From assembly GCF_016907775.1 (NCBI RefSeq), contig NZ_JAFBCO010000001.1:1364001-1428000 (forward strand): DNA of 64,000 nt, in the 5' to 3' direction. The notes beneath the pieces were generated by a model that did not search any database, was not told the DNA's origin, and saw only the letters and a list, made by a program, of their open reading frames with translations. This DNA is from Pseudoglutamicibacter cumminsii (GTDB taxonomy: Bacteria > Actinomycetota > Actinomycetes > Actinomycetales > Micrococcaceae). Shown in pieces: positions 1-64,000 of the stretch (positions are counted from its first letter, which is position 1; the number at the start of each line of letters is the position of its first letter). The position numbers were made by a program, and so were the translations under genes.

Positions 1-1546
1 CGTCCGAAACCGCGTCAGCATCCGATACCTCGTTGATATCCGGAATCTCATCCTCATGCGATTCCTCCGCGTAACTGTCCTCCATTTCAGAGAACTCAAT
101 TCGCGGCAACCGAAGCTCCAAGGTCGCGCCACCGCCAGGGGTATCCGAGATCACGACACTTCCATCGTGCTGCTTAGCGATCGCTGCAACGATCGCCAGA
201 CCCAAACCGGTCCCGCCAGTCTCGCGGTCACGCGACTCATCTCCACGGTAAAAACGCTCGAAAATACGCTTGGCGTCCTCCGGCTTAATACCCGGACCAT
301 GATCCACGATCGCCAAGACCACCGTGTCACGCCCCTCAATCACAGGCCGCGAACCTACCGCAACCTCAATCGGGGACCCCTCCGGCGTATAGCGCATCGC
401 GTTCGTCATCAGATTCACCAAAACCTGACGTAATTTCGCCTCGTCACCGCGGGTGGGTGCAGAAACAGGCGGAGTCCCATCCAAGCCCACCAAACTGATC
501 TTCCGATCAGGTGCGCTAACGCGCGCATCAGCCACCGCATCGTGCGCAAGAATCAACAGATCAACTTCTTGCGACTCCAACGGGCGCTCCTCATCAAGGC
601 GAGCCAACGTCAATAAGTCCTCAACTAGCTGAGTCATCCGCTTAGCCTCAGACTCAATACGGCCCATCGCCTGATCCAAAGGCTCACCATCAGGAATACC
701 GCCGTGTCGATACAGCTCCGAATAGCCGCGGATCGTTACCAACGGAGTGCGCAACTCGTGCGAGGCATCCTGAATGAAACGCCGCATCTTCTCCTCGGAG
801 ACCTGCTGTGCCTTAAACGCAGACTCAATCCGGGACAACATGACGTTCAACGACTCCGAAAGGCTACCGACCTCAGTCTCCATCGGATACTTCGGAACAC
901 GCGACGACAAATCGCCGCCAGCGATCTTCGCGGCCGTCCGCTCAACATCGGACAACGGCTTGAACGCCCTAGTCGTGATGACATAACCCACCAGCGACAT
1001 GACCATCGTCGCGAGTGTACCCGCAACCAAAATCGACGCGGTTGCCTGCTCAACCGTGCGTACCGTGTCCCGCAAAGGCCACGCAATCACCATGGTCCCG
1101 GGACCATCCGTACGCATGACAGCCTTAACGCGCCAACCCCGCGACGCCGGGTCCGTGCCCGCAACCGTGAACGGACGCCGGCCGTGCTCATTGACAAGCT
1201 CAGGCGTGATCGGAGGCAGGGCCGGCTGGTCCACAGTGCCGACGCCTTTTGTCAGCACAACCTCGCCGTCCGCGTCAGACAGCTGACCGAAAAACGTCAA
1301 TGCATTAGGCGACGTCCCAGTGACCCTGTCCGAACCGACGCGCAACGCAACCTCAAGGCCCGTCTGAAGCTCACCCAAGCTGGACGCCAAGTCACGGTCC
1401 ACACGCTCCATCAACGCGGCCTGCGTTGTCTGAGCGGTACCCCACGCCGTCGCCGCGATGCCAGCCATCATCAGGCCAGCCATCATCGCGACGAGCTTAG
1501 ACCGCAGCGAAATGCGGCGGAGGGTACGGCGAAACCAGTCGAACAA
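1..1546 (-). CDS. Two-component sensor histidine kinase (3' end beyond window)
   Basis: Membrane sensor kinase that would phosphorylate the response regulator encoded just upstream. Reading leftward from a TTG at 1546 gives 515 codons with no stop before the window edge. A first membrane segment lies near residues 18-38, an extracytoplasmic stretch of about 130 residues follows, and a second membrane segment lies near 170-192. Then come a HAMP linker, a HisKA motif (ASHELRTP, phospho-acceptor His263) and HATPase boxes including DHGPGI and GGTGLGLAI. The TTG is the only plausible start, because an in-frame TAA lies a few codons upstream; it begins 11 bases after the regulator's stop, so the two genes are co-transcribed. 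The tail after the ATPase domain is acidic (Glu/Asp-rich). The signal sensed cannot be told from the sequence. Confidence 0.9.
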   Translation of the reverse strand, partial: MFDWFRRTLRRISLRSKLVAMMAGLMMAGIAATAWGTAQTTQAALMERVDRDLASSLGELQTGLEVALRVGSDRVTGTSPNALTFFGQLSDADGEVVLTKGVGTVDQPALPPITPELVNEHGRRPFTVAGTDPASRGWRVKAVMRTDGPGTMVIAWPLRDTVRTVEQATASILVAGTLATMVMSLVGYVITTRAFKPLSDVERTAAKIAGGDLSSRVPKYPMETEVGSLSESLNVMLSRIESAFKAQQVSEEKMRRFIQDASHELRTPLVTIRGYSELYRHGGIPDGEPLDQAMGRIESEAKRMTQLVEDLLTLARLDEERPLESQEVDLLILAHDAVADARVSAPDRKISLVGLDGTPPVSAPTRGDEAKLRQVLVNLMTNAMRYTPEGSPIEVAVGSRPVIEGRDTVVLAIVDHGPGIKPEDAKRIFERFYRGDESRDRETGGTGLGLAIVAAIAKQHDGSVVISDTPGGGATLELRLPRIEFSEMEDSYAEESHEDEIPDINEVSDADAVSD

Positions 1547-1557
1547 AGAAAAGTAAC

Positions 1558-2265
1558 CTATCGCTTATCAGGGGTGCGCAACAGATAACCGACGCCACGC
1601 TTGGTGTGAATCAGCGGCTCCCAATCGTGCGGGGCGTCCACCTTGCGGCGGAGATAAGAAATATAGGATTCGACGATGGATGCGTCACCGTTGAAGTCAT
1701 ACTCCCATACGTGATCCAGGATCTGCGCCTTCGAAAGCACGCGGTTCGGGTTCATCATGAGGTAGCGCAAAAGCTTGAACTCGGTAGGGGAGAGGTCGAT
1801 GGCTTCGCCGCGCCGACGTACCTCGTGCGCGTCGTCATCAAGCTCAAGGTCGGCCACGCGGAGGATCTCGTTCTCCATTTCAGGTTGGGTGCGGCGTAGC
1901 ACGGCGCGGATACGGGCGACAACCTCGTCGAGCGAGAATGGTTTGGTTACGTAATCGTCGCCGCCGACGGTCAGGCCAGTGACCTTATCGCTCGTGTCGT
2001 CACGCGCGGTCAAGAAGACGACAGGGAAGTGGCGACCGGTTTCACGCAAACGGCGCGTGACCTCGAACCCGTCAAGGTCAGGGAGCATGACGTCCATGAC
2101 GGCCAAGTCTGGTTCTTCGCGCTCAACCGCTGCCAGTGCTTCCTGGCCGGTTCCGGCCGCAACCACGTCGAAACCAGCGAAGCGCAACGACGTCGCTAGC
2201 AGCTCACGAATGTTCGGCTCATCATCAACGACGAGCAGTTTAGCTTCAGAAGAATTCGGTTTCAT
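1558..2265 (-). CDS. OmpR/PhoP-family response regulator
   Basis: DNA-binding partner of the kinase encoded downstream. The N-terminal receiver domain has the acidic pair in VVDDE, the phospho-acceptor Asp58 in VMDVMLPD and the conserved Lys in YVTKPF. The C-terminal winged helix contains LSPTEFKLLRYLM and ends with RRKVD..HTKRGVGYLLR. By memory it resembles the actinobacterial PhoP/TcrX group more than MtrA, but that is not proof of orthology. I chose the ATG at 2265 (235 aa): a CATAAT box at 2277-2272 ends seven bases before it, which would give a leaderless mRNA. A GTG two codons upstream at 2271 is the alternative. No Shine-Dalgarno sequence is visible for either. Confidence 0.93.
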   Translation of the reverse strand: MKPNSSEAKLLVVDDEPNIRELLATSLRFAGFDVVAAGTGQEALAAVEREEPDLAVMDVMLPDLDGFEVTRRLRETGRHFPVVFLTARDDTSDKVTGLTVGGDDYVTKPFSLDEVVARIRAVLRRTQPEMENEILRVADLELDDDAHEVRRRGEAIDLSPTEFKLLRYLMMNPNRVLSKAQILDHVWEYDFNGDASIVESYISYLRRKVDAPHDWEPLIHTKRGVGYLLRTPDKR

Positions 2266-2271
2266 AAGCAC

Positions 2272-2277
2272 ATTATG
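2272..2277 (-). promoter_or_regulatory. -10 box of a leaderless promoter for the two-component operon
   Basis: CATAAT on the minus strand, six bases before the A of the ATG at 2265. Transcription would start at or next to that A. No convincing -35 hexamer is seen. Confidence 0.5.
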
Positions 2278-2422
2278 TCGATGAAAGCTGGGCGTTGGCT
2301 GGATGGTTGCGGGACGCTTGCCTGATGCTAGCTGGATGCCTGTGGTTCACTGTTAGGAGGTTGCCTGCGGTGCAGTGCCGGCCGGAAGCCAGGGGCGCAG
2401 TGTTAGCCAGGCAACCGCATCG

Positions 2423-2824
2423 TTATTCTGCTGAATCTGTGCGGGCAGCACGACGATTAGCTCGCGAGCGTTCAACGCCACCCCACACGAGCAAAACAAT
2501 GACCCCAGCGAACGCGGTCGGCAACCCCCACAGGCCAACCGCCGTGAAGTAGCGGCCAAAGCCAAGATGCAAGAAATAGTCGACTAAAATGCCGAGCAGA
2601 GCGAACAAACTCACCACGCCCGCAAGTGCGGTGATGAACAAGATCGCGGTCCACACGGGGCGGCTCGCGGTCTTCACATCGGCGGCTTGCTCAGGGGAGG
2701 ACAAAGGAGCCTGCGCTTCCTCGGTAAAAACTTCCTCAGTGGAAACGTCAGTGTCGGTGGAAACCTCGCCCGGGCCCTCGGCGGGGCGGTCGGCGCTGAA
2801 ATTGTGGCCTGAATTATGCTGCGT
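2423..2824 (-). CDS. Small integral membrane protein, function unknown
   Basis: A 133-residue protein that I do not recognise. The first 50 residues are hydrophilic and rich in Glu, Asp, Thr and Ser. Two hydrophobic helices follow (around PVWTAILFITALAGVVSLFALLG and YFTAVGLWGLPTAFAGVIVLLVW), and the tail is basic (RSRANRRAAR). A two-pass membrane protein is the safest description. The ATG at 2824 was chosen over an upstream start at 2887 because TAGCAT lies seven bases before it (leaderless arrangement) and because upstream codons look non-coding. It is divergent from the DUF3027 gene. A role with the neighbouring two-component genes is possible but unsupported. Confidence 0.7.
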   Translation of the reverse strand, partial: TQHNSGHNFSADRPAEGPGEVSTDTDVSTEEVFTEEAQAPLSSPEQAADVKTASRPVWTAILFITALAGVVSLFALLGILVDYFLHLGFGRYFTAVGLWGLPTAFAGVIVLLVWGGVERSRANRRAARTDSAE

Positions 2825-2927
2825 CATCAGTGCAATGCTAGCGCTAAACGATGTCGTAGGCTTAAAAGTCAAGAACGCTGTGAACACGCGGCCACCCGAG
2901 AGTCCCGTGTGGCGCTAAGGAGGAAAC

Positions 2928-3509
2928 GTGGCCCGTAAACCGAAACTCGATTCGGTGCTGGCAGAGGCTAAAGCGCAGGCACGCGACGCGCTACTTGAGA
3001 CTGAGCCCGAAAACGTTGTGGGTGAACACATCGAGGTTGTCGCGGAAGATTCCCGCGTGGTGACCCACTATTTCGAATGCACGCAAGACGGGTATGTCGG
3101 CTGGCGCTGGTATGTGACGTTGGCGCGCCCGCCGCGTGGGAAAACCGCTACCGTGAGCGAGTCTGGCTTGGTTCCCGGCGATGGTGCGCTTTTGGCTCCG
3201 GAGTGGGTTCCGTGGGAAGAACGCATGCGCGTCTATAAAGAGGAGCAGGCCGCTAAGAAGGCAGCGGAAGAAGCTGAGCGGGAAGCGCAACAAGCCGACG
3301 ATGCGGATGAGGACGCCGGCGAGGATGTTGAAGACGCAAGTGATGCTAATGATGAAGCGGCGGATGCTGAAGCAGGCGCAGACGCCGACGAAGTTGCTAC
3401 TGATGATGCCGCTGGTGGGCGCGGCAACCGCGCGGCCCGTCGCGAACCGCTGCAGCGTCGCCGCCGCCAACGCCGCCGTCGCGGCCAGCGGAACAGTAAG
3501 AAGAACTAG
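2928..3509 (+). CDS. DUF3027 family protein
   Basis: A 193-residue cytoplasmic protein of the actinobacterial DUF3027 family, function unknown. The conserved part is residues 1-105: a helical start (KLDSVLAEAKAQARDALLE), then YFECTQDGYVGWRWYVTLAR and the LLAPEWVPWEERMR signature. After a short coiled coil (EEQAAKKAAEEAEREAQQ) the C-terminus is a very acidic Asp/Glu/Ala stretch that ends in a strongly basic Arg/Lys tail (about residues 168-193), a charge arrangement that suggests nucleic-acid or ribosome contact; that is inference only. The GTG start at 2928 has a strong Shine-Dalgarno, AAGGAGG, seven bases upstream. A long hairpin terminator follows. Confidence 0.88.
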   Translation: MARKPKLDSVLAEAKAQARDALLETEPENVVGEHIEVVAEDSRVVTHYFECTQDGYVGWRWYVTLARPPRGKTATVSESGLVPGDGALLAPEWVPWEERMRVYKEEQAAKKAAEEAEREAQQADDADEDAGEDVEDASDANDEAADAEAGADADEVATDDAAGGRGNRAARREPLQRRRRQRRRRGQRNSKKN

Positions 3510-3541
3510 GTGCTGGGTCTAAGCATCAGGCCTGAGCGTTA

Positions 3542-3582
3542 AACGGTGTTGGGGCGAGGACCATCCTCGCCCCAACACCGTT
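3542..3582. terminator. Perfect 19-bp hairpin between convergent genes
   Basis: Arms 3542-3560 and 3564-3582 are exact inverted complements around a CCA loop. It lies between the DUF3027 gene and serC, which converge, so it can serve both strands. The flanks read GTTAAG on the right and GTTTAACG when read from the left, in place of a long T tract. Confidence 0.85.
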
Positions 3583-3625
3583 AAGGTTCTAAGAATGATC
3601 GCTGACGCCGGGTCAGCTGCTCCCG

Positions 3626-4741
<1,116 letters not shown>

Positions 4742-4848
4742 TCATACTCCTAGATCGAGAACGTCGGTTTCGATGGGCGGCTGAAACCGTGTGCCTTCAG
4801 TTTCTCGCATCCGGGCCTAAATCCCCGGGTTCTGGTCAGCTTTATGAC

Positions 4849-5211
4849 TCAGATTGATGACCCGGCGCTCGATGCGGTGCCCGGCCGGGTTGCTGCGTGT
4901 ACAACAGCTAATAGACCCCATAGCCCAGCGGCGATGACAGCTAGAACTGCAGTGACCCAATGAGGGATAGGGGTTGCGGCTGTCAGTACGAACCCAACGG
5001 ACACAAGGGAAAACACGGATGCGGCGATGCCGATGGCAAAACCTCGTGCGGGGGAGTGACGTGCAACCTCTGATACCGCAAAGATGCCGGTAAATACGGC
5101 GCCGGCGGCAGCCGCAATGGCGACTAACGTCAAACCGTTCGCTCCAGTGAAAATGGAACCGAAGGCGCAGCAAGCAACGATAAAAATCTTCAGCCCGGTT
5201 GAATATTCCAT
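4849..5211 (-). CDS. Small multi-pass membrane protein, function unknown
   Basis: A 120-residue, very hydrophobic protein with about four predicted helices: KIFIVACCAFGSIFTGANG, LVAIAAAAGAVFTGIFAV, FAIGIAASVFSLVSVGFVL and WVTAVLAVIAAGLWGLLAVV. Almost no soluble portion remains. The ATG start has an AGAGGAAG Shine-Dalgarno directly upstream. I do not recognise the family and the neighbours (serC downstream, the divergent iron regulator upstream) give no functional hint. Confidence 0.65.
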   Translation of the reverse strand: MEYSTGLKIFIVACCAFGSIFTGANGLTLVAIAAAAGAVFTGIFAVSEVARHSPARGFAIGIAASVFSLVSVGFVLTAATPIPHWVTAVLAVIAAGLWGLLAVVHAATRPGTASSAGSSI

Positions 5212-5390
5212 TCTTCCTCTATGCCACGGGGCGTATTGAAATCATTTAACAACAAGGTAGGGGATATGCGGCCCCTTGGGAAGTCGCGTCAGGCTAGGGT
5301 TTAATGAGTGAGAGCCTCGCAGAGCCCGAGTGTGGGTTGGAGCCGCACATCATTGCCTGCAGGCTAACGCTGAAGGAGCAGTTGTAGGAC

Positions 5391-6065
5391 ATGTCTGAAC
5401 TCATCGATACGACAGAGATGTATCTGCGCACGGTTTTGGAACTTCAAGAAGAAGGAATTCCACCTATGCGTGCACGCATCGCCGAACGCCTTGGTCATTC
5501 CGGCCCAACCGTCTCTCAGACTGTTGCCCGCATGGAACGCGACGGCCTCCTGCTCTTGGACGAACATCGTCACCTGACCTTCACCACACTTGGTCGCGAG
5601 CGCGCGATCTCCGTGATGCGTAAACACCGCCTCGCCGAACGCCTGCTTGCCGATGTGATCGGCCTCGACTGGGAGTTCGTGCACGAAGAAGCGTGTCGTT
5701 GGGAACACGTCATGAGCGACCGCGTCGAGAAGCGCATCGCCGAAATCCTTGACGACCCGTCCGTGTCCCCGTACGGAATTCGCATCCCAGAAGCTACGGA
5801 TCAAGGTGAGCCTCATATCTCAGGCGTGAACCTCGAGAAGGTCGTCACTGAAGCTGGCTCATATGAAGGTACGGTTTTGGCGCTCGCCGAGACCCTTCAG
5901 GTTGATCCGATCCTGCTTGGCCAGCTGCGCGATGGCGGAATCAAGCCTCAGGCCAGCATCACCGCGGAGGCGAAAGATGACTACATCGTGGTGCGCGTCG
6001 ACGGTGTCGAAGGCGCGCTCGAACTCCCGCCCGAGGTTTCGGCCCACATTTTCGTAGCCCAGTAA
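5391..6065 (+). CDS. DtxR/IdeR-type iron-dependent repressor
   Basis: Fe(II)-activated repressor of iron acquisition genes. The N-terminal helix-turn-helix (MRARIAERLGHSGPTVSQTV) is nearly that of mycobacterial IdeR, and the metal ligands known from DtxR/IdeR are present at the same positions: Met10, Cys102, Glu105 and His106 for one site, His79, Glu83 and His98 for the other. A variable linker (about 110-150) leads to a C-terminal SH3-like domain. At 224 residues the length is normal. The ATG is preceded by AAGGAGC. Two 19-bp DtxR-like boxes at 20702-20720 and 20765-20783, in front of the heme locus, are its most obvious targets in this window. The gene is monocistronic. Confidence 0.93.
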   Translation: MSELIDTTEMYLRTVLELQEEGIPPMRARIAERLGHSGPTVSQTVARMERDGLLLLDEHRHLTFTTLGRERAISVMRKHRLAERLLADVIGLDWEFVHEEACRWEHVMSDRVEKRIAEILDDPSVSPYGIRIPEATDQGEPHISGVNLEKVVTEAGSYEGTVLALAETLQVDPILLGQLRDGGIKPQASITAEAKDDYIVVRVDGVEGALELPPEVSAHIFVAQ

Positions 6066-6162
6066 CGCGTAGCGCAGCCGCTAAACAGGACGTCTCGTGG
6101 TGTCGAAATAGCGCTATGCGGCGCCTGGATGGCGTTATAAAGGTAACGATGAGTCACCCCAG

Positions 6163-6202
6163 TTGTTATCAAATTGTGACTTTGGCTGAAAATCGTTACG
6201 AT
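6163..6202 (+). promoter_or_regulatory. Promoter and shared upstream motif of the M23 peptidase gene
   Basis: A -35 TTGTGA (6174-6179), a 17-base spacer and a -10 TACGAT (6197-6202) form a good vegetative promoter. Directly upstream is TTGTTATCAAA (6163-6173). The identical 11-mer occurs at 7383-7393 in front of the NlpC/P60 gene, and ATCAAATTGTGAC here resembles ATCAAAATGTGAC there (12 of 13). A common regulator is likely. MtrA is a candidate because it controls mepA and nlpC in Corynebacterium, but the site was not matched to a model. Confidence 0.6.
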
Positions 6203-6241
6203 TAACGGCGGAGGAAAGCCGTGCAGGCACCTCGCCAGCTG

Positions 6242-6269
6242 ACTAGCTAATCACTAGTTCACTAGCTAA
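6242..6269 (+). repeat. Three CTAG-containing repeats in the M23 gene leader
   Basis: ACTAGCTAA (6242-6250), ACTAGTTC (6253-6260) and ACTAGCTAA (6261-6269) follow each other inside the roughly 95-base leader between the promoter at 6174-6202 and the start codon. CTAG is uncommon in most bacterial genomes, so three copies in 28 bases stand out. Function unknown. Confidence 0.6.
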
Positions 6270-6303
6270 GCAGAGCCATCTCAGGGGAAGGGGAAGGCTG
6301 CGC

Positions 6304-7314
6304 ATGCATCAGCAGCAGTCGATGAAGCCACGTGGTCGCCGAGCGAACCGCGTCGCTACGCCCACCGCTATGTCGTCCGTACCAACCGCGGATTCACCGC
6401 GTCGTTTCGCGGGCACATCTCGTTATGGTGTCGCGGCAGATCTCGAAGCGTTGCTTGCGCTCGCGCCCCAAGCCGATGCGGTTGAAGCTGGCGCTCCTGC
6501 GCCCGTCCGTGCTGCAGTAGTTGCGGCCCCAGTGGAAGAGGCTCCAGCTCGCGCCGCATCGAACGTCATCGCCTTTGAAACGCGTAGCGCTCGCCGTTCC
6601 AAGAACGCGCACGCCGCCCGCAAGCTAGGCGGCTACGCGACTGCGATCGGTAATATCCCTCAGCGTGCCGCGGTAGCAGCGGCTTCGGCTGGCTTGGTTG
6701 CCCTGTTGCTTGCACCTGGTCAGAGCCCTAAATCTGAGGACGATGTGGTCAGCGTAGAGCGTGCCTCTCAGTCGCTTCCTGTGGTTAACGACGTCGTTGC
6801 GCCGGCTGTTCCGCAGACGGTTGCCCACGTGCAGGCGCAGGCTGTCGCCCCAGAAACGCTGGCTGAAATCCTTGAATCGGCAGGTGGGCCGCTGAACCTG
6901 ACGCCGGAGCAGAAGCTAGGTCTGCTTGCTCATCCGGTCAACCCGGTCCGGGTTACGTCCCCATTTGGTAACCGCCCAGACCCATGGGGCGGCAATAAGA
7001 TGGTAGGACACGTGGGGCAGGACTACGCGACGACGTGCGGGCAACCTGTGTACGCGACCGCACCGGGAACTGTTGTTCAGTCTGAATCTGCAGGTCACTC
7101 TGGCCTGCGCGTGACGATCGATCACGGCTTCGGCTTGGAGACGGCATACAGCCACAACACGGCGCTTAAGGTGAACGTCGGTGACGAAGTCGATACCGGT
7201 GACCTGATTGCTTTGTCCGGTACTACGGGCAATTCCACGGGATGCCACGTTCACTACGAAGTCATTATTGACGGTGAATTTGTTGACCCGGCTGACTGGG
7301 TTGGGCGGCAGTAA
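6304..7314 (+). CDS. M23-family peptidoglycan endopeptidase, membrane-anchored
   Basis: LytM/M23 zinc metallopeptidase that should cut peptide cross-bridges in the cell wall. The C-terminal domain has the zinc motif HVGQD (His236, Asp240) and the paired HVHYE (His315, His317), with PVRVTSPFGNRPDPWGG at its entrance. A hydrophobic segment at about residues 120-138 acts as signal or anchor. It is preceded by an unusually long, Ala/Arg-rich N-terminal tail of about 115 residues, giving a type II topology. That hydrophobic segment resembles the one in the next gene's NlpC/P60 protein. The ATG at 6304 follows GGGGAAGGGGAAGG. Similar M23 genes lie near pcrA-sucCD in mycobacteria. Confidence 0.88.
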   Translation: MHQQQSMKPRGRRANRVATPTAMSSVPTADSPRRFAGTSRYGVAADLEALLALAPQADAVEAGAPAPVRAAVVAAPVEEAPARAASNVIAFETRSARRSKNAHAARKLGGYATAIGNIPQRAAVAAASAGLVALLLAPGQSPKSEDDVVSVERASQSLPVVNDVVAPAVPQTVAHVQAQAVAPETLAEILESAGGPLNLTPEQKLGLLAHPVNPVRVTSPFGNRPDPWGGNKMVGHVGQDYATTCGQPVYATAPGTVVQSESAGHSGLRVTIDHGFGLETAYSHNTALKVNVGDEVDTGDLIALSGTTGNSTGCHVHYEVIIDGEFVDPADWVGRQ

Positions 7315-7356
7315 AGAGTGCTGTCCGACACACCGGTCACCGTTCCGTGATCAAAA

Positions 7357-7393
7357 TGTGACAATTCGATAACGTTGCAGTATTGTTATCAAA
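7357..7393 (+). promoter_or_regulatory. Tentative promoter and shared motif of the NlpC/P60 gene
   Basis: TGTGAC (7358-7363) and TATTGT (7381-7386), 17 bases apart, could be -35 and -10. GATAAC (7368-7373) and GTTATC (7385-7390) form an inverted repeat, and TTGTTATCAAA (7383-7393) repeats the motif in front of the M23 gene. The exact start site is uncertain. Confidence 0.4.
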
Positions 7394-7424
7394 GTCGGAA
7401 AGAGACATCGATCCGACAAGGACT

Positions 7425-7586
7425 CGGAGCCGAACACTGCCCCGAGCTTAAACAAACCGAACACGCAAAGGCAGTGGCGGGGGAACCAAACTTTCGGAGC
7501 TAAGGAGCTCCTAGGGGTAAAGCGGGAAACCGCCGAGAGACTCCCTCTCGAACCCGACAGCTCACCCCGCAGGCACAGGGAGAGGT
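7425..7586 (+). ncRNA. Cyclic di-AMP riboswitch (ydaO-yuaA class)
   Basis: The leader of the NlpC/P60 gene carries the recognisable actinobacterial ydaO pattern: CCGAACACTGCCC at the 5' side, GGCGGGGGAACC, then AGGGGTAAAGCGGGAAACCG, and at the 3' side GAACCCGACAGCTCACCCCG followed by CAGGC. This class binds c-di-AMP and often precedes Rpf and NlpC/P60 wall hydrolases in actinobacteria. The Shine-Dalgarno GGGAGAGG (7578-7585) ends the element, and its GAGAGG part can pair with CCTCTC (7544-7549) inside the aptamer, which suggests control of translation. The boundaries are approximate. Confidence 0.85.
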
Positions 7587-7594
7587 AATTAGAA

Positions 7595-8464
7595 GTGACC
7601 AAGCGTATTGAAAAGGGACGCCACCGCGCGGCCACATCCGCTAGCTCATTCGAGATCCTTAGCCGCGCAGTTGCATCCAACGCTGGCGCAATGGGTCGTC
7701 AGGCAGCGGTTGTTGCGGCAGCGAGCGGTCTCGTCGTAACCCTTGGTGTTTCCGGCGCTAACGCCACCAAGCAGGATCAGGCGGCAACTCCTGAAGAGAA
7801 CAAGACGCTCAACGTTGAGCGCACTGCTTCCGTCAAGCCAGCCGATATCAAGGCAGAGGCAAAGGTAGCTCCAATCGCATCTGTGAAGGTCAAGGCGACC
7901 CCAGCTCCGGTTGTTGAAGAAGTAGAGGAAGCAGACGAGGCGGCTGCATCGTCCGCAAACGGCGCCCAGTCGGAAAACACCGACAACGGCCTCACTGAGG
8001 CTGACTACGCTGCTCAGACCAGCGCAGACGGCACCACCGCGGCTGCAACAGCTCCAGCGACGTCCTCGCCAGCACCTAAGAAGAAGGCTGAAAAGGACAC
8101 CCCAGCACCGAAGGCAGCTTCCGGCATCGCCGGCACCGCACTTTCCTACAAGGGTGCTCCATACGTATGGGGCGGCACGACCCCATCCGGTTGGGACTGC
8201 TCCGGCTTTGTGCGCTACGTATACGCACAGAACGGCATCAACCTCAAGGGCCGCTCGACCCACGCGATGCTCGCATCGGGTCAGCTCAAGCGTGTGTCCA
8301 ACCCACAGCCAGGCGACCTCGTGTTCCAGAACGGCAACAACCACGTCGGCATCTACATTGGTGGCGGCAAGATCATCGGCGCTCAGAACCCTAAGGTCGG
8401 CACTGTGATTCGCCCAGCGAACTCGCCATATGGTCCGCTGACCGGCTACTACCGCGTCGGCTAA
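7595..8464 (+). CDS. NlpC/P60 cell-wall hydrolase
   Basis: Secreted cysteine peptidase that cleaves peptidoglycan stem peptides. A basic N-terminus and a hydrophobic stretch (about residues 36-56) form an export signal. A long Ala/Glu/Pro-rich spacer (about 60-170) would span the wall. The catalytic domain at about 173-289 has Cys202 in WDCSGFV and His250 in NNHVGIYIG, as in the NlpC/P60 fold (YKGAPYVWGG, QPGDLVFQ). The start is GTG at 7595, nine bases after the Shine-Dalgarno GGGAGAGG that lies within the riboswitch. No LysM or SH3 domain is seen. Like the M23 protein before it, it probably acts in growth or division under c-di-AMP control. Confidence 0.93.
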   Translation: MTKRIEKGRHRAATSASSFEILSRAVASNAGAMGRQAAVVAAASGLVVTLGVSGANATKQDQAATPEENKTLNVERTASVKPADIKAEAKVAPIASVKVKATPAPVVEEVEEADEAAASSANGAQSENTDNGLTEADYAAQTSADGTTAAATAPATSSPAPKKKAEKDTPAPKAASGIAGTALSYKGAPYVWGGTTPSGWDCSGFVRYVYAQNGINLKGRSTHAMLASGQLKRVSNPQPGDLVFQNGNNHVGIYIGGGKIIGAQNPKVGTVIRPANSPYGPLTGYYRVG

Positions 8465-8485
8465 GAAGCCAAGCTTATGCAGCTA

Positions 8486-8502
8486 ACGAGCAGCAGGCTC
8501 GT
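8486..8502 (+). other. Small hairpin before the main terminator
   Basis: ACGAGC (8486-8491) pairs with GCTCGT (8497-8502) around AGCAG, 22 bases after the NlpC/P60 stop and 17 bases before the long hairpin. Comparable small hairpins precede other long terminators in the window. Confidence 0.45.
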
Positions 8503-8519
8503 ACATCAGCTCCAATAGC

Positions 8520-8567
8520 AAACAGTGATGGGGCGGAACCTCAAGAGGTTCCGCCCCATCACTGTTT
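8520..8567. terminator. Perfect 23-bp hairpin between convergent genes
   Basis: Arms 8520-8542 and 8545-8567 are exact inverted complements with AA at the centre. The right flank continues as GTTTAACC. It separates the NlpC/P60 gene from the Nudix gene on the other strand. Confidence 0.9.
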
Positions 8568-8616
8568 AACCTCCTCGGTGATGGAGGGTGGGCCAAAAGC
8601 CGACGCCTAGACCAGC

Positions 8617-9066
8617 TCACTCGCCGCCGCGACCGATGACCCGCGGCAAAACATGCTCACGCAACAACGGAGCGACATGCGGGTCCTCGATGGCCTCCAC
8701 AGGATCCCGCCACGCGATCTCAGCCAGCTCTGCATCCGCACGGACAGGCCCATCGTGCGCCTCATCGTAATCAACATCGAAAAGATGCGCGATTAACGGA
8801 GTGTCGGCCTCGTTAGCGGCCCAGCCTGACCAGATTCCCCTGGGTATGTACCTAGACTGGGGAAGAAACAAACCGATCTCTTCACCGAGTTCTCGGGAGG
8901 CAGCCTCAATCGGTTGCTCACCAGGTTCTGGTTTGCCACCCGGTTGCATCCATTTAGATGTACCGCGCTTGCGAACCAAAAGAATCCGGCCGGAACCGTC
9001 AAGAACTCGAACGGCTGAAACGGTGATCGGATTGTTGTTAGCGAAATCTATACGTGCTGATGTCAT
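8617..9066 (-). CDS. Nudix hydrolase
   Basis: A 149-residue Nudix-fold pyrophosphohydrolase. The Nudix box is complete (GGKPEPGEQPIEAASRELGE then EIGL, matching Gx5Ex7REUxEExGU), so metal binding and activity are expected. The substrate (nucleoside diphosphate derivative, damaged NTP or other) cannot be read from the sequence. The start could be ATG at 9066 or GTG at 9072; there is no Shine-Dalgarno for either, and the first hydrophobic strand (ITVSAVRVLD) is well inside both. The gene is divergent from the ROK regulator with only 31 bases between, so their promoters must overlap. Confidence 0.9.
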   Translation of the reverse strand: MTSARIDFANNNPITVSAVRVLDGSGRILLVRKRGTSKWMQPGGKPEPGEQPIEAASRELGEEIGLFLPQSRYIPRGIWSGWAANEADTPLIAHLFDVDYDEAHDGPVRADAELAEIAWRDPVEAIEDPHVAPLLREHVLPRVIGRGGE

Positions 9067-9097
9067 AACCACTCAGACATAAAGGGAAGGGTTGCCA

Positions 9098-10345
9098 ATG
9101 AGTCCGAAAGAAGGTCAAAGCCTCATCACGGACTTTAACCAGGCTATGGTCCTGGCCGCGATCCGTGCCAAGGATGAAGGTGTGTCGCGCGTCGAACTCA
9201 CCGAACGCACTGGCCTCTCCGCGCAGACGATCTCGAACGTGGTTCGCCGGCTCATCAACGATGGATGGATTCGTGAATCAGGCCGCGTGATCCGAGGCCC
9301 TGGAAAGCCACGCACCACGCTTCAACTAGTAGCGGACCGGTGCATCGCCATCGGTATCCACGCTGATTTTTCAACGCTTGAACTCGTGCTGATCGACCTC
9401 AACGGCGACGTCCTCTCACAGAGGCGTCAACCTTTCGAGGAAAGCTGGAGCTCAGTGGAAGTTCAGGTCGCCGAGGTACAACGCCTCGTTGTCGCGATGC
9501 TGAGCGAAGCCAACATCGGAATGGACAGAGTGCTCGGGGTGGGTATCGCATCCTCCGGGCACATCAACACCGAAACCGGCGTGATGCATCACCCATACAT
9601 CTGGGACGGACCCGGTTTCGCGGTAGTGGAACCGCTTGAGGAAGCACTCGGATGCCCTGTCTACCTCACACGCGACATGGTCGCTGCGACGATGGCGGAA
9701 CGCTGGGTGGGTATCGGCCGCACCGTTTCGCACTTCATGACGGTCTACGCTGGCGCTGGCCTGGGCGCGGGCCTCGTATCGAACCACGAAGTGATCGTGG
9801 GGCATCGCGGCAACGCAGGGGACTTTACGCACCTTGAAGTCCCCTACGCGCAAGAAGAAACGTGCCCGATGTGCGGTAGGAATAACTGCCTGTACATCAA
9901 CCTTGAACCTCCAGCTTTGAAGCGCCTCTTCGCGGCTGAAGGCGTTGAGATGCCAGACATGACGGGTATTCCGGCCTACGCAGAAGCTGAAGTGCTCCTT
10001 GCGTGCTTGAACCCAACGAAATTCGATTCCCAAGGTGTCAAGCGTGTACGCGAGCGCTTGTTGTCTATGGTCAGCGGATGCGTGGGCGAGATCGTGGGAA
10101 TGCTCGACCAGGACAAGGTTGTCGTGTCCGGTCCGTTGTGGGAGCACGTTCGGGAAGATTACGGCGAGACCCTCGCAGAGCAGGTGCGTTCGCGTGCTGA
10201 AGGCGTCGTGTGGTCCCCGGTAGAGATCGTGCCGACGGAGCTCGGGCCGTGGATTGCACCGCTGGGTGCCGCGTGCATCGTGCTTGACGCGGCGCTCATG
10301 CCTCGCCGCACGTTCACAGCGTCTCCAGCCGCGACAGCATCGTAG
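9098..10345 (+). CDS. ROK-family transcriptional regulator
   Basis: Sugar-responsive repressor of the NagC/XylR type, 415 residues. A winged helix-turn-helix lies at about residues 20-65 (VSRVELTERTGLSAQTISNV), followed by the ROK sugar-kinase fold. The zinc cluster CPMCGRNNC is present at Cys256, Cys259 and Cys264. The glucokinase-like catalytic Asp region (YLTRDMVAATMAERW) appears to lack the usual END(A) motif, consistent with a regulator rather than a kinase. The ATG at 9098 has GGGAAGGG eight bases upstream; a TTG two codons earlier is less likely. No sugar genes are adjacent, so the target is unknown; the divergent Nudix gene shares its promoter region. Confidence 0.9.
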   Translation: MSPKEGQSLITDFNQAMVLAAIRAKDEGVSRVELTERTGLSAQTISNVVRRLINDGWIRESGRVIRGPGKPRTTLQLVADRCIAIGIHADFSTLELVLIDLNGDVLSQRRQPFEESWSSVEVQVAEVQRLVVAMLSEANIGMDRVLGVGIASSGHINTETGVMHHPYIWDGPGFAVVEPLEEALGCPVYLTRDMVAATMAERWVGIGRTVSHFMTVYAGAGLGAGLVSNHEVIVGHRGNAGDFTHLEVPYAQEETCPMCGRNNCLYINLEPPALKRLFAAEGVEMPDMTGIPAYAEAEVLLACLNPTKFDSQGVKRVRERLLSMVSGCVGEIVGMLDQDKVVVSGPLWEHVREDYGETLAEQVRSRAEGVVWSPVEIVPTELGPWIAPLGAACIVLDAALMPRRTFTASPAATAS

Positions 10346-10419
10346 GCCGGCCTTGCCGGCACGCTGTGAACCGGGGTAAGTACGAACCAGGCTCACGGCG
10401 AAGCCGTCTTGGTCATCAG

Positions 10420-10493
10420 TGCCCCTGGCGGGATTCGAACCCACGGCCTTCCCTTTAGGAGAGGGACGCTCTATCCATCTGAGCTACAGAGGC
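10420..10493 (-). tRNA. tRNA-Arg (anticodon CCU)
   Basis: The reverse strand folds as a complete cloverleaf. The acceptor stem GCCTCTG pairs with CAGGGGC, with one G-U pair. The D stem is GCTC/GAGC. The anticodon stem TCCCT/AGGGA encloses the loop CTCCTAA, with CCT as the anticodon, which reads AGG. The T arm is GTGGG-TTCGAAT-CCCGC. The discriminator base is A and the CCA end is not encoded. It stands alone between the ROK regulator and a membrane-protein gene. Confidence 0.95.
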
Positions 10494-10542
10494 TTGCGTG
10501 TTTCGTGCACTGAGGCGAAACACACTTTGTCTATCCTAGCGT

Positions 10543-11196
10543 TTACTTTGCGCCATCATAGTTTGGGTCGTTCCAGCGTTTGCGGAATTCTGTGACGAAC
10601 CAGGCCACAGGTAGCGCGATGACGCATATCGCGATGACCGCGAGCAGTACCCAGCGGATGAGCCCGACGATTGCGGTGGCGGTGACCAGCGTCGAACCAG
10701 TTGCTGAGAGCATTTCGTCAATCATGATGTGGCTTGCGATGCCCACCGGAATGAAGGCAAGGCAGGCCCAGACCAAAGCTTGTTTGATGGCCTTGTTTGC
10801 TGGCCCGACCAGTGCCGCTACCGATGCGCCGGCTGCACCCGCGAAAACCGTGAACAGGGTTCCGGCCGCCATATGGGCACCCGAGAGCAACACATGGTGG
10901 TCCTTGGTCATTGCTGAACGGATGCCTTCAACAGTTGCGGTATCGAACCAGAACAAGTGATCTGGTAGAACAGCCCCGACGGCTTTATGAAGCTGCGGCA
11001 AAGCGTTGCCGTGGAAGTACCACGTGAGCACTGCGGCTGCGACGACGAGCGCGATCACGAACGAACGTGGGCTCATGTTGTTGCGAGTGTCGTTCGGATC
11101 AGCACCTTGGGGGCTGTGACTTACGGCTGGACGCTGGGGCGCGGCAGGACTCTTGCGCGCAGGGGACTGGCTCGGGCGGCGACGTTTACGGGACAT
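10543..11196 (-). CDS. Multi-pass membrane protein, function unknown
   Basis: A 217-residue protein that I do not recognise. The first 40 residues are basic and rich in Arg, Pro, Ser and Gln. Four hydrophobic helices follow: FVIALVVAAAVLTWYF, AGTLFTVFAGAAGASVAALVG, ALVWACLAFIPVGIASHIM and WVLLAVIAICVIALPVAWFV. The loop after helix 1 carries several His residues (HHVLLSGAHMAAG). CATAAT (11209-11204) stands seven bases before the ATG at 11196, giving a leaderless start. It is divergent from pcrA, with 76 bases between. Confidence 0.7.
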   Translation of the reverse strand: MSRKRRRPSQSPARKSPAAPQRPAVSHSPQGADPNDTRNNMSPRSFVIALVVAAAVLTWYFHGNALPQLHKAVGAVLPDHLFWFDTATVEGIRSAMTKDHHVLLSGAHMAAGTLFTVFAGAAGASVAALVGPANKAIKQALVWACLAFIPVGIASHIMIDEMLSATGSTLVTATAIVGLIRWVLLAVIAICVIALPVAWFVTEFRKRWNDPNYDGAK

Positions 11197-11203
11197 GCTT
11201 TCT

Positions 11204-11209
11204 ATTATG
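11204..11209 (-). promoter_or_regulatory. -10 box of a leaderless promoter
   Basis: CATAAT on the minus strand, followed by seven bases and then the ATG at 11196. There is no Shine-Dalgarno between them. Confidence 0.5.
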
Positions 11210-11272
11210 GGCGACGCCGCATTCAGCCCGCTTCGGGAACGTTCGGCGGCGTCTCATTAGACTAGAAGAGCT

Positions 11273-13762
11273 ATGGATGCCTTGTTCGATCCTTTTGGTT
11301 CCTCTCACGCGATTCGCCCCGAGCGCCAGTCTGCGCCGCAGATGGCGCCTGATGTGCTCGTCGACGGCTTGAATCCTCAACAGAAAGCCGCCGTTGTTCA
11401 CCGGGGCGCGCCGCTACTCATTGTGGCCGGCGCCGGCTCCGGTAAGACGCGCGTGCTGACCCACCGCATCGCGCATTTGCTGGCCACGGGCGAGGCCCGC
11501 CCGGGTGAGATCCTCGCGATCACGTTCACCAATAAAGCCGCTGCAGAGATGCGGGAGCGTGTTGAGCAGATCGTGGGGCAGCGCGCCCAGAACATGTGGA
11601 TCTCGACGTTCCACTCGACTGCCGTGCGCATCTTACGGCGCGAAGCGAAGGCGCTGGGCATGAAGTCCACCTTCAGCATCTATGACGCCCAGGATTCGCT
11701 CCGGTTGATCACGATGGTCGCGAAAGGCCTTGAACTGGACCCTAAGAGGTTCGCTCCGAAGGCTTTGCAGAACAAGATTTCTGCGCTCAAGAACGAACTT
11801 GTGGACCCCGAGGATTATGCCGGGATGATCCAGCAGAATAACCCGTTCGAGAAGGCGGTCTCGCAGGTCTATACGGAGTACGCCGCCCGGCTCAAGCAAG
11901 CCAACGCATTCGATTTTGATGACCTGCTCACGCAGCTCGTGTACTTGATGCGGGCGTTCCAGGAAATCCGGGATTCGTATCGCCGCCGCTTCCGCTACGT
12001 CCTCGTTGACGAATATCAGGACACCAACCACGCCCAATACGCGTTCATCCGTGAACTTACCGCAGGCGACTCCCCAGTGGAGGGCGCCGAGCTGACGGTG
12101 GTGGGCGACACCGACCAGTCGATCTACGCGTTCCGTGGCGCGGACATCCGCAACATCCGGGACTTCGAAGAAGACTTCCCCGATGCTGTCACGATCAAAC
12201 TGGAACAGAACTATCGTTCAACCCAGAACATCCTCGGGGCGGCGAACGCTGTGATCTCCCATAACTCGCAGCGTCAAGACAAATCGCTGTGGACCGCGAT
12301 GGGCGACGGCGAGAAAATCGTGGGATACGCGGCTGAATCCGAGCAGGCCGAAGCGAAGTTCATTGCCGACGAGATCCTGCGGCTTTCCGATGAAGAAGGC
12401 ATCCGTCCAGGCGATGTCGCGATCTTCTACCGCACCAATGCACAGTCTCGTTCGATTGAAGAGCAGCTGATGCGGGTGGACCTCCGCTACACCGTGGTCG
12501 GTGGCACGCGGTTCTATGACCGCAAAGAGATCCGCGATGCGATCGCTTACCTGCGGGTGCTCGTCAACACTGCCGACGATATTTCGCTACGTCGCATTCT
12601 CAACGAACCGAAGCGAGGCATCGGGGACCGTGCGGAAGGGGCGGTTGCGGCGCTCGCTGAACGCGACCGCATCCCGTTCTGGGACGCCCTCTTACGCGCC
12701 GACGAAGCGCCCGGCATCGCGACGCGTTCGCTCAATCAGGTGCGGGCCTTCGCTGAGATGATGCAGCAGCTCATCACGGTCGCGGAAGGCTCCGGACCGA
12801 CCGCCGCGCTCGAAGCCGTACTCGAACAGACCGGCTACCTCCAGACCCTACGGCTGTCCTCTGACCCGCAAGACGAGTCCCGCGTGGAAAACCTCGCCGA
12901 ACTCGTCGCTGTGATCCGCGACTTCGAAAAGGAAAACCCGGAGGGAGGGCTCGCGGAGTTCCTCGAACAGGTCTCTTTGGTTGCTGACGCCGACTCGATT
13001 CCAGACCAGCCAGACGACTCGGAAGGCGCGGCGCTCGCCGCCGCGGAAGGGCAGGTCACACTCATGACCCTGCACACCGCGAAAGGCCTCGAATTCCCCG
13101 TCGTGTTCCTGACCGGTATGGAGCACGGGATCTTCCCGCACCAACGCTCCCTCATGGATCCCAAAGAGCTCGAAGAAGAGCGCCGGCTCGCATACGTCGG
13201 CATCACCCGGGCCCGGCAGAGGCTCTATGTTACGCGCGCCGAATACCGTTCGATGTGGGGCCAGGCTCAATACAATCCGGCGAGCCAATTCCTTGAAGAA
13301 ATCCCAGACGAACTGCTCGACTGGCAGCGGGAAGGTAGCGCCCGGACCCCGATCGGTGGAACCGGTTTCGCGACAAGCCGCTACGCAAAACGATGGGGGT
13401 CCGACACGGAGACTTGGGCCGTGCCAGGCGCGGGCCGTAACCGCGGCCGCATGGCCGGTGACCCCGAACCCCACACCCTGCGTACAGGCCCGGTATCAAG
13501 CGGAAAGCAAGCGACTTCAGGCCCGTCCGTGACCAACTCTGGGCGACCATTTGAGCCGCGTGCCGCATCGGGCGCTAACCCTTCCGGCGACGGCGAAATC
13601 CTCAACCTCACGCCAGGGGATTCAGTCATCCACGCGACGTTCGGAAACGGCACCGTCAAAGCAGTCGCAGGGCAAGGACCGAAGACTGTAGCGACCGTCG
13701 TTTTCGACACGGCAGGCGAGAAACGGCTCCTGCTCCGATACGCGCCACTCACCAAAGCCTGA
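11273..13762 (+). CDS. pcrA: ATP-dependent DNA helicase PcrA/UvrD1
   Basis: Superfamily 1A 3'-5' helicase for DNA repair and replication-fork upkeep. An 829-residue protein with all motifs visible: Walker A AGAGSGKTR (Lys58), ITFTNKAAAEM, WISTFHS, Walker B LVDEYQDTN (Asp246), GDTDQSIYAFRGA, LEQNYRS, and the C-terminal TLHTAKGLEFPVVFLTG and YVGITRARQRLY. The tail after a Pro/Gly-rich linker (GEILNLTPGDSVIHATFGNG) is the Tudor-like domain that contacts RNA polymerase in PcrA/UvrD1. TAGACT (11258-11263) sits just upstream of the ATG and would leave at most a few bases of leader. The order pcrA-sucC-sucD matches that of mycobacteria. Confidence 0.97.
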   Translation: MDALFDPFGSSHAIRPERQSAPQMAPDVLVDGLNPQQKAAVVHRGAPLLIVAGAGSGKTRVLTHRIAHLLATGEARPGEILAITFTNKAAAEMRERVEQIVGQRAQNMWISTFHSTAVRILRREAKALGMKSTFSIYDAQDSLRLITMVAKGLELDPKRFAPKALQNKISALKNELVDPEDYAGMIQQNNPFEKAVSQVYTEYAARLKQANAFDFDDLLTQLVYLMRAFQEIRDSYRRRFRYVLVDEYQDTNHAQYAFIRELTAGDSPVEGAELTVVGDTDQSIYAFRGADIRNIRDFEEDFPDAVTIKLEQNYRSTQNILGAANAVISHNSQRQDKSLWTAMGDGEKIVGYAAESEQAEAKFIADEILRLSDEEGIRPGDVAIFYRTNAQSRSIEEQLMRVDLRYTVVGGTRFYDRKEIRDAIAYLRVLVNTADDISLRRILNEPKRGIGDRAEGAVAALAERDRIPFWDALLRADEAPGIATRSLNQVRAFAEMMQQLITVAEGSGPTAALEAVLEQTGYLQTLRLSSDPQDESRVENLAELVAVIRDFEKENPEGGLAEFLEQVSLVADADSIPDQPDDSEGAALAAAEGQVTLMTLHTAKGLEFPVVFLTGMEHGIFPHQRSLMDPKELEEERRLAYVGITRARQRLYVTRAEYRSMWGQAQYNPASQFLEEIPDELLDWQREGSARTPIGGTGFATSRYAKRWGSDTETWAVPGAGRNRGRMAGDPEPHTLRTGPVSSGKQATSGPSVTNSGRPFEPRAASGANPSGDGEILNLTPGDSVIHATFGNGTVKAVAGQGPKTVATVVFDTAGEKRLLLRYAPLTKA

Positions 13763-13958
13763 AACCCCCACCAGCCCCAATTGTGAGCCGCGTCACCGCG
13801 GGGCTGAACAAGGCGGGCGGCACGCGGTATCCTGAAGAGTGGTGGCGCACGCCGTAGCGCCAAGCAAGGCCAGCTGGTCTTGCACCATCGGCTCTGGAAT
13901 CCACCACAGACCACGAGCTGATGCCAAAACACACTTCTTATAGGAAGAGGACAACACC

Positions 13959-15122
13959 GTGGACCTGTTTGAATACCAGGCGCGCGACCTGTTCGAAAAG
14001 CACGGCGTACCCGTGCTCGCCGGCACAGTCGCGACCACCCCTGAGGAAGCCAAGGCCGCAGCCGAAAAGATGGGCGGCGTCACCGTCGTCAAGGCTCAGG
14101 TCAAGGTGGGTGGCCGAGGTAAGGCTGGCGGCGTCAAGGTCGCTAAGAACGCCGACGAAGCCTTCGAGCATGCCAAGGCGATCCTGGGCATGGACATCAA
14201 GGGTCACACCGTCCACCGCGTGATGATCGCCCAGGGCGCAAACATCGCCTCCGAATACTACTTCTCGATCCTGCTCGACCGCGCAAACCGCAACTACCTC
14301 GCAATGTGCTCGGTTGAAGGCGGTATGGAAATTGAGCAGCTCGCAGTTGAGCGCCCAGAAGCTCTCGCCAAGGTTCCAGTCGACCCAACCACGGGCATCG
14401 ATGAGGCCAAGGCCAAGGAAATCGTAGAGAAGGCCAACTTCGACGCCGAAACCGGCGCCAAGGTTGTTCCAGTCATCCAGAAGCTCTGGGACGTCTTCGT
14501 CAAGGAAGACGCAACCCTCGTTGAGGTCAACCCACTCGTCTCCGACGCCGACGGCAACATCGTCGCGCTCGACGGCAAGGTCTCCCTCGACGACAACGCA
14601 GAATTCCGCCAGCCAGAACACGCCGACCTCGTCGACGAGAAGGCTGAAGACCCACTCGAAGCAAAGGCCAAGGAACTCGGCCTCAACTACGTCAAGCTCG
14701 ACGGCCAGGTAGGCATCATCGGTAACGGTGCCGGCCTCGTGATGTCGACCCTCGACGTCGTCGCCTACGCAGGCGAGAACCACGGCGGCATGAAGCCAGC
14801 TAACTTCCTCGACATCGGTGGCGGCGCCTCCGCAGAGGTCATGGCAAACGGCCTCGACGTGATCCTCAACGACGAACAGGTCAAGTCCGTGTTCGTCAAC
14901 GTCTTCGGCGGCATCACCGCGTGCGACGCCGTCGCATCCGGTATCGTCAAGGCCCTCGAAATCCTGGGCGACAAGGCAACCAAGCCACTGGTTGTCCGCC
15001 TGGACGGTAACAACGTTGAAGAAGGCCGCCGCATCCTGTCGGAGGCTAACCACCCGCTCGTGACCATGGCCACGGGCATGGACGAAGGCGCCGACAAGGC
15101 AGCCGAGCTGGCCAACGCCTGA
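13959..15122 (+). CDS. sucC: Succinyl-CoA synthetase beta subunit
   Basis: TCA cycle subunit that binds nucleotide and succinate. The 387-residue length and the ATP-grasp start ([20 protein letters not shown]) are typical. Further signatures are [23 protein letters not shown] and the CoA-ligase half ending in [26 protein letters not shown]. The GTG start has AGGAAGAGG upstream. Codons are strongly C-ending (GTC, AAC, ATC), as expected of a highly expressed gene. sucD follows 22 bases after the stop. Nucleotide specificity (ATP or GTP) cannot be decided here. Confidence 0.98.
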
Positions 15123-15144
15123 GAAAAGGGAACTGAGAAAACTC

Positions 15145-16044
15145 ATGTCGATCTTCATTAACAAGGACTCCAAGGTCATCGTCCAGGGCATCACCGGCTC
15201 CGAGGGCGCAAAGCACACCGCACGCATGCTTGCCGCAGGCACCAACATCGTCGGCGGTGTTAACGCTCGCAAGGCTGGCCAGGTCGTGACCCACGGTGAC
15301 AAGGAAATCACCGTTTACGGCACCGTCAAAGAAGCAATGGAAGCGACCGGCGCGGACGTCTCGATCGCGTTCGTTCCACCGGCATTCTGCAAGGACGCAG
15401 CTGAGGAAGCCATCGAGGCTGAAATCGGCCTGCTGGTCGTCATCACCGAGGGTATCCCGGTACAGGACACCGCAGAGTTCTACAACCTCTCCCTGACCAA
15501 GCTGGGCGAAGACGGTAAGCCGAAGACCCGCATCATCGGCCCTAACTGCCCAGGCATCATCACCCCAGGCGAGGCCCTCGTCGGCATCACCCCAGCCAAC
15601 ATCACCGGCCCAGGTGGCGTTGGCCTGGTATCGAAGTCCGGTACCCTCACCTACCAGATGATGTACGAGCTGCGTGACCTCGGCTTCACCACCGCAATCG
15701 GTATCGGTGGCGACCCAGTCATCGGCACGACCCACATCGACGCCCTCGAAGCGTTCGAAAACGACCCAGACACCAAGGCCATCGTCATGATCGGTGAAAT
15801 CGGTGGTGACGCTGAAGAGCGCGCCGCAGAGTTCATCAAGGCGAACGTAACCAAGCCAGTTGTTGGCTACGTTGCAGGCTTCACCGCCCCAGAAGGCAAG
15901 ACGATGGGCCACGCAGGCGCTATCGTTTCCGGCTCCTCCGGCACCGCACAGGCTAAGAAGGAAGCCCTCGAAGCCGCTGGCGTCAAGGTTGGTAAGACCC
16001 CATCGGAGGCAGCACGCCTGCTCCGCGAGGTCTACCCAGGTTGA
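15145..16044 (+). CDS. sucD: Succinyl-CoA synthetase alpha subunit
   Basis: Partner of SucC that binds CoA and carries the phosphohistidine intermediate. The 299-residue protein starts [20 protein letters not shown]. It has the conserved [11 protein letters not shown] and [12 protein letters not shown] segments, and the active-site histidine is His256 in [11 protein letters not shown], equivalent to His246 of the E. coli enzyme. It is co-transcribed with sucC. The pair ends at a small GNRA-loop hairpin (16064-16079) and a long terminator shared with the convergent prp operon. Confidence 0.98.
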
Positions 16045-16063
16045 GGACGGGCTGTGGTGAGCG

Positions 16064-16079
16064 CACCGCGCAAGCGGTG
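16064..16079 (+). other. Small GNRA-loop hairpin after sucD
   Basis: CACCGC (16064-16069) and GCGGTG (16074-16079) enclose GCAA, a GNRA tetraloop. It lies between the sucD stop and the long hairpin at 16098-16145. Confidence 0.5.
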
Positions 16080-16097
16080 ACACTCACACCCTCCACA

Positions 16098-16145
16098 TAA
16101 ACGTTTGGTCCCGCACACTGAATGGTGTGCGGGACCAAACGTTTA
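16098..16145. terminator. Perfect 21-bp hairpin between sucD and prpC
   Basis: Arms 16098-16118 and 16125-16145 are exact complements around TGAATG. Both ends of the stem read TTTA outward, so it can work for both converging operons. The right flank is GTTTAACG. Confidence 0.9.
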
Positions 16146-16161
16146 ACGCGACAGTAGCCAC

Positions 16162-16181
16162 GGGGCTAGCGGTGGCTAGCG
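16162..16181. repeat. 10-bp tandem repeat over the prpC stop codon
   Basis: GGGGCTAGCG (16162-16171) and GTGGCTAGCG (16172-16181) differ in one base. The second unit contains the prpC stop (16176-16178). It is one of several stop-proximal repeats in the window. Confidence 0.7.
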
Positions 16182-17318
16182 TTCGACGTGGCGCTCGGCT
16201 GGACCGTCGTATGCGGACAGCGGGCGGATGAGCGCGTTGTTGGCGCGCTGTTCCATGATGTGGGCTGTCCACCCCATGATGCGCGCGCACACAAACAGTG
16301 GTGTGAACATCGGGATGTCGAAGCCCATGAGCCAGTAGGTTGGCCCTGCAGGGTAGTCGAGGTTTGGTTTGATGCCCTTCGCCTCGTCCATCGACTTCTC
16401 CAGGCCCCGGTAGAGGCCGAGCAGTTCATGGCGGTCGTAGTAATCCAGCATCCGGAACAGCGCTTCTTGCATGGTCGGTACACGCGAGTCGCCGTTCTTA
16501 TAGACGCGGTGGCCAAAGCCCATGATTTTCTTCTTCTGAGCCAGCGCATCGTCCATCCACGCCTTAGCGCGTGCCTCAGCGTCCTCGGCCGACTCATCCG
16601 CACGAATCCCGAGCTCTTCGAAGGTGTGCATCACGGCTTCGTTCGCGCCACCGTGCAGAGGTCCCTTGAGCGCGCCGATAGCCCCACCCACAGCCGAGTG
16701 CAGATCAGACAAGGTCGAGGTGATGACGCGAGCCGTGAACGTGGACGCGTTGAACGAGTGCTCCGCGTACAGGATGATCGAGACGCGGAACGCATCCACA
16801 ACCTCCTCAGCGGCTTCCTCGCCGAATGCCATCCAGAGGAAGTTCTGTGCGTAATCCAGGTCTTCGCGTGGCTCCACGATTTCAAGCCCACGACGACGGC
16901 GCTGGTCATAGCAGACCACCGCCGGCATCAGCGCGAATAGCTCCTGCGCCTTCCGCAGCTCAGCTTCGGGCGAGCTATCCTCAGCGTCCGGATGCGACGC
17001 ACCAATCACAGCGGTGGCTGCGTGGCACACGTCCATCGGGTGGCACGTGGTCGGTAGCTCGTCGATGACGCGCTTGAGTTGCTCACTCAAAGCGCGGCCG
17101 GAACGCTCACGGCGGGTGAATTCGGCGAGCTGCTGTTCGGTCGGCAGGTCGCCGTTCCACAGCAGTAACGCGACCTCCTCGACGGAGCATTTCGCGGCGA
17201 GCTCCTGAACCGGATATCCGCGGTAGAGAAGCGAGTTCGTTTCTGCGTTGACCTTGGAAATCGCAGTGGTATCCGCTACGACTCCGGCAAGGCCCTTATA
17301 GATGGTTTGCTCAGTCAT
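16176..17318 (-). CDS. prpC: 2-methylcitrate synthase / citrate synthase family
   Basis: Condenses propionyl-CoA with oxaloacetate to 2-methylcitrate. The 380-residue citrate-synthase fold has the catalytic histidine regions GPLHGGANEAVM and MGFGHRVYKNGDSR, and the short N-terminus (IYKGLAGVVADTTAISKV) of the type II/methylcitrate group. The context, directly after prpD and prpB on the same strand, is the best argument for PrpC rather than the main citrate synthase, although such enzymes often accept acetyl-CoA too. No other citrate synthase is in the window. The ATG follows an AAGGAGGCGTC Shine-Dalgarno. Confidence 0.93.
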   Translation of the reverse strand: MTEQTIYKGLAGVVADTTAISKVNAETNSLLYRGYPVQELAAKCSVEEVALLLWNGDLPTEQQLAEFTRRERSGRALSEQLKRVIDELPTTCHPMDVCHAATAVIGASHPDAEDSSPEAELRKAQELFALMPAVVCYDQRRRRGLEIVEPREDLDYAQNFLWMAFGEEAAEEVVDAFRVSIILYAEHSFNASTFTARVITSTLSDLHSAVGGAIGALKGPLHGGANEAVMHTFEELGIRADESAEDAEARAKAWMDDALAQKKKIMGFGHRVYKNGDSRVPTMQEALFRMLDYYDRHELLGLYRGLEKSMDEAKGIKPNLDYPAGPTYWLMGFDIPMFTPLFVCARIMGWTAHIMEQRANNALIRPLSAYDGPAERHVER

Positions 17319-17374
17319 GACGCCTCCTTTAAGGCTTGGTTCGATGCCGTGAAAACACCGATGCAGGGTCGGCT

Positions 17375-18286
17375 TTAGGCCAGCGGCTTGCCGGGGACTT
17401 CGAAATTGAACACACCGGTGTCGAATTGGTTGTAGCCGTTGTAGTCAACAAGCTCATACAGCCGTGCACGTGTGAGCATGTTGTCAACCTCGGATTCCTG
17501 GGTGCCGTGCGTGCGGATCGCAGTAAGGACGCGCTCGATGGCGCCCATCGCTTGCCGCTGCAACGTCACCGGATAGATGATCATGGACACACCGGCGTCC
17601 TGGAGCTGCTGTTTGGTGAACAGCTGGGACTTACCGAATTCGGTCATGTTCGCGAGCACCGGAACATCGAGGGTGGAAGCCATCGCCTCGAACTCGCCCA
17701 GATCTGCCATCGCTTCCGGGAAGATCGCGTCAGCACCCGCATCGGCGAGCTTCTTGGCGCGTTCAAGAGCGGCGTCGAAGCCGTCTACGCCGCGGATGTC
17801 GGTGCGTGCCATGATCACGAAGTTGCTGTCCCGACGTGCTTCGACAGCGGCGCGGATGCGCTTGACCGCGGTCTCATCGTCGACCACGTTCTTGCCGTCC
17901 AGGTGTCCGCAACGCTTCGGGTTGAACTGGTCTTCGATGTGGCAGCCGGCCAGGCCAGCGTTCTCGAGTTCCTGCACGGTGCGGGCTACGTTCATCGGTT
18001 CACCGAAGCCGGTGTCCGCATCGACGAGGCACGGAAGGTCGGTGGTCCGGGCGATCTGCCCGGCGCGGGTTGCAACCTCGGTCAGGGTCGTGAGCCCGAT
18101 GTCCGGCAGCCCGAGCTCGTTAGCGAGCACACCACCGGAAATATAGACCCCATCGAAACCCTGTTCCTGAATCAGCTTGGTTGACAGCGGAGTGAACGCG
18201 CCAGGGAACTGAGCCACCTCATCGGCAGCCAACGCCTCACGGAACGCTACACGCTTCTGCTCAGGTGTGACGTGGGAATACAGCAT
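17375..18286 (-). CDS. prpB: 2-methylisocitrate lyase
   Basis: Splits 2-methylisocitrate into succinate and pyruvate. The 303-residue protein belongs to the PEP mutase/isocitrate lyase superfamily. It has LVDADTGFGEP for metal binding and KRCGH with the catalytic Cys126. It begins two bases after the prpD stop, so it is translated from the prpDBC message, and prpC follows 56 bases later. The usual product pathway sends succinate to SdhCDAB, also in this window. Confidence 0.96.
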   Translation of the reverse strand: MLYSHVTPEQKRVAFREALAADEVAQFPGAFTPLSTKLIQEQGFDGVYISGGVLANELGLPDIGLTTLTEVATRAGQIARTTDLPCLVDADTGFGEPMNVARTVQELENAGLAGCHIEDQFNPKRCGHLDGKNVVDDETAVKRIRAAVEARRDSNFVIMARTDIRGVDGFDAALERAKKLADAGADAIFPEAMADLGEFEAMASTLDVPVLANMTEFGKSQLFTKQQLQDAGVSMIIYPVTLQRQAMGAIERVLTAIRTHGTQESEVDNMLTRARLYELVDYNGYNQFDTGVFNFEVPGKPLA

Positions 18287-18288
18287 TC

Positions 18289-19821
18289 TTAGAACACACC
18301 CTTCTGTGCCTTGTCGAGGTCGACGGATGCCTTGATGTTGAGCTGGTCGAGCTCACCAACACCGAGCTCAGGTAGACGCTGGACCGCGTCGAGGAAACGC
18401 TCGATTTCCTCTTCGGCCACGATGCCTTCAGCCAGCGTGCGGAACTTGTTGATGTATTGCTCGCGAGCGAATGGACGCGCACCGAGCGGGTGGGCGTCGG
18501 CAACAGCGATCTCGTCGGTGATGACGGTGCCGTCCTTCAAAGTGATCTCAACCGAGCCGCCGAAAGCCTTCTCCTCAAGATCCAGCGAGTGGTAGCGGCG
18601 AGTCCATTCAGGGTCTTCCTCAGTGGTGACCTTGTGCCAGAGCTCCACGGTGTCTGGGCGCTGGGCGCGCTCCGGAGCGTAGGAATCCACGTGGTGCCAC
18701 GCGCCGTCCTGCAACGCGACCGTGAAAATGTATGGGATCGAGTGATCCAGGGTCTCGCGGGATGCCTTCGGATCGTACTTCTGCGGGTCGTTCGCGCCGG
18801 AACCGATCACGTAGTGCGTGTGGTGCGAGGTCTTGATCAGCACGGACTCGACGTTGGCTGGGTCGGTTGCCTCAGGGTGTTCCTTATTGAGCTTGCGCGC
18901 CAAATCGATCCACGCCTGCGCCTGGTACTCGGCGGAGTGCTCCTTGGTGTAGGTGTCAAGGATGGCTCGCTTGGCTTCGCCTGCGGCTGGCAGCGGGACG
19001 GTGTATTCGGCCTCAGGGCCGGACAGCAGCCACGCGATGACGCCATCTTCGCCTTCGTAGATTGGCACTGGGGAAGTCTGGCCGCGCATCGCACGGTCCA
19101 CGGCCTCGACTGCCATCTTGCCTGCGAACGCTGGAGCGTGGGCCTTCCACGTCGAAATTTCGCCCTTACGCGACTGGCGGGTCTGCGTGGTGGTGTGCAG
19201 TGCCTGGCCGATCGCCTGGAAGATCGTTTCCGCATCGAGGCGGAGCAGGGTTCCGATGCCGGCGGCGGCTGCTGGACCAACATGGGCGATGTGGTCGATC
19301 TTGTGTTCGTGCAGGCAGATGCCCTTGACGAGGTTCACGTGGATCTCGTAGCCGGTCGCGATGCCGCGGATGAGGTCCTTACCGCTGGCCCCGGTGTGCT
19401 GGGCTACAGCGAGGATCGGTGGGATGTTGTCGCCCGGGTGGGAGTAGTCGGCGGCGAGGAACGTGTCGTGGTAGTCGAGCTCGCGCACGGCCACGCCGTT
19501 GGCCCATGCCGCCCACTCAGGGGAGACTGGGGCGTCGTCTTCTGGTGCGCCGAAAATGAGTGCGCCCTTGCCGGTGTAGCCGCCGTCAGGGGTGACACGG
19601 TGGGTGAGTGCTTGCCCGCGGGCGGAGACGATCGGGTCGCGGTTGAGCGATGCGATCGCTACGGAGGCGTTGTCGATGATGCGGTTGATGATCATCTCGG
19701 TGACCTCGTCGTCGACCTCGACAGGGTCGGTCGCTACCAGCGCGAGTTTGTACGCGAGCTGCTCTTCGTGCGGCAGGTGCTCTGCTGATGGGTAGGTGCG
19801 TACCGTGTGGTTGATGGACAC
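18289..19821 (-). CDS. prpD: 2-methylcitrate dehydratase
   Basis: Dehydrates 2-methylcitrate to 2-methylaconitate; MmgE/PrpD family, 510 residues. I start at the GTG at 19821 because GGAAGGAAGG lies six bases upstream and the protein then begins [21 protein letters not shown], as PrpD proteins do; the frame stays open 40 codons further but runs into the terminator of hmuO. Recognisable blocks are [36 protein letters not shown] and [17 protein letters not shown]. It is the first gene of prpDBC. No prpR-like regulator is adjacent, and aconitase for the next step is not in the window. Confidence 0.94.
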
Positions 19822-19908
19822 GTTATGCCTTCCTTCCGGGCAATAGCGTTGGGGGGATTGAAGACTGCTTCCACACGTGAGTTTATCCAACCCGAGGTTA
19901 GACATGCG

Positions 19909-19953
19909 GCGGCCCCGTTGGCGACTGATTCGTTCAGTCACTAACGGGGCCGC
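19909..19953 (-). terminator. Terminator of the heme oxygenase gene
   Basis: GCGGCCCCGTT (19909-19919) pairs with AACGGGGCCGC (19943-19953); an inner GACTGA/TCAGTC stem closes on TTCG. It lies between the hmuO stop and the prpD start and insulates the prp operon. Confidence 0.75.
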
Positions 19954-19991
19954 TTCTCGTCGTGGCGCAGATTTTGCGAGAGGAGATGCAC

Positions 19992-20666
19992 CTAGACGTA
20001 GAGGTCTTTGTTGTCGCTGAGAGGAGCGCCCAGCTCAACAAAGAGGTTTCGGTTGAGTGCGAAGCCTAGGCGGGCTTCGTCAATGATCTCCTCCTGGTTC
20101 GCTTGTTGAGCGAAGTGGTCCAGGTGGATGCGGTAGGTGTCTTTATAGATTTTCGGCTTATCGATGGTGGGGAACTTCCACATCGTGAGCAGTTCGCTCG
20201 GGATGTTGTAGTGGCGTGCGACGAGTGCACCGATGGCCTGGCCGCCAGATAGGTCGCCGAGGTAGCGCAGGTAGTGGTGGGCGATGAGCCGCTCAGGCGT
20301 AGGAAGTGCGCCCACTTCGTGGATGCGCTGGGTGTATAGCGTGACTGCGTTGGTGAGGTCTGGCATCTCGATGCCGAGGTACTCGGTGAGGCCTGCGAGG
20401 TCGTTGCGGATAGCTTCGCTACGGTCCAGCGCTGGGTCTAGGAGTTGCTGGACGCTCGGGTCTGAACGCCATGCTGCGCACGCTTTTTCGAGTGCGCCAT
20501 AGAGCGGCTTGTATTGAGCCAGGAGCCTCACGTAGTCCTCGGCGGTGAGTTTGCCTTCCATGAGGTCCTGGATGAATGACGAGTGTTCAGCGGCGTCATG
20601 TTCGGTGCGCGTGGATGACTTGAGCTGAGCGGCGAACGATGGCGCTTCAGTAGTAGGGGTTGTCAT
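19992..20666 (-). CDS. hmuO: Heme oxygenase (biliverdin-producing)
   Basis: Opens the heme ring with O2 and releases iron, CO and biliverdin. The 224-residue HmuO/HO-1-like protein has the proximal heme ligand region [14 protein letters not shown] (His23 by alignment to C. diphtheriae HmuO) and the distal helix [15 protein letters not shown] with its flexible Gly pair. It is divergent from the HtaA-domain gene, and the two share a regulatory region. Its promoter is TTGCGT (20738-20733), 18 bases, TAGGCT (20714-20709); the -10 lies inside a DtxR-like box. Iron-repressed expression is therefore expected. Confidence 0.95.
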
Positions 20667-20701
20667 GGATCTTGCTTTCGTGGTGAGGGAATTCGTGCGT
20701 C

Positions 20702-20738
20702 TAAGGTCAGCCTAACCGTATGTATTTCATTTACGCAA
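20702..20738 (-). promoter_or_regulatory. hmuO promoter with DtxR box
   Basis: A 19-bp site at 20702-20720 matches the DtxR consensus TTAGGTTAGSCTAACCTAA at about 15 of 19 positions. Read on the minus strand, TTGCGT (20738-20733) and TAGGCT (20714-20709) are -35 and -10 with an 18-base spacer, and the -10 lies within the box, so bound repressor would block the polymerase. Confidence 0.8.
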
Positions 20739-20746
20739 GCCTTCAC

Positions 20747-20783
20747 TTGCCTAATTGGATTAGTTAAGTTTAGGCTTATCTGT
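20747..20783 (+). promoter_or_regulatory. HtaA-gene promoter with second DtxR box
   Basis: TTGCCT (20747-20752), an 18-base spacer and TAGGCT (20771-20776) form a promoter that mirrors the hmuO one. A 19-bp site at 20765-20783 matches the DtxR consensus at about 13 of 19 positions and covers the -10. Confidence 0.7.
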
Positions 20784-20834
20784 GTCGTTTGAGGGTGGAA
20801 GTGGGCACCACCTGAAATCACGAGTATCTCCGTA

Positions 20835-20862
20835 TGAGCACCTAGCGCTATTGGGGTGCTCA
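20835..20862 (+). other. Hairpin in the HtaA-gene 5' leader
   Basis: TGAGCACC (20835-20842) pairs with GGTGCTCA (20855-20862) across a 12-base loop, 23 bases before the ATG at 20886. It buries a GTG at 20856, which supports the ATG as start. A role in mRNA stability or translation is possible. Confidence 0.4.
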
Positions 20863-20885
20863 CAAAGCAAGGATTAGAAAAAGCT

Positions 20886-23468
20886 ATGAAGCAAAAGACC
20901 ACTCGCATGCGCCGTGTGGGGAAGGCCTTGGGGTCTTTGTTGTCCTTCGCGCTGGTTGGCGCGATGGCAACCGTCCCAGTGGCTACAGCGCACGCAGATG
21001 CCGGCTCCGATGCCGGGTCTAAGCCCACGATCACGGTGACTCCAGCTCCTGCCGAAGGCGGCGAGGTCACTGTCACCGGTAAGAACTTCTACCAAGGCGA
21101 CGCTCAGGGCGACGCATCAACGGGAATCTACCTCGGCTACGGTCCGTCCTCTTCTGCGGGTTTCTATCAGGGTGGAAGCACCAAATCGGTATGGATCGCT
21201 GCAGGCAAGAAGGACGAAGACACTGATCGGGGACGCACCGCTCCGCTGAACGCTGACGGTTCGTTCGCAGTCAAGGTCAAGGTTCCTGCGAAATCCGACA
21301 CGAGCCTCTCGTTCTTCACGTCTAAGGGCCACGGCAAGGGCATGAAGGACACGAGCCAGAACGCTTCCGCACCGATCACTTACGTCGAGACGCCAGCGCC
21401 TCAGCCGGAACCTGCTGGCCAGGGCGGCCAGCTCGAGTGGGGTGTCAAGGAAAGCTTCCGTAAGTACGTTGTAGGTCGTATTGCGCGCGGCTCGATCGAG
21501 ACCAGCGGCGGTGCTGCCCAGAAGCCGAACAACGGCATTTTCACCCTGCCTAACGGCCAGGGAACGTACGAAGACGGTAAGGGAACCCTGACCTTCGACG
21601 GCCAGTTGGCTTTCAAGGGTCACCATGGCGAGATGGACCTGACGATGTCTGGCTTCAAGGTGACGTTCACCTCGGAGACCACCGCGCAGCTCATCATGAC
21701 GGTCAAGGCGCCAAAGACCTCCGTCACGGAGGCCGTGGACCTGACGGACGCGCACGTCGCGGACCTCACGTTCGCTAAGGACGCTGTGACGGTCAAGGGC
21801 GGCAAACTCAGCCTTACTAACGCTAAGGCGATTTTGACTGAGGACGGCGCTGTGGCAATGGCTGGATTCTACGAGCCTGGCCTCGAGGTGGATCCAGTGT
21901 CCATCAAAGACGCTGCTATCAAGGTAGAGGCTCCGCAGCCTGAGCCAACGCCAGAGCCAACGCCAGAGCCAACGCCTGAGCCAACGCCAGAGCCAACTCA
22001 GGAACCAACCCCTGAACCAACTCAGGAACCAACGCCTGAGCCAACTCAGGAGCCAACTCAGGAGCCAACGCCTGAGCCGAAGCCTGCTGGCAAGGGCGGC
22101 AACCTGGAATGGGGCGTCAAGGAAAGCTTCCGTAAGTACGTTGTCGGGCGCATTGCTCAGGGCTCTATCGTGACCGATGGTGGTGCCAAGCAGAAGGCAA
22201 ACAACGGCGTCTTCACGTTCCCTAACGGGAAGGGTGCTTACAAGAACGGCAAGGGCAACGTGACCTTCGACGGCAAGGTGACGTTCAAGGGCCACAAGGG
22301 TGAAATGAACCTGACGATGTCCGGTTTCGCTGTGGAGTTCACGTCGGACACGACCGCGAACCTCATCATGACGGTCAAGGCACCAAAGACCTCCGTAACG
22401 GATGTAGTCGATTTGAAGAACGCACGCGTTGCCAAGCTCACGTTCCCTAAGAGCGCCCTCAAGGTCAAGGACGGCAAGCTCAGCCTCACGAACGCTAAAG
22501 CAACCCTGACTAAGGATGGCGCTGCAGCAATGGCTGGGTTCTACGAGCCAGGCATCGAGATCGATCCAGTGTCGATCAAGAACGCGCTGGTTACGCAAGA
22601 AACCCCAGCTCCTGTGCCAGCACCGGAAAAGCCGAAGCCAGCACCTAAGAAGCCAAAGCCTGCGCCGCAGAAGCCTGCACCTAAGCCGGCTCCGCAGAAG
22701 CCAGGCCCGGTTGCACAGGAAACTGGCAACGGCAAGACAAAGGCTCCTAGTGCCCCGATCTGCCGCATTGAAAAGGTTCCTGGCAAGCCAGGTGCATCGA
22801 CGCTGAGCTGGGGTGTCAAGACCTCCTTCCGTAACTACATCACCGGCGGTATCGCAAAGGGTGCCATCGCACCTGGAAACGGTGCAGCCCGCACTGCAAA
22901 CGGATTCACATGGGGTGCCGGTTCTGGAACCCTCACTGCGAACTCCGGAACGGTTTCCTTCCCAGGCAGCATTCACTTCACGGGCCACAAGGGCGTCCTG
23001 GACACGACCATCTACGGCCTGCGCGTGAAGGTCACCGGCCCAGGTAAGGGCCAGCTGATCGCGAACGTCAAGTCGCAGTCGATGGAAGGCAAAGACCTCT
23101 CTGCCAACAACATCGTGTTCGCAACCCTGTCCTTCAATGGCGATGCTTCCAAGGGCATCAACAACGCGACCGTGACCTTGACTAAGGCAGGCGCTAAGGG
23201 CTTCGCGGGCTTCTACGAAGCCGGCCTCGTGCTGGATCCGCTCACCCTCACGGTAGGCTCCACCGGCATGGTCGACAAGGAAATCTGTGTTGACCCAGAC
23301 ACTGGTGCGGTTGTTTCCCCAGACGGTTCCGCAATGCCAGGCACGGGTGCTGGAAACCTTGCCTCGACCGGTTTCGGCGGAACCACCCTGGCGGGGACCG
23401 CAGGCGTACTGGCCCTCATCGGGCTTGCGCTCATGCGAGGCTCGCGCCGTAAAGACTCCGTTGCATAA
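20886..23468 (+). CDS. Sortase-anchored surface protein with three HtaA heme-binding domains
   Basis: Cell-surface heme receptor of the HtaA type, 860 residues. A Sec signal peptide (about 1-37, ending TAHADAG) is followed by an Ig-like region (about 45-160). Three HtaA domains begin at residues 183, 407 and 640. Each has (E/S)WGVK.SFR and the putative heme Tyr (Tyr194, Tyr418, Tyr651) and a GHxG His (His246/247, His470, His701). Domains 1 and 2 are near copies; domain 3 is divergent. A (PEPT/QEPT)n linker separates 1 from 2 and a Pro/Lys linker 2 from 3. The C-terminus has LASTG at 825-829, a hydrophobic helix and a basic tail, a class E sortase signal. Heme would pass on to HmuT. Confidence 0.93.
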   Translation: MKQKTTRMRRVGKALGSLLSFALVGAMATVPVATAHADAGSDAGSKPTITVTPAPAEGGEVTVTGKNFYQGDAQGDASTGIYLGYGPSSSAGFYQGGSTKSVWIAAGKKDEDTDRGRTAPLNADGSFAVKVKVPAKSDTSLSFFTSKGHGKGMKDTSQNASAPITYVETPAPQPEPAGQGGQLEWGVKESFRKYVVGRIARGSIETSGGAAQKPNNGIFTLPNGQGTYEDGKGTLTFDGQLAFKGHHGEMDLTMSGFKVTFTSETTAQLIMTVKAPKTSVTEAVDLTDAHVADLTFAKDAVTVKGGKLSLTNAKAILTEDGAVAMAGFYEPGLEVDPVSIKDAAIKVEAPQPEPTPEPTPEPTPEPTPEPTQEPTPEPTQEPTPEPTQEPTQEPTPEPKPAGKGGNLEWGVKESFRKYVVGRIAQGSIVTDGGAKQKANNGVFTFPNGKGAYKNGKGNVTFDGKVTFKGHKGEMNLTMSGFAVEFTSDTTANLIMTVKAPKTSVTDVVDLKNARVAKLTFPKSALKVKDGKLSLTNAKATLTKDGAAAMAGFYEPGIEIDPVSIKNALVTQETPAPVPAPEKPKPAPKKPKPAPQKPAPKPAPQKPGPVAQETGNGKTKAPSAPICRIEKVPGKPGASTLSWGVKTSFRNYITGGIAKGAIAPGNGAARTANGFTWGAGSGTLTANSGTVSFPGSIHFTGHKGVLDTTIYGLRVKVTGPGKGQLIANVKSQSMEGKDLSANNIVFATLSFNGDASKGINNATVTLTKAGAKGFAGFYEAGLVLDPLTLTVGSTGMVDKEICVDPDTGAVVSPDGSAMPGTGAGNLASTGFGGTTLAGTAGVLALIGLALMRGSRRKDSVA
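21942..22079 (+). repeat. Pro-Glu-Pro-Thr minisatellite in the HtaA protein gene
   Basis: About eleven imperfect 12-base units of the form GAGCCAACGCCA, with CAG replacing the Pro codon in several (CAACTCAGGAG), encode PEPT and QEPT tetrapeptides. The array lies between HtaA domains 1 and 2. Unit number is likely to vary between strains. Confidence 0.9.
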
Positions 23469-23513
23469 CCACGCCACACTGGCGTAAATCTGCCCACTCA
23501 TGCAACGGAAAAA

Positions 23514-23554
23514 GCGTGTGGTTGCAGCCTCTCCAACAGGCTGCAACCACACGC
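23514..23554 (+). terminator. 17-bp hairpin between the HtaA gene and hmuT
   Basis: Arms 23514-23530 and 23538-23554 are exact complements around CTCCAAC. It starts 46 bases after the stop and lies before hmuT on the same strand, so read-through into hmuTUV is probably partial. Confidence 0.8.
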
Positions 23555-23603
23555 CCTCATTCATTCTCTAAAACTTCCCTTCTACACATAAAGCGATGCA
23601 ATC

Positions 23604-24776
23604 ATGACTCACGGCACCTCCAGCGCTACTTCATTCCGTGCGAAAACCACCTCACGCACCTCCCGCTTGGCTTTGTTCGGCGTAACGGGACTCACCCTCG
23701 TCAGCTTGCTCGCAGGGTGCACATCAGCCGCATCCACCGACGAATCGCCGAGCCCATACGCAACCGCGACCGGTTCAGCCTCAACCTCACCTGAACCGAG
23801 TGCTCAAGATAAGAGCGTCAACGCCGTCGATGCACTCAAGGTCAAAGGACCTGCTGAGGCACGCGATATCCCCGACATGAAACCGGTCATGTCCGGAGTG
23901 AAACCTTCGCTTCCGACCACAGTGACCGACGCCCACGGCAAGGAGATCACGGTCAAGTCGGCTGACCGGGTGCTTGCGCTGGACCTCAACGGGACCCTGG
24001 CCGACACGGTGGTTGGCATGGGGTTGCACGACCGACTGATCGGACGCTCAAACTCTGACACGAGCGCCCTGCTTAAAGACCTCCCCGTCATCACGAAAGA
24101 CGGGCACGACACCAATGTTGAAGCGATCCTGAATCTCAAACCGGATCTCATCATCACGACCGAAAACATCGGTGGAGCGGAATCGTACCGGCAACTCGAA
24201 AACGCCGGCATCACGGTTGTGAGGCTCGAACCAGCCACCAGCATCGACGGGATCCCGGACGCAATCCGCGCGGTAGGCAAGGTCTTCGGTACTGAAGATG
24301 CCGCTGAGAAACTCGCGGAACAAAGCAAGAAAGACCTCGCCGAAGCTAAGACGTACGTCGAGGAACTGAAGTCAAAGACGCCGCGAGCGCCTCGAGCAAC
24401 CGTTCTCTACGTGCGCGGAACAGGCGGAGTCTTCTTCATTCTCGGTAACGAATACGGCGCCTCCGACATCGTAGAAGCCCTTGGCCTGGAAGACATGGCT
24501 CGCACGCACAACATCGGGGGTATCAAGCCAGCCAACGCGGAATCGCTGCTGAACCTCAACCCTGAGATTGTGTTCGCGATGAAGCGCGGGGTCGAATCCG
24601 CGGGTGGTCTCGATGGCTTCCTCAAACGCCCTGGCATGAGCGCAACCGTGGCTGGCAAGAACAAGCGCATCATCACAGCAGCGGACGGTCAGCTGCTTTC
24701 ATTCGGACCGCGTACGCCAGAAAACCTCAAAGCTCTCGCTGAAGCCGTATACCAGGATGGACAGTCCAAGAAATGA
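23604..24776 (+). CDS. hmuT: Heme ABC transporter substrate-binding lipoprotein
   Basis: Membrane-tethered heme binder that feeds HmuUV. The 390-residue protein has a lipobox LLAGC with the lipid-bearing Cys39, a Ser/Thr/Pro-rich tether to about residue 90, then a type III periplasmic-binding fold (RVLALDLNGTLADTVVGMGLHDRLIGRS, EAILNLKPDLIITTENIG). The start is ATG at 23604 with no clear Shine-Dalgarno. Its stop overlaps the hmuU start as ATGA, so hmuTUV is one translational unit. The upstream HtaA gene and the divergent hmuO argue for heme rather than a siderophore. Confidence 0.92.
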   Translation: MTHGTSSATSFRAKTTSRTSRLALFGVTGLTLVSLLAGCTSAASTDESPSPYATATGSASTSPEPSAQDKSVNAVDALKVKGPAEARDIPDMKPVMSGVKPSLPTTVTDAHGKEITVKSADRVLALDLNGTLADTVVGMGLHDRLIGRSNSDTSALLKDLPVITKDGHDTNVEAILNLKPDLIITTENIGGAESYRQLENAGITVVRLEPATSIDGIPDAIRAVGKVFGTEDAAEKLAEQSKKDLAEAKTYVEELKSKTPRAPRATVLYVRGTGGVFFILGNEYGASDIVEALGLEDMARTHNIGGIKPANAESLLNLNPEIVFAMKRGVESAGGLDGFLKRPGMSATVAGKNKRIITAADGQLLSFGPRTPENLKALAEAVYQDGQSKK

Positions 24777-25834
24777 CCCAAACCGTCGAGAGCAAACGCA
24801 GCGCGAGGGCACGCGCCGCGTGGCTCACCGGCATCGTACTGACCGTCGCGGTGGTCTGCGTTCTATTGATCTCATCCACCGCGGGTCAGTACACAACAAC
24901 GCCCCTTGAAGTTCTGAGCTCCATTAAGAGAGTCCTCATCGAAGGAGCCGACCCCACCGAAAACTCAACCGACGCCGCGTTGTGGACCATCCGGTTCCCT
25001 CGAGCACTCCTCGCCGCCGTGATCGGGGCGAGCCTCGCCTTGGCTGGCACCGTGATGCAAGGAATCTTCGCCAACCCGTTGGCGGAACCGAGCGTCGTCG
25101 GCGTCAGCGCCGGCGCGAGCGTCGGTGCCTGCGTCTCGATCGTGTTCGGTTTGACCGCCACGGGTACGTGGGTTCTTCCGGTAGGGGCATTCATCGGCGC
25201 GATGATCGCCACGGCTTGCGTATGGATGCTCGCGAAAGGCTCAGGCAAGGTCATGGTCCTCACCTTGGTTTTGACCGGTATCGCGATCAATGCGATCGGC
25301 GGGGCACTCACGAGCTTCCTTGTCTACCTGGGCGACACGACCTCCCGTGAAGAGATCATTTTCTGGCAAATGGGTTCACTCGCCGCCGCTCGTTGGGAAC
25401 AAGTGGGCATCTGCCTCGCTGTACTGGCAGTTACCGGCCTTGCCATCTGGTTCTACAGGAACAAGCTCGATGTGCTCGCACTCGGCGACGCCGCCGCCCA
25501 CGGAACCGGCATCAACGTTGAACGGTTGCGATTCATTAGCGTCATCCTGGTGTGCATCCTGACGGGCACGGCGGTCGCATTCTCCGGCATGATCGGTTTC
25601 GTCGGGCTTGTGGTCCCGCACGCTCTCCGACTCATCGTGGGCCCTTCGCACAAATACCTCCTCCCGTTGTCGCTGCTCGGGGGAGCGACGTTGCTTGGGG
25701 TAGCCGACACCGCAGCCCGCACACTCATCCCACTCAGCGACATCCCTGTGGGTGTTTTCACCGCGATCGTGGGTGGCCCCGTCTTCATCATCCTCTTGCG
25801 GGGAACCCTCAAAAAAGGAGGAATCAGGTCATGA
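24773..25834 (+). CDS. hmuU: Heme ABC transporter permease
   Basis: FecCD-family permease of 353 residues with around ten hydrophobic helices. Typical segments are TIRFPRALLAAVIGASLALAG with GTVMQGIFANPLAEPSVVG, and near the end GMIGFVGLVVPHALRLIVGP. The start ATG overlaps the hmuT stop (ATGA), and the same arrangement joins it to hmuV. It should dimerise in the membrane with two HmuV ATPases. Confidence 0.95.
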   Translation: MTQTVESKRSARARAAWLTGIVLTVAVVCVLLISSTAGQYTTTPLEVLSSIKRVLIEGADPTENSTDAALWTIRFPRALLAAVIGASLALAGTVMQGIFANPLAEPSVVGVSAGASVGACVSIVFGLTATGTWVLPVGAFIGAMIATACVWMLAKGSGKVMVLTLVLTGIAINAIGGALTSFLVYLGDTTSREEIIFWQMGSLAAARWEQVGICLAVLAVTGLAIWFYRNKLDVLALGDAAAHGTGINVERLRFISVILVCILTGTAVAFSGMIGFVGLVVPHALRLIVGPSHKYLLPLSLLGGATLLGVADTAARTLIPLSDIPVGVFTAIVGGPVFIILLRGTLKKGGIRS

Positions 25835-26652
25835 ACGCGCTCGACGTCGAAGACCTCACGATCAGCGTCAACGGCAAGATCCTCCTCGACTCCGTCTCGG
25901 TGTCCGTGCGGCCAGGGGCCGTGACCGGGATCATCGGCCCCAACGGGGCAGGCAAATCGACCCTGCTCTCTGCGCTCGCCGGCTTTACGCCCCCGCATAA
26001 AGGCAGAATCCTCATCAACGGTGAGGACGTCAGCGGGATCCCGCACCAGGAGCTCGCAAGACAGCGTGCTGTCATGACCCAGAACTCGGACGTCGCGTTC
26101 CCTTACACGATCCGAGAAATCGTGGAGATGGGGCGCACTCCGTGGGGCACCAATCCGGCAAATGGCGCGGCCGTTGACCAAGCGATCGAACTCACCGGTC
26201 TCGGGCACTTGCTCGAACGAGAAATCACAACGCTTTCGGGTGGCGAACGCCAACGTACAGCGTTTGCACGCGTCATATCTCAAGCGTTCCCCGTCTGTGT
26301 GGGACGGGTCATCCTCCTCGACGAACCAACCGCGGCGATGGACGTCGCCTACGCCGAACACACGCTAGCCCTGACGCAAGAGTTCGCAGCTCTTGGCGCC
26401 GCCGTCGTCGTGGTGATTCATGACCTCGACGCCGCCGCATCATATGCCGACGACCTCATCGTGCTCGACCACGGCACAGTCTGTGCCGCAGGACGAACAG
26501 CTGACGTGTGCGATGCGCAGCTACTGAGCTCCGTGTACGGAACCGCCCTCGAAGTATTCGAAGCAGGCGGACGCACACGCATCAGCCCCGTTCGCCCGTG
26601 CCGTTTTCTGCTGCCGAGGCAAGACCTCACCTCAGCGAGCACTGAAAACTAG
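25831..26652 (+). CDS. hmuV: Heme ABC transporter ATP-binding protein
   Basis: ATPase of the heme importer, 273 residues. Walker A is GPNGAGKST, the Q-loop TQNSDVAFPY, the signature LSGGERQRT, Walker B VILLDEPTAAMD, and the switch His in VIHDLDAA. The start ATG at 25831 overlaps the hmuU stop and has AAAAAAGGAGGAATC before it. A 17-base tandem repeat runs over the stop codon. Only 32 bases separate the end from the convergent SNF2 gene, and no terminator hairpin is visible there. Confidence 0.95.
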   Translation: MNALDVEDLTISVNGKILLDSVSVSVRPGAVTGIIGPNGAGKSTLLSALAGFTPPHKGRILINGEDVSGIPHQELARQRAVMTQNSDVAFPYTIREIVEMGRTPWGTNPANGAAVDQAIELTGLGHLLEREITTLSGGERQRTAFARVISQAFPVCVGRVILLDEPTAAMDVAYAEHTLALTQEFAALGAAVVVVIHDLDAAASYADDLIVLDHGTVCAAGRTADVCDAQLLSSVYGTALEVFEAGGRTRISPVRPCRFLLPRQDLTSASTEN

Positions 26653-26667
26653 CGAGCACCGAAAACT
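26634..26667 (+). repeat. 17-bp tandem repeat over the hmuV stop codon
   Basis: AGCGAGCACTGAAAACT (26634-26650) is followed directly by AGCGAGCACCGAAAACT (26651-26667), 16 of 17 identical. The first copy encodes the last residues of HmuV and runs into its TAG; the second is non-coding. Confidence 0.9.
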
Positions 26668-26684
26668 AGCATGAGCCCAGGCTG

Positions 26685-29600
26685 TTATTCAGCCAGCAGC
26701 TCGCGGATATCGTCAGCGCTCAACGCGGAACCGAAACCGTCCCCGCCGTCCATGACGGATGTGATGAGTTCACGCTTGGCGTCCTGCAACGCCACGACCT
26801 TCTCTTCGATTGTGCCCGCAGAAACCATGCGGTACACCATGACGTTGCGGGTCTGCCCGATGCGGTGCGCACGGTCCACAGCCTGGGCCTCCGCGGCAGG
26901 GTTCCACCACGGATCCATGAGGAAGATGTAGTCAGCCTCCGTGAGGTTCAAGCCGAAACCGCCGGCCTTGAGCGAAATCAAGAAGACCGGGGCGTCGCCA
27001 TCCTTGAACTCCTGGATCGCTTCCTCACGGTTGCGGGTCGCGCCATCCAAATACGCGTAATCGATGCCGGCCTCATCCAGCCGAGCACCAGCCCGCTTGA
27101 GGAACGACGTGAACTGCGAGAACACGAGCGCGCGGTGGCCCTCAGCCAGCAGCGAGTTCAGGTAATCCAACAAAACATCCAGCTTGGCCGATCCCACATC
27201 CGCGAACTCTTCTTCATCCACCAACGCAGGATCCAACGCCATGAGACGCAGCGTGGTGAGCGAGGTGAAGATCGTGAACCGGTTCCGGTTGATGTCCTCA
27301 ACCAAGTGCAGGACCTTCTGGCGCTCACGCTGCAGACGCGTGTCGTAAATGCGGCGGTGCTCTTCCGAAAGGTCGATCGCCAGAACCTGCTCTTGCTTGC
27401 TCGGCAGGTCCGTCATGACCTCGGCCTTGGTACGGCGCAACATGAACGGACGGACTCGGCGGCGCAAACGCTCAAGCGGCTCAACAGCGCCCATGCGTTC
27501 GATCGGCCGGCCGAACACCTCAGCGAACTTATTCGAGGAAGGGAACAAACCGGGGGAGGTGATCGCCAGAAGCGCCCACAGCTCCATGAGGTTGTTCTCC
27601 AACGGTGTACCCGTGATCGCGAACTTCACGCGGGCATTCAATTCCCGAGCAGTCTGATGCGCCTTGGTCGACTTGTTCTTGACGAACTGAGCCTCATCCA
27701 GAATCAGCGCAGACCAGCCGAGCTCCTGATACACATCCGAATCCAAACGGAACAGCGTGTACGAGGTGACCACGACATCGTTGCTTGCTGCGACCTCAGC
27801 CAACGGTTGCGACGCTTTCGTCTGAGTATCCCGCACGCCAGCGACCTTCAAATCCGGTGCGAACCTGCGCAACTCGGCCAACCAGTTAGGAACCACCGAC
27901 GTCGGCGCAACCACCAAAACCGGGCCCGCGCCGCCGGTAGCAACGGTAGCCTTCGATGCGGATGTTGCTTCCGGTGCGGCGTCGGGTTCAGTGCCGCCCC
28001 ACTGCTCACGCATGTAGGCCAGCATCGTGATGACCTGAAGCGTTTTACCCAGGCCCATGTCGTCGGCGAGGATGCCGCCCAGGCCCTGCCGCCACAGCGA
28101 AGCGAGCCAGCGGAACCCCTCAACCTGGTACGGGCGCAGTGTCGCCTCAACACCATCCGGCACCGCGGTGTCAGCCCCGGCGCCATCGGCCAAGCCAGCG
28201 ATCGCGGCATGCCACGAATCAGGGCCAGAAACCTCGGTGGCAAGCCCCGCGAGTTCATCCCACAGATTCACCTGATAACGGGTGATCCGCGGCGGGTCCT
28301 TAGGGTTTTCTTTCAACATGTTCGCTTCCTCGATGAGGCTGCGAAGATGATGGAACAGAGGCTGATCCAGCGAAACGTAGGTCTTATCCGACATCAGCAT
28401 GCGCTTCTGGCCGGCAGACAGCGCCCGCAGAATATCGGCGTATGGGATGCGGCGGTCACCGACTGTGATCATGAGGCCCAGATCGAACCAGTCGTTCTTA
28501 TCGGACTCGACGGTCGTGACCGTGAGCTCAGGAGCCTCGGTCAGCTCCTTATAGACAGGCCGCTTACCGACATCGAGCACGCGAACATGCGGAATCTGCT
28601 CTAGCGCCGGGATGCCGCGACGCACAAAATCGACCGTCGCAAGGCCCTCAAGTGTGTGCGACATGAGCCCGCCATTGCTGCGGTACGGCTCGAGTTCGTC
28701 CCAGCCATGCTTGGTCAGAACCTTCAGCGCCTCGGCACGCAATTGAGCTTCAGCCGCCATGTCGCGTGCGTAATCATCGATCCCGCCGGGGCCGTAATCG
28801 ACCTCCGAATCGACGACCACCACATCGTCCGGCTGATACGTCGCCACAACAACCAGCGACGGGGGAGTGATCTGCGGCAACGCAACCGAGCCGTTCGAGG
28901 ACACGAAGCTCACGCGGCGGCCGAGGCGCTGATACGGCCCCGAGAAGAAATGATCGACTTCGCCGGCAGGGACAGTGATGGCCGACGGGCGGCGCACCAA
29001 GAAACGAGCCTCCGGCTCCAAAGTGTGGTCCACGGGTGCGATCTCAACAGTGTGGCCATCCTCAGCCAGCGCCCACACACCGTGCCGGCCGACCGTGCCG
29101 GCCGCAACGTCCTCACCCAACGCGATGGTCCTGGCGCCGATGGTCCTGGCGCCGATGTCCATCGTCGGGATCAGCTCAAGGCCAGCGTCCGTGCGCTGCG
29201 CATCGAAATACACGCGGCCGGAATCAACCAGCTCAATGCCGGAGATATCGCCCGAACCCACGAGCTCGATGCCGAGCGCGTGAGCTTCCTCAAGCAAGGA
29301 AAACACCAAGCCGGACGCGAAATCATCGAAAATCAGCCAGTCGTTATCTTCACCGAAATACAGTTCACCATTCGCTCGATACAACGGAACCAACTGGCAG
29401 AACCACCGATGCTGCTCCGGATCCAACGGCAAACCATATGTTTTGAAGGAAATCGTGTTCCACCGCAACGCAGAGCGAATCCAACGACCCTGAGGATTGC
29501 GGAGTACAGGGCGGATCGCCAGCGTAAATCGGCTACGAGCACCACGCGCACCCACTGCCTTAGGGCCCTGTCCCACCCCATACTGGCGCTGCGAAGCATC

Positions 29601-30068
29601 CCGCGAATCACGCAGCTCAAACTGCAAACCCAGCGGCTGAATATCCTCAGGCTTCCGCCCATCCCGGCCAGCGCGCCCGCTCTCCAGGATCCGCGACAGC
29701 GCGAGCTCCCACTCAGCATCAACCGGCTGCAGGGCCTCCTCGGCCTCCCGCTCATCCTTAGCCTGCATGTGGCGCGCATTCGAATCGATCAGCAGGGCAG
29801 CAACATGCTTACACCCCGGCTCAACGTCCATGCCGCACGACATCTCACCAATCAGGAACCCGGACTGATCCGAAACCAACGTGACGTCCGCGACCACCTC
29901 AACACCGTCGTCGAACACCGTCCCTGAAAGCTTCAGCGCATCAGAGTCCCACACAAGATCAGACAACTGACCCGCATCAACCAGCATTTTCCCGCGGGTA
30001 AAAGAGCCGCCGCCAACCTTTTTGAGGACTTCGCGGGCATCAACCAAAGGAAACTTCGCAGAACTCAT
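26685..30068 (-). CDS. SNF2-family helicase with N-terminal SWIM-like zinc site
   Basis: Large Swi2/Snf2 DNA translocase, about 1,127 residues. The N-terminal quarter has a SWIM-like CxHx pattern (SCGMDVEPGCKHVAALL). The ATPase core includes DDMGLGKTLQVI (Walker A near residue 674), VVAPTSVVPNW, LILDEAQFVKNKST (about 792) and ITGTPLENN. The second lobe has LVFSQFTSFL, YLDGATRN, LISLKAGGFGLNLTEAD and DRAHRIGQ. This domain order is that of bacterial SNF2 (HepA/RapA-like, SWIM-containing) proteins of unknown physiological role. The start is ATG at 30068 or 30086; neither has a clear Shine-Dalgarno. It may be co-transcribed with the VIT1-type gene upstream. Confidence 0.93.
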   Translation of the reverse strand: MSSAKFPLVDAREVLKKVGGGSFTRGKMLVDAGQLSDLVWDSDALKLSGTVFDDGVEVVADVTLVSDQSGFLIGEMSCGMDVEPGCKHVAALLIDSNARHMQAKDEREAEEALQPVDAEWELALSRILESGRAGRDGRKPEDIQPLGLQFELRDSRDASQRQYGVGQGPKAVGARGARSRFTLAIRPVLRNPQGRWIRSALRWNTISFKTYGLPLDPEQHRWFCQLVPLYRANGELYFGEDNDWLIFDDFASGLVFSLLEEAHALGIELVGSGDISGIELVDSGRVYFDAQRTDAGLELIPTMDIGARTIGARTIALGEDVAAGTVGRHGVWALAEDGHTVEIAPVDHTLEPEARFLVRRPSAITVPAGEVDHFFSGPYQRLGRRVSFVSSNGSVALPQITPPSLVVVATYQPDDVVVVDSEVDYGPGGIDDYARDMAAEAQLRAEALKVLTKHGWDELEPYRSNGGLMSHTLEGLATVDFVRRGIPALEQIPHVRVLDVGKRPVYKELTEAPELTVTTVESDKNDWFDLGLMITVGDRRIPYADILRALSAGQKRMLMSDKTYVSLDQPLFHHLRSLIEEANMLKENPKDPPRITRYQVNLWDELAGLATEVSGPDSWHAAIAGLADGAGADTAVPDGVEATLRPYQVEGFRWLASLWRQGLGGILADDMGLGKTLQVITMLAYMREQWGGTEPDAAPEATSASKATVATGGAGPVLVVAPTSVVPNWLAELRRFAPDLKVAGVRDTQTKASQPLAEVAASNDVVVTSYTLFRLDSDVYQELGWSALILDEAQFVKNKSTKAHQTARELNARVKFAITGTPLENNLMELWALLAITSPGLFPSSNKFAEVFGRPIERMGAVEPLERLRRRVRPFMLRRTKAEVMTDLPSKQEQVLAIDLSEEHRRIYDTRLQRERQKVLHLVEDINRNRFTIFTSLTTLRLMALDPALVDEEEFADVGSAKLDVLLDYLNSLLAEGHRALVFSQFTSFLKRAGARLDEAGIDYAYLDGATRNREEAIQEFKDGDAPVFLISLKAGGFGLNLTEADYIFLMDPWWNPAAEAQAVDRAHRIGQTRNVMVYRMVSAGTIEEKVVALQDAKRELITSVMDGGDGFGSALSADDIRELLAE
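29124..29153. repeat. Perfect 15-bp tandem duplication inside the SNF2 gene
   Basis: GATGGTCCTGGCGCC occurs twice in a row (29124-29138, 29139-29153). On the coding strand it gives the pentapeptide GARTI twice, so the reading frame is kept. Confidence 0.85.
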
Positions 30069-30151
30069 CACCGCATAGTTTCTCATCTAGGGCGAGAGGT
30101 CATGAAATCGGGGGCCTCTGCGCGGGCCGGATTATGAGGTGGGAGAGGGTC

Positions 30152-31315
30152 CTACAACGCAACTGTGCCGAACAAGAGCCCCAAAACATACGTGACAGCC
30201 GCCGCGCCCAAACCGATGAACAACTGCCGGAAACCACGCGAAACCGGGGACGATCCAGAGATCAGCCCCACGAAACCACCCGTAATGAGCAACGCAGCGC
30301 TCACCAGGATTGTCGCGATGATCACAGCGGTGATACCCGTCATGCCAAAGATATACGGGAGGATCGGGACGATCGCGCCGATCGAAAACATCACAAACGA
30401 CGACGTTGCGGCACCCCACGCGCTTCCGTGCCCGTCGAGCTCTTCATCACCTGGCAAGGTGCGGCCCTCGTGCGGGAGCGGCAGGGAGGTCGACGGGTCG
30501 CAATCGCATTCGAAACGGCCCATGCGTTCCGCCGCGCGATGCTCCGCCGCCTCTTGCGACATCCCTCGCGCCAAGTACACGAGCACAAGCTCGTTCTCAT
30601 CGAGATCCAAATGCGGGGCTGCATGCAAGGTTGCGTGCGTGGGGCGGGACGCATCCAGAAGCTCCCGCTGGGAGCGGATCGAAACGAACTCACCAGCGCC
30701 CATCGAAAGCGCGCCCGCAAGCAAACCTGCGATACCGGTGAACATCACGATCGACGGCGCAACACCCGTAGCGCCGATACCCAACACAAGCGCGAAGTTA
30801 GACACGAGGCCATCGTTCGCGCCGAACACCGCCGCACGGAAATTACCTGAGAGCCGCATCCGCCCCTCAGTCGCTAGACCCCGCACAACCTCTTCGTGAA
30901 CCAGCTCATCGGCCGCCATCTTGCTCGGGACATCCGAATCCTTCGCATACGGATTATTACCCTCCGCGCGCTGAACGAGCGCGAGAACGAAAATCGAACC
31001 GAAATGCGTAGCCAAGAAACGCAGCAACGAACGCTGAATCGACGGCCGAGACGGCTTAGCGTGCTCGCCTAACAACGCGCGCCAGTGGTCCGCGTGACGT
31101 TCCTCCGCTTCCGCGAGCGCCGTCAAAATGCGCGCGTCCTCGGGGGACTTCGCTTTCTTCGCGAGAGCCTCGTAAATCGCGCCCTCCGTCAGCTCATCCG
31201 CCAAATAGCGGCGCCACCGGCGGATCTGCGCGGGTGTCGGTTCAGGGCGCTGGTCAGCTGGGGACGGATGCTGAGTGGGGGACGGGCGGGACTCAGAAGG
31301 CGATGCGGTACTCAC
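30152..31315 (-). CDS. VIT1/CCC1-type Fe/Mn transporter with ferritin-like N-domain
   Basis: Membrane protein of about 387 residues that likely moves Fe(II) or Mn(II). The N-terminal part (about 25-90) is a ferritin-like helical bundle with metal-ligand patterns EGAIYEAL and EAEERHADHW. The VIT1 part follows, with NFRAAVFGANDGLVSNFALVLG and AGALSMGAGEFVSIRSQRELL, and closes with three further helices (SFVMFSIGAIVPILPYIFG and onwards). The GTG at 31315 was chosen because TAAACT ends seven bases before it; a GTG two codons earlier is possible. Given the DtxR-linked heme locus nearby, iron storage or detoxification is a reasonable guess, but no DtxR box was seen in front of it. Confidence 0.9.
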   Translation of the reverse strand: MSTASPSESRPSPTQHPSPADQRPEPTPAQIRRWRRYLADELTEGAIYEALAKKAKSPEDARILTALAEAEERHADHWRALLGEHAKPSRPSIQRSLLRFLATHFGSIFVLALVQRAEGNNPYAKDSDVPSKMAADELVHEEVVRGLATEGRMRLSGNFRAAVFGANDGLVSNFALVLGIGATGVAPSIVMFTGIAGLLAGALSMGAGEFVSIRSQRELLDASRPTHATLHAAPHLDLDENELVLVYLARGMSQEAAEHRAAERMGRFECDCDPSTSLPLPHEGRTLPGDEELDGHGSAWGAATSSFVMFSIGAIVPILPYIFGMTGITAVIIATILVSAALLITGGFVGLISGSSPVSRGFRQLFIGLGAAAVTYVLGLLFGTVAL

Positions 31316-31380
31316 GGGCACCAGTTTAGAAAGATCACGATGCGGGTGCCGGGCAGAAAGTTATGCCACCTTCACTGTGC

Positions 31381-31419
31381 GGGAATACCGAGTGAATAAC
31401 GGCGGGGGATTACCGAGTG
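31381..31419. repeat. Stop-proximal direct repeat of the inositol-phosphatase gene
   Basis: GGGATTACCGAGTG (31406-31419), which contains the stop codon at 31410-31412, is repeated as GGGAATACCGAGTG (31381-31394) 25 bases further downstream on the coding strand; 13 of 14 bases match. The copy lacks a stop. Confidence 0.75.
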
Positions 31420-32498
31420 GGGAGCGTCCGCGCGATCATCTGGTTGAGCACACGACGGGCCGTCGGTACGGACGCTTCCTCCGCCTGCACCATAAACATC
31501 GGAGCATCTAGAACGCTGTCATTGCCCGCCACTGAGACATTGTCCGGGCCTGAGCCATTGCCTGAGCGTGCGTCGGAGCTACTACCAAGCCGCGCAACGG
31601 CCGCTGATGACGGTCCCGGCACACCAGCGCGCCGACCACCATAGAGCCACGTAGCGCCCGAACCCACCGCAATCAACGCCGCCGCCGCGATATCCCACGG
31701 CTTCACCGCAGGGCCGAGCACCGCATCGTGCACACCAGACGCCAACCTGCACACATCCACCGTGGTGCACACATGCCGGCGAACCGTAGCGAAAGCCTGC
31801 ACCAGATCAGCGAACTCAGCGGCCGCATCGACAGAAACCTCGAGAGCCTCAGCATGCGGATGGTCCGTGACCAACGCACAACCAGACTCCACGCCGCGGC
31901 CCGCGGACACACACGGCTGCCAGCCGTGCTCAGCTGAGGTCGAGTTGGCCCTCTGTTCAGAAACCGCAGCGCCATCCCCGCCGACCCACGCACGCCACGT
32001 GAGCCCCAAAGCCGGCGCACACACGACACCCGCCACAGGGACCCCATCGACCACCGCGGCAACCGAAATCCCAAAATCCGGCAAGCCATGAACAAAATTG
32101 CTGGTGCCGTCGATTGGATCGATGACCCAACAGACCGCACCCGCGGGAATGCCCGCACCGGATCCTCCCGCACCAGCGCCCGCCGCACCGCCGCCTTCTT
32201 CACCCAGGAATACAGCCACCGGAGTCCGTTCACGCAACAACGCGATCAAACGCGCCTCGGTCTCAATATCCGTCTGCGTCACCACATCATGCGCCGACGA
32301 CTTCTCACGCGCCCCCACGCCGTCGCGCCACGCAGCAACAACATCGCCAGCCACCGCCTCCACCGCGGCAACCGCGATATCCCGCAAACGCTCGGGCTCC
32401 CCAGCAGCCAGCCGGGCAACCACATCGTCAGCTCCGGGCCACACCGGACCGACCACCGCATCGAAAAGATCAGAACCCATGCCGACATCAGTACCCAT
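31410..32498 (-). CDS. Inositol monophosphatase family protein
   Basis: Mg-dependent sugar/inositol phosphatase of 362 residues. The metal-site motifs are all visible: VTQTDIETE, GEEGG (Glu100/101), DPIDGTSNFVHG (127-138) and KPWDIAAAALI. Length is greater than the usual 270 because of a Gly/Ala-rich insert after GEEGG and a Ser/Gly/Asn-rich insert near the C-terminus, both likely loops. The ATG at 32498 has TAGGCT seven bases before it, so a leaderless start is likely. Inositol phosphate, fructose-bisphosphate, histidinol phosphate and PAP are all possible substrates; the motifs do not decide. It is divergent from the App1-like gene. Confidence 0.9.
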   Translation of the reverse strand: MGTDVGMGSDLFDAVVGPVWPGADDVVARLAAGEPERLRDIAVAAVEAVAGDVVAAWRDGVGAREKSSAHDVVTQTDIETEARLIALLRERTPVAVFLGEEGGGAAGAGAGGSGAGIPAGAVCWVIDPIDGTSNFVHGLPDFGISVAAVVDGVPVAGVVCAPALGLTWRAWVGGDGAAVSEQRANSTSAEHGWQPCVSAGRGVESGCALVTDHPHAEALEVSVDAAAEFADLVQAFATVRRHVCTTVDVCRLASGVHDAVLGPAVKPWDIAAAALIAVGSGATWLYGGRRAGVPGPSSAAVARLGSSSDARSGNGSGPDNVSVAGNDSVLDAPMFMVQAEEASVPTARRVLNQMIARTLPTR

Positions 32499-32550
32499 AC
32501 CGCCAGCCTAATCAAGAACAGCCGGCAACACATGAGAAACTAGAACCGTG

Positions 32551-33642
32551 ATGAAAGACGCACACCATCAGCACCGCCGCCGCGCTCGAAAAGAATTCGC
32601 ATTAGCGCTTGAAGACCGCTGGCAAGACTTCCGTCTCAAAGTATCCAAACGCCGTGGAGACAACGTCGCGGTAGTCCCATACCGCGGTTACGGCAGGAGC
32701 GGCGAAAATGGGTGGGTGCGCATATTCGCGCGGGTCGTCATGGCCAAACCAGGTTCACGGCTCGAAGACCTTCACCTGCCCACGGTTGTGGAAGAAGGTG
32801 TCCGCGGATGGCGCCACTTCATCTCACCCACGGTGCCTGAATACCCCGTCAAAATCCGCATCAACGGAGACATCTACGACGTCTACTCAGACCGCGGAGG
32901 CGTGATCGACGAACGCCTCGCCGTCAACCTCGAACCGGGGTGGCACCACGTCGAATTCCTCGTCGACGACGCGGAACCCGTGACCGGCCACGTGTTCATG
33001 GTCAACGAAAACCAGAAACACGGGATCATCTGCGACGTCGACGACACCGTAGTAGTCACGATGCTCCCGCGCCCACTGCTTGCCGCGTGGAACTCCTTCG
33101 TGATCGACGAGCACGCCCGCGTCCCAACCCCCGGCATGGCGGTATTTCTTGACCGGTTCTCCAACGCCCACCCCGGCGCGCCGACCCTCTACCTCTCCAC
33201 AGGCGCGTGGAACACCAACCGGGCGCTCAGCCGATTCATGGCCCGCAACCTCTTCCCAGACGGCCCACTCCTGCTCACCGACTGGGGCCCGGTAGAAGGC
33301 CGCTGGTTCCGCTCCGGCGTCCAGCACAAAGTCGACAACCTCCGCCGCCTCGCCCATGAATTCCCTGACATCTCGTGGCTCCTCGTAGGCGACGACGGAC
33401 AAAAAGACCCCAATACCTACGCCGAATTCGCGCGCCGCTACCCAGACAACGTTTCCGCGATCGTGATCCGCCAGCTCACCCCATCGGAAGCCGCGCTCGC
33501 CGGTGGACGTAACGCAGCCATCATGAACACCACACCCGGTGTTCCATGGGTCTATGAGCCCGATGGCGGCCGCATCGCCGCCCGGCTCGTCGCGCTCGGC
33601 CTCATGCCAGAAGCGCCCGATGCCCTCGACCCAGACAACTAA
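32551..33642 (+). CDS. App1/DUF2183-family phosphatase-like protein
   Basis: A 363-residue protein of the DUF2183 group, related to the yeast phosphatidate phosphatase App1. A beta-rich first half (PYRGYGRSGENGWVRIFARVV, YPVKIRINGDIYDVYSD) leads to a HAD-like core with DVDDTV (Asp162, Asp164), the second motif LYLSTGAWNTN and the last motif LVGDDGQKDPNTY. A lipid phosphate phosphatase activity is inferred from the family only. The start is ATG at 32551, or the adjacent GTG at 32548. A repeat array follows the stop and the thioesterase gene lies 60 bases downstream on the same strand. Confidence 0.9.
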   Translation: MKDAHHQHRRRARKEFALALEDRWQDFRLKVSKRRGDNVAVVPYRGYGRSGENGWVRIFARVVMAKPGSRLEDLHLPTVVEEGVRGWRHFISPTVPEYPVKIRINGDIYDVYSDRGGVIDERLAVNLEPGWHHVEFLVDDAEPVTGHVFMVNENQKHGIICDVDDTVVVTMLPRPLLAAWNSFVIDEHARVPTPGMAVFLDRFSNAHPGAPTLYLSTGAWNTNRALSRFMARNLFPDGPLLLTDWGPVEGRWFRSGVQHKVDNLRRLAHEFPDISWLLVGDDGQKDPNTYAEFARRYPDNVSAIVIRQLTPSEAALAGGRNAAIMNTTPGVPWVYEPDGGRIAARLVALGLMPEAPDALDPDN

Positions 33643-33685
33643 GACAACTAACAGACGCAGTCAACTAACAGGCGCAGACAACTGA
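33634..33685 (+). repeat. Stop-proximal repeats after the App1-like gene
   Basis: GACAACTAA, which includes the stop, is at once repeated (33634-33642, 33643-33651). CAACTAACAGACGCAGT (33645-33661) and CAACTAACAGGCGCAGA (33662-33678) form a 17-base tandem pair, and a last CAACTGA ends at 33685. CAACTRA thus occurs four times in 50 bases. Confidence 0.8.
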
Positions 33686-33702
33686 AGCGAGAAGGACACG
33701 AT

Positions 33703-34167
33703 ATGAGCCGCCAAACCGTCTCCGTACCACTGCGCTGGGCAGACATGGACGCTTATGGGCACGTTAACAACGCCAACCAGATCCGTCTCATGGAAGAAGC
33801 CCGCGTAGCAGGCTTCGGAGTCCCCGGCGGAACCGGCTCGCCCGTTAGCCGCGAAGGCAAAGTTGATCTGTTCGAAAACGTCGGCGAGGGCCTCATGATC
33901 CTTGTGGTCGAACACACGATCCGCTACCTCGCGCAACTCCCATACCGCGACGTCCCCGCGGCCGTGGACATTTGGATTTCCGACATCAAACCCGCAACCT
34001 TCACCGTCAACTACGAAATCCGCGACGGCCACGACGGGACACTATGCTCCCGCGCCATCACACTCCTGGCGCTCGCCGACGGTGAAACGGGGCGCTTAAC
34101 CAGAATCCCGGCCGCCGTCCGCGAAGCCATGCAGGCATTCACCGACGACAGCCGGGAATCCGATTAA
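33703..34167 (+). CDS. Acyl-CoA thioesterase (hot-dog fold, 4HBT type)
   Basis: A 154-residue hot-dog thioesterase, likely acting on acyl-CoA. The N-terminal motif RWADMDAYGHVNNANQIRLM has the catalytic Asp of the 4-hydroxybenzoyl-CoA thioesterase/YbgC group (Asp16), and VEHTIRYLAQLPY is the usual second strand pair. ATG at 33703 follows GAGAAGGA. The substrate chain length cannot be deduced. Probably co-transcribed with the App1-like gene, both possibly in lipid turnover; that link is inference. Confidence 0.88.
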   Translation: MSRQTVSVPLRWADMDAYGHVNNANQIRLMEEARVAGFGVPGGTGSPVSREGKVDLFENVGEGLMILVVEHTIRYLAQLPYRDVPAAVDIWISDIKPATFTVNYEIRDGHDGTLCSRAITLLALADGETGRLTRIPAAVREAMQAFTDDSRESD

Positions 34168-34179
34168 GTCAACAGTGCG

Positions 34180-34242
34180 CTGAACGCACCGCTAATAGAG
34201 CGCACCTAACGCACGACTCAGCTCAGCGCGCTAACGCACGAC
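34180..34242. repeat. Three-copy 25-bp-period repeat at the pncA 3' end
   Basis: CTAACGCACGAC occurs at 34206-34217 and again at 34231-34242, where it holds the pncA stop (34231-34233). A looser copy, CTGAACGCACCG, is at 34180-34191. The spacing is 25-26 bases. Confidence 0.75.
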
Positions 34243-34851
34243 GGTCGCGCCGGCTTCCTCGAGGGACGCCAGTGCCGCTTCCGCCGCGTCCGCATCAACA
34301 TAAGCGGTGTGCTCGTTCAATACGGTCACGCTGAAGCCGTGTGCGAGGGCATCGCGCGCGGAGGCCAGAACGCAGTGGTCGGTTGCGATCCCCACAACAT
34401 CCACGTGGGTGATGCCCTCTTCCTTGAGGACCTCAGCCAGACCGGTCCCGTCGTCAGCGACCCCTTCGAAAGCGGAGTAGGCGGGGCTCCCCATGCCCTT
34501 GCGGACCTCGAGCTCGATCCGGGACGTATCCAAATTCGGGTGATAGGCCGCGCCCTCAGTGTTAGCAACGCAGTGGACCGGCCACGTCGTGGTCCAGTTC
34601 GGTTCCTCGCCTTCAGGCGCGAAGTGGCCGCCGTTATCGCCTTCCGAGGAATGCCAGTCCCGCGATGCCGCAATCAACTGATAGTCATGGCCCGGGGCGG
34701 TGAGCGAGTTGATGGAAGCCGCAACAGCAGCACCACCATCGCACCCCAAAGCACCGCCTTCAGCGAAGTCGTTCTGGACATCGACGATCAGCAAGGCACG
34801 GCCGTCAGCCGCGCGTTCAGCCTTGTGTCGGTGAGTCTGTTCGGACACCAT
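34231..34851 (-). CDS. pncA: Nicotinamidase
   Basis: Hydrolyses nicotinamide to nicotinic acid for NAD salvage. The 206-residue cysteine hydrolase has the triad Asp24 (VDVQNDF), Lys118 (EVRKGM) and Cys160 (ATDHCV). The metal-site residues of the family are present in SRDWHSSEGDNGGHFAPEG. It probably follows the small membrane-protein gene in one transcript with the BrkB gene at the head, since all three are on the minus strand with gaps of 32 and 55 bases. A direct repeat overlaps the stop codon. Confidence 0.95.
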   Translation of the reverse strand: MVSEQTHRHKAERAADGRALLIVDVQNDFAEGGALGCDGGAAVAASINSLTAPGHDYQLIAASRDWHSSEGDNGGHFAPEGEEPNWTTTWPVHCVANTEGAAYHPNLDTSRIELEVRKGMGSPAYSAFEGVADDGTGLAEVLKEEGITHVDVVGIATDHCVLASARDALAHGFSVTVLNEHTAYVDADAAEAALASLEEAGATVVR

Positions 34852-34883
34852 CGTTAGCTTTCTTTTCTTGAACCAGCAGGACC

Positions 34884-35279
34884 TTACTTAGCGGACAGGG
34901 CTGCGACCTTCTTCTGCGCAGCTTTGTGGGCGCGGTCAGCCTTGCGTTCCGCACGCTTGGCGGCGATCTTCGCTTCGCTGCGCTTGGATCCGCCGAAGAG
35001 GAACGCGCTGAGGCCCGATGCCGCGGTCACGATGGCAACGGCCTCTTCCGCGCCGACCTTCTTGGCCAGCGGATGCGAGTAGCCGAAAGCGCCAAGGTAG
35101 ATCGCGAGCAGCACGAGCGCGCGTGGCCAGCCGACCTTCTTGACCCAGATGCAGGTTGCCAACACGCCACACACTGCCAGAACTGCGCCGCCGAGTGGAC
35201 GGTTCTTGGTGCGGCGGGCAACCTCGAAGCCGCCCACGAGGCCGGTCGTGGTCAACAGCGGGGTAGTCAGATTAGCCAT
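34884..35279 (-). CDS. Small membrane protein with basic coiled tail, function unknown
   Basis: A 131-residue protein with three hydrophobic helices (about residues 8-20 weak, 28-45, 53-70 and 78-95) and a strongly basic, Ala/Lys-rich C-terminal helix of about 35 residues (SEAKIAAKRAERKADRAHKAAQKK) that could bind nucleic acid or acidic lipid. I do not recognise the family. The start ATG has AAGGAGAGCCACC upstream. It lies between the BrkB and pncA genes, likely in one operon. Confidence 0.7.
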   Translation of the reverse strand: MANLTTPLLTTTGLVGGFEVARRTKNRPLGGAVLAVCGVLATCIWVKKVGWPRALVLLAIYLGAFGYSHPLAKKVGAEEAVAIVTAASGLSAFLFGGSKRSEAKIAAKRAERKADRAHKAAQKKVAALSAK

Positions 35280-35334
35280 GGTGGCTCTCCTTAGATGTGG
35301 GGTGAAGGTTGGGGTGAATTGGGGACAGGCCCGC

Positions 35335-36534
35335 TTATTCCTTGGAGCTATCGGTGTCAGAGGATGGCTCTGCGTCTTCCGGTGGGGTCTGGGATGCCGA
35401 GCGGATCATGCTCAGCACAGCGACCACGCCGCCGATGCTCGCGAGGGCTTTCAAACGATTCTTCTTACGTCGCGGGTCCACTGGCTCGGGGCCAATCGGG
35501 TTGGTCATCGCGCGCAGCTTGCGGCCCTCGTAAACGTCCTTGGCGTACGCCTTTTCCTTCTTCTTGATGCCCGAGGTCGAACGTGGTGGGAGCAGGACCT
35601 GCTCTTCAGCTTCAAGACCAGCGGTGAGCTGGCGAGCACGCTGAGCTTCCACATCGACTTCCGCACCCAGAACCAGCACACAGTTGATGATCCAGATCCA
35701 CATCAGACCCGCGATCGCACCACCGATGGAGCCGTAGGTCTTGTTGTAGTTAGCGAAGTTGGAGAGGTACCACGCGAAGCCCGCGGTCGCCAGTGCCATT
35801 GCGACGAGCGCGAACGTTGCGCCCAGGGTGATCCATCGGACCTGTGGGCGGCGCACGTTAGGGGTGAAGTTGTAGAGCAAACCGATCATGACGATCGCGA
35901 CCACGATCAGAACAGGCCATTTGAGGATGTTCCAAACAGTCACCGCTTCAGGACCCAGGCCGATCCAGCCGCCGATCATCGACGCGAAGTCACCTGAGAC
36001 GAGCAACAGCAGGATGCAGATCATCGCGCCGAACAGCAGTGCGAGGGTGATGAGGTACATCTGGATGCGCAGGAACATCGCGGCGCGGCCCTCTTCGACA
36101 CCGTAGACGGTGTTGATGGAGCGGGAGAACGCGTTGACGTAGTTCGAAGACGTCCACACGGCACCCAGGACACCGATCACGAAGAATAGGCCCGCGCCGT
36201 TGCCTTCAGTGAGCCCGGTAATGGGTTCTTCGAGGACTTTCGCCATCTCAGGCGAGCCGACGTCTTCGATCGTGTTGAGCAGCAGCTTGGTGGTTTCTTC
36301 GCCTTGGCCGAACAAACCTAGGGTCGAGACCACGGCGAGTAGCGCCGGGAAGATCGCGAACACTGTTCGGTAGGTGAGGGCAGCGGCCATGTCCATGCCG
36401 CCGTCGCGAGTGAATTCGCGGAGTGCTCTGCCGAAGATGTATTTCCATCCGGCCGCCGGGATGGGGCCGGCGTTGTCCATGCGTTCTTCGATCGCGTCTT
36501 TTGCGTCGGGGTCTGCCGTGATGCTTCTCTCCAC
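35335..36534 (-). CDS. YihY/BrkB-family membrane protein
   Basis: Six-helix inner-membrane protein of the YihY/virulence factor BrkB family, 399 residues. Recognisable blocks are MDMAAALTYRTVFAIFPALLAVVSTLGLFG, the VWTSSNYVNAFSRSINTVYGVEEGR loop and the late YGSIGGAIAGLMWIWIINCVLVLGAEVD. The C-terminus (about 300-399) is soluble and charged. Function is unsettled; older annotations as RNase BN are wrong. The GTG start at 36534 has AGGAAGG eight bases before it. First gene of a probable three-gene unit that ends with pncA. Confidence 0.92.
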   Translation of the reverse strand: MERSITADPDAKDAIEERMDNAGPIPAAGWKYIFGRALREFTRDGGMDMAAALTYRTVFAIFPALLAVVSTLGLFGQGEETTKLLLNTIEDVGSPEMAKVLEEPITGLTEGNGAGLFFVIGVLGAVWTSSNYVNAFSRSINTVYGVEEGRAAMFLRIQMYLITLALLFGAMICILLLLVSGDFASMIGGWIGLGPEAVTVWNILKWPVLIVVAIVMIGLLYNFTPNVRRPQVRWITLGATFALVAMALATAGFAWYLSNFANYNKTYGSIGGAIAGLMWIWIINCVLVLGAEVDVEAQRARQLTAGLEAEEQVLLPPRSTSGIKKKEKAYAKDVYEGRKLRAMTNPIGPEPVDPRRKKNRLKALASIGGVVAVLSMIRSASQTPPEDAEPSSDTDSSKE

Positions 36535-36759
36535 GCTATTGGCCTTCCTGATGGATGCTATTGATCTAGAGCCTAGTCATCTCACAGGTTTGATGCCACA
36601 CTCGCGCTTTTTTGGGGTGTCCTGCGGGTGTTCTCGCCGCGCCTGCGCGTGCTGTGGGTTCTAAGATGGCACGATCGTTGGTGGAGTGTCGTGAAACTGT
36701 GCTCGATGTTGTGGCATGGCGCTCGATGCTGAGTTGAGTTGGTTGAGGGATGTTGCAGG

Positions 36760-38154
36760 ATGCCTACAGATTTTAAGGACTCGCGTGACGCTGATACGTC
36801 GCCTTCGGGTGAGGTTGATGCGGGCGCGGAGCTTGCTTATGAGGCGACTGATGAGCGTCCTTCGTTGACGACGCGCACCCGGGAGGCTCTGTATCGTTTC
36901 CGGGTTGGTTTGCAGGAGGGCATGCCGCTGCCGCTGGTGATTCAGGGCAGTATTGAGGCGATTCAGGTGTATGTCCTGGGGCTGATTGTTGTTGCGATTC
37001 CTTTGGGTGTTGCGGCGGCGTCTGGCGGCTGGTTGAGCGCGAGTGCGGGCGATGTTGCTCATGCGACTGGGCAGTGGTGGCTCATGGGGCATGGGGTTCC
37101 GTTGGTACGTTCGGATGCCGCTATTGGTGGTGAGGGGACGATGTGGTTCCTTCCGTTGGGGTTCGTGTTGGTGCCTGGATGGTTGGCGTGGCGTGCGGGC
37201 CGGCGGTTGGCGCGGGCGTCGTGGTCTGATCAGTTGTGGCAGGCGATGTTGGGTTCGCTGGTCGTGTATGGCTTGTTGGGTATGGCGACGACGTGGTGGG
37301 CTTCGACTGAGTTGGTTTCTGCGCCGTGGTGGGGTGCGTTGTTGATTCCGTTGGTGATCCACGTGATTGGTTTGATCGGGGGAGCGTGGCGTGAGGCGGG
37401 CTCGTTTGGCCGGTTGATTGGTTTTGATGCGGCGGATTGGGTTGTTCAGCATTCGCAGTATCAGCGGTGGGCTGGCTCGTATGTGTGGGCTGTTGTGCGT
37501 GCTGGTTTTGTGGGGTTTGTGACGGCTGTGGGGCTGGCGTCTGCGGTTTTCACGGTGCAGTTGTTGGTGCATTGGGTTGATGTGGTCAATAACGTGATGC
37601 GTTTGAATCCTGGTGTGTGGGGCGGTTCGGCGTTGATGTTGTTGCAGTTGGTGTTTGTTCCGAACATGGTCGTGTACACGCTGGCCTATCTGACTGGCGG
37701 CGGTTTTGCCTTGGGGTCCACCACATCGGTTTCTGCGTTTGGTGTGTTCGGGACTGATATGCCGCCGTTGCCGTTGTTGGGGATGCTCCCTGAGGGCCCG
37801 CATGTGTGGGTTGTTGTGATTCCGGTGGTGGCTGGGATTGTGGCCGGCTGGTGGTTTTTGCGTGAGGGCGAGAACCACTTGGAGGAGTGGTTGACGCTCC
37901 GTTTCGAGCAGCGCTGGGTTGGTTTGACGTTGTCCTCGCTGGTTTTGGGGCTTCTGGTGGGCGCGGTTTCGGCTGCTGGTTTTGTGGCGTTCGCGTTTTT
38001 GTCCTCTGGCACGTTGGGGCTGGGTGTTTTCACGTGGATTGGCCCGCATGTGTGGGCGTCTGCTGGTTTGCTGGTCGCGGAGATCGGCGTGGGTGCTGTG
38101 ATCGGTAATGTTGCGGCGCCGTTGTTTGAGCGTGATCCTGTTTTGGATGCGTGA
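36760..38154 (+). CDS. PerM-like membrane protein (DUF6350)
   Basis: A polytopic membrane protein of 464 residues with about nine helices, in the place where mycobacteria carry perM (Rv0955), directly before purN-purH. The hydrophobic pattern and segments such as GEGTMWFLPLGFVLVPGWLAWRAGRRLAR fit the DUF6350/PerM family, linked to cell division under stress in M. tuberculosis. Codons favour G and T at third positions (GTT, TTG, GGT), unlike most genes here. The ATG at 36760 follows GAGGGA; a GTG 21 bases upstream is the other option. The stop overlaps a GTG and lies 20 bases before purN, so the genes are coupled. Confidence 0.85.
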   Translation: MPTDFKDSRDADTSPSGEVDAGAELAYEATDERPSLTTRTREALYRFRVGLQEGMPLPLVIQGSIEAIQVYVLGLIVVAIPLGVAAASGGWLSASAGDVAHATGQWWLMGHGVPLVRSDAAIGGEGTMWFLPLGFVLVPGWLAWRAGRRLARASWSDQLWQAMLGSLVVYGLLGMATTWWASTELVSAPWWGALLIPLVIHVIGLIGGAWREAGSFGRLIGFDAADWVVQHSQYQRWAGSYVWAVVRAGFVGFVTAVGLASAVFTVQLLVHWVDVVNNVMRLNPGVWGGSALMLLQLVFVPNMVVYTLAYLTGGGFALGSTTSVSAFGVFGTDMPPLPLLGMLPEGPHVWVVVIPVVAGIVAGWWFLREGENHLEEWLTLRFEQRWVGLTLSSLVLGLLVGAVSAAGFVAFAFLSSGTLGLGVFTWIGPHVWASAGLLVAEIGVGAVIGNVAAPLFERDPVLDA

Positions 38155-38174
38155 GTTTTAGGGAGGGTTTCGCG

Positions 38175-38768
38175 ATGCGTGCGGTGGTTTTGCTTTCGGG
38201 GTCTGGTACAAATTTCCAGGCTGTTGTTGATGCTGTTTCTGCTGGTCGGTTGACTGGTGTGGAGATCGTTGCGGTGGGTACGGATCAGCCGGGTGCGGCT
38301 GGTCTGCATCGTGCTGATGGCTTGGGTGCTGAGACGTTCGTTGTGGACCCTGAGGATTACGATGCGCGGGCTGAGTGGGATGCCGCGTTGGCTTCCGCTG
38401 TGGCTGGTTTCGAGCCGGACGTGGTGGTGTGCTCGGGCTTTATGCGGATTTTGGGTGCGGCGTTCCTTGAGCGTTTCGGGGATCGGACGGTGAACACGCA
38501 TCCGGCGTTGTTGCCGTCGTTCCCGGGTGCGCACGGTGTGCGTGACGCGTTGGCGTATGGCGTTAAGGTCACGGGCTGCACGGTGCATTGGGTTGATGCG
38601 GGTGTGGATACGGGCCCGATCATCGCGCAGCGTGCGGTTGAGGTGCGCGAGGGCGAGTCGCAGGATGAGCTGCATGAACGGATTAAGGTTCAGGAGCGTT
38701 CTGCGTTGATTGAGGTTCTGCAGGGTCTTGCGGATGGCGCAATCACGTTCCCGTCCGTAGGAGATTGA
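38175..38768 (+). CDS. purN: Phosphoribosylglycinamide formyltransferase
   Basis: Third step of purine synthesis: transfers formyl from 10-formyl-THF to GAR. The 197-residue protein has VLLSGSGTNFQA at the N-terminus, the active-site Asn107 and His109 in VNTHPALLPSFPGAHG, and GCTVHWVDAGVDTGPII. ATG at 38175 has GGGAGGG seven bases upstream and is preferred over the GTG at 38151 that overlaps the perM stop. Codon use is G/T-rich like perM. purH follows after 98 bases. Confidence 0.96.
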   Translation: MRAVVLLSGSGTNFQAVVDAVSAGRLTGVEIVAVGTDQPGAAGLHRADGLGAETFVVDPEDYDARAEWDAALASAVAGFEPDVVVCSGFMRILGAAFLERFGDRTVNTHPALLPSFPGAHGVRDALAYGVKVTGCTVHWVDAGVDTGPIIAQRAVEVREGESQDELHERIKVQERSALIEVLQGLADGAITFPSVGD

Positions 38769-38866
38769 AGCGTAGACTAGTCGTGTCTGCCTTGTGAGGC
38801 GGGCTGTTTCTCATGCGCATTGTGTAGTGCGTATTTTCCGCGATTTCTCCTGAGGAGCCTTTTCTC

Positions 38867-40543
38867 GTGACCGTTCAGGATTCCACGCCGACGACCGTTC
38901 CGATTAAGCGTGCACTGATCTCTGTTTATGACAAGACCGGTTTGGAGGACCTTGCTCGCGGCCTGCATGAGGCTGGCGTCGCGATTGTGTCTACCGGTTC
39001 TACTGCTGGCCGTATTGCTGATGCGGGTATCCCGGTGACTGAGGTGTCTGAGGTGACGGGCTTCCAGGAGTGCCTCGAAGGTCGTGTGAAGACTCTGCAC
39101 CCGCGGGTTCACGCGGGTATTTTGGCTGATCGCCGCAAGGATGACCATGTTCAGCAGCTCAAGGACATGGAGATTGAGCCGTTTGATCTGGTGGTCGTGA
39201 ACTTGTACCCGTTCGTTGAGACAGTGCGTTCGGGTGCCGACCAGGATGCGGTGATTGAGCAGATCGATATCGGTGGCCCGTCGATGGTTCGCGCGGCCGC
39301 TAAGAACCACCCTTCTGTTGCCGTGGTCGTGAACCCTGAATTCTATGGCCAGGTCGTTGAGGCAGCTCGCGGTGAGGGCTTCGATTTGGCGACCCGCCGT
39401 CGTCTGGCTTCGCTCGCTTTCGCCCACACTGCCGCCTACGACAACGCTGTTGCCGCGTGGACCGCGGCTCAGTTCGGTGACCCGGGCGCGGAAGAGGCTC
39501 CGGTGTTCCCTCCATACGCTGGCTTGTCGCTCGAGCGTGCTGAGGTTCTGCGTTACGGCGAGAACCCGCACCAGCCGGCAGCACTGTACGTGGATCACGC
39601 CGCGTCCCCGGGTATTGCTCAGGCTGAGCAGCTGCACGGTAAGGCGATGAGCTACAACAACTACCAGGACGCCGACGCCGCAGTGCGCGCGGCTTATGAC
39701 TTCGATGAGCCAGCGGTTGCCGTGATCAAGCACGCTAACCCGTGCGGCATCGCCGTCGCGACCCCGGGTGCCGAGGACCCGATCGCTGACGCGCACCGCA
39801 AGGCTCACGGAACCGATCCGTTGTCGGCTTTCGGCGGCGTGATCGCGGCTAACCGCCCTGTTACGGCGGGTATGGCTCGCACGGTTTCGGAGATCTTCAC
39901 CGAGGTTGTTGTGGCCCCGGGCTTCGAGGATGAGGCCGTAGAGATCCTCTCCAAGAAGAAGAACATCCGTCTGCTGGCCCTTCCGAAGGACTTCAAGCAA
40001 GACACGGTTTCGATCCGTCAGATTTCCGGTGGCGCCCTGCTCCAAACAACCGACCAGCTCGATGCACCAGGCGATGACCCGAAGACCTGGACGCTCGCGG
40101 CCGGCGAACCAGCTGACGAGAAGACGCTCGCCGACCTCGCTTTCGCGTGGCGTGCCCTGCGTTCCGCTAAGTCGAACGCGATCCTGCTCGCCAACGACGG
40201 CGCCGCCGTCGGCATCGGCATGGGCCAGGTCAACCGCGTCGATTCGTGCCGCCTCGCAGTAGAGCGCGCCAACACCCTCGGTGTCACGGTTGCATCCGAC
40301 GTCAACGCGGCAGGCGGGGCGGAAGCCGACGCCAACGCACAGTCTGAGGAACGCGCACGCGGAGCCGTTGCCGCATCGGACGCTTTCTTCCCGTTCGCAG
40401 ACGGCCCGGAGGTCCTCATCAACGCTGGCGTGCGCGCGATCGTCCAGCCGGGCGGTTCCGTACGCGACCAGGACACGATCGACGCCGCGAACAAGGCCGG
40501 CGTGACGATGTACTTCACGGGTGAACGCCACTTCTTCCACTAA
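38867..40543 (+). CDS. purH: Bifunctional AICAR transformylase / IMP cyclohydrolase
   Basis: Last two steps to IMP. Residues 1-200 are the MGS-like cyclohydrolase ([34 protein letters not shown]). The rest is the AICAR transformylase with [18 protein letters not shown] and QVNRVDS. At 558 residues it is somewhat longer than the typical 520; an extra stretch lies after [13 protein letters not shown] at 38867 has TGAGGAG eight bases before it. A possible -10 TAGACT at 38774-38779 could give purH an additional promoter. A 14-bp hairpin with a 30-base loop ends the operon. Confidence 0.97.
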
Positions 40544-40567
40544 ACCCACTCCGAAGACCACCTAGCG

Positions 40568-40625
40568 GAGGCCGGTGAGGTGATTGCCAATGAACGCACG
40601 TTCGGCAACAAACCTCACCGGCCTC
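40568..40625 (+). terminator. Terminator after purH
   Basis: GAGGCCGGTGAGGT (40568-40581) pairs with ACCTCACCGGCCTC (40612-40625), followed by TTTGCGACCCTTT. The loop of 30 bases contains a smaller GCC..GGC element. TAGAAT at 40638-40643 right after it is a likely -10 for icd. Confidence 0.7.
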
Positions 40626-40717
40626 TTTGCGACCCTTTAGAATAGAGACGAGTGTGCCCAGACAACTGACGGGCACAACCCAACTCATCAGCGACTGTTG
40701 AGGGAGAAAGCCGCCAC

Positions 40718-42940
40718 ATGGCAAAGATCATCTATACACACACCGACGAAGCGCCGATGCTCGCCACGCACTCGTTCCTGCCGATGGTTGAGGCTTTTGC
40801 CTCCCAGGCGAACGTGCCGATGGAAACCCGCGATATTTCGCTGGCTGGCCGCATCATCGCAACGTTTTCTCACATGCTCCCAGAGAACCAGCGCATCAAC
40901 GATGCCCTGGCTGAGCTGGGCGAGATGACCCAGAGCCCAGATGCGAACATCGTGAAGCTTCCGAACATTTCGGCTTCCGTACCGCAGTTGAAGGCAGCCG
41001 TTGCTGAGCTGCAGGCGCAGGGCTACGACCTGCCGAACTTCCCAGACGAGCCAAAGACTGACGAAGAGCGCGAGATCCGCGAGCTCTACGGCAAGGTCAT
41101 GGGTTCCGCTGTGAACCCGGTCCTGCGTGAAGGTAACTCCGACCGCCGTGCACCGCAGTCCGTCAAGAGCTACGCGAAGAAGAACCCTCACTCGATGGGT
41201 GAGTGGACCAAGGACTCCAAGACCAACGTCGCGACGATGGGCAAGAACGACTTCGCGTCCAACGAGAAGTCCGTTGTGCTTGAGAAGGACGACGAGCTGA
41301 CCATCCGCTTCACCCCTGCCGGCGGCGAAGCGAAGGTTCTCAAGCCCGCGTTCAAGGTTCTCGAAGGTGAGGTCGTTGACGGCACGTTCATGTCCGTCAA
41401 GGCACTCGACGCTTTCCTCAAGGAGCAGGTTGCGCGCGCTAAGGACGAGGGCATCCTCTTCTCCGCGCACCTCAAGGCGACCATGATGAAGGTCTCCGAC
41501 CCGATCATCTTCGGCCGCGTTGTCCGCGCTTACTTCGCTGACCTGTTCGAGAAGTACGGCGACAAGCTCGCAGAAGCTGGCCTGTCCCCGAACAACGGCC
41601 TCGCAGCGATCATCTCCGGCCTCGACTCCCTCGACGCCGAAACCGCTGAAGCCGTCAAGGCAGAGATCGAGAAGGCCTACAACGAAGGCCCGTCGATCGC
41701 TATGGTTGATTCCTCCCGCGGAATCACCAACCTTCACGTCCCATCGGACGTCATCGTCGACGCATCCATGCCAGCGATGATCCGCACCTCCGGCCAGATG
41801 TGGAACGCTGACGACAAGACCCAGGACACCCTGGCGATCATCCCTGACTCCTCCTACGCTGGCGTCTACCAGACCGTGATTGAGGACTGCCGCGCGAACG
41901 GCGCGTTCGACCCAGCAACCATGGGTACCGTCCCGAACGTTGGCCTCATGGCTCAGAAAGCTGAAGAGTACGGCTCGCACGACAAGACCTTCCAGCTCGA
42001 GGAAGACGGCACGGTTGAGGTCGTCAACTCCGCAGGCGATGTTCTGATTTCCCACGAGGTTGAGGCCGGCGACATCTGGCGCGCATGCCAGACCAAGGAC
42101 CTGCCGATCCGCAACTGGGTTGAGCTCGCAGTTGAGCGCTCCCGCCAGTCGGGTATGCCAGCTGTGTTCTGGCTCGATGAGAACCGCGCACACGACGCGA
42201 ACCTCATCGAGAAGGTCAACACCTACCTCAAGGACCTCGACACCGACGGCCTGGACATCCGCATCCTTGCTCCGAAGGAAGCAACCCAGTTCTCGGTTGA
42301 TCGCATCCGCAAGGGTGAGGACACCATCTCGGTGACCGGTAACGTCCTGCGTGACTACCTGACCGACCTGTTCCCGATCCTCGAGCTCGGCACCTCCGCG
42401 AAGATGCTCTCGATCGTTCCACTGCTTGCTGGTGGTGGATTGTTCGAGACCGGCGCTGGCGGTTCCGCACCGAAGCACGTTCAGCAGCTCGTTGAAGAGA
42501 ACCACCTGCGTTGGGACTCCCTCGGTGAGTTCCTTGCTCTCGCTGAGTCCTTCGAGAAGTTCGGCCGCCAGACCGAGACCCCAGCAGCTGAGGTTCTTGG
42601 CCGCGCACTCGATGCAGCGACCGGTACGTTCCTCGACGAGAACAAGTCCCCATCCCGCAAGGTAGGCGAGCTCGACAACCGCGGCTCCCACTACTTCCTG
42701 GTTCGCTACTGGGCTGAAGAACTCGCACAGCAGACCGAGGATGCGCGCCTTGCACAGGTCTTCGCACCTGTTGCGAAGGCACTCGCAGAGAAGGAAGAGC
42801 AGATCATCTCCGAGCTCAACGGCGCACAGGGCGTAGCAGTTGACCTGGGTGGCTACTACCGCCCAGACGAGAAGAAGGTCTCCGAGATCATGCGTCCTTC
42901 CGCAACCCTCAACGAGATCATCGACGGCCTCAAGGCCTAA
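40718..42940 (+). CDS. icd: Isocitrate dehydrogenase, monomeric NADP-dependent type
   Basis: TCA enzyme converting isocitrate to 2-oxoglutarate. At 740 residues it is the monomeric IDH-II form, clear from the start [73 protein letters not shown] and the C-terminal [24 protein letters not shown]. This form is common in actinobacteria. The 5' leader is about 70 bases from the TAGAAT box; GAGGGAGAAAG precedes the ATG. Codon bias is strongly C-ending, as in sucCD. A single-gene transcript is expected, ended by the hairpin at 42986-43017. Confidence 0.97.
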
Positions 42941-42985
42941 GTTTCTCGCTTCAGCGGGGCTAGCACAGCTCGCTGATACAGCGAA

Positions 42986-43017
42986 CGGGAGGCGTGACCA
43001 TGTGGTCACGCCTCCCG
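42986..43017. terminator. Perfect 15-bp hairpin between icd and the carbonic anhydrase gene
   Basis: CGGGAGGCGTGACCA (42986-43000) and its complement (43003-43017) are separated by TG; GTGTTTAAG follows. A small CGCT-GATAC-AGCG hairpin comes just before it. Confidence 0.85.
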
Positions 43018-43056
43018 CGTGTTTAAGTGCGAGTGTCTACGGCGTCGAGGTGCGAT

Positions 43057-43578
43057 CTAGTTATCGAGCGCTACTGCGTGACGGCGGGCCAAGCCGACGT
43101 AGGTTTCGGCGGAAGTTGACAGTGCCGCAACTTCCTCATCGGTCAGCTCACGGCGGACCTTCGCAGGCGCGCCTGCAACCAGAGACCGCGGCGGAACCTC
43201 CATGCCCTCCAAAACGAGCGCGCCAGCGGCGACAAGCGACTGCTCACCGATCACAGCGCCATTCATGATGGTCGCGGACATGCCAACCAGCGTCCCGTTG
43301 CCCACAGTGCAGCCATGCACCACGGCGGCGTGGCCGACAGTGACATCGTCACCGAGGGTGCACGGGTACTCAGGGTCAGCGTGAACCACGACGCTGTCCT
43401 GAAGATTGGTGCGGGCGCCAACGCGGATCGGGGCGGAATCCCCGCGGACCGATACCCCGTAGAACGCCGAAGAATCCTCAGCCATCACTACATCGCCACT
43501 AACCGTGGCGGTAGGGGCCAGGAACGCGGCGGCCTCGACGTCAGGGGTTCCGTTATCAAGTGGAATGATATGTGCCAT
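43057..43578 (-). CDS. Gamma-carbonic anhydrase family hexapeptide-repeat protein
   Basis: A left-handed beta-helix protein of 173 residues, with the hexapeptide pattern running through the middle. It has the zinc-ligand His residues of the gamma-class group (DSVVVHAD, VGHAAVVHG) and an N-terminal Asn/Arg stretch SVRGDSAPIRVGARTNLQD. Many such proteins have low or unknown activity, so carbonic anhydrase is a family name. TAGGCT (43590-43585) ends six bases before the ATG, giving a leaderless start. It runs against icd and is followed by the terminator at 42986-43017. Confidence 0.9.
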   Translation of the reverse strand: MAHIIPLDNGTPDVEAAAFLAPTATVSGDVVMAEDSSAFYGVSVRGDSAPIRVGARTNLQDSVVVHADPEYPCTLGDDVTVGHAAVVHGCTVGNGTLVGMSATIMNGAVIGEQSLVAAGALVLEGMEVPPRSLVAGAPAKVRRELTDEEVAALSTSAETYVGLARRHAVALDN

Positions 43579-43584
43579 GCGACC

Positions 43585-43590
43585 AGCCTA
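43585..43590 (-). promoter_or_regulatory. -10 box of a leaderless promoter
   Basis: TAGGCT on the minus strand with six bases to the ATG at 43578. No Shine-Dalgarno sequence is present. Confidence 0.5.
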
Positions 43591-43602
43591 CTGACGCCGG
43601 CG

Positions 43603-43636
43603 CGCTGTTGCACTCAAAACGCTGTTGCACTCACAG
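43603..43636. repeat. 17-bp tandem repeat after the HNH nuclease gene
   Basis: CGCTGTTGCACTCAAAA (43603-43619) and CGCTGTTGCACTCACAG (43620-43636) share 15 of 17 bases, the first 14 exactly. The pair begins one base beyond the HNH stop codon (43638-43640). Confidence 0.85.
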
Positions 43637-43637
43637 C

Positions 43638-44630
43638 TCAGTCGCGAACCCACGAATCCGGAAGCACGGGTGCGTCCTTCGGGTCGAAACCGCCCACCGG
43701 GATGGTCTGGTTCGGGCAGCTCTTGAGAACGCGTTTCATCGCGTCCTTTTCAGGCGGGCTGACCCACAAGCCATACCGAGACTTGACCGCGATCTGCCGG
43801 GCCACCATCGGACATCTGTACGCCTTGTTAGGTGGGAGCCAGCTAGCGGCATCGTGATCGGATTTCTGCTGGTTGAGCGGGCCGGAGACCGCGAGCAGAT
43901 TCAGCGGGTCGTTCGCGAGCAGGACGCGTTCGCGTTGGCTCAGGTTCTGCGCGCCCTTTTGCCACGCATCAGACAGCGCTACGACGTGGTCGATCTGAAC
44001 CGCCTGGGAGGTGCGGGGACCGCGTTCAAAGTTGATGGTTCGGCCCGAATACGGGTCATTCAGAACGCCCGATATGACCTTGCAGCGGCCTTCACGTGTT
44101 GTGTTGCGGAGGTCTCGGGTGAGGATGTCGTCGCGGGTGCGGCAGCCGTTGCGGTCGGTATCGAGCCACGCGCGGCCGAAGGCGCCGGTGCGGTCGTAGC
44201 CGGTCTTGGGTGCTCGGCCTTTGACCTGGAGCGTTTCGAGGACCACCGCTGCGTTGTTGGATGGCTTCGCCGGTTTAGATGGCTTGGCTGGTTTGGTCGG
44301 TTTGGAAGGCTCGGCCGGCTTAGCTGGCTTCGCCGTTTTGCTTGGCTTGGCTGATTCTGACGGGTGAGCGGATTCGCTCGGTGTGGGCGATGCAGTTGGT
44401 GCGGCCGGCTGAGTGGTTTGCGAAGGCCCCGGCTCCGAAGGTGCCGCCTCCGAAGGGCTCGGCGTCGCTTCGACTGACGGTGCGGCGGTCTGCGAGTGTT
44501 CCGCGTCTTCAGCCGAGCACCTTCCGATCATGGAAAGCACAAAGAGAATCACCACGACAACCAGGATTTTCTGCATCGTGGTTGACTGCGTCGATGAGGC
44601 TCCGGACTTTCCATGCATACCGAGCATCAT
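43638..44630 (-). CDS. Secreted HNH endonuclease with GmrSD/DUF1524-type domain
   Basis: Predicted exported nuclease of 330 residues. A hydrophobic export signal lies at about 19-40 (MQKILVVVVILFVLSMIG). A long low-complexity stalk of Ser, Pro, Lys, Ala and Glu (about 45-127, SKPAKPSK-type repeats) follows. The C-terminal domain (about 130-330) has the HNH motif IDHVVALSDAWQKGAQ, then NDPLNLLAVSGPLNQQKSD and the closing ASWLPPN. Four Cys residues in that domain fit disulphides outside the cell. The family is common in actinobacteria; its role (nutrition, defence, DNA turnover) is not settled. The ATG at 44630 is chosen; 44576 would also give a signal peptide. Confidence 0.87.
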   Translation of the reverse strand: MMLGMHGKSGASSTQSTTMQKILVVVVILFVLSMIGRCSAEDAEHSQTAAPSVEATPSPSEAAPSEPGPSQTTQPAAPTASPTPSESAHPSESAKPSKTAKPAKPAEPSKPTKPAKPSKPAKPSNNAAVVLETLQVKGRAPKTGYDRTGAFGRAWLDTDRNGCRTRDDILTRDLRNTTREGRCKVISGVLNDPYSGRTINFERGPRTSQAVQIDHVVALSDAWQKGAQNLSQRERVLLANDPLNLLAVSGPLNQQKSDHDAASWLPPNKAYRCPMVARQIAVKSRYGLWVSPPEKDAMKRVLKSCPNQTIPVGGFDPKDAPVLPDSWVRD

Positions 44631-44753
44631 CCACCAGCAGGAGCCTCATACGCGGGATCGGCTCGCCATTGAGCCCTATGTGACGCATCACGGCAGGGTA
44701 CACAACGCTACGGCACACAGTGCCGGGCCGTGGGGCGTCATAATGGACTCATC

Positions 44754-45899
44754 ATGCAGTGCGATTATTACGATGCGGGCGTGTGCTTATCGTGCACGCT
44801 CATAGAACAACCGTATGGCGAGCAGGTCGAGCTCAAGCAGCGGCAAGCTCAGCAGTTGCTTGAGCCGTACGGGCCAACGACCTGGCTTGAACCGTTCACC
44901 GGGCCTGAGCAGGGGTACCGCACGCGCATCAAGATGGTGCTGGGCGGCACGTTCCGCCGACCGACGTTCGGGATCCTGGACCGTGAACGTCGCGGCGTTG
45001 ACCTGCGCGAATGCGGCGTGATCCACCCTGACTTGACCCGGATGTTTGGCCTGATTCATTCGCTCATCCGCATCAGCAAGCTTGCCCCGTACTCCGTCCC
45101 GAAGCGAACCGGTGAGCTCAAACAAGTTCACATGACGCTAAACGAAGCCGGGCAGATCATGCTGCGCTTCGTGGTCCGCTCCCGCGCCGGCGTGGCGGCA
45201 CTGCGCCCGCATCTGGCGGGCTTCCTCGCAAGGGCGCCGCACATCGTGACCGTGACCGCGAACCTGCTACCGGATCACGTAGCGCTCGCCGAGGGTGATG
45301 AGGAAATCCACTTGGCAGGGGACAAGACCTTCCCGCTGAGGATCAGCGGTTTGCCGTTGCGGGTTCGCCCGCAAGGTTTCGTGCAGACTAACCAGGTTGT
45401 CGCGGAAGGGCTCTATGCGCAGGCAGGGGAGTGGGTTGCGACGGCCTGCGCGGGCAACGAAGGTGCGCCGCCGGAAACGGTGTGGGACCTGTATGCGGGT
45501 GTGGGCGGTTTCGGATTCACGGCTGCCCAGGCCGGTGCCGGGTCAGTGGTCGGCGTTGAGACCTCCGACGAGGCGGTTGCAGCGGGCAACGCTGCGGCGG
45601 CTCAGCAGGGTATGGGCTCAGTCGAGTTCATCGCGGCGGACGCGACACAGTGGGTGCGTGAAAAGCCCGCGCCTGAGCTGATCATCGTGAACCCGCCTCG
45701 GCGTGGCCTGGGCCCCGAGCTGCCCGGCTGGCTCAACGAATGCTCCGCAGAGCGGATCATATATTCGAGTTGTAACCCGACCACGCTCGCGCGCGACCTC
45801 GCCGCGATGGACAGCTGGAAAGTTGATCAGGCACGCTTGTTCGACATGTTCCCGCAGACCCCACACATGGAGGTCATCGCGCTACTGAGCAGGCTCTAG
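44754..45899 (+). CDS. rlmC: 23S rRNA (uracil-747-C5)-methyltransferase
   Basis: SAM-dependent rRNA methylase of the TrmA/RumB group, 381 residues. The start MQCDYYDAGVCLSCTLIEQPYG is the RlmC (RumB) signature; with ECGVIHP it provides the Cys ligands of a 4Fe-4S cluster. The SAM motif is VWDLYAGVGGFGF and the catalytic Cys is Cys340 in YSSCNPTTLARDL. I start at the ATG at 44754 rather than 24 bases upstream because the family begins there; CATAAT lies nine bases before it. An 8-bp hairpin overlaps the stop. Confidence 0.92.
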   Translation: MQCDYYDAGVCLSCTLIEQPYGEQVELKQRQAQQLLEPYGPTTWLEPFTGPEQGYRTRIKMVLGGTFRRPTFGILDRERRGVDLRECGVIHPDLTRMFGLIHSLIRISKLAPYSVPKRTGELKQVHMTLNEAGQIMLRFVVRSRAGVAALRPHLAGFLARAPHIVTVTANLLPDHVALAEGDEEIHLAGDKTFPLRISGLPLRVRPQGFVQTNQVVAEGLYAQAGEWVATACAGNEGAPPETVWDLYAGVGGFGFTAAQAGAGSVVGVETSDEAVAAGNAAAAQQGMGSVEFIAADATQWVREKPAPELIIVNPPRRGLGPELPGWLNECSAERIIYSSCNPTTLARDLAAMDSWKVDQARLFDMFPQTPHMEVIALLSRL

Positions 45900-45915
45900 G
45901 AGTAGGGCCTAGAGC
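45893..45915 (+). terminator. Possible terminator over the rlmC stop
   Basis: GCTCTAGG (45893-45900) pairs with CCTAGAGC (45908-45915) around a 7-base loop. It has no T tract, so the function is uncertain. Confidence 0.4.
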
Positions 45916-45924
45916 GCACAGTAT

Positions 45925-45964
45925 CAGTCGAAAACACCCGTGCTCAGTCGAAAACAACAGTGCG
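45925..45964. repeat. 20-bp tandem repeat over the purU stop codon
   Basis: Two adjacent 20-base units (45925-45944, 45945-45964) both start CAGTCGAAAACA and match at 17 of 20 positions. The unit boundary falls in the purU stop codon (45944-45946). Confidence 0.85.
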
Positions 45965-46858
45965 GTGGCCGTCCAACAGCACACGATGCTGTGCGTGCCA
46001 GCGCACGGCACGCGCGAGAGTCTGAGCCTCGGTCGCGCTGCCTTGCTGCACGAGCTCTTCCGGGGTGCGGTCGTGGCGGACCGGCGTGACGGCCTGATCG
46101 ATGATCGGGCCCTCGTCGAGGTCGCTCGTCACATAGTGCGCGGTCGCGCCGATGAGCTTGACGCCGCGAGCATGCGCCTGGTGGTACGGCCGTGCACCCT
46201 TGAAAGACGGCAAGAACGAGTGGTGGATGTTGATCGCGCGGCCCGCGAGCTCGTTGCAGAGCTCGTCGGTCAGGATTTGCATGTAGCGGGCGAGCACCAC
46301 GAGGTCGATGTCGTGTTCCGCAATAAGCTCGCGTAGCTGAGCCTCGGCCTCTGGCTTGTTGTCTTTCGTGACCGGGATATGCGCGAAAGGCACGCCATAA
46401 AACTCAGCCAGCGGCTTCAAATCCGTGTGGTTGGACACGATGAGCGGAACCTCGATCGGCAGGTAGCCCGCGTGTTGGCGGCTCAATAATTCTTCAAGCG
46501 CGTGCGGCGCCTTCGAGCACATGATGAGGGTCCGCAGCGGCGCGCTCGCGTCCCGCACATTCAGATCCATCTGGAACTGCTGAGCAACCGGGCGTAACTG
46601 AGCCTCAACATCGGCGGTTGGAAGCGACACATCCGCTTCGATCCGCATGAAGAACGTACCGGTCTGCTGTGAACCGTACTGTTGGGACTCAATGATGTTG
46701 CCGCCAGCCTGGAACAGCGCGCCGGTGACGTGATGCACGATGCCGGGCTGGTCTGGGCAGGACAAGCTCACCACAATCCGGTGGTTGCTGTTCGCATCGC
46801 GGTTCAGAGTCACGTCGCGGTTTTCGGCTTCGTCGCGGTGGTTGTTTTTGAGTTCCAT
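45944..46858 (-). CDS. purU: Formyltetrahydrofolate deformylase
   Basis: Hydrolyses 10-formyl-THF to THF and formate, balancing one-carbon pools. An N-terminal ACT domain (RIVVSLSCPDQPGIVHHVTGALFQAGGNI) regulates it; the C-terminal formyltransferase-like domain contains MCSKAPHALEELL, VVLARYMQIL and the active-site INIHHSFLPSFKGARPYHQA. ATG at 46858 is preferred (304 residues) because TATCGT ends seven bases before it; an ATG 39 bases upstream at 46897 is possible. The divergent neighbour is glyA, so the two share a 200-base regulatory region. Confidence 0.94.
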   Translation of the reverse strand: MELKNNHRDEAENRDVTLNRDANSNHRIVVSLSCPDQPGIVHHVTGALFQAGGNIIESQQYGSQQTGTFFMRIEADVSLPTADVEAQLRPVAQQFQMDLNVRDASAPLRTLIMCSKAPHALEELLSRQHAGYLPIEVPLIVSNHTDLKPLAEFYGVPFAHIPVTKDNKPEAEAQLRELIAEHDIDLVVLARYMQILTDELCNELAGRAINIHHSFLPSFKGARPYHQAHARGVKLIGATAHYVTSDLDEGPIIDQAVTPVRHDRTPEELVQQGSATEAQTLARAVRWHAQHRVLLDGHRTVVFD

Positions 46859-47061
46859 AGGCTTCACGATAGCGGCGGTACGAGGCGGGGCTGGCATTCG
46901 TTGAGTTGTTAAGTCGAGTATCGGACGGTGCCTGGGGAGTGTTCACGGGCTAGAATGAATGCGTCCGCCGTGTGTTCACTCGTCACCTCACGTGCCGGGT
47001 GCCGCGGCATCAGCTGTTGCCGAACAACAACGAGCGCTAAGCGCCGCACAGGAGAGGCCCC

Positions 47062-48351
47062 GTGTCACAGACTCCCGATGTCACTAATCAGCCGCTTGCT
47101 GAGCTTGACCCCGAAATCGCTGCCCTGATCGATCAGGAATTGGGTCGCCAGCGCGACACCCTGGAAATGATCGCTTCTGAAAACTTCGCGCCGCGCGGCG
47201 TTCTCGAGGCTCAGGGCTCGGTTCTGACGAATAAGTACGCCGAAGGTTATCCGGGACGCCGTTATTACGGCGGTTGCGAATACGTTGACCAGGTTGAGGA
47301 CCTGGCTCGGGACCGCGTCAAGGCACTGTTTGGTGCTGGCTTCGCTAACGTTCAGCCGCACTCGGGTGCTTCCGCTAACGCTGCCGCGTTGGCGGCGATG
47401 ATCAACCCTGGCGACACGATGCTGGGCCTTTCGCTCGCTCACGGCGGCCACTTGACGCACGGCATGAAGCTCAACTTCTCCGGCAAGCTCTACAACGTTG
47501 CGGCGTACGAGGTTGACCCTGAGACGTTCCGCATCGACATGGACAAGGTGCGCGAACAGGCGCTCGAGACCCGCCCGAACGTGATCGTTGCTGGATGGTC
47601 TGCGTACCCACGCCACCTGGATTTCGAGGCGTTCCGTTCGATCGCCGACGAGGTTGGAGCGCTTCTGTGGGTTGACATGGCCCACTTCGCTGGCCTGGCT
47701 GCGGCTGGTCTGCACCCGAACCCAGTTCCGGTTGCTGACGTCACGACCTCGACCGTCCACAAGACCCTGGCCGGCCCTCGTTCCGGTGTGATCTTGTCCA
47801 ACACCGCCGAGATGTCTAAGAAGATCAACTCTGCTGTGTTCCCTGGCCAGCAGGGTGGTCCGCTTATGCACGCGATCGCCGGTAAGGCCGTTGCGTTCAA
47901 GGTCGCTGCTTCCGAGGAGTTCAAGAACCGCCAGGAGCGCACGCTCAGCGGCGCGAAGATCCTCGCTGAGCGCCTCACCGCTAAGGACGTCGCTGACACC
48001 GGTGTTTCGGTTCTGACCGGCGGCACCGACGTCCACCTGGTCCTGGTTGACTTGCGCGAATCCGAACTGGACGGCCAGCAGGGCGAAGACTTGCTCCACG
48101 AGGTGGGCATCACCGTCAACCGCAACTCTGTCCCGTGGGACCCACGCCCACCGATGGTGACCTCCGGCCTTCGCATCGGTACGCCGGCCCTGGCGACCCG
48201 CGGCTTTGGCGACAAGGAATTCACCGAGGTTGCGGAAATCATCGCGGTGGCTTTGCGCGACGGCAAGAACGCCGACGTCGATGCGTTGCGTGCCCGCGTG
48301 GATAAGCTCGCGGCTGACTTCCCGCTCTACCCTGGCCACGAGAACTGGTAA
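47062..48351 (+). CDS. glyA: Serine hydroxymethyltransferase
   Basis: PLP enzyme converting serine and THF to glycine and methylene-THF. The 429-residue protein has [30 protein letters not shown], the PLP lysine Lys234 in [15 protein letters not shown], and [19 protein letters not shown] at 47062 has AGGAGAGG upstream. The leader from a TAGAAT box (46951-46956) is about 100 bases; I see no glycine or THF riboswitch in it. folD starts eight bases after the stop, so glyA-folD is an operon in one-carbon metabolism. Confidence 0.97.
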
Positions 48352-48359
48352 GGGGCAAC

Positions 48360-49244
48360 GTGACTGCAGTAAAGCTTGATGGGCGCGCGGCGTCCAAGGC
48401 GATCAAGGAAGAGCTCGCTGAGCGCATCGCGGTGCTCAAGGAGCAGGGCGTGACCCCGGGGATCGCCACGGTCCTAGTGGGTGCTGACCCGGCGTCCCAG
48501 TTGTACGTGGGGATGAAACACAAGCAGTCGGTGGCTTTGGGCATGAATTCGATCATGCGTGAGCTGCCTGCGGATGCGACCCAGGAAGACGTTGAGGCGC
48601 TGATTGACGAGCTCAACGCTGATGAGTCTTGCCACGGCTACATCGTTCAGCTGCCGCTGCCGAAGCACCTGGATACGGATGCGATTCTCGAGCGGATTGA
48701 CCCGAAGAAGGACGCGGACGGCTTGCACCCGACCAACCTCGGCAAGCTGGTTCTCAACGTCAATGACCCCATCGAAACCCCGTTGCCGTGCACCCCGCGC
48801 GGTGTGATTGAGCTTTTGACGCGCAATGGCGTTGAGATCGCGGGTAAGCATGTTGTTGTTGTGGGCCGCGGTGTCACGATCGGCCGTCCGATCGGCCTGT
48901 TGTTGACCCGTCGCGAACACAATGCGACCGTGACGTTGACCCACACCGGAACCAAGGACATGAGCGAGCACTTGCGTCAGGCTGACATCGTGGTTGCTGG
49001 CGCGGGTGTCAAGCACATGATCAAGGCTGAAGACATCAAGCCGGGTGCCGCTGTACTGGATGTGGGTGTGACCCGCGAACCGGATCCCGAGGGTGGCCGC
49101 GATAAGGTCTACGGCGACGTCGACCCGGCGGTCGAAGAGGTTGCGGGATATCTTTCGCCGAACCCAGGTGGTGTGGGCCCGATGACGGTCGCGCTGCTCA
49201 TGACTAACGTTGTTGAGGCCGCCGAACGTTCCCTCAAGAAGTAG
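48360..49244 (+). CDS. folD: Methylene-THF dehydrogenase / cyclohydrolase
   Basis: Oxidises methylene-THF to methenyl-THF and hydrolyses it to 10-formyl-THF, the substrate of PurN and PurH, both encoded nearby. The 294-residue protein has [15 protein letters not shown] with the catalytic Tyr/Lys, [31 protein letters not shown] and [16 protein letters not shown]. The GTG start follows AAGGGGCAAC, eight bases after glyA. A 44-bp palindrome separates it from convergent katA. Confidence 0.97.
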
Positions 49245-49287
49245 GCGATCGCATCACGTAGAGGTATCAAACCTCGCTGATACGCGA

Positions 49288-49331
49288 AGTGGGGGCGTCC
49301 AAACAGTTCGAACTGTTTGGACGCCCCCACT
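49288..49331. terminator. Perfect 44-bp palindrome between folD and katA
   Basis: Arms 49288-49309 and 49310-49331 are exact complements with TTCGAA at the centre; GTTTAAGC follows on the right. A small TCGC-TGATAC-GCGA hairpin stands immediately before it. It can end both converging genes. Confidence 0.9.
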
Positions 49332-49356
49332 CGTTTAAGCGGTAGGCCGTGTCAGC

Positions 49357-50814
49357 TTAGTTGCGGACGTTGGCTTCGATTCGCTGGCCGACTTCTTCGT
49401 CGATGTTCTTCCAGTACTCAATCGCGTTGGAGAGAACTGGCTCTACAACGTCGGAGAGTGCGCCGGAAACGGTCTCGACGAGGCGGTCACGGCCGGCGTC
49501 GTCGAAGACGTTGCGGACCAGGTCGTGTGCCTGCGAGAAGTCGTCGTCGTCCTTACGGAGGGTGTAGGCGGCGCGGGTCAGGTCGCCGTCAGCTTCCCAA
49601 CCGTTGTCGACCGGGCCCTCTTCATCCGACCACGAGTCACCGAACGAGTTCGGAGCGTATACGGAGCGAGCACCGGTGTGCTCGTACCACATGTTGCCCT
49701 CGAAGTTGTAGGTGTGGACGTCGTTGATTGGACGGTTGACAGGCAGCTGCTGGAAGTTGGTGCCGATGCGGTAGCGCTGTGCATCCGCATATGCGAAGTT
49801 ACGGCCCAGCAACATCTTGTCTGGGGAGTTACCGGTACCTGGAACCATGTTCGCTGGGGAGAAAGCAGCCTGCTCGATCTCAGCGAAGAAGTTCTCAGGG
49901 TTGCGGTTCAGGGTGAAGGTACCGACCTTGTGGCGTGGGTAGTCACCCAGTGGCCAAATCTTGGTGAGGTCGAATGGGTTCAGACGGTAGGTCTTAGCCT
50001 CTTCGTACGGCATGATCTGAACGTGCATGTCCCACTTCGGGTAGTCGCCGTTCTTGATGGCCTCGAACAGGTCACGGCGGTGTGCTTCAGCATCAGTACC
50101 GGCGAGCTGCTCTGCTTCCTCGTTGGTGAGGCCCTCAACACCCTGCTGGGAGAGGAAGTGGTAGCGAACCCAGAAGCGCTCGCCTTCAGCGTTGACCCAC
50201 AGGTAGGTGTGGGAGCCGTAGCCGTTCATGTGGCGGTAGCTCTTAGGGATACCGCGGTCACCCATGAGGTAGGAAACCTGGTGTGACGTCTCTGGGTTCT
50301 GAGTCCAGAAGTCCCACTGCATCGTGTTGTCGCGCAGGCCGTTTTCAGGCAGGCGCTTCTGCGAACGGATGAAGTGTGGGAACTTCATTGGGTCGCGAAC
50401 GAAGAAGATCGGGGTGTTGTTACCGACGAGGTCAAAGTTGCCCTCTTCGGTGTAGAACTTGAGTGCGAAACCGCGAACGTCGCGCCACGTGTCTGGGGAG
50501 CCGAGCTCACCAGCAACCGTGGAGAAACGAGCCAGCATCGGGGTCTTCTTGCCAGGCTGCAGGAAGTCAGCCTTGGTCCACTTCGAAACGTCTTCGGTGA
50601 CCTCGAGCTCACCGAACGCGCCGGAGCCCTTTGCGTGTGGGCGGCGCTCTGGAACGTTCATGCGGTTGAAGTGTGCCAGCGTCTCGACCAGGTGGTGGTC
50701 GTGCAGGACGATCGGGCCGTCCTGACCAACGGTCAGCGAGTTGCGGTCGCTGACAGCAGGGATGCCGGCCTGGGTGGTTGAACCCGTGCCGTGTGGCTTG
50801 GTGTTCTCAGCCAT
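49357..50814 (-). CDS. katA: Heme catalase, clade 3
   Basis: Monofunctional catalase of 485 residues that disproportionates H2O2. Active-site His60 (ERRPHAKG), Asn133 (GNNTPIFF) and the proximal heme Tyr342 ([14 protein letters not shown]) are all present. The ATG at 50814 has AAAGGAGCAAC before it. The fur-family gene lies 43 bases upstream on the same strand, so the two are very likely one transcript, like furA-katG of mycobacteria. Heme supply could come from the hmu locus in this window; that is a speculation. Confidence 0.96.
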
Positions 50815-50857
50815 GTTGCTCCTTTACTTGGATGAGATTGAAACTTTGTGGACGACC

Positions 50858-51316
50858 TTATGTTTCTTTGCAGTCCTCGCAAAGACCGCGGTAGAGAACC
50901 TCCGCCACAGCAATGTCGATGCCGTGGGCGTGTGAAGGTTCAAGGCACGGAGCGTGCCCGACGGCGCACTCCACGTCCTCAAGTCTGCCGCATTTCACGC
51001 ACTGAACATGGTGGTGGTTGTCTCCGGTTTCCACCTCATACAGGGTGGGGGAGTTAGGGACTTCCACGCGCCGCAGCAACTTCACGTTCGTGAGGTCGTG
51101 CAAGATCATGTGCGTGGTTGAAAGCGCTAACTGAGGTAGAGCTTCCGATGCGAACTTGTGGATCTGTTCTGCTGACGCATGGGATGACGCGGCTGTTGCT
51201 CGCATCACCGCCATGCGTTGCTTGGTGACACGGCGGTGATGCGCTTTGAGCGTTTCTGCCCATGAGCGTTCACGGTCGTCAACTGGTGTAGCCGCCGTGA
51301 TCGGTCCGAGTGTCAT
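50858..51316 (-). CDS. Fur-family regulator of katA (PerR/FurA/CatR type)
   Basis: Metal-dependent repressor, 152 residues. The N-terminal winged helix (HRRVTKQRMAVMRATAAS, LALSTTHMILHDLTNVKLLRRV) is followed by the metal and dimer part with HHHVQCVKCGRLEDVECAVG and a final CEDC, giving two CxxC pairs for structural zinc. The position before katA points to peroxide sensing. A 19-bp palindrome at 51337-51355 sits over its own promoter. ATG at 51316 is the start: TAGAAT (51329-51324) ends seven bases before it. Another ATG nine bases upstream overlaps the -10 itself and would be outside the transcript. Confidence 0.9.
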   Translation of the reverse strand: MTLGPITAATPVDDRERSWAETLKAHHRRVTKQRMAVMRATAASSHASAEQIHKFASEALPQLALSTTHMILHDLTNVKLLRRVEVPNSPTLYEVETGDNHHHVQCVKCGRLEDVECAVGHAPCLEPSHAHGIDIAVAEVLYRGLCEDCKET

Positions 51317-51323
51317 GCAACAC

Positions 51324-51355
51324 ATTCTAGCAAATTATTCTGAATTATTCAGAAT
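51324..51355 (-). promoter_or_regulatory. fur-katA promoter with 19-bp operator palindrome
   Basis: ATTCTGAA (51337-51344), TTA, TTCAGAAT (51348-51355) is a perfect inverted repeat of a Fur-family operator size. On the minus strand it covers the spacer and -35 area of a promoter with -10 TAGAAT (51329-51324), which suggests autoregulation of the fur-katA transcript. Confidence 0.75.
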
Positions 51356-51441
51356 AGGAGGCGAATTCTTGGTGACGTGACAGAGAAGCCAGTTGCTGTC
51401 CGAAGCACCTTTGTGCTGGAAGACTTCACGCCGACCTTATG

Positions 51442-51457
51442 TAGTATTCACATGTGA
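51442..51457 (+). promoter_or_regulatory. -10 box and start-site palindrome of the ABC exporter operon
   Basis: TAGTAT (51442-51447) lies six bases before the GTG at 51454, so the mRNA is probably leaderless. The 10-bp palindrome TCACATGTGA (51448-51457) covers the start site and could bind a regulator. Confidence 0.5.
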
Positions 51458-52446
51458 CACACGACTCAAAACAACATTCTGAGATATCAGGCGCGGCCTC
51501 CCTTGAAACCTCCCGGACGGGAGCGCCAGCTGTTCTGCGGGCACGTTCGCTGACTAAGCGATTCGGCGACTTCACCGCCGTCAACGGCATCGACTTCGAC
51601 GTCGCGGCAGGCGAATCCTTCGGTCTGCTAGGCCCGAACGGCGCCGGCAAGTCCACGACCATGAACATGATCGGCGGCGTCTCAACCCGCACATCGGGCG
51701 AGCTCAGCATCCTCGGAATGGACCCGAGCGAAGAAGGCCCACGCTTGCGTGCACACCTCGGGGTTGTGCCACAGCAAGACAACCTCGACGAAGAACTCAC
51801 CGTCCGCGACAACCTCTACATCTACGGCCGCTACTTCGGGATGAAACGCCGCGAAATCGTGCCGCGCATCAAAGACCTGCTCGCGTTCGCGCAGCTTGAA
51901 GACAAGGCCGCCAACCGCGTCGACCAGCTCTCCGGCGGTATGAAGCGCCGCCTGACCATCGCGCGTTCGCTCATCAACGACCCCGCCGTGCTGCTACTCG
52001 ACGAGCCAACCACCGGCCTCGACCCACAGGCCCGTCACATCCTGTGGGACCGCCTCTACCGGCTCAAAGAACGCGGCACAACGCTCATCATCACAACCCA
52101 CTTCATGGACGAAGCCGAGCAGCTCGCTGACCGGCTGATTGTGGTCGATGGCGGCGAGATCAAAGCTGAAGGTTCGCCTTCCGCGCTCGTGCGCGAGTAT
52201 GCGACCCGTGAAGTCGCGGAGATGCGCTTCGGTTCGGACCAGAACGCTGCGGCAGCCGAGATCCTGAACAAGGACGGCTTCCGTACCGAGACCCTCGCCG
52301 ACCGTGTGCTCGTCTACGCAGACGATGGCGAAGCCGCGATCTCTCGCGCCGTGAGCCTGGGCTTGCGTCCCGTCTCGACCCTGGCCCGCCGCGCATCCCT
52401 TGAAGACGTGTTCCTGATCCTGACGGGACGGTCCCTCATTGACTGA
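51454..52446 (+). CDS. ABC exporter ATPase (DrrA/NodI-like)
   Basis: ATP-binding subunit of an ABC-2 exporter, 330 residues. Walker A is GPNGAGKST (60-68), the Q-loop VVPQQDNLD, signature QLSGGMKRR, Walker B LLLDEPTTGLD and the switch in TTHFMDEAEQLADR. The C-terminal 90 residues are the extra domain of drug-resistance ATPases (DrrA type). The GTG start is leaderless. The stop overlaps the start of the permease by eight bases. Substrate unknown; export of a drug, lipid or polysaccharide is possible. Confidence 0.93.
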   Translation: MTHDSKQHSEISGAASLETSRTGAPAVLRARSLTKRFGDFTAVNGIDFDVAAGESFGLLGPNGAGKSTTMNMIGGVSTRTSGELSILGMDPSEEGPRLRAHLGVVPQQDNLDEELTVRDNLYIYGRYFGMKRREIVPRIKDLLAFAQLEDKAANRVDQLSGGMKRRLTIARSLINDPAVLLLDEPTTGLDPQARHILWDRLYRLKERGTTLIITTHFMDEAEQLADRLIVVDGGEIKAEGSPSALVREYATREVAEMRFGSDQNAAAAEILNKDGFRTETLADRVLVYADDGEAAISRAVSLGLRPVSTLARRASLEDVFLILTGRSLID

Positions 52447-54394
52447 CTCTCGCAACCCACACGCAACCAGCACCTCGGCAACCGCCGGCGCCTCAGCAAC
52501 AGGCGCCGACGTCATCGAACGCCGCGAACCGATCACCGGGCCCACAGAACAAGGCGACCGCTCTGCGCGAAAGGTCGCCCGTGCAGGCTCGTGGTACTTC
52601 GCTGAATATCTCTTCCGCGGGATGCGCCGCTACATCGACGTGATCCTCGCGGACTCCGTCGGAACCCCACTCATCTACCTCATCACGATGGGCATGGGCC
52701 TCGGCACTGTCCTGACGAATAATCAGACGAGCTTCGACGGCGTCTCCTACATCACCTTCATCGCAGGTGCTCTCGCCGCGACCATGGCGGTCGGTATTGC
52801 GATGGAGGAAATGACCTTCCCCGTGATGGGTGGGTTCAAATGGAACCGGACCTATTACGGTCCGCAAGTCACCCCGATCACGCCGCAACAGATCGCTCGG
52901 GGCACGGTGATCGCGGTCTCGATTCGCGTGGTGGCGCAGACCCTACTTTTGCTTCTGATCCTCGCGGCCTTCGGCGCTATCCACAGTCTGAGCGCCGTCT
53001 TGGTGATTGTGTTTTCAACCATCGCAGCGCTTGCATTCGGCTTGCCGTGTATGGCGTTCGCGGCCGGTATCTTCCAGGAGCGCGGCCAGTTCTCGGTCAT
53101 CATGCGCTTCATTTTCACGCCGATGTTCCTGTTCTCGGGAACGTTCTACCCGCTCGAACACCTGCCGATCTACCTGCAGTGGATCGGTTGGATCTCACCC
53201 ATCTGGCATGCAGCCGAGCTGAACCGGTGGGCGATCTACGGGCACGAAGTTGAGCCGTGGATGTTCCCGGTCCACCTCGGCGTCATGATCGTGGTGGCCG
53301 TGATCGCTTTCCTGATCGCGCAGACCCGCTATTACCGCCGTTTACGCGGCGAAAAGGTTAAGACTCGCGTGTGGGGTGCGCGCGCTGCCAAGAAGACGAT
53401 GGCGAGCATGGCCCCCGCTGACACCTCTGATGAAGCAGGTGATCCGTACGCGGTCGGCTACGGAAGCCAACCTGGAGTTGTCGAGGCGTCACGTGGAGTT
53501 GAGGGAGCCGGCGACGTTGCCGCCGGCGCGGCTACGGACGATGCAGTAGCGAGCCAGCAGGCCCCGGGTGCAGCGCAAGCCGCGCTTTCGCAGGTCAGCA
53601 AGCCACGGCGTCGTTGGCTATCCAACCTGTATGGCCGCAACGCTAAAGCGGTCATGGAACGTTCGTGGATGGCGACCAAGAACTCGACGTGGATTGTGAT
53701 CGTGACCGGCTTCGCCGAGCCAGTGCTCTACTTGGCTTCGCTCGGTTTCGGCCTCGGCGTGGTCATCAGCGGTGTTGAAGGACCTGGCGGGCAGACGATG
53801 AGCTACGCGGCCTACATCGCGCCGGGATTGCTCGCGGTTTCAGCCATGAACGGTGCCCTCATGGACACCAACAACATGTTCTTCAAGCTGCGCTACGCCA
53901 AGCTCTACCGGGTCATGCTCAACACGTCACTCGGCCCGATGGACGTTGCGATCGGAGAAATCACGATGGCGATGATCCGCGGGTTCATCTACTCGCTCGG
54001 CTTCTACCTCATCGCCGCGGCAGCGGGTCTCGTGGGGTGGGGCAGTGGGTTGCTCATGATCCCGGCTGCCGTGCTCATCGCATTCGGATTCGCAGCTGTG
54101 TTCATGGCCATCACCACGTGGTTCACGCGCTTCCAGCACCTCGACTGGCTGAACATGATCGTGCAGCCGCTGACCCTGTTCTCCGCGACCTTCTTCCCGC
54201 TGGACGTCTACCCGCAAGCCGTGCAGGCTGTGATCGCCTCGCTACCGCTGTGGCACGGCGTCGACCTGCTGCGCATGCTCGCGACCTCGACGTTCACCAT
54301 CGACATCCTGTGGCATGTTCTGTACTTCGTTGTCATGGCGGTTGCAGGGCTGACGGTTGCGACCATGCGGTTCAAGAAGATGTTCCTCACCTAA
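52439..54394 (+). CDS. Fused ABC-2 permease (two membrane domains in one chain)
   Basis: Membrane part of the exporter, 651 residues. Two ABC-2 type domains are joined head to tail: residues about 45-310 (YFAEYLFRGMRRYIDVIL to AFLIAQTRYYRRLRG) and about 397-651 (GRNAKAVMERSWMATKNSTW to MRFKKMFLT), each with six helices and a late FSGTFYPLEHLP / FSATFFPLDVYP motif. The linker (about 310-396) is low-complexity Ala/Gly/Asp/Ser. In related bacteria the two permeases are usually separate genes, so this is a fusion. The start is TTG at 52439, overlapping the ATPase stop. Confidence 0.9.
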   Translation: MTDSRNPHATSTSATAGASATGADVIERREPITGPTEQGDRSARKVARAGSWYFAEYLFRGMRRYIDVILADSVGTPLIYLITMGMGLGTVLTNNQTSFDGVSYITFIAGALAATMAVGIAMEEMTFPVMGGFKWNRTYYGPQVTPITPQQIARGTVIAVSIRVVAQTLLLLLILAAFGAIHSLSAVLVIVFSTIAALAFGLPCMAFAAGIFQERGQFSVIMRFIFTPMFLFSGTFYPLEHLPIYLQWIGWISPIWHAAELNRWAIYGHEVEPWMFPVHLGVMIVVAVIAFLIAQTRYYRRLRGEKVKTRVWGARAAKKTMASMAPADTSDEAGDPYAVGYGSQPGVVEASRGVEGAGDVAAGAATDDAVASQQAPGAAQAALSQVSKPRRRWLSNLYGRNAKAVMERSWMATKNSTWIVIVTGFAEPVLYLASLGFGLGVVISGVEGPGGQTMSYAAYIAPGLLAVSAMNGALMDTNNMFFKLRYAKLYRVMLNTSLGPMDVAIGEITMAMIRGFIYSLGFYLIAAAAGLVGWGSGLLMIPAAVLIAFGFAAVFMAITTWFTRFQHLDWLNMIVQPLTLFSATFFPLDVYPQAVQAVIASLPLWHGVDLLRMLATSTFTIDILWHVLYFVVMAVAGLTVATMRFKKMFLT

Positions 54395-54476
54395 CGAGTG
54401 GGCCGGACACAACACGTGAGCAAGACCGTGCGCGGATGAGGCAGATGCGGCTGAGGTATCTGGGATAATGGACACC

Positions 54477-55031
54477 ATGTCTGAACTCCCTTCGTCTCAT
54501 AAACAGGCCAGCGCGCGCGCTCGGAACGTCGCTCGCCCGCTCGGCATGGCCTCCTGGATGATGGCCGTGCTGACGCTCGCGCTCATCGTTGCCATTATCT
54601 TCGCGGCCAACTCCAACCAAGTTGTGGGCTGGATCGTCGTCATCATCACGGGCCTGTGGCTCTTGCTCGTGGCCGGTGTGTTCCTGACCCTGCGGGCCGG
54701 CGCTCGTGCAGTGGGCCGTCGCTGGGATAAAACGAACGCGAATCTCGCCGCTAAAATCTCGAACAACGCGAGCCCAGACAGCACCCGTCCAGGCGTGATC
54801 AGCGAAGCCGAAATGAATCACGAGATGAAGCTCGATCACTCGTTTAAGATCGTCCAGGTCCAGCACGGTGTGGTGATGGAAAACCTCGGCAAAGACGATG
54901 AACAAGCCAAAGACATGGTCAACCGTGCGCTGGACACCATCAACATCACCGCGACCAACGCACGCGACATGATCAAACAGCGCCGCAAAGACCGCCACAC
55001 CAGCACCGTCGAGGGCGAAATTATCGACTAA
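54477..55031 (+). CDS. Two-helix membrane protein with charged tail, function unknown
   Basis: A 184-residue protein with two membrane helices (about 25-45 and 50-72) and a long hydrophilic C-terminal part (about 75-184) rich in Lys, Asp, Asn and Met (GEIID end). I do not recognise it. GATAAT (54464-54469) ends seven bases before the ATG, so a leaderless start is likely; an earlier ATG nine bases upstream overlaps the box. xthA follows on the same strand after 64 bases. Confidence 0.65.
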   Translation: MSELPSSHKQASARARNVARPLGMASWMMAVLTLALIVAIIFAANSNQVVGWIVVIITGLWLLLVAGVFLTLRAGARAVGRRWDKTNANLAAKISNNASPDSTRPGVISEAEMNHEMKLDHSFKIVQVQHGVVMENLGKDDEQAKDMVNRALDTINITATNARDMIKQRRKDRHTSTVEGEIID

Positions 55032-55095
55032 CGCTGGGCAGGTCAGCCCGCGCAAGGAATCGAACACAGGAAACCGAAGAGCTAAAGGTAATTGA

Positions 55096-55902
55096 GTGTC
55101 TGAGAACGCATTGCGAGTTGCATCTTTCAACGTCAACGGAATCCGCGCGTCAGCACGCCGTGGATTCGATGAATGGCTTGAAGACCGTGGAGTGGACATC
55201 CTTGCCCTCCAAGAAGTGCGTGCACCGGATTCAATCGTTCAAAAACACTTCGAAGGAAGCGACTGGCACGTGCTGCACGCAGAAGCCGCAGACAAAGGCC
55301 GTGCCGGCGTTCTCATCGCCTCCAAGCGGAAACCCGACGCAACCCGCGTTGGAATCGGTGAAGCATACTTTGAAACCTCCGGCCGCTGGGTCGAAGCCGA
55401 CTATACGATCAACGGCCGCAAGCTCACCGTCGTCTCCGCATACGTGCACTCCGGCGAAGTCGATACCCCACGCCAGGACGATAAATACAAGTTCCTCGAC
55501 ACGATGCTCGTGCGCATGCCGGAACTCGCGAAGCAGGCAGACGACGTGCTGATTGTGGGTGACCTCAACGTGGGGCACACCGAACTCGACATCAAAAACT
55601 GGAAAGGCAACGTCAAAAACGCCGGCTTCCTGCCGGAAGAACGCGCCTACTTCGACAAGTTCTTCGGCGAGATCGGTTACAAGGACGTTGCACGCGAACT
55701 CGCAGGGGAGGTACCTGGCCCGTACACGTGGTGGTCCTATCGCGGAAAGGCCTTCGACAACGACGCCGGCTGGCGCATCGACTACCACATGGCCACCCCC
55801 GACCTCGCCGGCCGCGCAATCCAAGCGACCGTCGACCGCGCCGAATCCTACGACAAACGAGTATCAGACCACTCGGCGCTCGTCATCGACTACAGCATTT
55901 AG
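55096..55902 (+). CDS. xthA: Exodeoxyribonuclease III / AP endonuclease
   Basis: Base-excision repair nuclease that cuts at abasic sites. The 268-residue endonuclease/exonuclease/phosphatase fold has VASFNVNGIRA, the metal Glu in DILALQEVRA, SAYVHSG, VGDLNVGHTELD and the C-terminal YTWWSYRG..RIDYHMATP and SDHSALVIDY. The GTG at 55096 follows AAAGGTAATT. A 16-base segment around the stop codon recurs 45 bases downstream (13 of 16). Confidence 0.95.
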   Translation: MSENALRVASFNVNGIRASARRGFDEWLEDRGVDILALQEVRAPDSIVQKHFEGSDWHVLHAEAADKGRAGVLIASKRKPDATRVGIGEAYFETSGRWVEADYTINGRKLTVVSAYVHSGEVDTPRQDDKYKFLDTMLVRMPELAKQADDVLIVGDLNVGHTELDIKNWKGNVKNAGFLPEERAYFDKFFGEIGYKDVARELAGEVPGPYTWWSYRGKAFDNDAGWRIDYHMATPDLAGRAIQATVDRAESYDKRVSDHSALVIDYSI

Positions 55903-55952
55903 CGCCCACCGCATCAAACACCTACAGCCCCAGCACACAGCGTCTAGCGCAC
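55892..55952 (+). repeat. Stop-proximal direct repeat after xthA
   Basis: ACAGCATTTAGCGCCC (55892-55907), which includes the xthA TAG, recurs as ACAGCGTCTAGCGCAC (55937-55952); 13 of 16 bases match and the copy also keeps a TAG. Confidence 0.55.
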
Positions 55953-55980
55953 GCACCATCTGAAGGACACCAGCATCACC

Positions 55981-57027
55981 ATGAGCACCGAAACCGAAAC
56001 CCCGAAGGAAACAGCACACCGCCAACGCATCCTTTCCGGAATGCAGCCGTCCGCGGACTCCCTACACCTCGGCAACTACCTGGGCGCGCTCGTTCAGTTC
56101 GTGAAGCTTCAACACGATGCCGACGCGTTCTACTTTGTCCCAGACCTGCACTCGATCACGTCCCCAGACGGCTCGACCAACCTCGCACAGCGTACCCGCA
56201 CTACCGCCGCGCAGTACATTGCAGGCGGCGTCGACGTCGATAAGGCAACTCTGTTCATCCAGTCCCACATCCCAGAGCACGCCGAGCTCAACTGGGTTCT
56301 GCAGTGCCTCACCGGCTTCGGCGAAGCCTCCCGCATGACCCAGTTCAAGGACAAGTCGAGCCGCTACGGCGCCGACTCGACCAACGTGGGCCTGTTCACC
56401 TACCCATCGCTCATGGCCGCCGACATCCTGCTCTACAAGGCGGACCAGGTACCGGTAGGCGACGACCAGACCCAGCACGTCGAACTGACCCGCACCCTCG
56501 CGCAACGCTTCAACCACCGCTTCGGTGAGGTCTTCGTGGTTCCTAAGGCCGTCAACCCACCAAACGGCGCCCGCATCTACGACCTGCAGGACCCGACCTC
56601 CAAGATGTCCAAGTCCGGCGAATCACCTAACGGCCGCATCGACATCCTCGACGCACCAAAGACGATCGCCAAGCGCATCAAGTCCGCAGTGACCGACAAC
56701 GGCACCGAGATCTCCTTCGACCGCGAGACCAAGCCGGGCGTATCCAACCTGCTCTCGATCCTCTCCGCGGTGACTGAGAAGCCGATCGACACCCTCGTTG
56801 AAGAGTACGAAGGCAAGATGTACGGCCACCTCAAGGTCGATGTCGCCGACGCCGTGGTCGCGGCCCTCGAGCCGGTCCGTGACCGCACGCTTGAGCTGCT
56901 GGACGACCCTGCCGAACTGGACCGCTTGCTCGCCGTTGGCGCGGCGAAGGCCCGCGCGGTTGCACAAGAGACCCTCAAAGAGGTGTACGACGCGGTCGGC
57001 TTCCTGCCTCCGGCCCGCCTCTCCTAA
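55981..57027 (+). CDS. trpS: Tryptophanyl-tRNA synthetase
   Basis: Class I synthetase charging tRNA-Trp, 348 residues. The HIGH motif appears as HLGN (29-32) in [14 protein letters not shown], and KMSKS is at 208-212 ([13 protein letters not shown]). The [12 protein letters not shown] segment binds tRNA/Trp. ATG at 55981 follows CTGAAGGACACC. Ends at a real intrinsic terminator. Not one of the drug-resistant long TrpS types as far as the motifs show. Confidence 0.97.
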
Positions 57028-57063
57028 AAACCTCAAGCCCGCCTCGAATGAGGCCAAGGCACG

Positions 57064-57096
57064 ATCTGGAGCCCAGTATTTCGCTGGGCTCCAGAT
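57064..57096 (+). terminator. Intrinsic terminator of trpS
   Basis: ATCTGGAGCCCAG (57064-57076) pairs with CTGGGCTCCAGAT (57084-57096) around TATTTCG and is followed by TCTTTTAAC, the best T tract of any terminator in the window. Confidence 0.9.
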
Positions 57097-57115
57097 TCTT
57101 TTAACAGCTGCACGG

Positions 57116-57121
57116 TAAGGT
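57116..57121 (+). promoter_or_regulatory. -10 box of a leaderless promoter
   Basis: TAAGGT followed by six bases and the ATG at 57128. No Shine-Dalgarno is between them. Confidence 0.45.
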
Positions 57122-57127
57122 TCAAGT

Positions 57128-57724
57128 ATGGGAACCGAACGCAACGAGCACGGAGCGACCCAGAACGGAGCAACCCAGCACGGAGCTGTGCAGGATAGCA
57201 TCCGCCTTCCTGAGGCGAGCCGGTCCTTCCTCGGCATCGTGATCCCCGTCGAAGGTGAGTACGCCCGCAAAGTGTCTGCCACACGTGCGGCCACGGGTGA
57301 CCCGTTCGCCTACATCCCTCCGCATATCACGCTGATGTCAGGCGTGCCGCTGACTGATCCTGCGGAAGCGATTGCTCACGTCCGCAACGTTGTTTCAGCG
57401 TTTTCGCCATTCCCTATTCGTTTCGCTGGAACGGATACGTTCTACCCGGTTTCACCCGTGACTTATCTCCGTGTGGCGGAGGGCGAGCGGGAACTCACCG
57501 AGCTACATGAACGCCTGCATTCGGGGCAGCTCGGTGCGAAGCCGGCGTTCCCTTTCGTGCCACATCTCACCCTGGCCCAAGAGATCGCGCCTGAGCGTCT
57601 TGCCGAGGTGCGCCGGGAGTGGGAGGACGTCTCGTTCAATATGGCGGCGCACAGCGTCACGGTGCATGTTGGCGACGGTACAGGGGCTTGGACTCAGATC
57701 GAAGAGCTCGCATTCAGTGGCTGA
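57128..57724 (+). CDS. 2H phosphoesterase (2'-5' RNA ligase family)
   Basis: A 198-residue member of the 2H superfamily with both HxT motifs: PPHITLMSG and VPHLTLAQE. Such proteins act on 2'-5' RNA bonds or cyclic phosphates; the true substrate is unknown. The first 25 residues are not part of the fold and hold a threefold pentapeptide repeat (HGATQ, NGATQ, HGAVQ), coded by a 15-base tandem repeat at 57149-57193. The ATG at 57128 lies directly after TAAGGT plus six bases (leaderless). A later start at about residue 33 would remove the repeat, but no Shine-Dalgarno supports it. Confidence 0.88.
   Translation: MGTERNEHGATQNGATQHGAVQDSIRLPEASRSFLGIVIPVEGEYARKVSATRAATGDPFAYIPPHITLMSGVPLTDPAEAIAHVRNVVSAFSPFPIRFAGTDTFYPVSPVTYLRVAEGERELTELHERLHSGQLGAKPAFPFVPHLTLAQEIAPERLAEVRREWEDVSFNMAAHSVTVHVGDGTGAWTQIEELAFSG
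57149..57193 (+). repeat. Three 15-bp tandem repeats in the 2H gene
   Basis: CACGGAGCGACCCAG, AACGGAGCAACCCAG and CACGGAGCTGTGCAG follow each other in frame and encode the HGATQ-type pentapeptides near the N-terminus. Confidence 0.85.
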
Positions 57725-57754
57725 TCTTTCGCCGCTGTACCGTCCAACACTGTT

Positions 57755-57805
57755 AAACGTGTGTGGGCCGGAAAGGGAATGTCCCTTTCCGGCCCACACA
57801 CGTTT
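57755..57805. terminator. Perfect 24-bp hairpin between the 2H gene and sdhB
   Basis: Arms 57755-57778 and 57782-57805 are exact complements around ATG. The ends read AAAC outward on the left and GTTTGAG on the right. It serves two converging transcripts. Confidence 0.9.
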
Positions 57806-57839
57806 GAGGGGCTAAGCCCTACGCGGTCATGCCGTCACC

Positions 57840-58616
57840 TTAGATGGTGCGGTTCAGGATCGCACGCTTGACCTCAGCGATGGCCTTGGTCACCTGGATG
57901 CCACGCGGGCATGCCTCGGTGCAGTTGAAGGTCGTGCGGCAACGCCATACGCCTTCCTTGTCGTTGAGAACCTCAAGACGCATATCGCCGGCCTCGTCAC
58001 GCGAGTCGAAGATGAAGCGGTGAGCGTTCACAACGGCCGCTGGGCCGAAGTACTGACCGTCGGTCCAGAAGATCGGGCACGAGGTGGTGCATGCGGCACA
58101 CAGGATGCACTTGGTGGTGTCATCGAAGCGTGCACGCTCTTCCTGGGACTGCAGGCGCTCACGGGTTGGAGCGTTGCCCTTAGTCACGAGGAACGGCATG
58201 ACCTCGCGGTAGGACTGGAAGAACGGTTCCATGTCCACGATGAGGTCCTTCTCGACTGGAAGACCCTTGATTGGCTCAACGGTGATTGGCTTGGAAGTGT
58301 CCAAATCCTTGAGCAGGGTCTTGCATGCCAAGCGGTTGCGGCCGTTGATGCGCATAGCGTCGGACCCGCAAATGCCGTGAGCGCAGGAACGACGGAACGA
58401 AAGCGAACCGTCCTGATCCCACTTAGCCTGGTGCAGAGCGTCCAGAACACGGTCGGTGCCGTACATGGTCAGTTTGAACTCGTCCCAGTGGGCCTCGTCG
58501 GAGACCTCTGGGTTGAAGCGGCGGACCTTCAGGGTGATATCGAACTGTTCGATTTCGCCGGACTCGGAGCCAGCAACCTCAATCTTGGATGCTGGTTCAG
58601 CAACGTTGGTAGACAT
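57840..58616 (-). CDS. sdhB: Succinate dehydrogenase iron-sulfur subunit
   Basis: Electron-transfer subunit of complex II, 258 residues. The 2Fe-2S site is RRSCAHGICGSDAM..RLAC, and the 4Fe-4S and 3Fe-4S sites are CILCAACTTSCP and CTEACPRGI. The ATG overlaps the sdhA stop by one base (TGATG). Last gene of sdhCDAB; the terminator at 57755-57805 lies beyond it. Confidence 0.97.
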   Translation of the reverse strand: MSTNVAEPASKIEVAGSESGEIEQFDITLKVRRFNPEVSDEAHWDEFKLTMYGTDRVLDALHQAKWDQDGSLSFRRSCAHGICGSDAMRINGRNRLACKTLLKDLDTSKPITVEPIKGLPVEKDLIVDMEPFFQSYREVMPFLVTKGNAPTRERLQSQEERARFDDTTKCILCAACTTSCPIFWTDGQYFGPAAVVNAHRFIFDSRDEAGDMRLEVLNDKEGVWRCRTTFNCTEACPRGIQVTKAIAEVKRAILNRTI

Positions 58617-60403
58617 CAGTACTTACGCTCCATCGGTTCGTAGCGGGTGAAGACAACCGGCTTGGTTTCGAAACGCAGGCCGCGAGTGCCGTCGATGTTG
58701 GCAGACTCGTCCTTGTAGATCATGGAGTGCTTCATGAAGTTCTCATCGTCACGGTTCGGGTAGTCCTCGTGGTAGTGGCCACCGCGGGACTCGTGACGGT
58801 GCATAGCAGCAACGGTCATGACCTCTGCAAGGTCGAGCAGGAAGCCGAGTTCAATGGCTTCGAGCAGGTCCAGGTTGAAGCGCTTGCCCTTGTCCTGGAT
58901 GCCAACAGACTTGTAACGCTCGCGCAGAGACTCGATGTCCTCGAGAGCCTGCTTCATGGAGGCCTCGGAACGGAATACCTGCATGTTGGTGTCCATGGTC
59001 TGCTGCAGTTCTGCACGGATGTGTGCAACGCGCTCTGGGCCGTCGTTGTGCAGAGCATGGTTGACCTGCTCTTCGACGAACGCGGTTGGGTTCTCCGGAA
59101 CGGCAACGAACTCAGCATCGCGTGCGTATTCAGCGGCGTTGATACCGGAACGCTTACCGAAGACGTTGATGTCCAGAAGCGAGTTGGTACCCAGTCGGTT
59201 CGAGCCGTGAACGGAAACACAGGCGACCTCACCGGCTGCGTACAGGCCCGGGACGATCGTGTCGTTGTCCTGGAGGACCTCACCCTTCACGTTGGTTGGG
59301 ATACCACCCATGATGTAGTGAGCGGTCGGGAAGACCGGGACAGGCTCGGTGTATGGCTCGACACCCAGGTAGGTGCGTGCGAACTCGGTGATGTCCGGGA
59401 GCTTCTCGTCGATGTGGGAAGGCTCGAGGTGGGTGAGGTCGAGGAGGACGTAATCCTTCTTCGGGCCAGCACCGCGACCTTCGCGGACTTCCTGAGCCAT
59501 CGAACGTGCCACGATGTCACGTGGCGCGAGGTCCTTAATGGTTGGTGCGTAGCGTTCCATGAAGCGCTCACCGTCGCCGTTACGCAGGACGCCACCTTCA
59601 CCACGGGCAGCCTCGGAGAGGAGGATGCCGAGGCCTGCGAGGCCGGTTGGGTGGAACTGGACGAACTCCATGTCCTCGAGTGGCAAGCCAGCGCGGAATG
59701 CGATGGCCATGCCGTCACCCGTGAGGGTGTGAGCGTTCGAGGTGGTCTTGAAGATCTTGCCTGCGCCGCCGGTTGCGAAGACAACCGACTTAGCTTGGAA
59801 GACCTCGATCTCGCCGGTCGCGAGGTCGTAGGTCACGACGCCAGCAACACGCTTCTGCTTGTACGGGGTGCCGTCTTCGCGGGTTGCGTCCTCTTCGGTG
59901 AGGAGCAGGTCGAGGACGTAGACCTCGTTGAAGAACTCAACGTTGTGCTTGACGCAGTTTTGGTAGAGGGTCTGCAGAATCATGTGACCAGTACGGTCTG
60001 CTGCGTAGCAAGCGCGGCGGACAGGAGCCTTACCGTGGTCGCGGGTGTGGCCACCGAAGCGACGCTGGTCAATCTTGCCCTCTGGGGTTCGGTTGAACGG
60101 GAGACCCATCTGCTCGAGGTCGATCACCGCGTCGATGGCTTCCTTAGCCATGATCTCCGCGGCGTCCTGGTCAACGAGGTAGTCGCCACCCTTAATGGTG
60201 TCGAACGTGTGCCATTCCCAGTTGTCCTCTTCAACGTTGGCGAGTGCCGCGCACATACCGCCCTGCGCTGCACCGGTGTGAGAACGAGTTGGGTAGAGCT
60301 TAGTCAAGACCGCGGTGCGTGCACGCTGACCTGCCTCGATGGCTGCGCGCATGCCGGCGCCGCCGGCACCGACGATCACGACGTCGTACTGATGTACCTG
60401 CAT
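58616..60403 (-). CDS. sdhA: Succinate dehydrogenase flavoprotein subunit
   Basis: Catalytic FAD subunit, 595 residues, oxidising succinate to fumarate. The FAD-binding start YDVVIVGAGGAGMRAAIEAG and the covalent-FAD His42 in RSHTGAAQGG are present, as are FVQFHPTGLAG and the late RHESRGGHYHEDYP. I start at the ATG at 60403, which has AAAAGGAAAA nearby and gives the usual N-terminus; the frame is open for 25 more codons. It lies 35 bases after sdhD. Confidence 0.97.
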   Translation of the reverse strand: MQVHQYDVVIVGAGGAGMRAAIEAGQRARTAVLTKLYPTRSHTGAAQGGMCAALANVEEDNWEWHTFDTIKGGDYLVDQDAAEIMAKEAIDAVIDLEQMGLPFNRTPEGKIDQRRFGGHTRDHGKAPVRRACYAADRTGHMILQTLYQNCVKHNVEFFNEVYVLDLLLTEEDATREDGTPYKQKRVAGVVTYDLATGEIEVFQAKSVVFATGGAGKIFKTTSNAHTLTGDGMAIAFRAGLPLEDMEFVQFHPTGLAGLGILLSEAARGEGGVLRNGDGERFMERYAPTIKDLAPRDIVARSMAQEVREGRGAGPKKDYVLLDLTHLEPSHIDEKLPDITEFARTYLGVEPYTEPVPVFPTAHYIMGGIPTNVKGEVLQDNDTIVPGLYAAGEVACVSVHGSNRLGTNSLLDINVFGKRSGINAAEYARDAEFVAVPENPTAFVEEQVNHALHNDGPERVAHIRAELQQTMDTNMQVFRSEASMKQALEDIESLRERYKSVGIQDKGKRFNLDLLEAIELGFLLDLAEVMTVAAMHRHESRGGHYHEDYPNRDDENFMKHSMIYKDESANIDGTRGLRFETKPVVFTRYEPMERKY

Positions 60404-60438
60404 TCGTGTTTTCCTTTTCGAAACGTCAGGGGGGCTAC

Positions 60439-60891
60439 TCAGGCGCCACACACGGCGAGAGTCGAGCCGGGGATGCATGGATCAAAAGTGAAAATGACCA
60501 GGGTGCCGAGAACCACCGTGAAGATCGATGCGATGTAGAGGATCGTCTTGAGCCAGAAGCGGGTGCGATCCTTCTCAGCGTAGTCATTGATGATGGTGCG
60601 AACACCGTTGGTGCCATGCAGCATTGCCAGCCACAGCATCGTCAGATCCCAGAACTGCCACAGCGGGTTGGCCCACTTACCGGCAACGAAACCGAAATCG
60701 ATAGCTGCGACGCCGTCGCCCACCAACAGGTTGGTGATGAGGTGGCCGAAGATCAGGACGATCAAGACCACGCCCGAGAAGCGCATGAACAGCCAAGCCA
60801 TCATCTCGAAGTTGTTGCGGGACTTACGTGACCGGTTGTACTTCGGGTCAATCCGTGGGGAACGGGGAGCTTCAATCTGTGCAGTAGCCAT
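60439..60891 (-). CDS. sdhD: Succinate dehydrogenase membrane anchor subunit
   Basis: Hydrophobic anchor of complex II, 150 residues with three helices (MAWLFMRFSGVVLIVLIFGHLITNLLV, LTMLWLAMLHGTNGVRTIINDYA, LKTILYIASIFTVVLGTLVIF). The His residues in HLITNLL and LHGTNG are candidates for heme ligation. It starts two bases after the sdhC stop. Sequence family is that of actinobacterial SdhD. Confidence 0.92.
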   Translation of the reverse strand: MATAQIEAPRSPRIDPKYNRSRKSRNNFEMMAWLFMRFSGVVLIVLIFGHLITNLLVGDGVAAIDFGFVAGKWANPLWQFWDLTMLWLAMLHGTNGVRTIINDYAEKDRTRFWLKTILYIASIFTVVLGTLVIFTFDPCIPGSTLAVCGA

Positions 60892-60893
60892 GA

Positions 60894-61286
60894 TTAGTTA
60901 CCCCCAAAGAAGTGGCTGAACACGAGGGTCAAGTGGCGGGCGCCGAATGCGGCGACGGTCACGACCCAGAGGACAATGACGCCCCAGAAGAGGCCGCGCT
61001 GGATCTTGGTGCCCTGTTTGAGGAAGTCAACCAAGATCAAGCGGACACCGTTGAAGGCGTGGAACACGATAGCGGCAACGAGTGCGAACTCAGCGAGTGC
61101 CATGATCGGGTTCTTGTACGCGCCAATCACGGCGTCGTATGCGCCTGGGTCAATGCGAACCAGGGCGGTGTCCAGAACGTGGACGAGCAAAAAGAAGAAA
61201 ATAACGACACCGGTAACGCGGTGTCCCACCCATGACCACATGCCTTCACGGCCGCGGTACAGGGTGCCAGAAGATGTCTTCGACAC
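60894..61286 (-). CDS. sdhC: Succinate dehydrogenase cytochrome b556 subunit
   Basis: First gene of sdhCDAB, 130 residues with three helices. YRGREGMWSWVGHRVTGVVIFFFLLVHVLDTALVR holds the typical SdhC signature with heme/quinone-site His. The GTG at 61286 was chosen because GGAGGT stands six bases before it; the reading frame stays open 15 codons further to 61331, but that stretch holds the Shine-Dalgarno itself. The likely promoter lies in the 280-base region shared with the divergent guanylyltransferase gene. Confidence 0.93.
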   Translation of the reverse strand: MSKTSSGTLYRGREGMWSWVGHRVTGVVIFFFLLVHVLDTALVRIDPGAYDAVIGAYKNPIMALAEFALVAAIVFHAFNGVRLILVDFLKQGTKIQRGLFWGVIVLWVVTVAAFGARHLTLVFSHFFGGN

Positions 61287-61567
61287 TGATCTACCTCCAA
61301 GACCACCGGGCGTATGTGCCACTTTGGGCACAATTTCGGGTGCGCGCCGATGTCAGCGTTCCTATCTAGCCTAATGCACTTTGAGTTCACGTGCGGCGTA
61401 TCTCGCGCCGTCTGTGATCTGCGTCGCTTAAATGTGGGTGAGTGTCCGGTGGCAGGTGTCATTTGGCTGAAATACGCACGTTAAAGCTTTCCTAATAGAG
61501 TGCGGGCCGCCGTGAAACGGGGCATGTGTGTCAGGCGGGGCAGGTGTTCTCGGGTAGGGTGAATCAA
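61287..61567. promoter_or_regulatory. Divergent regulatory region sdhC / guanylyltransferase
   Basis: A 281-base non-coding stretch. TAGGGT (61555-61560), seven bases before the ATG at 61568, is the likely -10 on the right. On the left strand TTAGGCTAGATAGG (around 61360-61373) could be a -10 area and resembles half a DtxR box, too weak to call. Nothing else is recognised. Confidence 0.5.
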
Positions 61568-62698
61568 ATGATGATGAATGATGGTGTCTCCGACGACGTC
61601 ATGAAGCGCTTTTATGGCGTCATTCCTGCCGGCGGGACAGGGACTCGATTGTGGCCATTGTCCAGGGCCGCTGCCCCTAAGTTTTTGCATGACCTCACTG
61701 GTTGCGGCAGCACCCTGATCCGTTCGACATACGAACGTCTTTTGCCACTCACTAACGAGCGTGTTCTTGTTGTTACGGGGCAGGCTCACGGCGAGGCGGT
61801 TCGTCGTCAGATCACAGAGCTTCGCGAGCATGACCTCGTGTTGGAGCCGGAACCGAAGGACTCTGCCGCGGCTATTGGCCTGGCTGCCGCGATTCTCAAT
61901 AAATATGATCCCGACATCATCATGGGTTCGTTTGCGGCCGATCAGGTGATCACTCCGGAAGAGCAGTTCCGTGAAGCGGTCGTGGAGGCAGTGCATGTTG
62001 CCGCCACGGGCAAGATCGTGACGATCGGCATCACACCGAGTTATGCGGCGACCGGTTTCGGTTACATCCGTGCGGGAGAAAAGTTGAAGATCCCAGGCGC
62101 TCCGAACGGCCGAAAGGTCGTCGAATTCGTTGAGAAGCCGGGGGAAGCGGCTGCTCAACGTTACCTGGCTAGCGGTAACTACTTGTGGAACGCGGGCATG
62201 TTCGTGGCCCCTGTTGGGCTCATGCTCAAGCACCTGCGGGAGAACGAGCCGACGCTGGCGACGGGTCTTGAAGAGATCGCTGAGGCGTGGGGGACTGACC
62301 GTCAAGAGCAGGTCATTAACGATGTGTGGCCTGGCCTGCCTAAAACCGCGATTGACTATGCGGTTGCGGAACCAGCAGCCGCCTCGGGCGATGTTGCGGT
62401 GGTTCCAGGTGAGTTCACGTGGGATGACGTGGGCGACTTCGCGGCCCTTGGGCGTCTTAATCCGGCAGAAGATGACTCCCGCGTCAAAGTCCTTGGCCAT
62501 GGCGGCCGCGTCTACGTCGATGAGTCCTCCGGCATCGTTGTATCTGATACCAACCGTGTGATTGCGCTGATCGGTGTGGAAGACGTTGTCGTCGTTGATA
62601 CACCTGATGCGCTGCTTGTGACCACCAAATCTCACGCGCAACAAGTTAAGGACGCAGTTAACGCGTTGAAGGCTCACGGCCAAACCGACGTACTCTAA
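61568..62698 (+). CDS. Mannose-1-phosphate guanylyltransferase
   Basis: Makes GDP-mannose from mannose-1-phosphate and GTP for glycan synthesis. The 376-residue nucleotidyltransferase has VIPAGGTGTRLWPLSR, LEPEPKDSAAAIGLAA, FGYIRAGE, VVEFVEKPG and NAGMFVAPV. TAGGGT (61555-61560) ends seven bases before the ATG at 61568, so a leaderless start is likely. The place next to sdhCDAB and the M20 amidohydrolase matches Arthrobacter-like genomes. A 12-base repeat copies the region before the stop. Confidence 0.93.
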   Translation: MMMNDGVSDDVMKRFYGVIPAGGTGTRLWPLSRAAAPKFLHDLTGCGSTLIRSTYERLLPLTNERVLVVTGQAHGEAVRRQITELREHDLVLEPEPKDSAAAIGLAAAILNKYDPDIIMGSFAADQVITPEEQFREAVVEAVHVAATGKIVTIGITPSYAATGFGYIRAGEKLKIPGAPNGRKVVEFVEKPGEAAAQRYLASGNYLWNAGMFVAPVGLMLKHLRENEPTLATGLEEIAEAWGTDRQEQVINDVWPGLPKTAIDYAVAEPAAASGDVAVVPGEFTWDDVGDFAALGRLNPAEDDSRVKVLGHGGRVYVDESSGIVVSDTNRVIALIGVEDVVVVDTPDALLVTTKSHAQQVKDAVNALKAHGQTDVL

Positions 62699-62713
62699 CA
62701 GCGACGTACTCTA
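62686..62713 (+). repeat. Stop-proximal repeat after the guanylyltransferase gene
   Basis: CGACGTACTCTA occurs at 62686-62697, where it runs into the TAA stop, and again unchanged at 62702-62713. The period is 16 bases. Confidence 0.8.
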
Positions 62714-62741
62714 TTGAGGTGACGAAGAGGAAGGTAACGCC

Positions 62742-63950
62742 GTGACAGCTCAAACGCCCGCACTGGACACTTCTGCGCACATCGAGGATCTGTTTGAGAG
62801 CCTCGTGGCGTTCCGACGTGAAGTGCATGCTGATCCGGAGTTGTCATTCGAGGAGTTCCGTACAACCGACAGGATCGTAGAAGCCCTCGAAATAGCAGGA
62901 CTTGAGCCTCAGCGTTTGCAGGACACCGGCGCTTACGTTGATATCGGCGAGGGGCCTTTCGCGATCGGCTTGCGTGCAGATATCGACGCTCTGCCGGTCA
63001 CCGAAGTCACGGGACTCGAGTACGCATCCAAAAACAAGGGCGTAGCCCACGCGTGCGGCCACGACGTCCACACGACCGTGATGCTCGGCGTCGCGTTCGT
63101 GCTTCACCGCCTGAATCAGGAAGGCAAGCTCAACGCTCGCGTCCGCGTCATCTTCCAGCCAGCTGAAGAAAAGATGCCGGGCGGCGCTAAGAAGGTCATC
63201 AAGCAGGGCATCATTGACCCGCTTCCGCGTCTGGCCGCGTTGCATTGTGAGCCGCGCATCCTTGCCGGCCGCGTTGGAACCCGCATCGGCGCTATCACCT
63301 CGGCATCTGACACGATCCGCATTCGCCTTCACGGCCGCGGTGGCCACACGTCCCGCCCGCATCTGACCGAGGACCTTGTGTACGCGATGGCGCAAATCGC
63401 GCTGGGTGTTCCGGCGGTTCTGAGCCGCCGCATCGACGTTCGTTCCGCGGTTTCTGTTGTGTGGGGTCAGATCAGCGCGGGTAACGCACCCAACGCGATC
63501 CCGGCGTTCGGTACCTTATCCGGCACGATGCGCTGCCTCGACGCCGGTGCGTGGGATCAGGCGGGCGAGTTGCTTGATCAGGTCATCAAGCAGGTTGCGG
63601 CACCGTATAACGTTGAAGTTGAGGTGGATCACATCCGCGGTGTTCCGCCGGTTGTCAATGCCGAGTCCGAAACCGCGCTCATCGAAGAAGCGGCCCGCCA
63701 GGAGATCGGCGGCGAGGCTATCGAACTGATGCCGCAGTCGATGGGCGGCGAGGACTTCGCCTGGATGACGATGCGGAAGCCGGGCGTTCTGATGCGCTTG
63801 GGTACGCGTCGCCCGGGTGGGCCGGTTTACGATCTTCACCAGGGTGACTACGATCCGGATGAATCCGCGATCAAGACTGGCGTTGCTGTGATGACTCGCG
63901 CCGCGCTGTTGGCGGCGGACGATGCGGCGCAGAAAGCGCAGAAGAAGTAA
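62742..63950 (+). CDS. M20-family amidohydrolase
   Basis: Metal-dependent peptidase/amidohydrolase of the M20D (hippurate hydrolase/IAA-amino acid hydrolase) group, 402 residues. The metal motif is HACGHDVHT (Cys105, His107), with the Glu pair in QPAEEKMPGG, LHCEP, and the C-terminal MGGEDFAWM. The start is GTG at 62742 with GAGGAAGG upstream. It is 43 bases after the guanylyltransferase gene and probably co-transcribed. The natural substrate (N-acyl amino acid, or a wall peptide) is unknown. Confidence 0.93.
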   Translation: MTAQTPALDTSAHIEDLFESLVAFRREVHADPELSFEEFRTTDRIVEALEIAGLEPQRLQDTGAYVDIGEGPFAIGLRADIDALPVTEVTGLEYASKNKGVAHACGHDVHTTVMLGVAFVLHRLNQEGKLNARVRVIFQPAEEKMPGGAKKVIKQGIIDPLPRLAALHCEPRILAGRVGTRIGAITSASDTIRIRLHGRGGHTSRPHLTEDLVYAMAQIALGVPAVLSRRIDVRSAVSVVWGQISAGNAPNAIPAFGTLSGTMRCLDAGAWDQAGELLDQVIKQVAAPYNVEVEVDHIRGVPPVVNAESETALIEEAARQEIGGEAIELMPQSMGGEDFAWMTMRKPGVLMRLGTRRPGGPVYDLHQGDYDPDESAIKTGVAVMTRAALLAADDAAQKAQKK

Positions 63951-64000
63951 CAGGTCGCAGAAGTCGGAATAAAGCACACAAGCCGTAACGCCGCGTCGAT
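63951..64000. other. Non-coding end of window
   Basis: Fifty bases after the amidohydrolase stop. CGCAGAAG from the gene's last codons recurs once here (63956-63963). No gene or hairpin is visible. Confidence 0.4.

Follow-up and report, generated by a model that had tools for sequence, protein, structure and literature searches.

We consider it probable that the NlpC/P60 peptidase gene nlpC of Pseudoglutamicibacter cumminsii (Micrococcaceae) is controlled by a c-di-AMP OFF riboswitch acting on translation. In a 64,000-nucleotide stretch of the genome (the window, to which all positions refer), comparative analysis identified an aptamer overlapping the Shine-Dalgarno (SD) sequence of nlpC, a conserved and covarying pseudoknot at this site and a start codon directly behind it. 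According to the mechanism that we propose, the hairpin loop CUCCC (7541-7545) would pair with the tail GGGAG (7578-7582) over the SD of nlpC. With c-di-AMP bound, the folded RNA and this pseudoknot would be stabilized and would keep the 30S subunit off the SD, and without the ligand the short helix would open and nlpC would be translated. For ligand binding, the OFF direction and the steric block we rely on reporter work in Corynebacterium and on the crystallised ydaO RNA, and c-di-AMP would most likely hide the SD rather than expose it.

A full-length c-di-AMP aptamer precedes nlpC

A cmscan search placed the complete Rfam model RF00379 (model positions 1-134 of 134) at 7445-7589 on the plus strand. 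The score of 68.9 bits (gathering score, 38 bits) and the E-value of 7.1e-14 put the match far beyond chance and confirm, on covariance grounds, a true member of the c-di-AMP (ydaO/yuaA) riboswitch family, for which binding of the ligand is predicted. The first-pass annotation had described a ydaO-type aptamer at 7425-7594; the aptamer was recovered there, within slightly narrower limits. The whole window contained two matches above the gathering score, this one and a tRNA. No other RF00379 match was found in the genome, and one match per genome was likewise obtained in three further genomes of the genus, so that all four have a single copy. In the window, the NC line of the Rfam alignment marks non-canonical pairs in the outermost helix, P1 (two of its four pairs), and in a two-pair arm of the aptamer (one pair). 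The genome also has one match to the diadenylate cyclase (DAC) domain (95.2 bits), and therefore the host probably makes c-di-AMP.

Five nucleotides after the end of the match, a GTG codon opens the nlpC reading frame (7595-8464, plus strand, 289 aa), which carries the expected NLPC_P60 domain (PF00877, 83.3 bits). The best named relative of the protein is 95% identical and comes from Pseudoglutamicibacter cumminsii; none of the NCBIfam models reaches its cut-off. Between 7250 and 8620, the only sigma-70-like promoter match was a weak, tentative GTGACA-17-TATTGT at 7358-7386 on the plus strand (9/12 matches; mean of 0.2 in shuffled sequences). The four terminator-like sites detected in the same interval belong without exception to the minus strand, in agreement with the earlier remark that no terminator stem with a T tract is visible. 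One inverted repeat (8522-8565; 20 pairs, 4-base loop) lies 3' of nlpC, in the gap where nlpC and a NUDIX gene converge, and was scored as a minus-strand terminator.

The gene immediately preceding nlpC (6304-7314) encodes an M23 peptidase and is without an RF00379 riboswitch of its own, the single match of the window being located elsewhere. Among 31 full-length nlpC relatives, by contrast, 24 have a further copy of the aptamer motif, located 0.9-1.7 kb upstream; in L011, the only relative in which the gene concerned was checked, it precedes an M23 gene. Clusters of three RF00379 riboswitches in a stretch of about 3 kb occur in some relatives, namely in Actinomyces sp. AC-20-1 (L067, 1099-3567) and in Arthrobacter castelli (L070, 1892-4866).

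The Shine-Dalgarno sequence lies within the predicted pseudoknot

The SD-bearing tail GGGAGAGG occupies 7578-7585 and is located inside the Rfam model, whose consensus at this point is GaGaGg. The SD had been assigned to the 3' edge of the aptamer in the first-pass annotation, and this placement holds, as do the positions given for the tail and for an upstream CCTCTC (7544-7549). Based on the sequence and on the start spacing in relatives, we define the SD region as GGAGAGGT (7579-7586, plus strand), which overlaps the 3' strand of the pseudoknot; an alternative reading of the SD as GAGG(U), at 7582-7586, would share only one base with GGGAG. The Rfam alignment places a hairpin at 7535-7549 on the plus strand, with the stem GAGA (7535-7538)/UCUC (7546-7549) and the loop GACUCCC (7539-7545), which would present CUCCC as the 5' strand of the pseudoknot.

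In the crystallised ydaO RNA the corresponding loop contains ACUCCUUCG and the 3' end is CGAAGGAGAA, and the pseudoknot of this RNA is described as stable and made of many base pairs (PMC5393176). In our reading, these two segments would be the pseudoknot strands of that RNA, with the window's GGGAG at the position of the GAAGGAG tail of ydaO. At the positions of the two strands, the window has ACUCCC (7540-7545) and GGGAG (7578-7582). Taken as a bare helix, CUCCC/GGGAG has a calculated energy of -7.0 kcal/mol, and the longer CUCCCU (7541-7546)/AGGGAG (7577-7582) one of -8.6 kcal/mol. In predicted folds without pseudoknots, the SD was mostly unpaired in 7445-7620 and more paired in 7400-7640 and 7530-7600; since its pairing varies with the stretch that is folded, folding alone decides nothing.

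The arrangement was then followed through the 31 nlpC relatives, in 29 of which (19 distinct sequences) the aptamer motif immediately precedes the gene. All 29 have CUCC at a fixed position of the loop and GGAGAGG in the tail, so that CUCC and GGAG are complementary in every case, corresponding in the window to loop CUCC(C) at 7541-7545 and tail (G)GGAG at 7578-7582. In the same 29 sequences, the first ATG, GTG or TTG, counted in any frame from at least 4 nt on, starts 5-10 nt past the last G of GGAGAGG. A covariance search detected RF00379 in 8/8 named loci, six of them among the 31 relatives. Within the relatives sampled, the SD-hiding arrangement looks common.

Loop and tail covary across aptamers

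Covariation between loop and tail was analyzed in 161 distinct aptamers from the genus, family, order and phylum sets, using as a control 500 shuffles in which tails were swapped between sequences. The mean score of the best loop-tail helix was 15.04, compared with a mean of 12.23 and a maximum of 12.83 after shuffling, a significance that is overstated because the shuffles ignore relatedness and the sequences are not independent. Every set taken alone, the Bacillota set included, also scored above its own 500 shuffles. Helices of 4 bp or more were possible in 161/161 aptamers, and in a mean of 154.7 and a maximum of 160 after shuffling; loops and tails are so alike that this measure does not discriminate, and discrimination comes from the score and the outer pair alone.

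When the core was TCTC/GAGA, the next outer pair was Watson-Crick in 40/60 aptamers (shuffled mean 19.3), a count reached in none of 2000 shuffles, and the second outer pair in 21/60 (shuffled mean 15.2; 103/2000 shuffles reach 21). For the CTCC/GGAG core, which is the type found in the window, the corresponding values were 27/57 (shuffled mean 18.0; 1/2000 reach 27) and 19/57 (shuffled mean 16.9; 567/2000 reach 19). These counts outside the CTCC/GGAG core indicate that a pseudoknot of the window's type is often just 4 bp long. Loop/tail pairs within the family include CUCCCU/AGGGAG, CUCCCA/UGGGAG, UCUCAUG/CAUGAGA, UCUCAG/CUGAGA and CUUCAU/AUGGAG. A first pseudoknot search in which the hairpin was not fixed often chose other helices; it gave a 3' strand ending in GAG(A) for 4/4 genus, 20/56 family, 9/41 order and 2/11 other-phylum tails.

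Start codons lie close to P1 in most Actinobacteria surveyed

RF00379 was found in 333/395 genomes of the family sample, 72/119 of the order sample, 39/198 of the phylum sample and 53/81 Bacillota genomes, the family, order and phylum samples overlapping with one another. For the survey of start-codon distance, 223 loci were entered, leaving out 80 loci from the search that gave the best named NlpC relative. Removing nine loci without a recognisable core motif and one containing N left 213, and removing eight more (four without a clear hairpin, four without a clear P1 match) left 205, representing 190 distinct aptamers; L121 and L122, although placed in the order set, belong to the window's own family. 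As the start we took the first ATG, GTG or TTG whose frame stays open for 100 codons or more; some starts assigned by this rule may be wrong, and that of L213 (233 nt) looks wrong.

The distance from P1 to a start codon is at most 35 nt in 2/2 genus, 61/62 family and 54/55 order aptamers, in 29/42 of the other-phylum set and in 2/29 of the Bacillota set, rates that may be flattered because the loci are best-scoring matches and 100 regions were picked by hand from capped lists for genus spread. In the other-phylum set, three of the 13/42 aptamers without such a start are counted there because no start was found. The end of the pseudoknot strand is 0-18 nt before the start in 2/2 genus, 60/62 family, 50/55 order, 28/42 other-phylum (39 with a start) and 2/29 Bacillota aptamers (28 with a start).

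In one genus of the phylum sample with genomes of 7-10 Mb (g84), the tail GGAAGG is followed directly by AAAGGAG; on visual inspection, the pseudoknot strand is adjacent to the SD, without overlap, in its loci L148, L150, L151, L154, L157, L161, L162 and L265.

From these distances we lean towards the view that in most of the Actinobacteria surveyed the c-di-AMP riboswitch may do without any expression platform other than its own pseudoknot strand. As this strand would itself be the ribosome site, SD sequestration would be the default design in these bacteria, and the Bacillota design would have distant starts and other platforms. The pseudoknot would then be under two constraints at once, its SD core being kept while the outer pairs covary.

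Alternative explanations

Occlusion of the SD upon ligand binding is the simplest reading of the locus, since no plus-strand terminator was found, there is no room for one and the SD lies inside the knot. The first-pass annotation had proposed that GAGAGG (7580-7585) can pair with CCTCTC (7544-7549). In that case CCTCTC would leave its hairpin and hide the whole SD in an alternative structure. The two segments are indeed complementary in the window, where they would form a 6-bp helix (bare duplex, -8.2 kcal/mol) covering AGG fully, and the pairing recurs in 4/4 aptamers of the genus set. However, it is complementary in only 3/29 nlpC relatives (L005, L006 and L017), compared with 29/29 for CUCC/GGAG, and is thus peculiar to the window's genus and one Galactobacter. 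Among GAGAGG-tailed aptamers it was found in 0/56 of the family, 0/41 of the order and 0/11 of the other-phylum sets, and in 1/4 of the Bacillota set, which contained a P. cumminsii locus (L172) by mistake. It would also open the hairpin of the Rfam model, because CCTCTC overlaps the loop by two bases and the remaining UCUC (7546-7549) is the 3' strand of the stem. We therefore rejected CCTCTC as the conserved partner and regard its pairing as a very improbable route to SD occlusion.

About equally improbable is a two-state version, proposed for C. glutamicum by Reich et al. (PMC9960051), which shares its OFF state with our preferred reading and differs in the free state: without ligand, CTCC would pair with a GGAG lying some 20 nt upstream, and the ligand would free CTCC for the SD. 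In the window, however, the helix has no counterpart at that distance; the nearest upstream GGAG (7504-7507) is 34 nt before CTCC and within a predicted GGAGCU/AGCUCC hairpin, and CTCC itself is located in a hairpin loop. Control of transcription, with the ligand triggering Rho-dependent or non-canonical termination as in Streptomyces rpfA, seems unlikely, although less so than these two. A disA mutant of S. venezuelae is reported to have five-fold more rpfA transcript, and premature termination on c-di-AMP binding is also described (PMC10117811), and in C. glutamicum the transcript is lower with the riboswitch than without it at any c-di-AMP level (PMC9960051). Yet the transcript level in C. 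glutamicum does not respond to c-di-AMP (PMC9960051), and the window offers neither a plus-strand terminator-like site in 7250-8620 nor more than 5 nt between the model match and the start. Translational control, which the first-pass annotation had set against the Bacillus examples, is thus the best reading, and is further favoured by the reporter evidence for C. glutamicum nlpC; for Corynebacterium, this contrast had already been published.

Discussion

The closest known system is nlpC (cg2402) of C. glutamicum, for which Reich et al. 2023 reported that c-di-AMP lowers reporter fluorescence while the transcript is unchanged, that the second cistron is not significantly affected, and that a CTCC/GGAG pseudoknot may form over the RBS (PMC9960051). 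In both loci a ydaO-type RNA precedes an NlpC/P60 gene, a canonical terminator is missing and CTCC/GGAG pairing is proposed over the RBS, and OFF control, most likely at translation as described there (PMC9960051), would be common to them. They differ in genus and in the kind of evidence, with reporters in C. glutamicum and sequence alone in our case. The arrangement is therefore largely ordinary, having been proposed for Corynebacterium; its kind is already known, and what is added here is the proximity of start codons to P1, counted from the genus to the Bacillota sets.

In Bacillus subtilis ydaO/kimA, binding of c-di-AMP leads to a terminator and to premature termination (PMC9960051). The aptamer family is the same, whereas in the window no terminator was found and the SD lies inside the 3' tail of the model. 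In Streptomyces rpfA, binding of c-di-AMP is likewise reported to cause transcription termination (PMC10117811), so translational control is not established as a general rule for Actinobacteria. A 2024 review places ydaO among the RBS-occluding 'interdomain docking' classes (PMC10907184, section 5), which recalls the preQ1-III and cobalamin riboswitches, where docking favoured by the ligand hides the RBS (PMC10907184), although their ligands and aptamers are unrelated to c-di-AMP and ydaO. In that review the partner bearing the RBS is regarded as a separable expression platform, dispensable for ligand binding (PMC10907184). In the literature searched, to which the Nelson 2013 and Block 2010 originals did not belong, we found no statement on SD overlap across the family.

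Our findings suggest that, throughout a bacterial family, c-di-AMP directly controls the translation of cell-wall hydrolase genes. The overlap of pseudoknot and SD allows the mechanism to be tested on one helix, and raises the question of how far Streptomyces rpfA, reported as transcriptional, has the same design.
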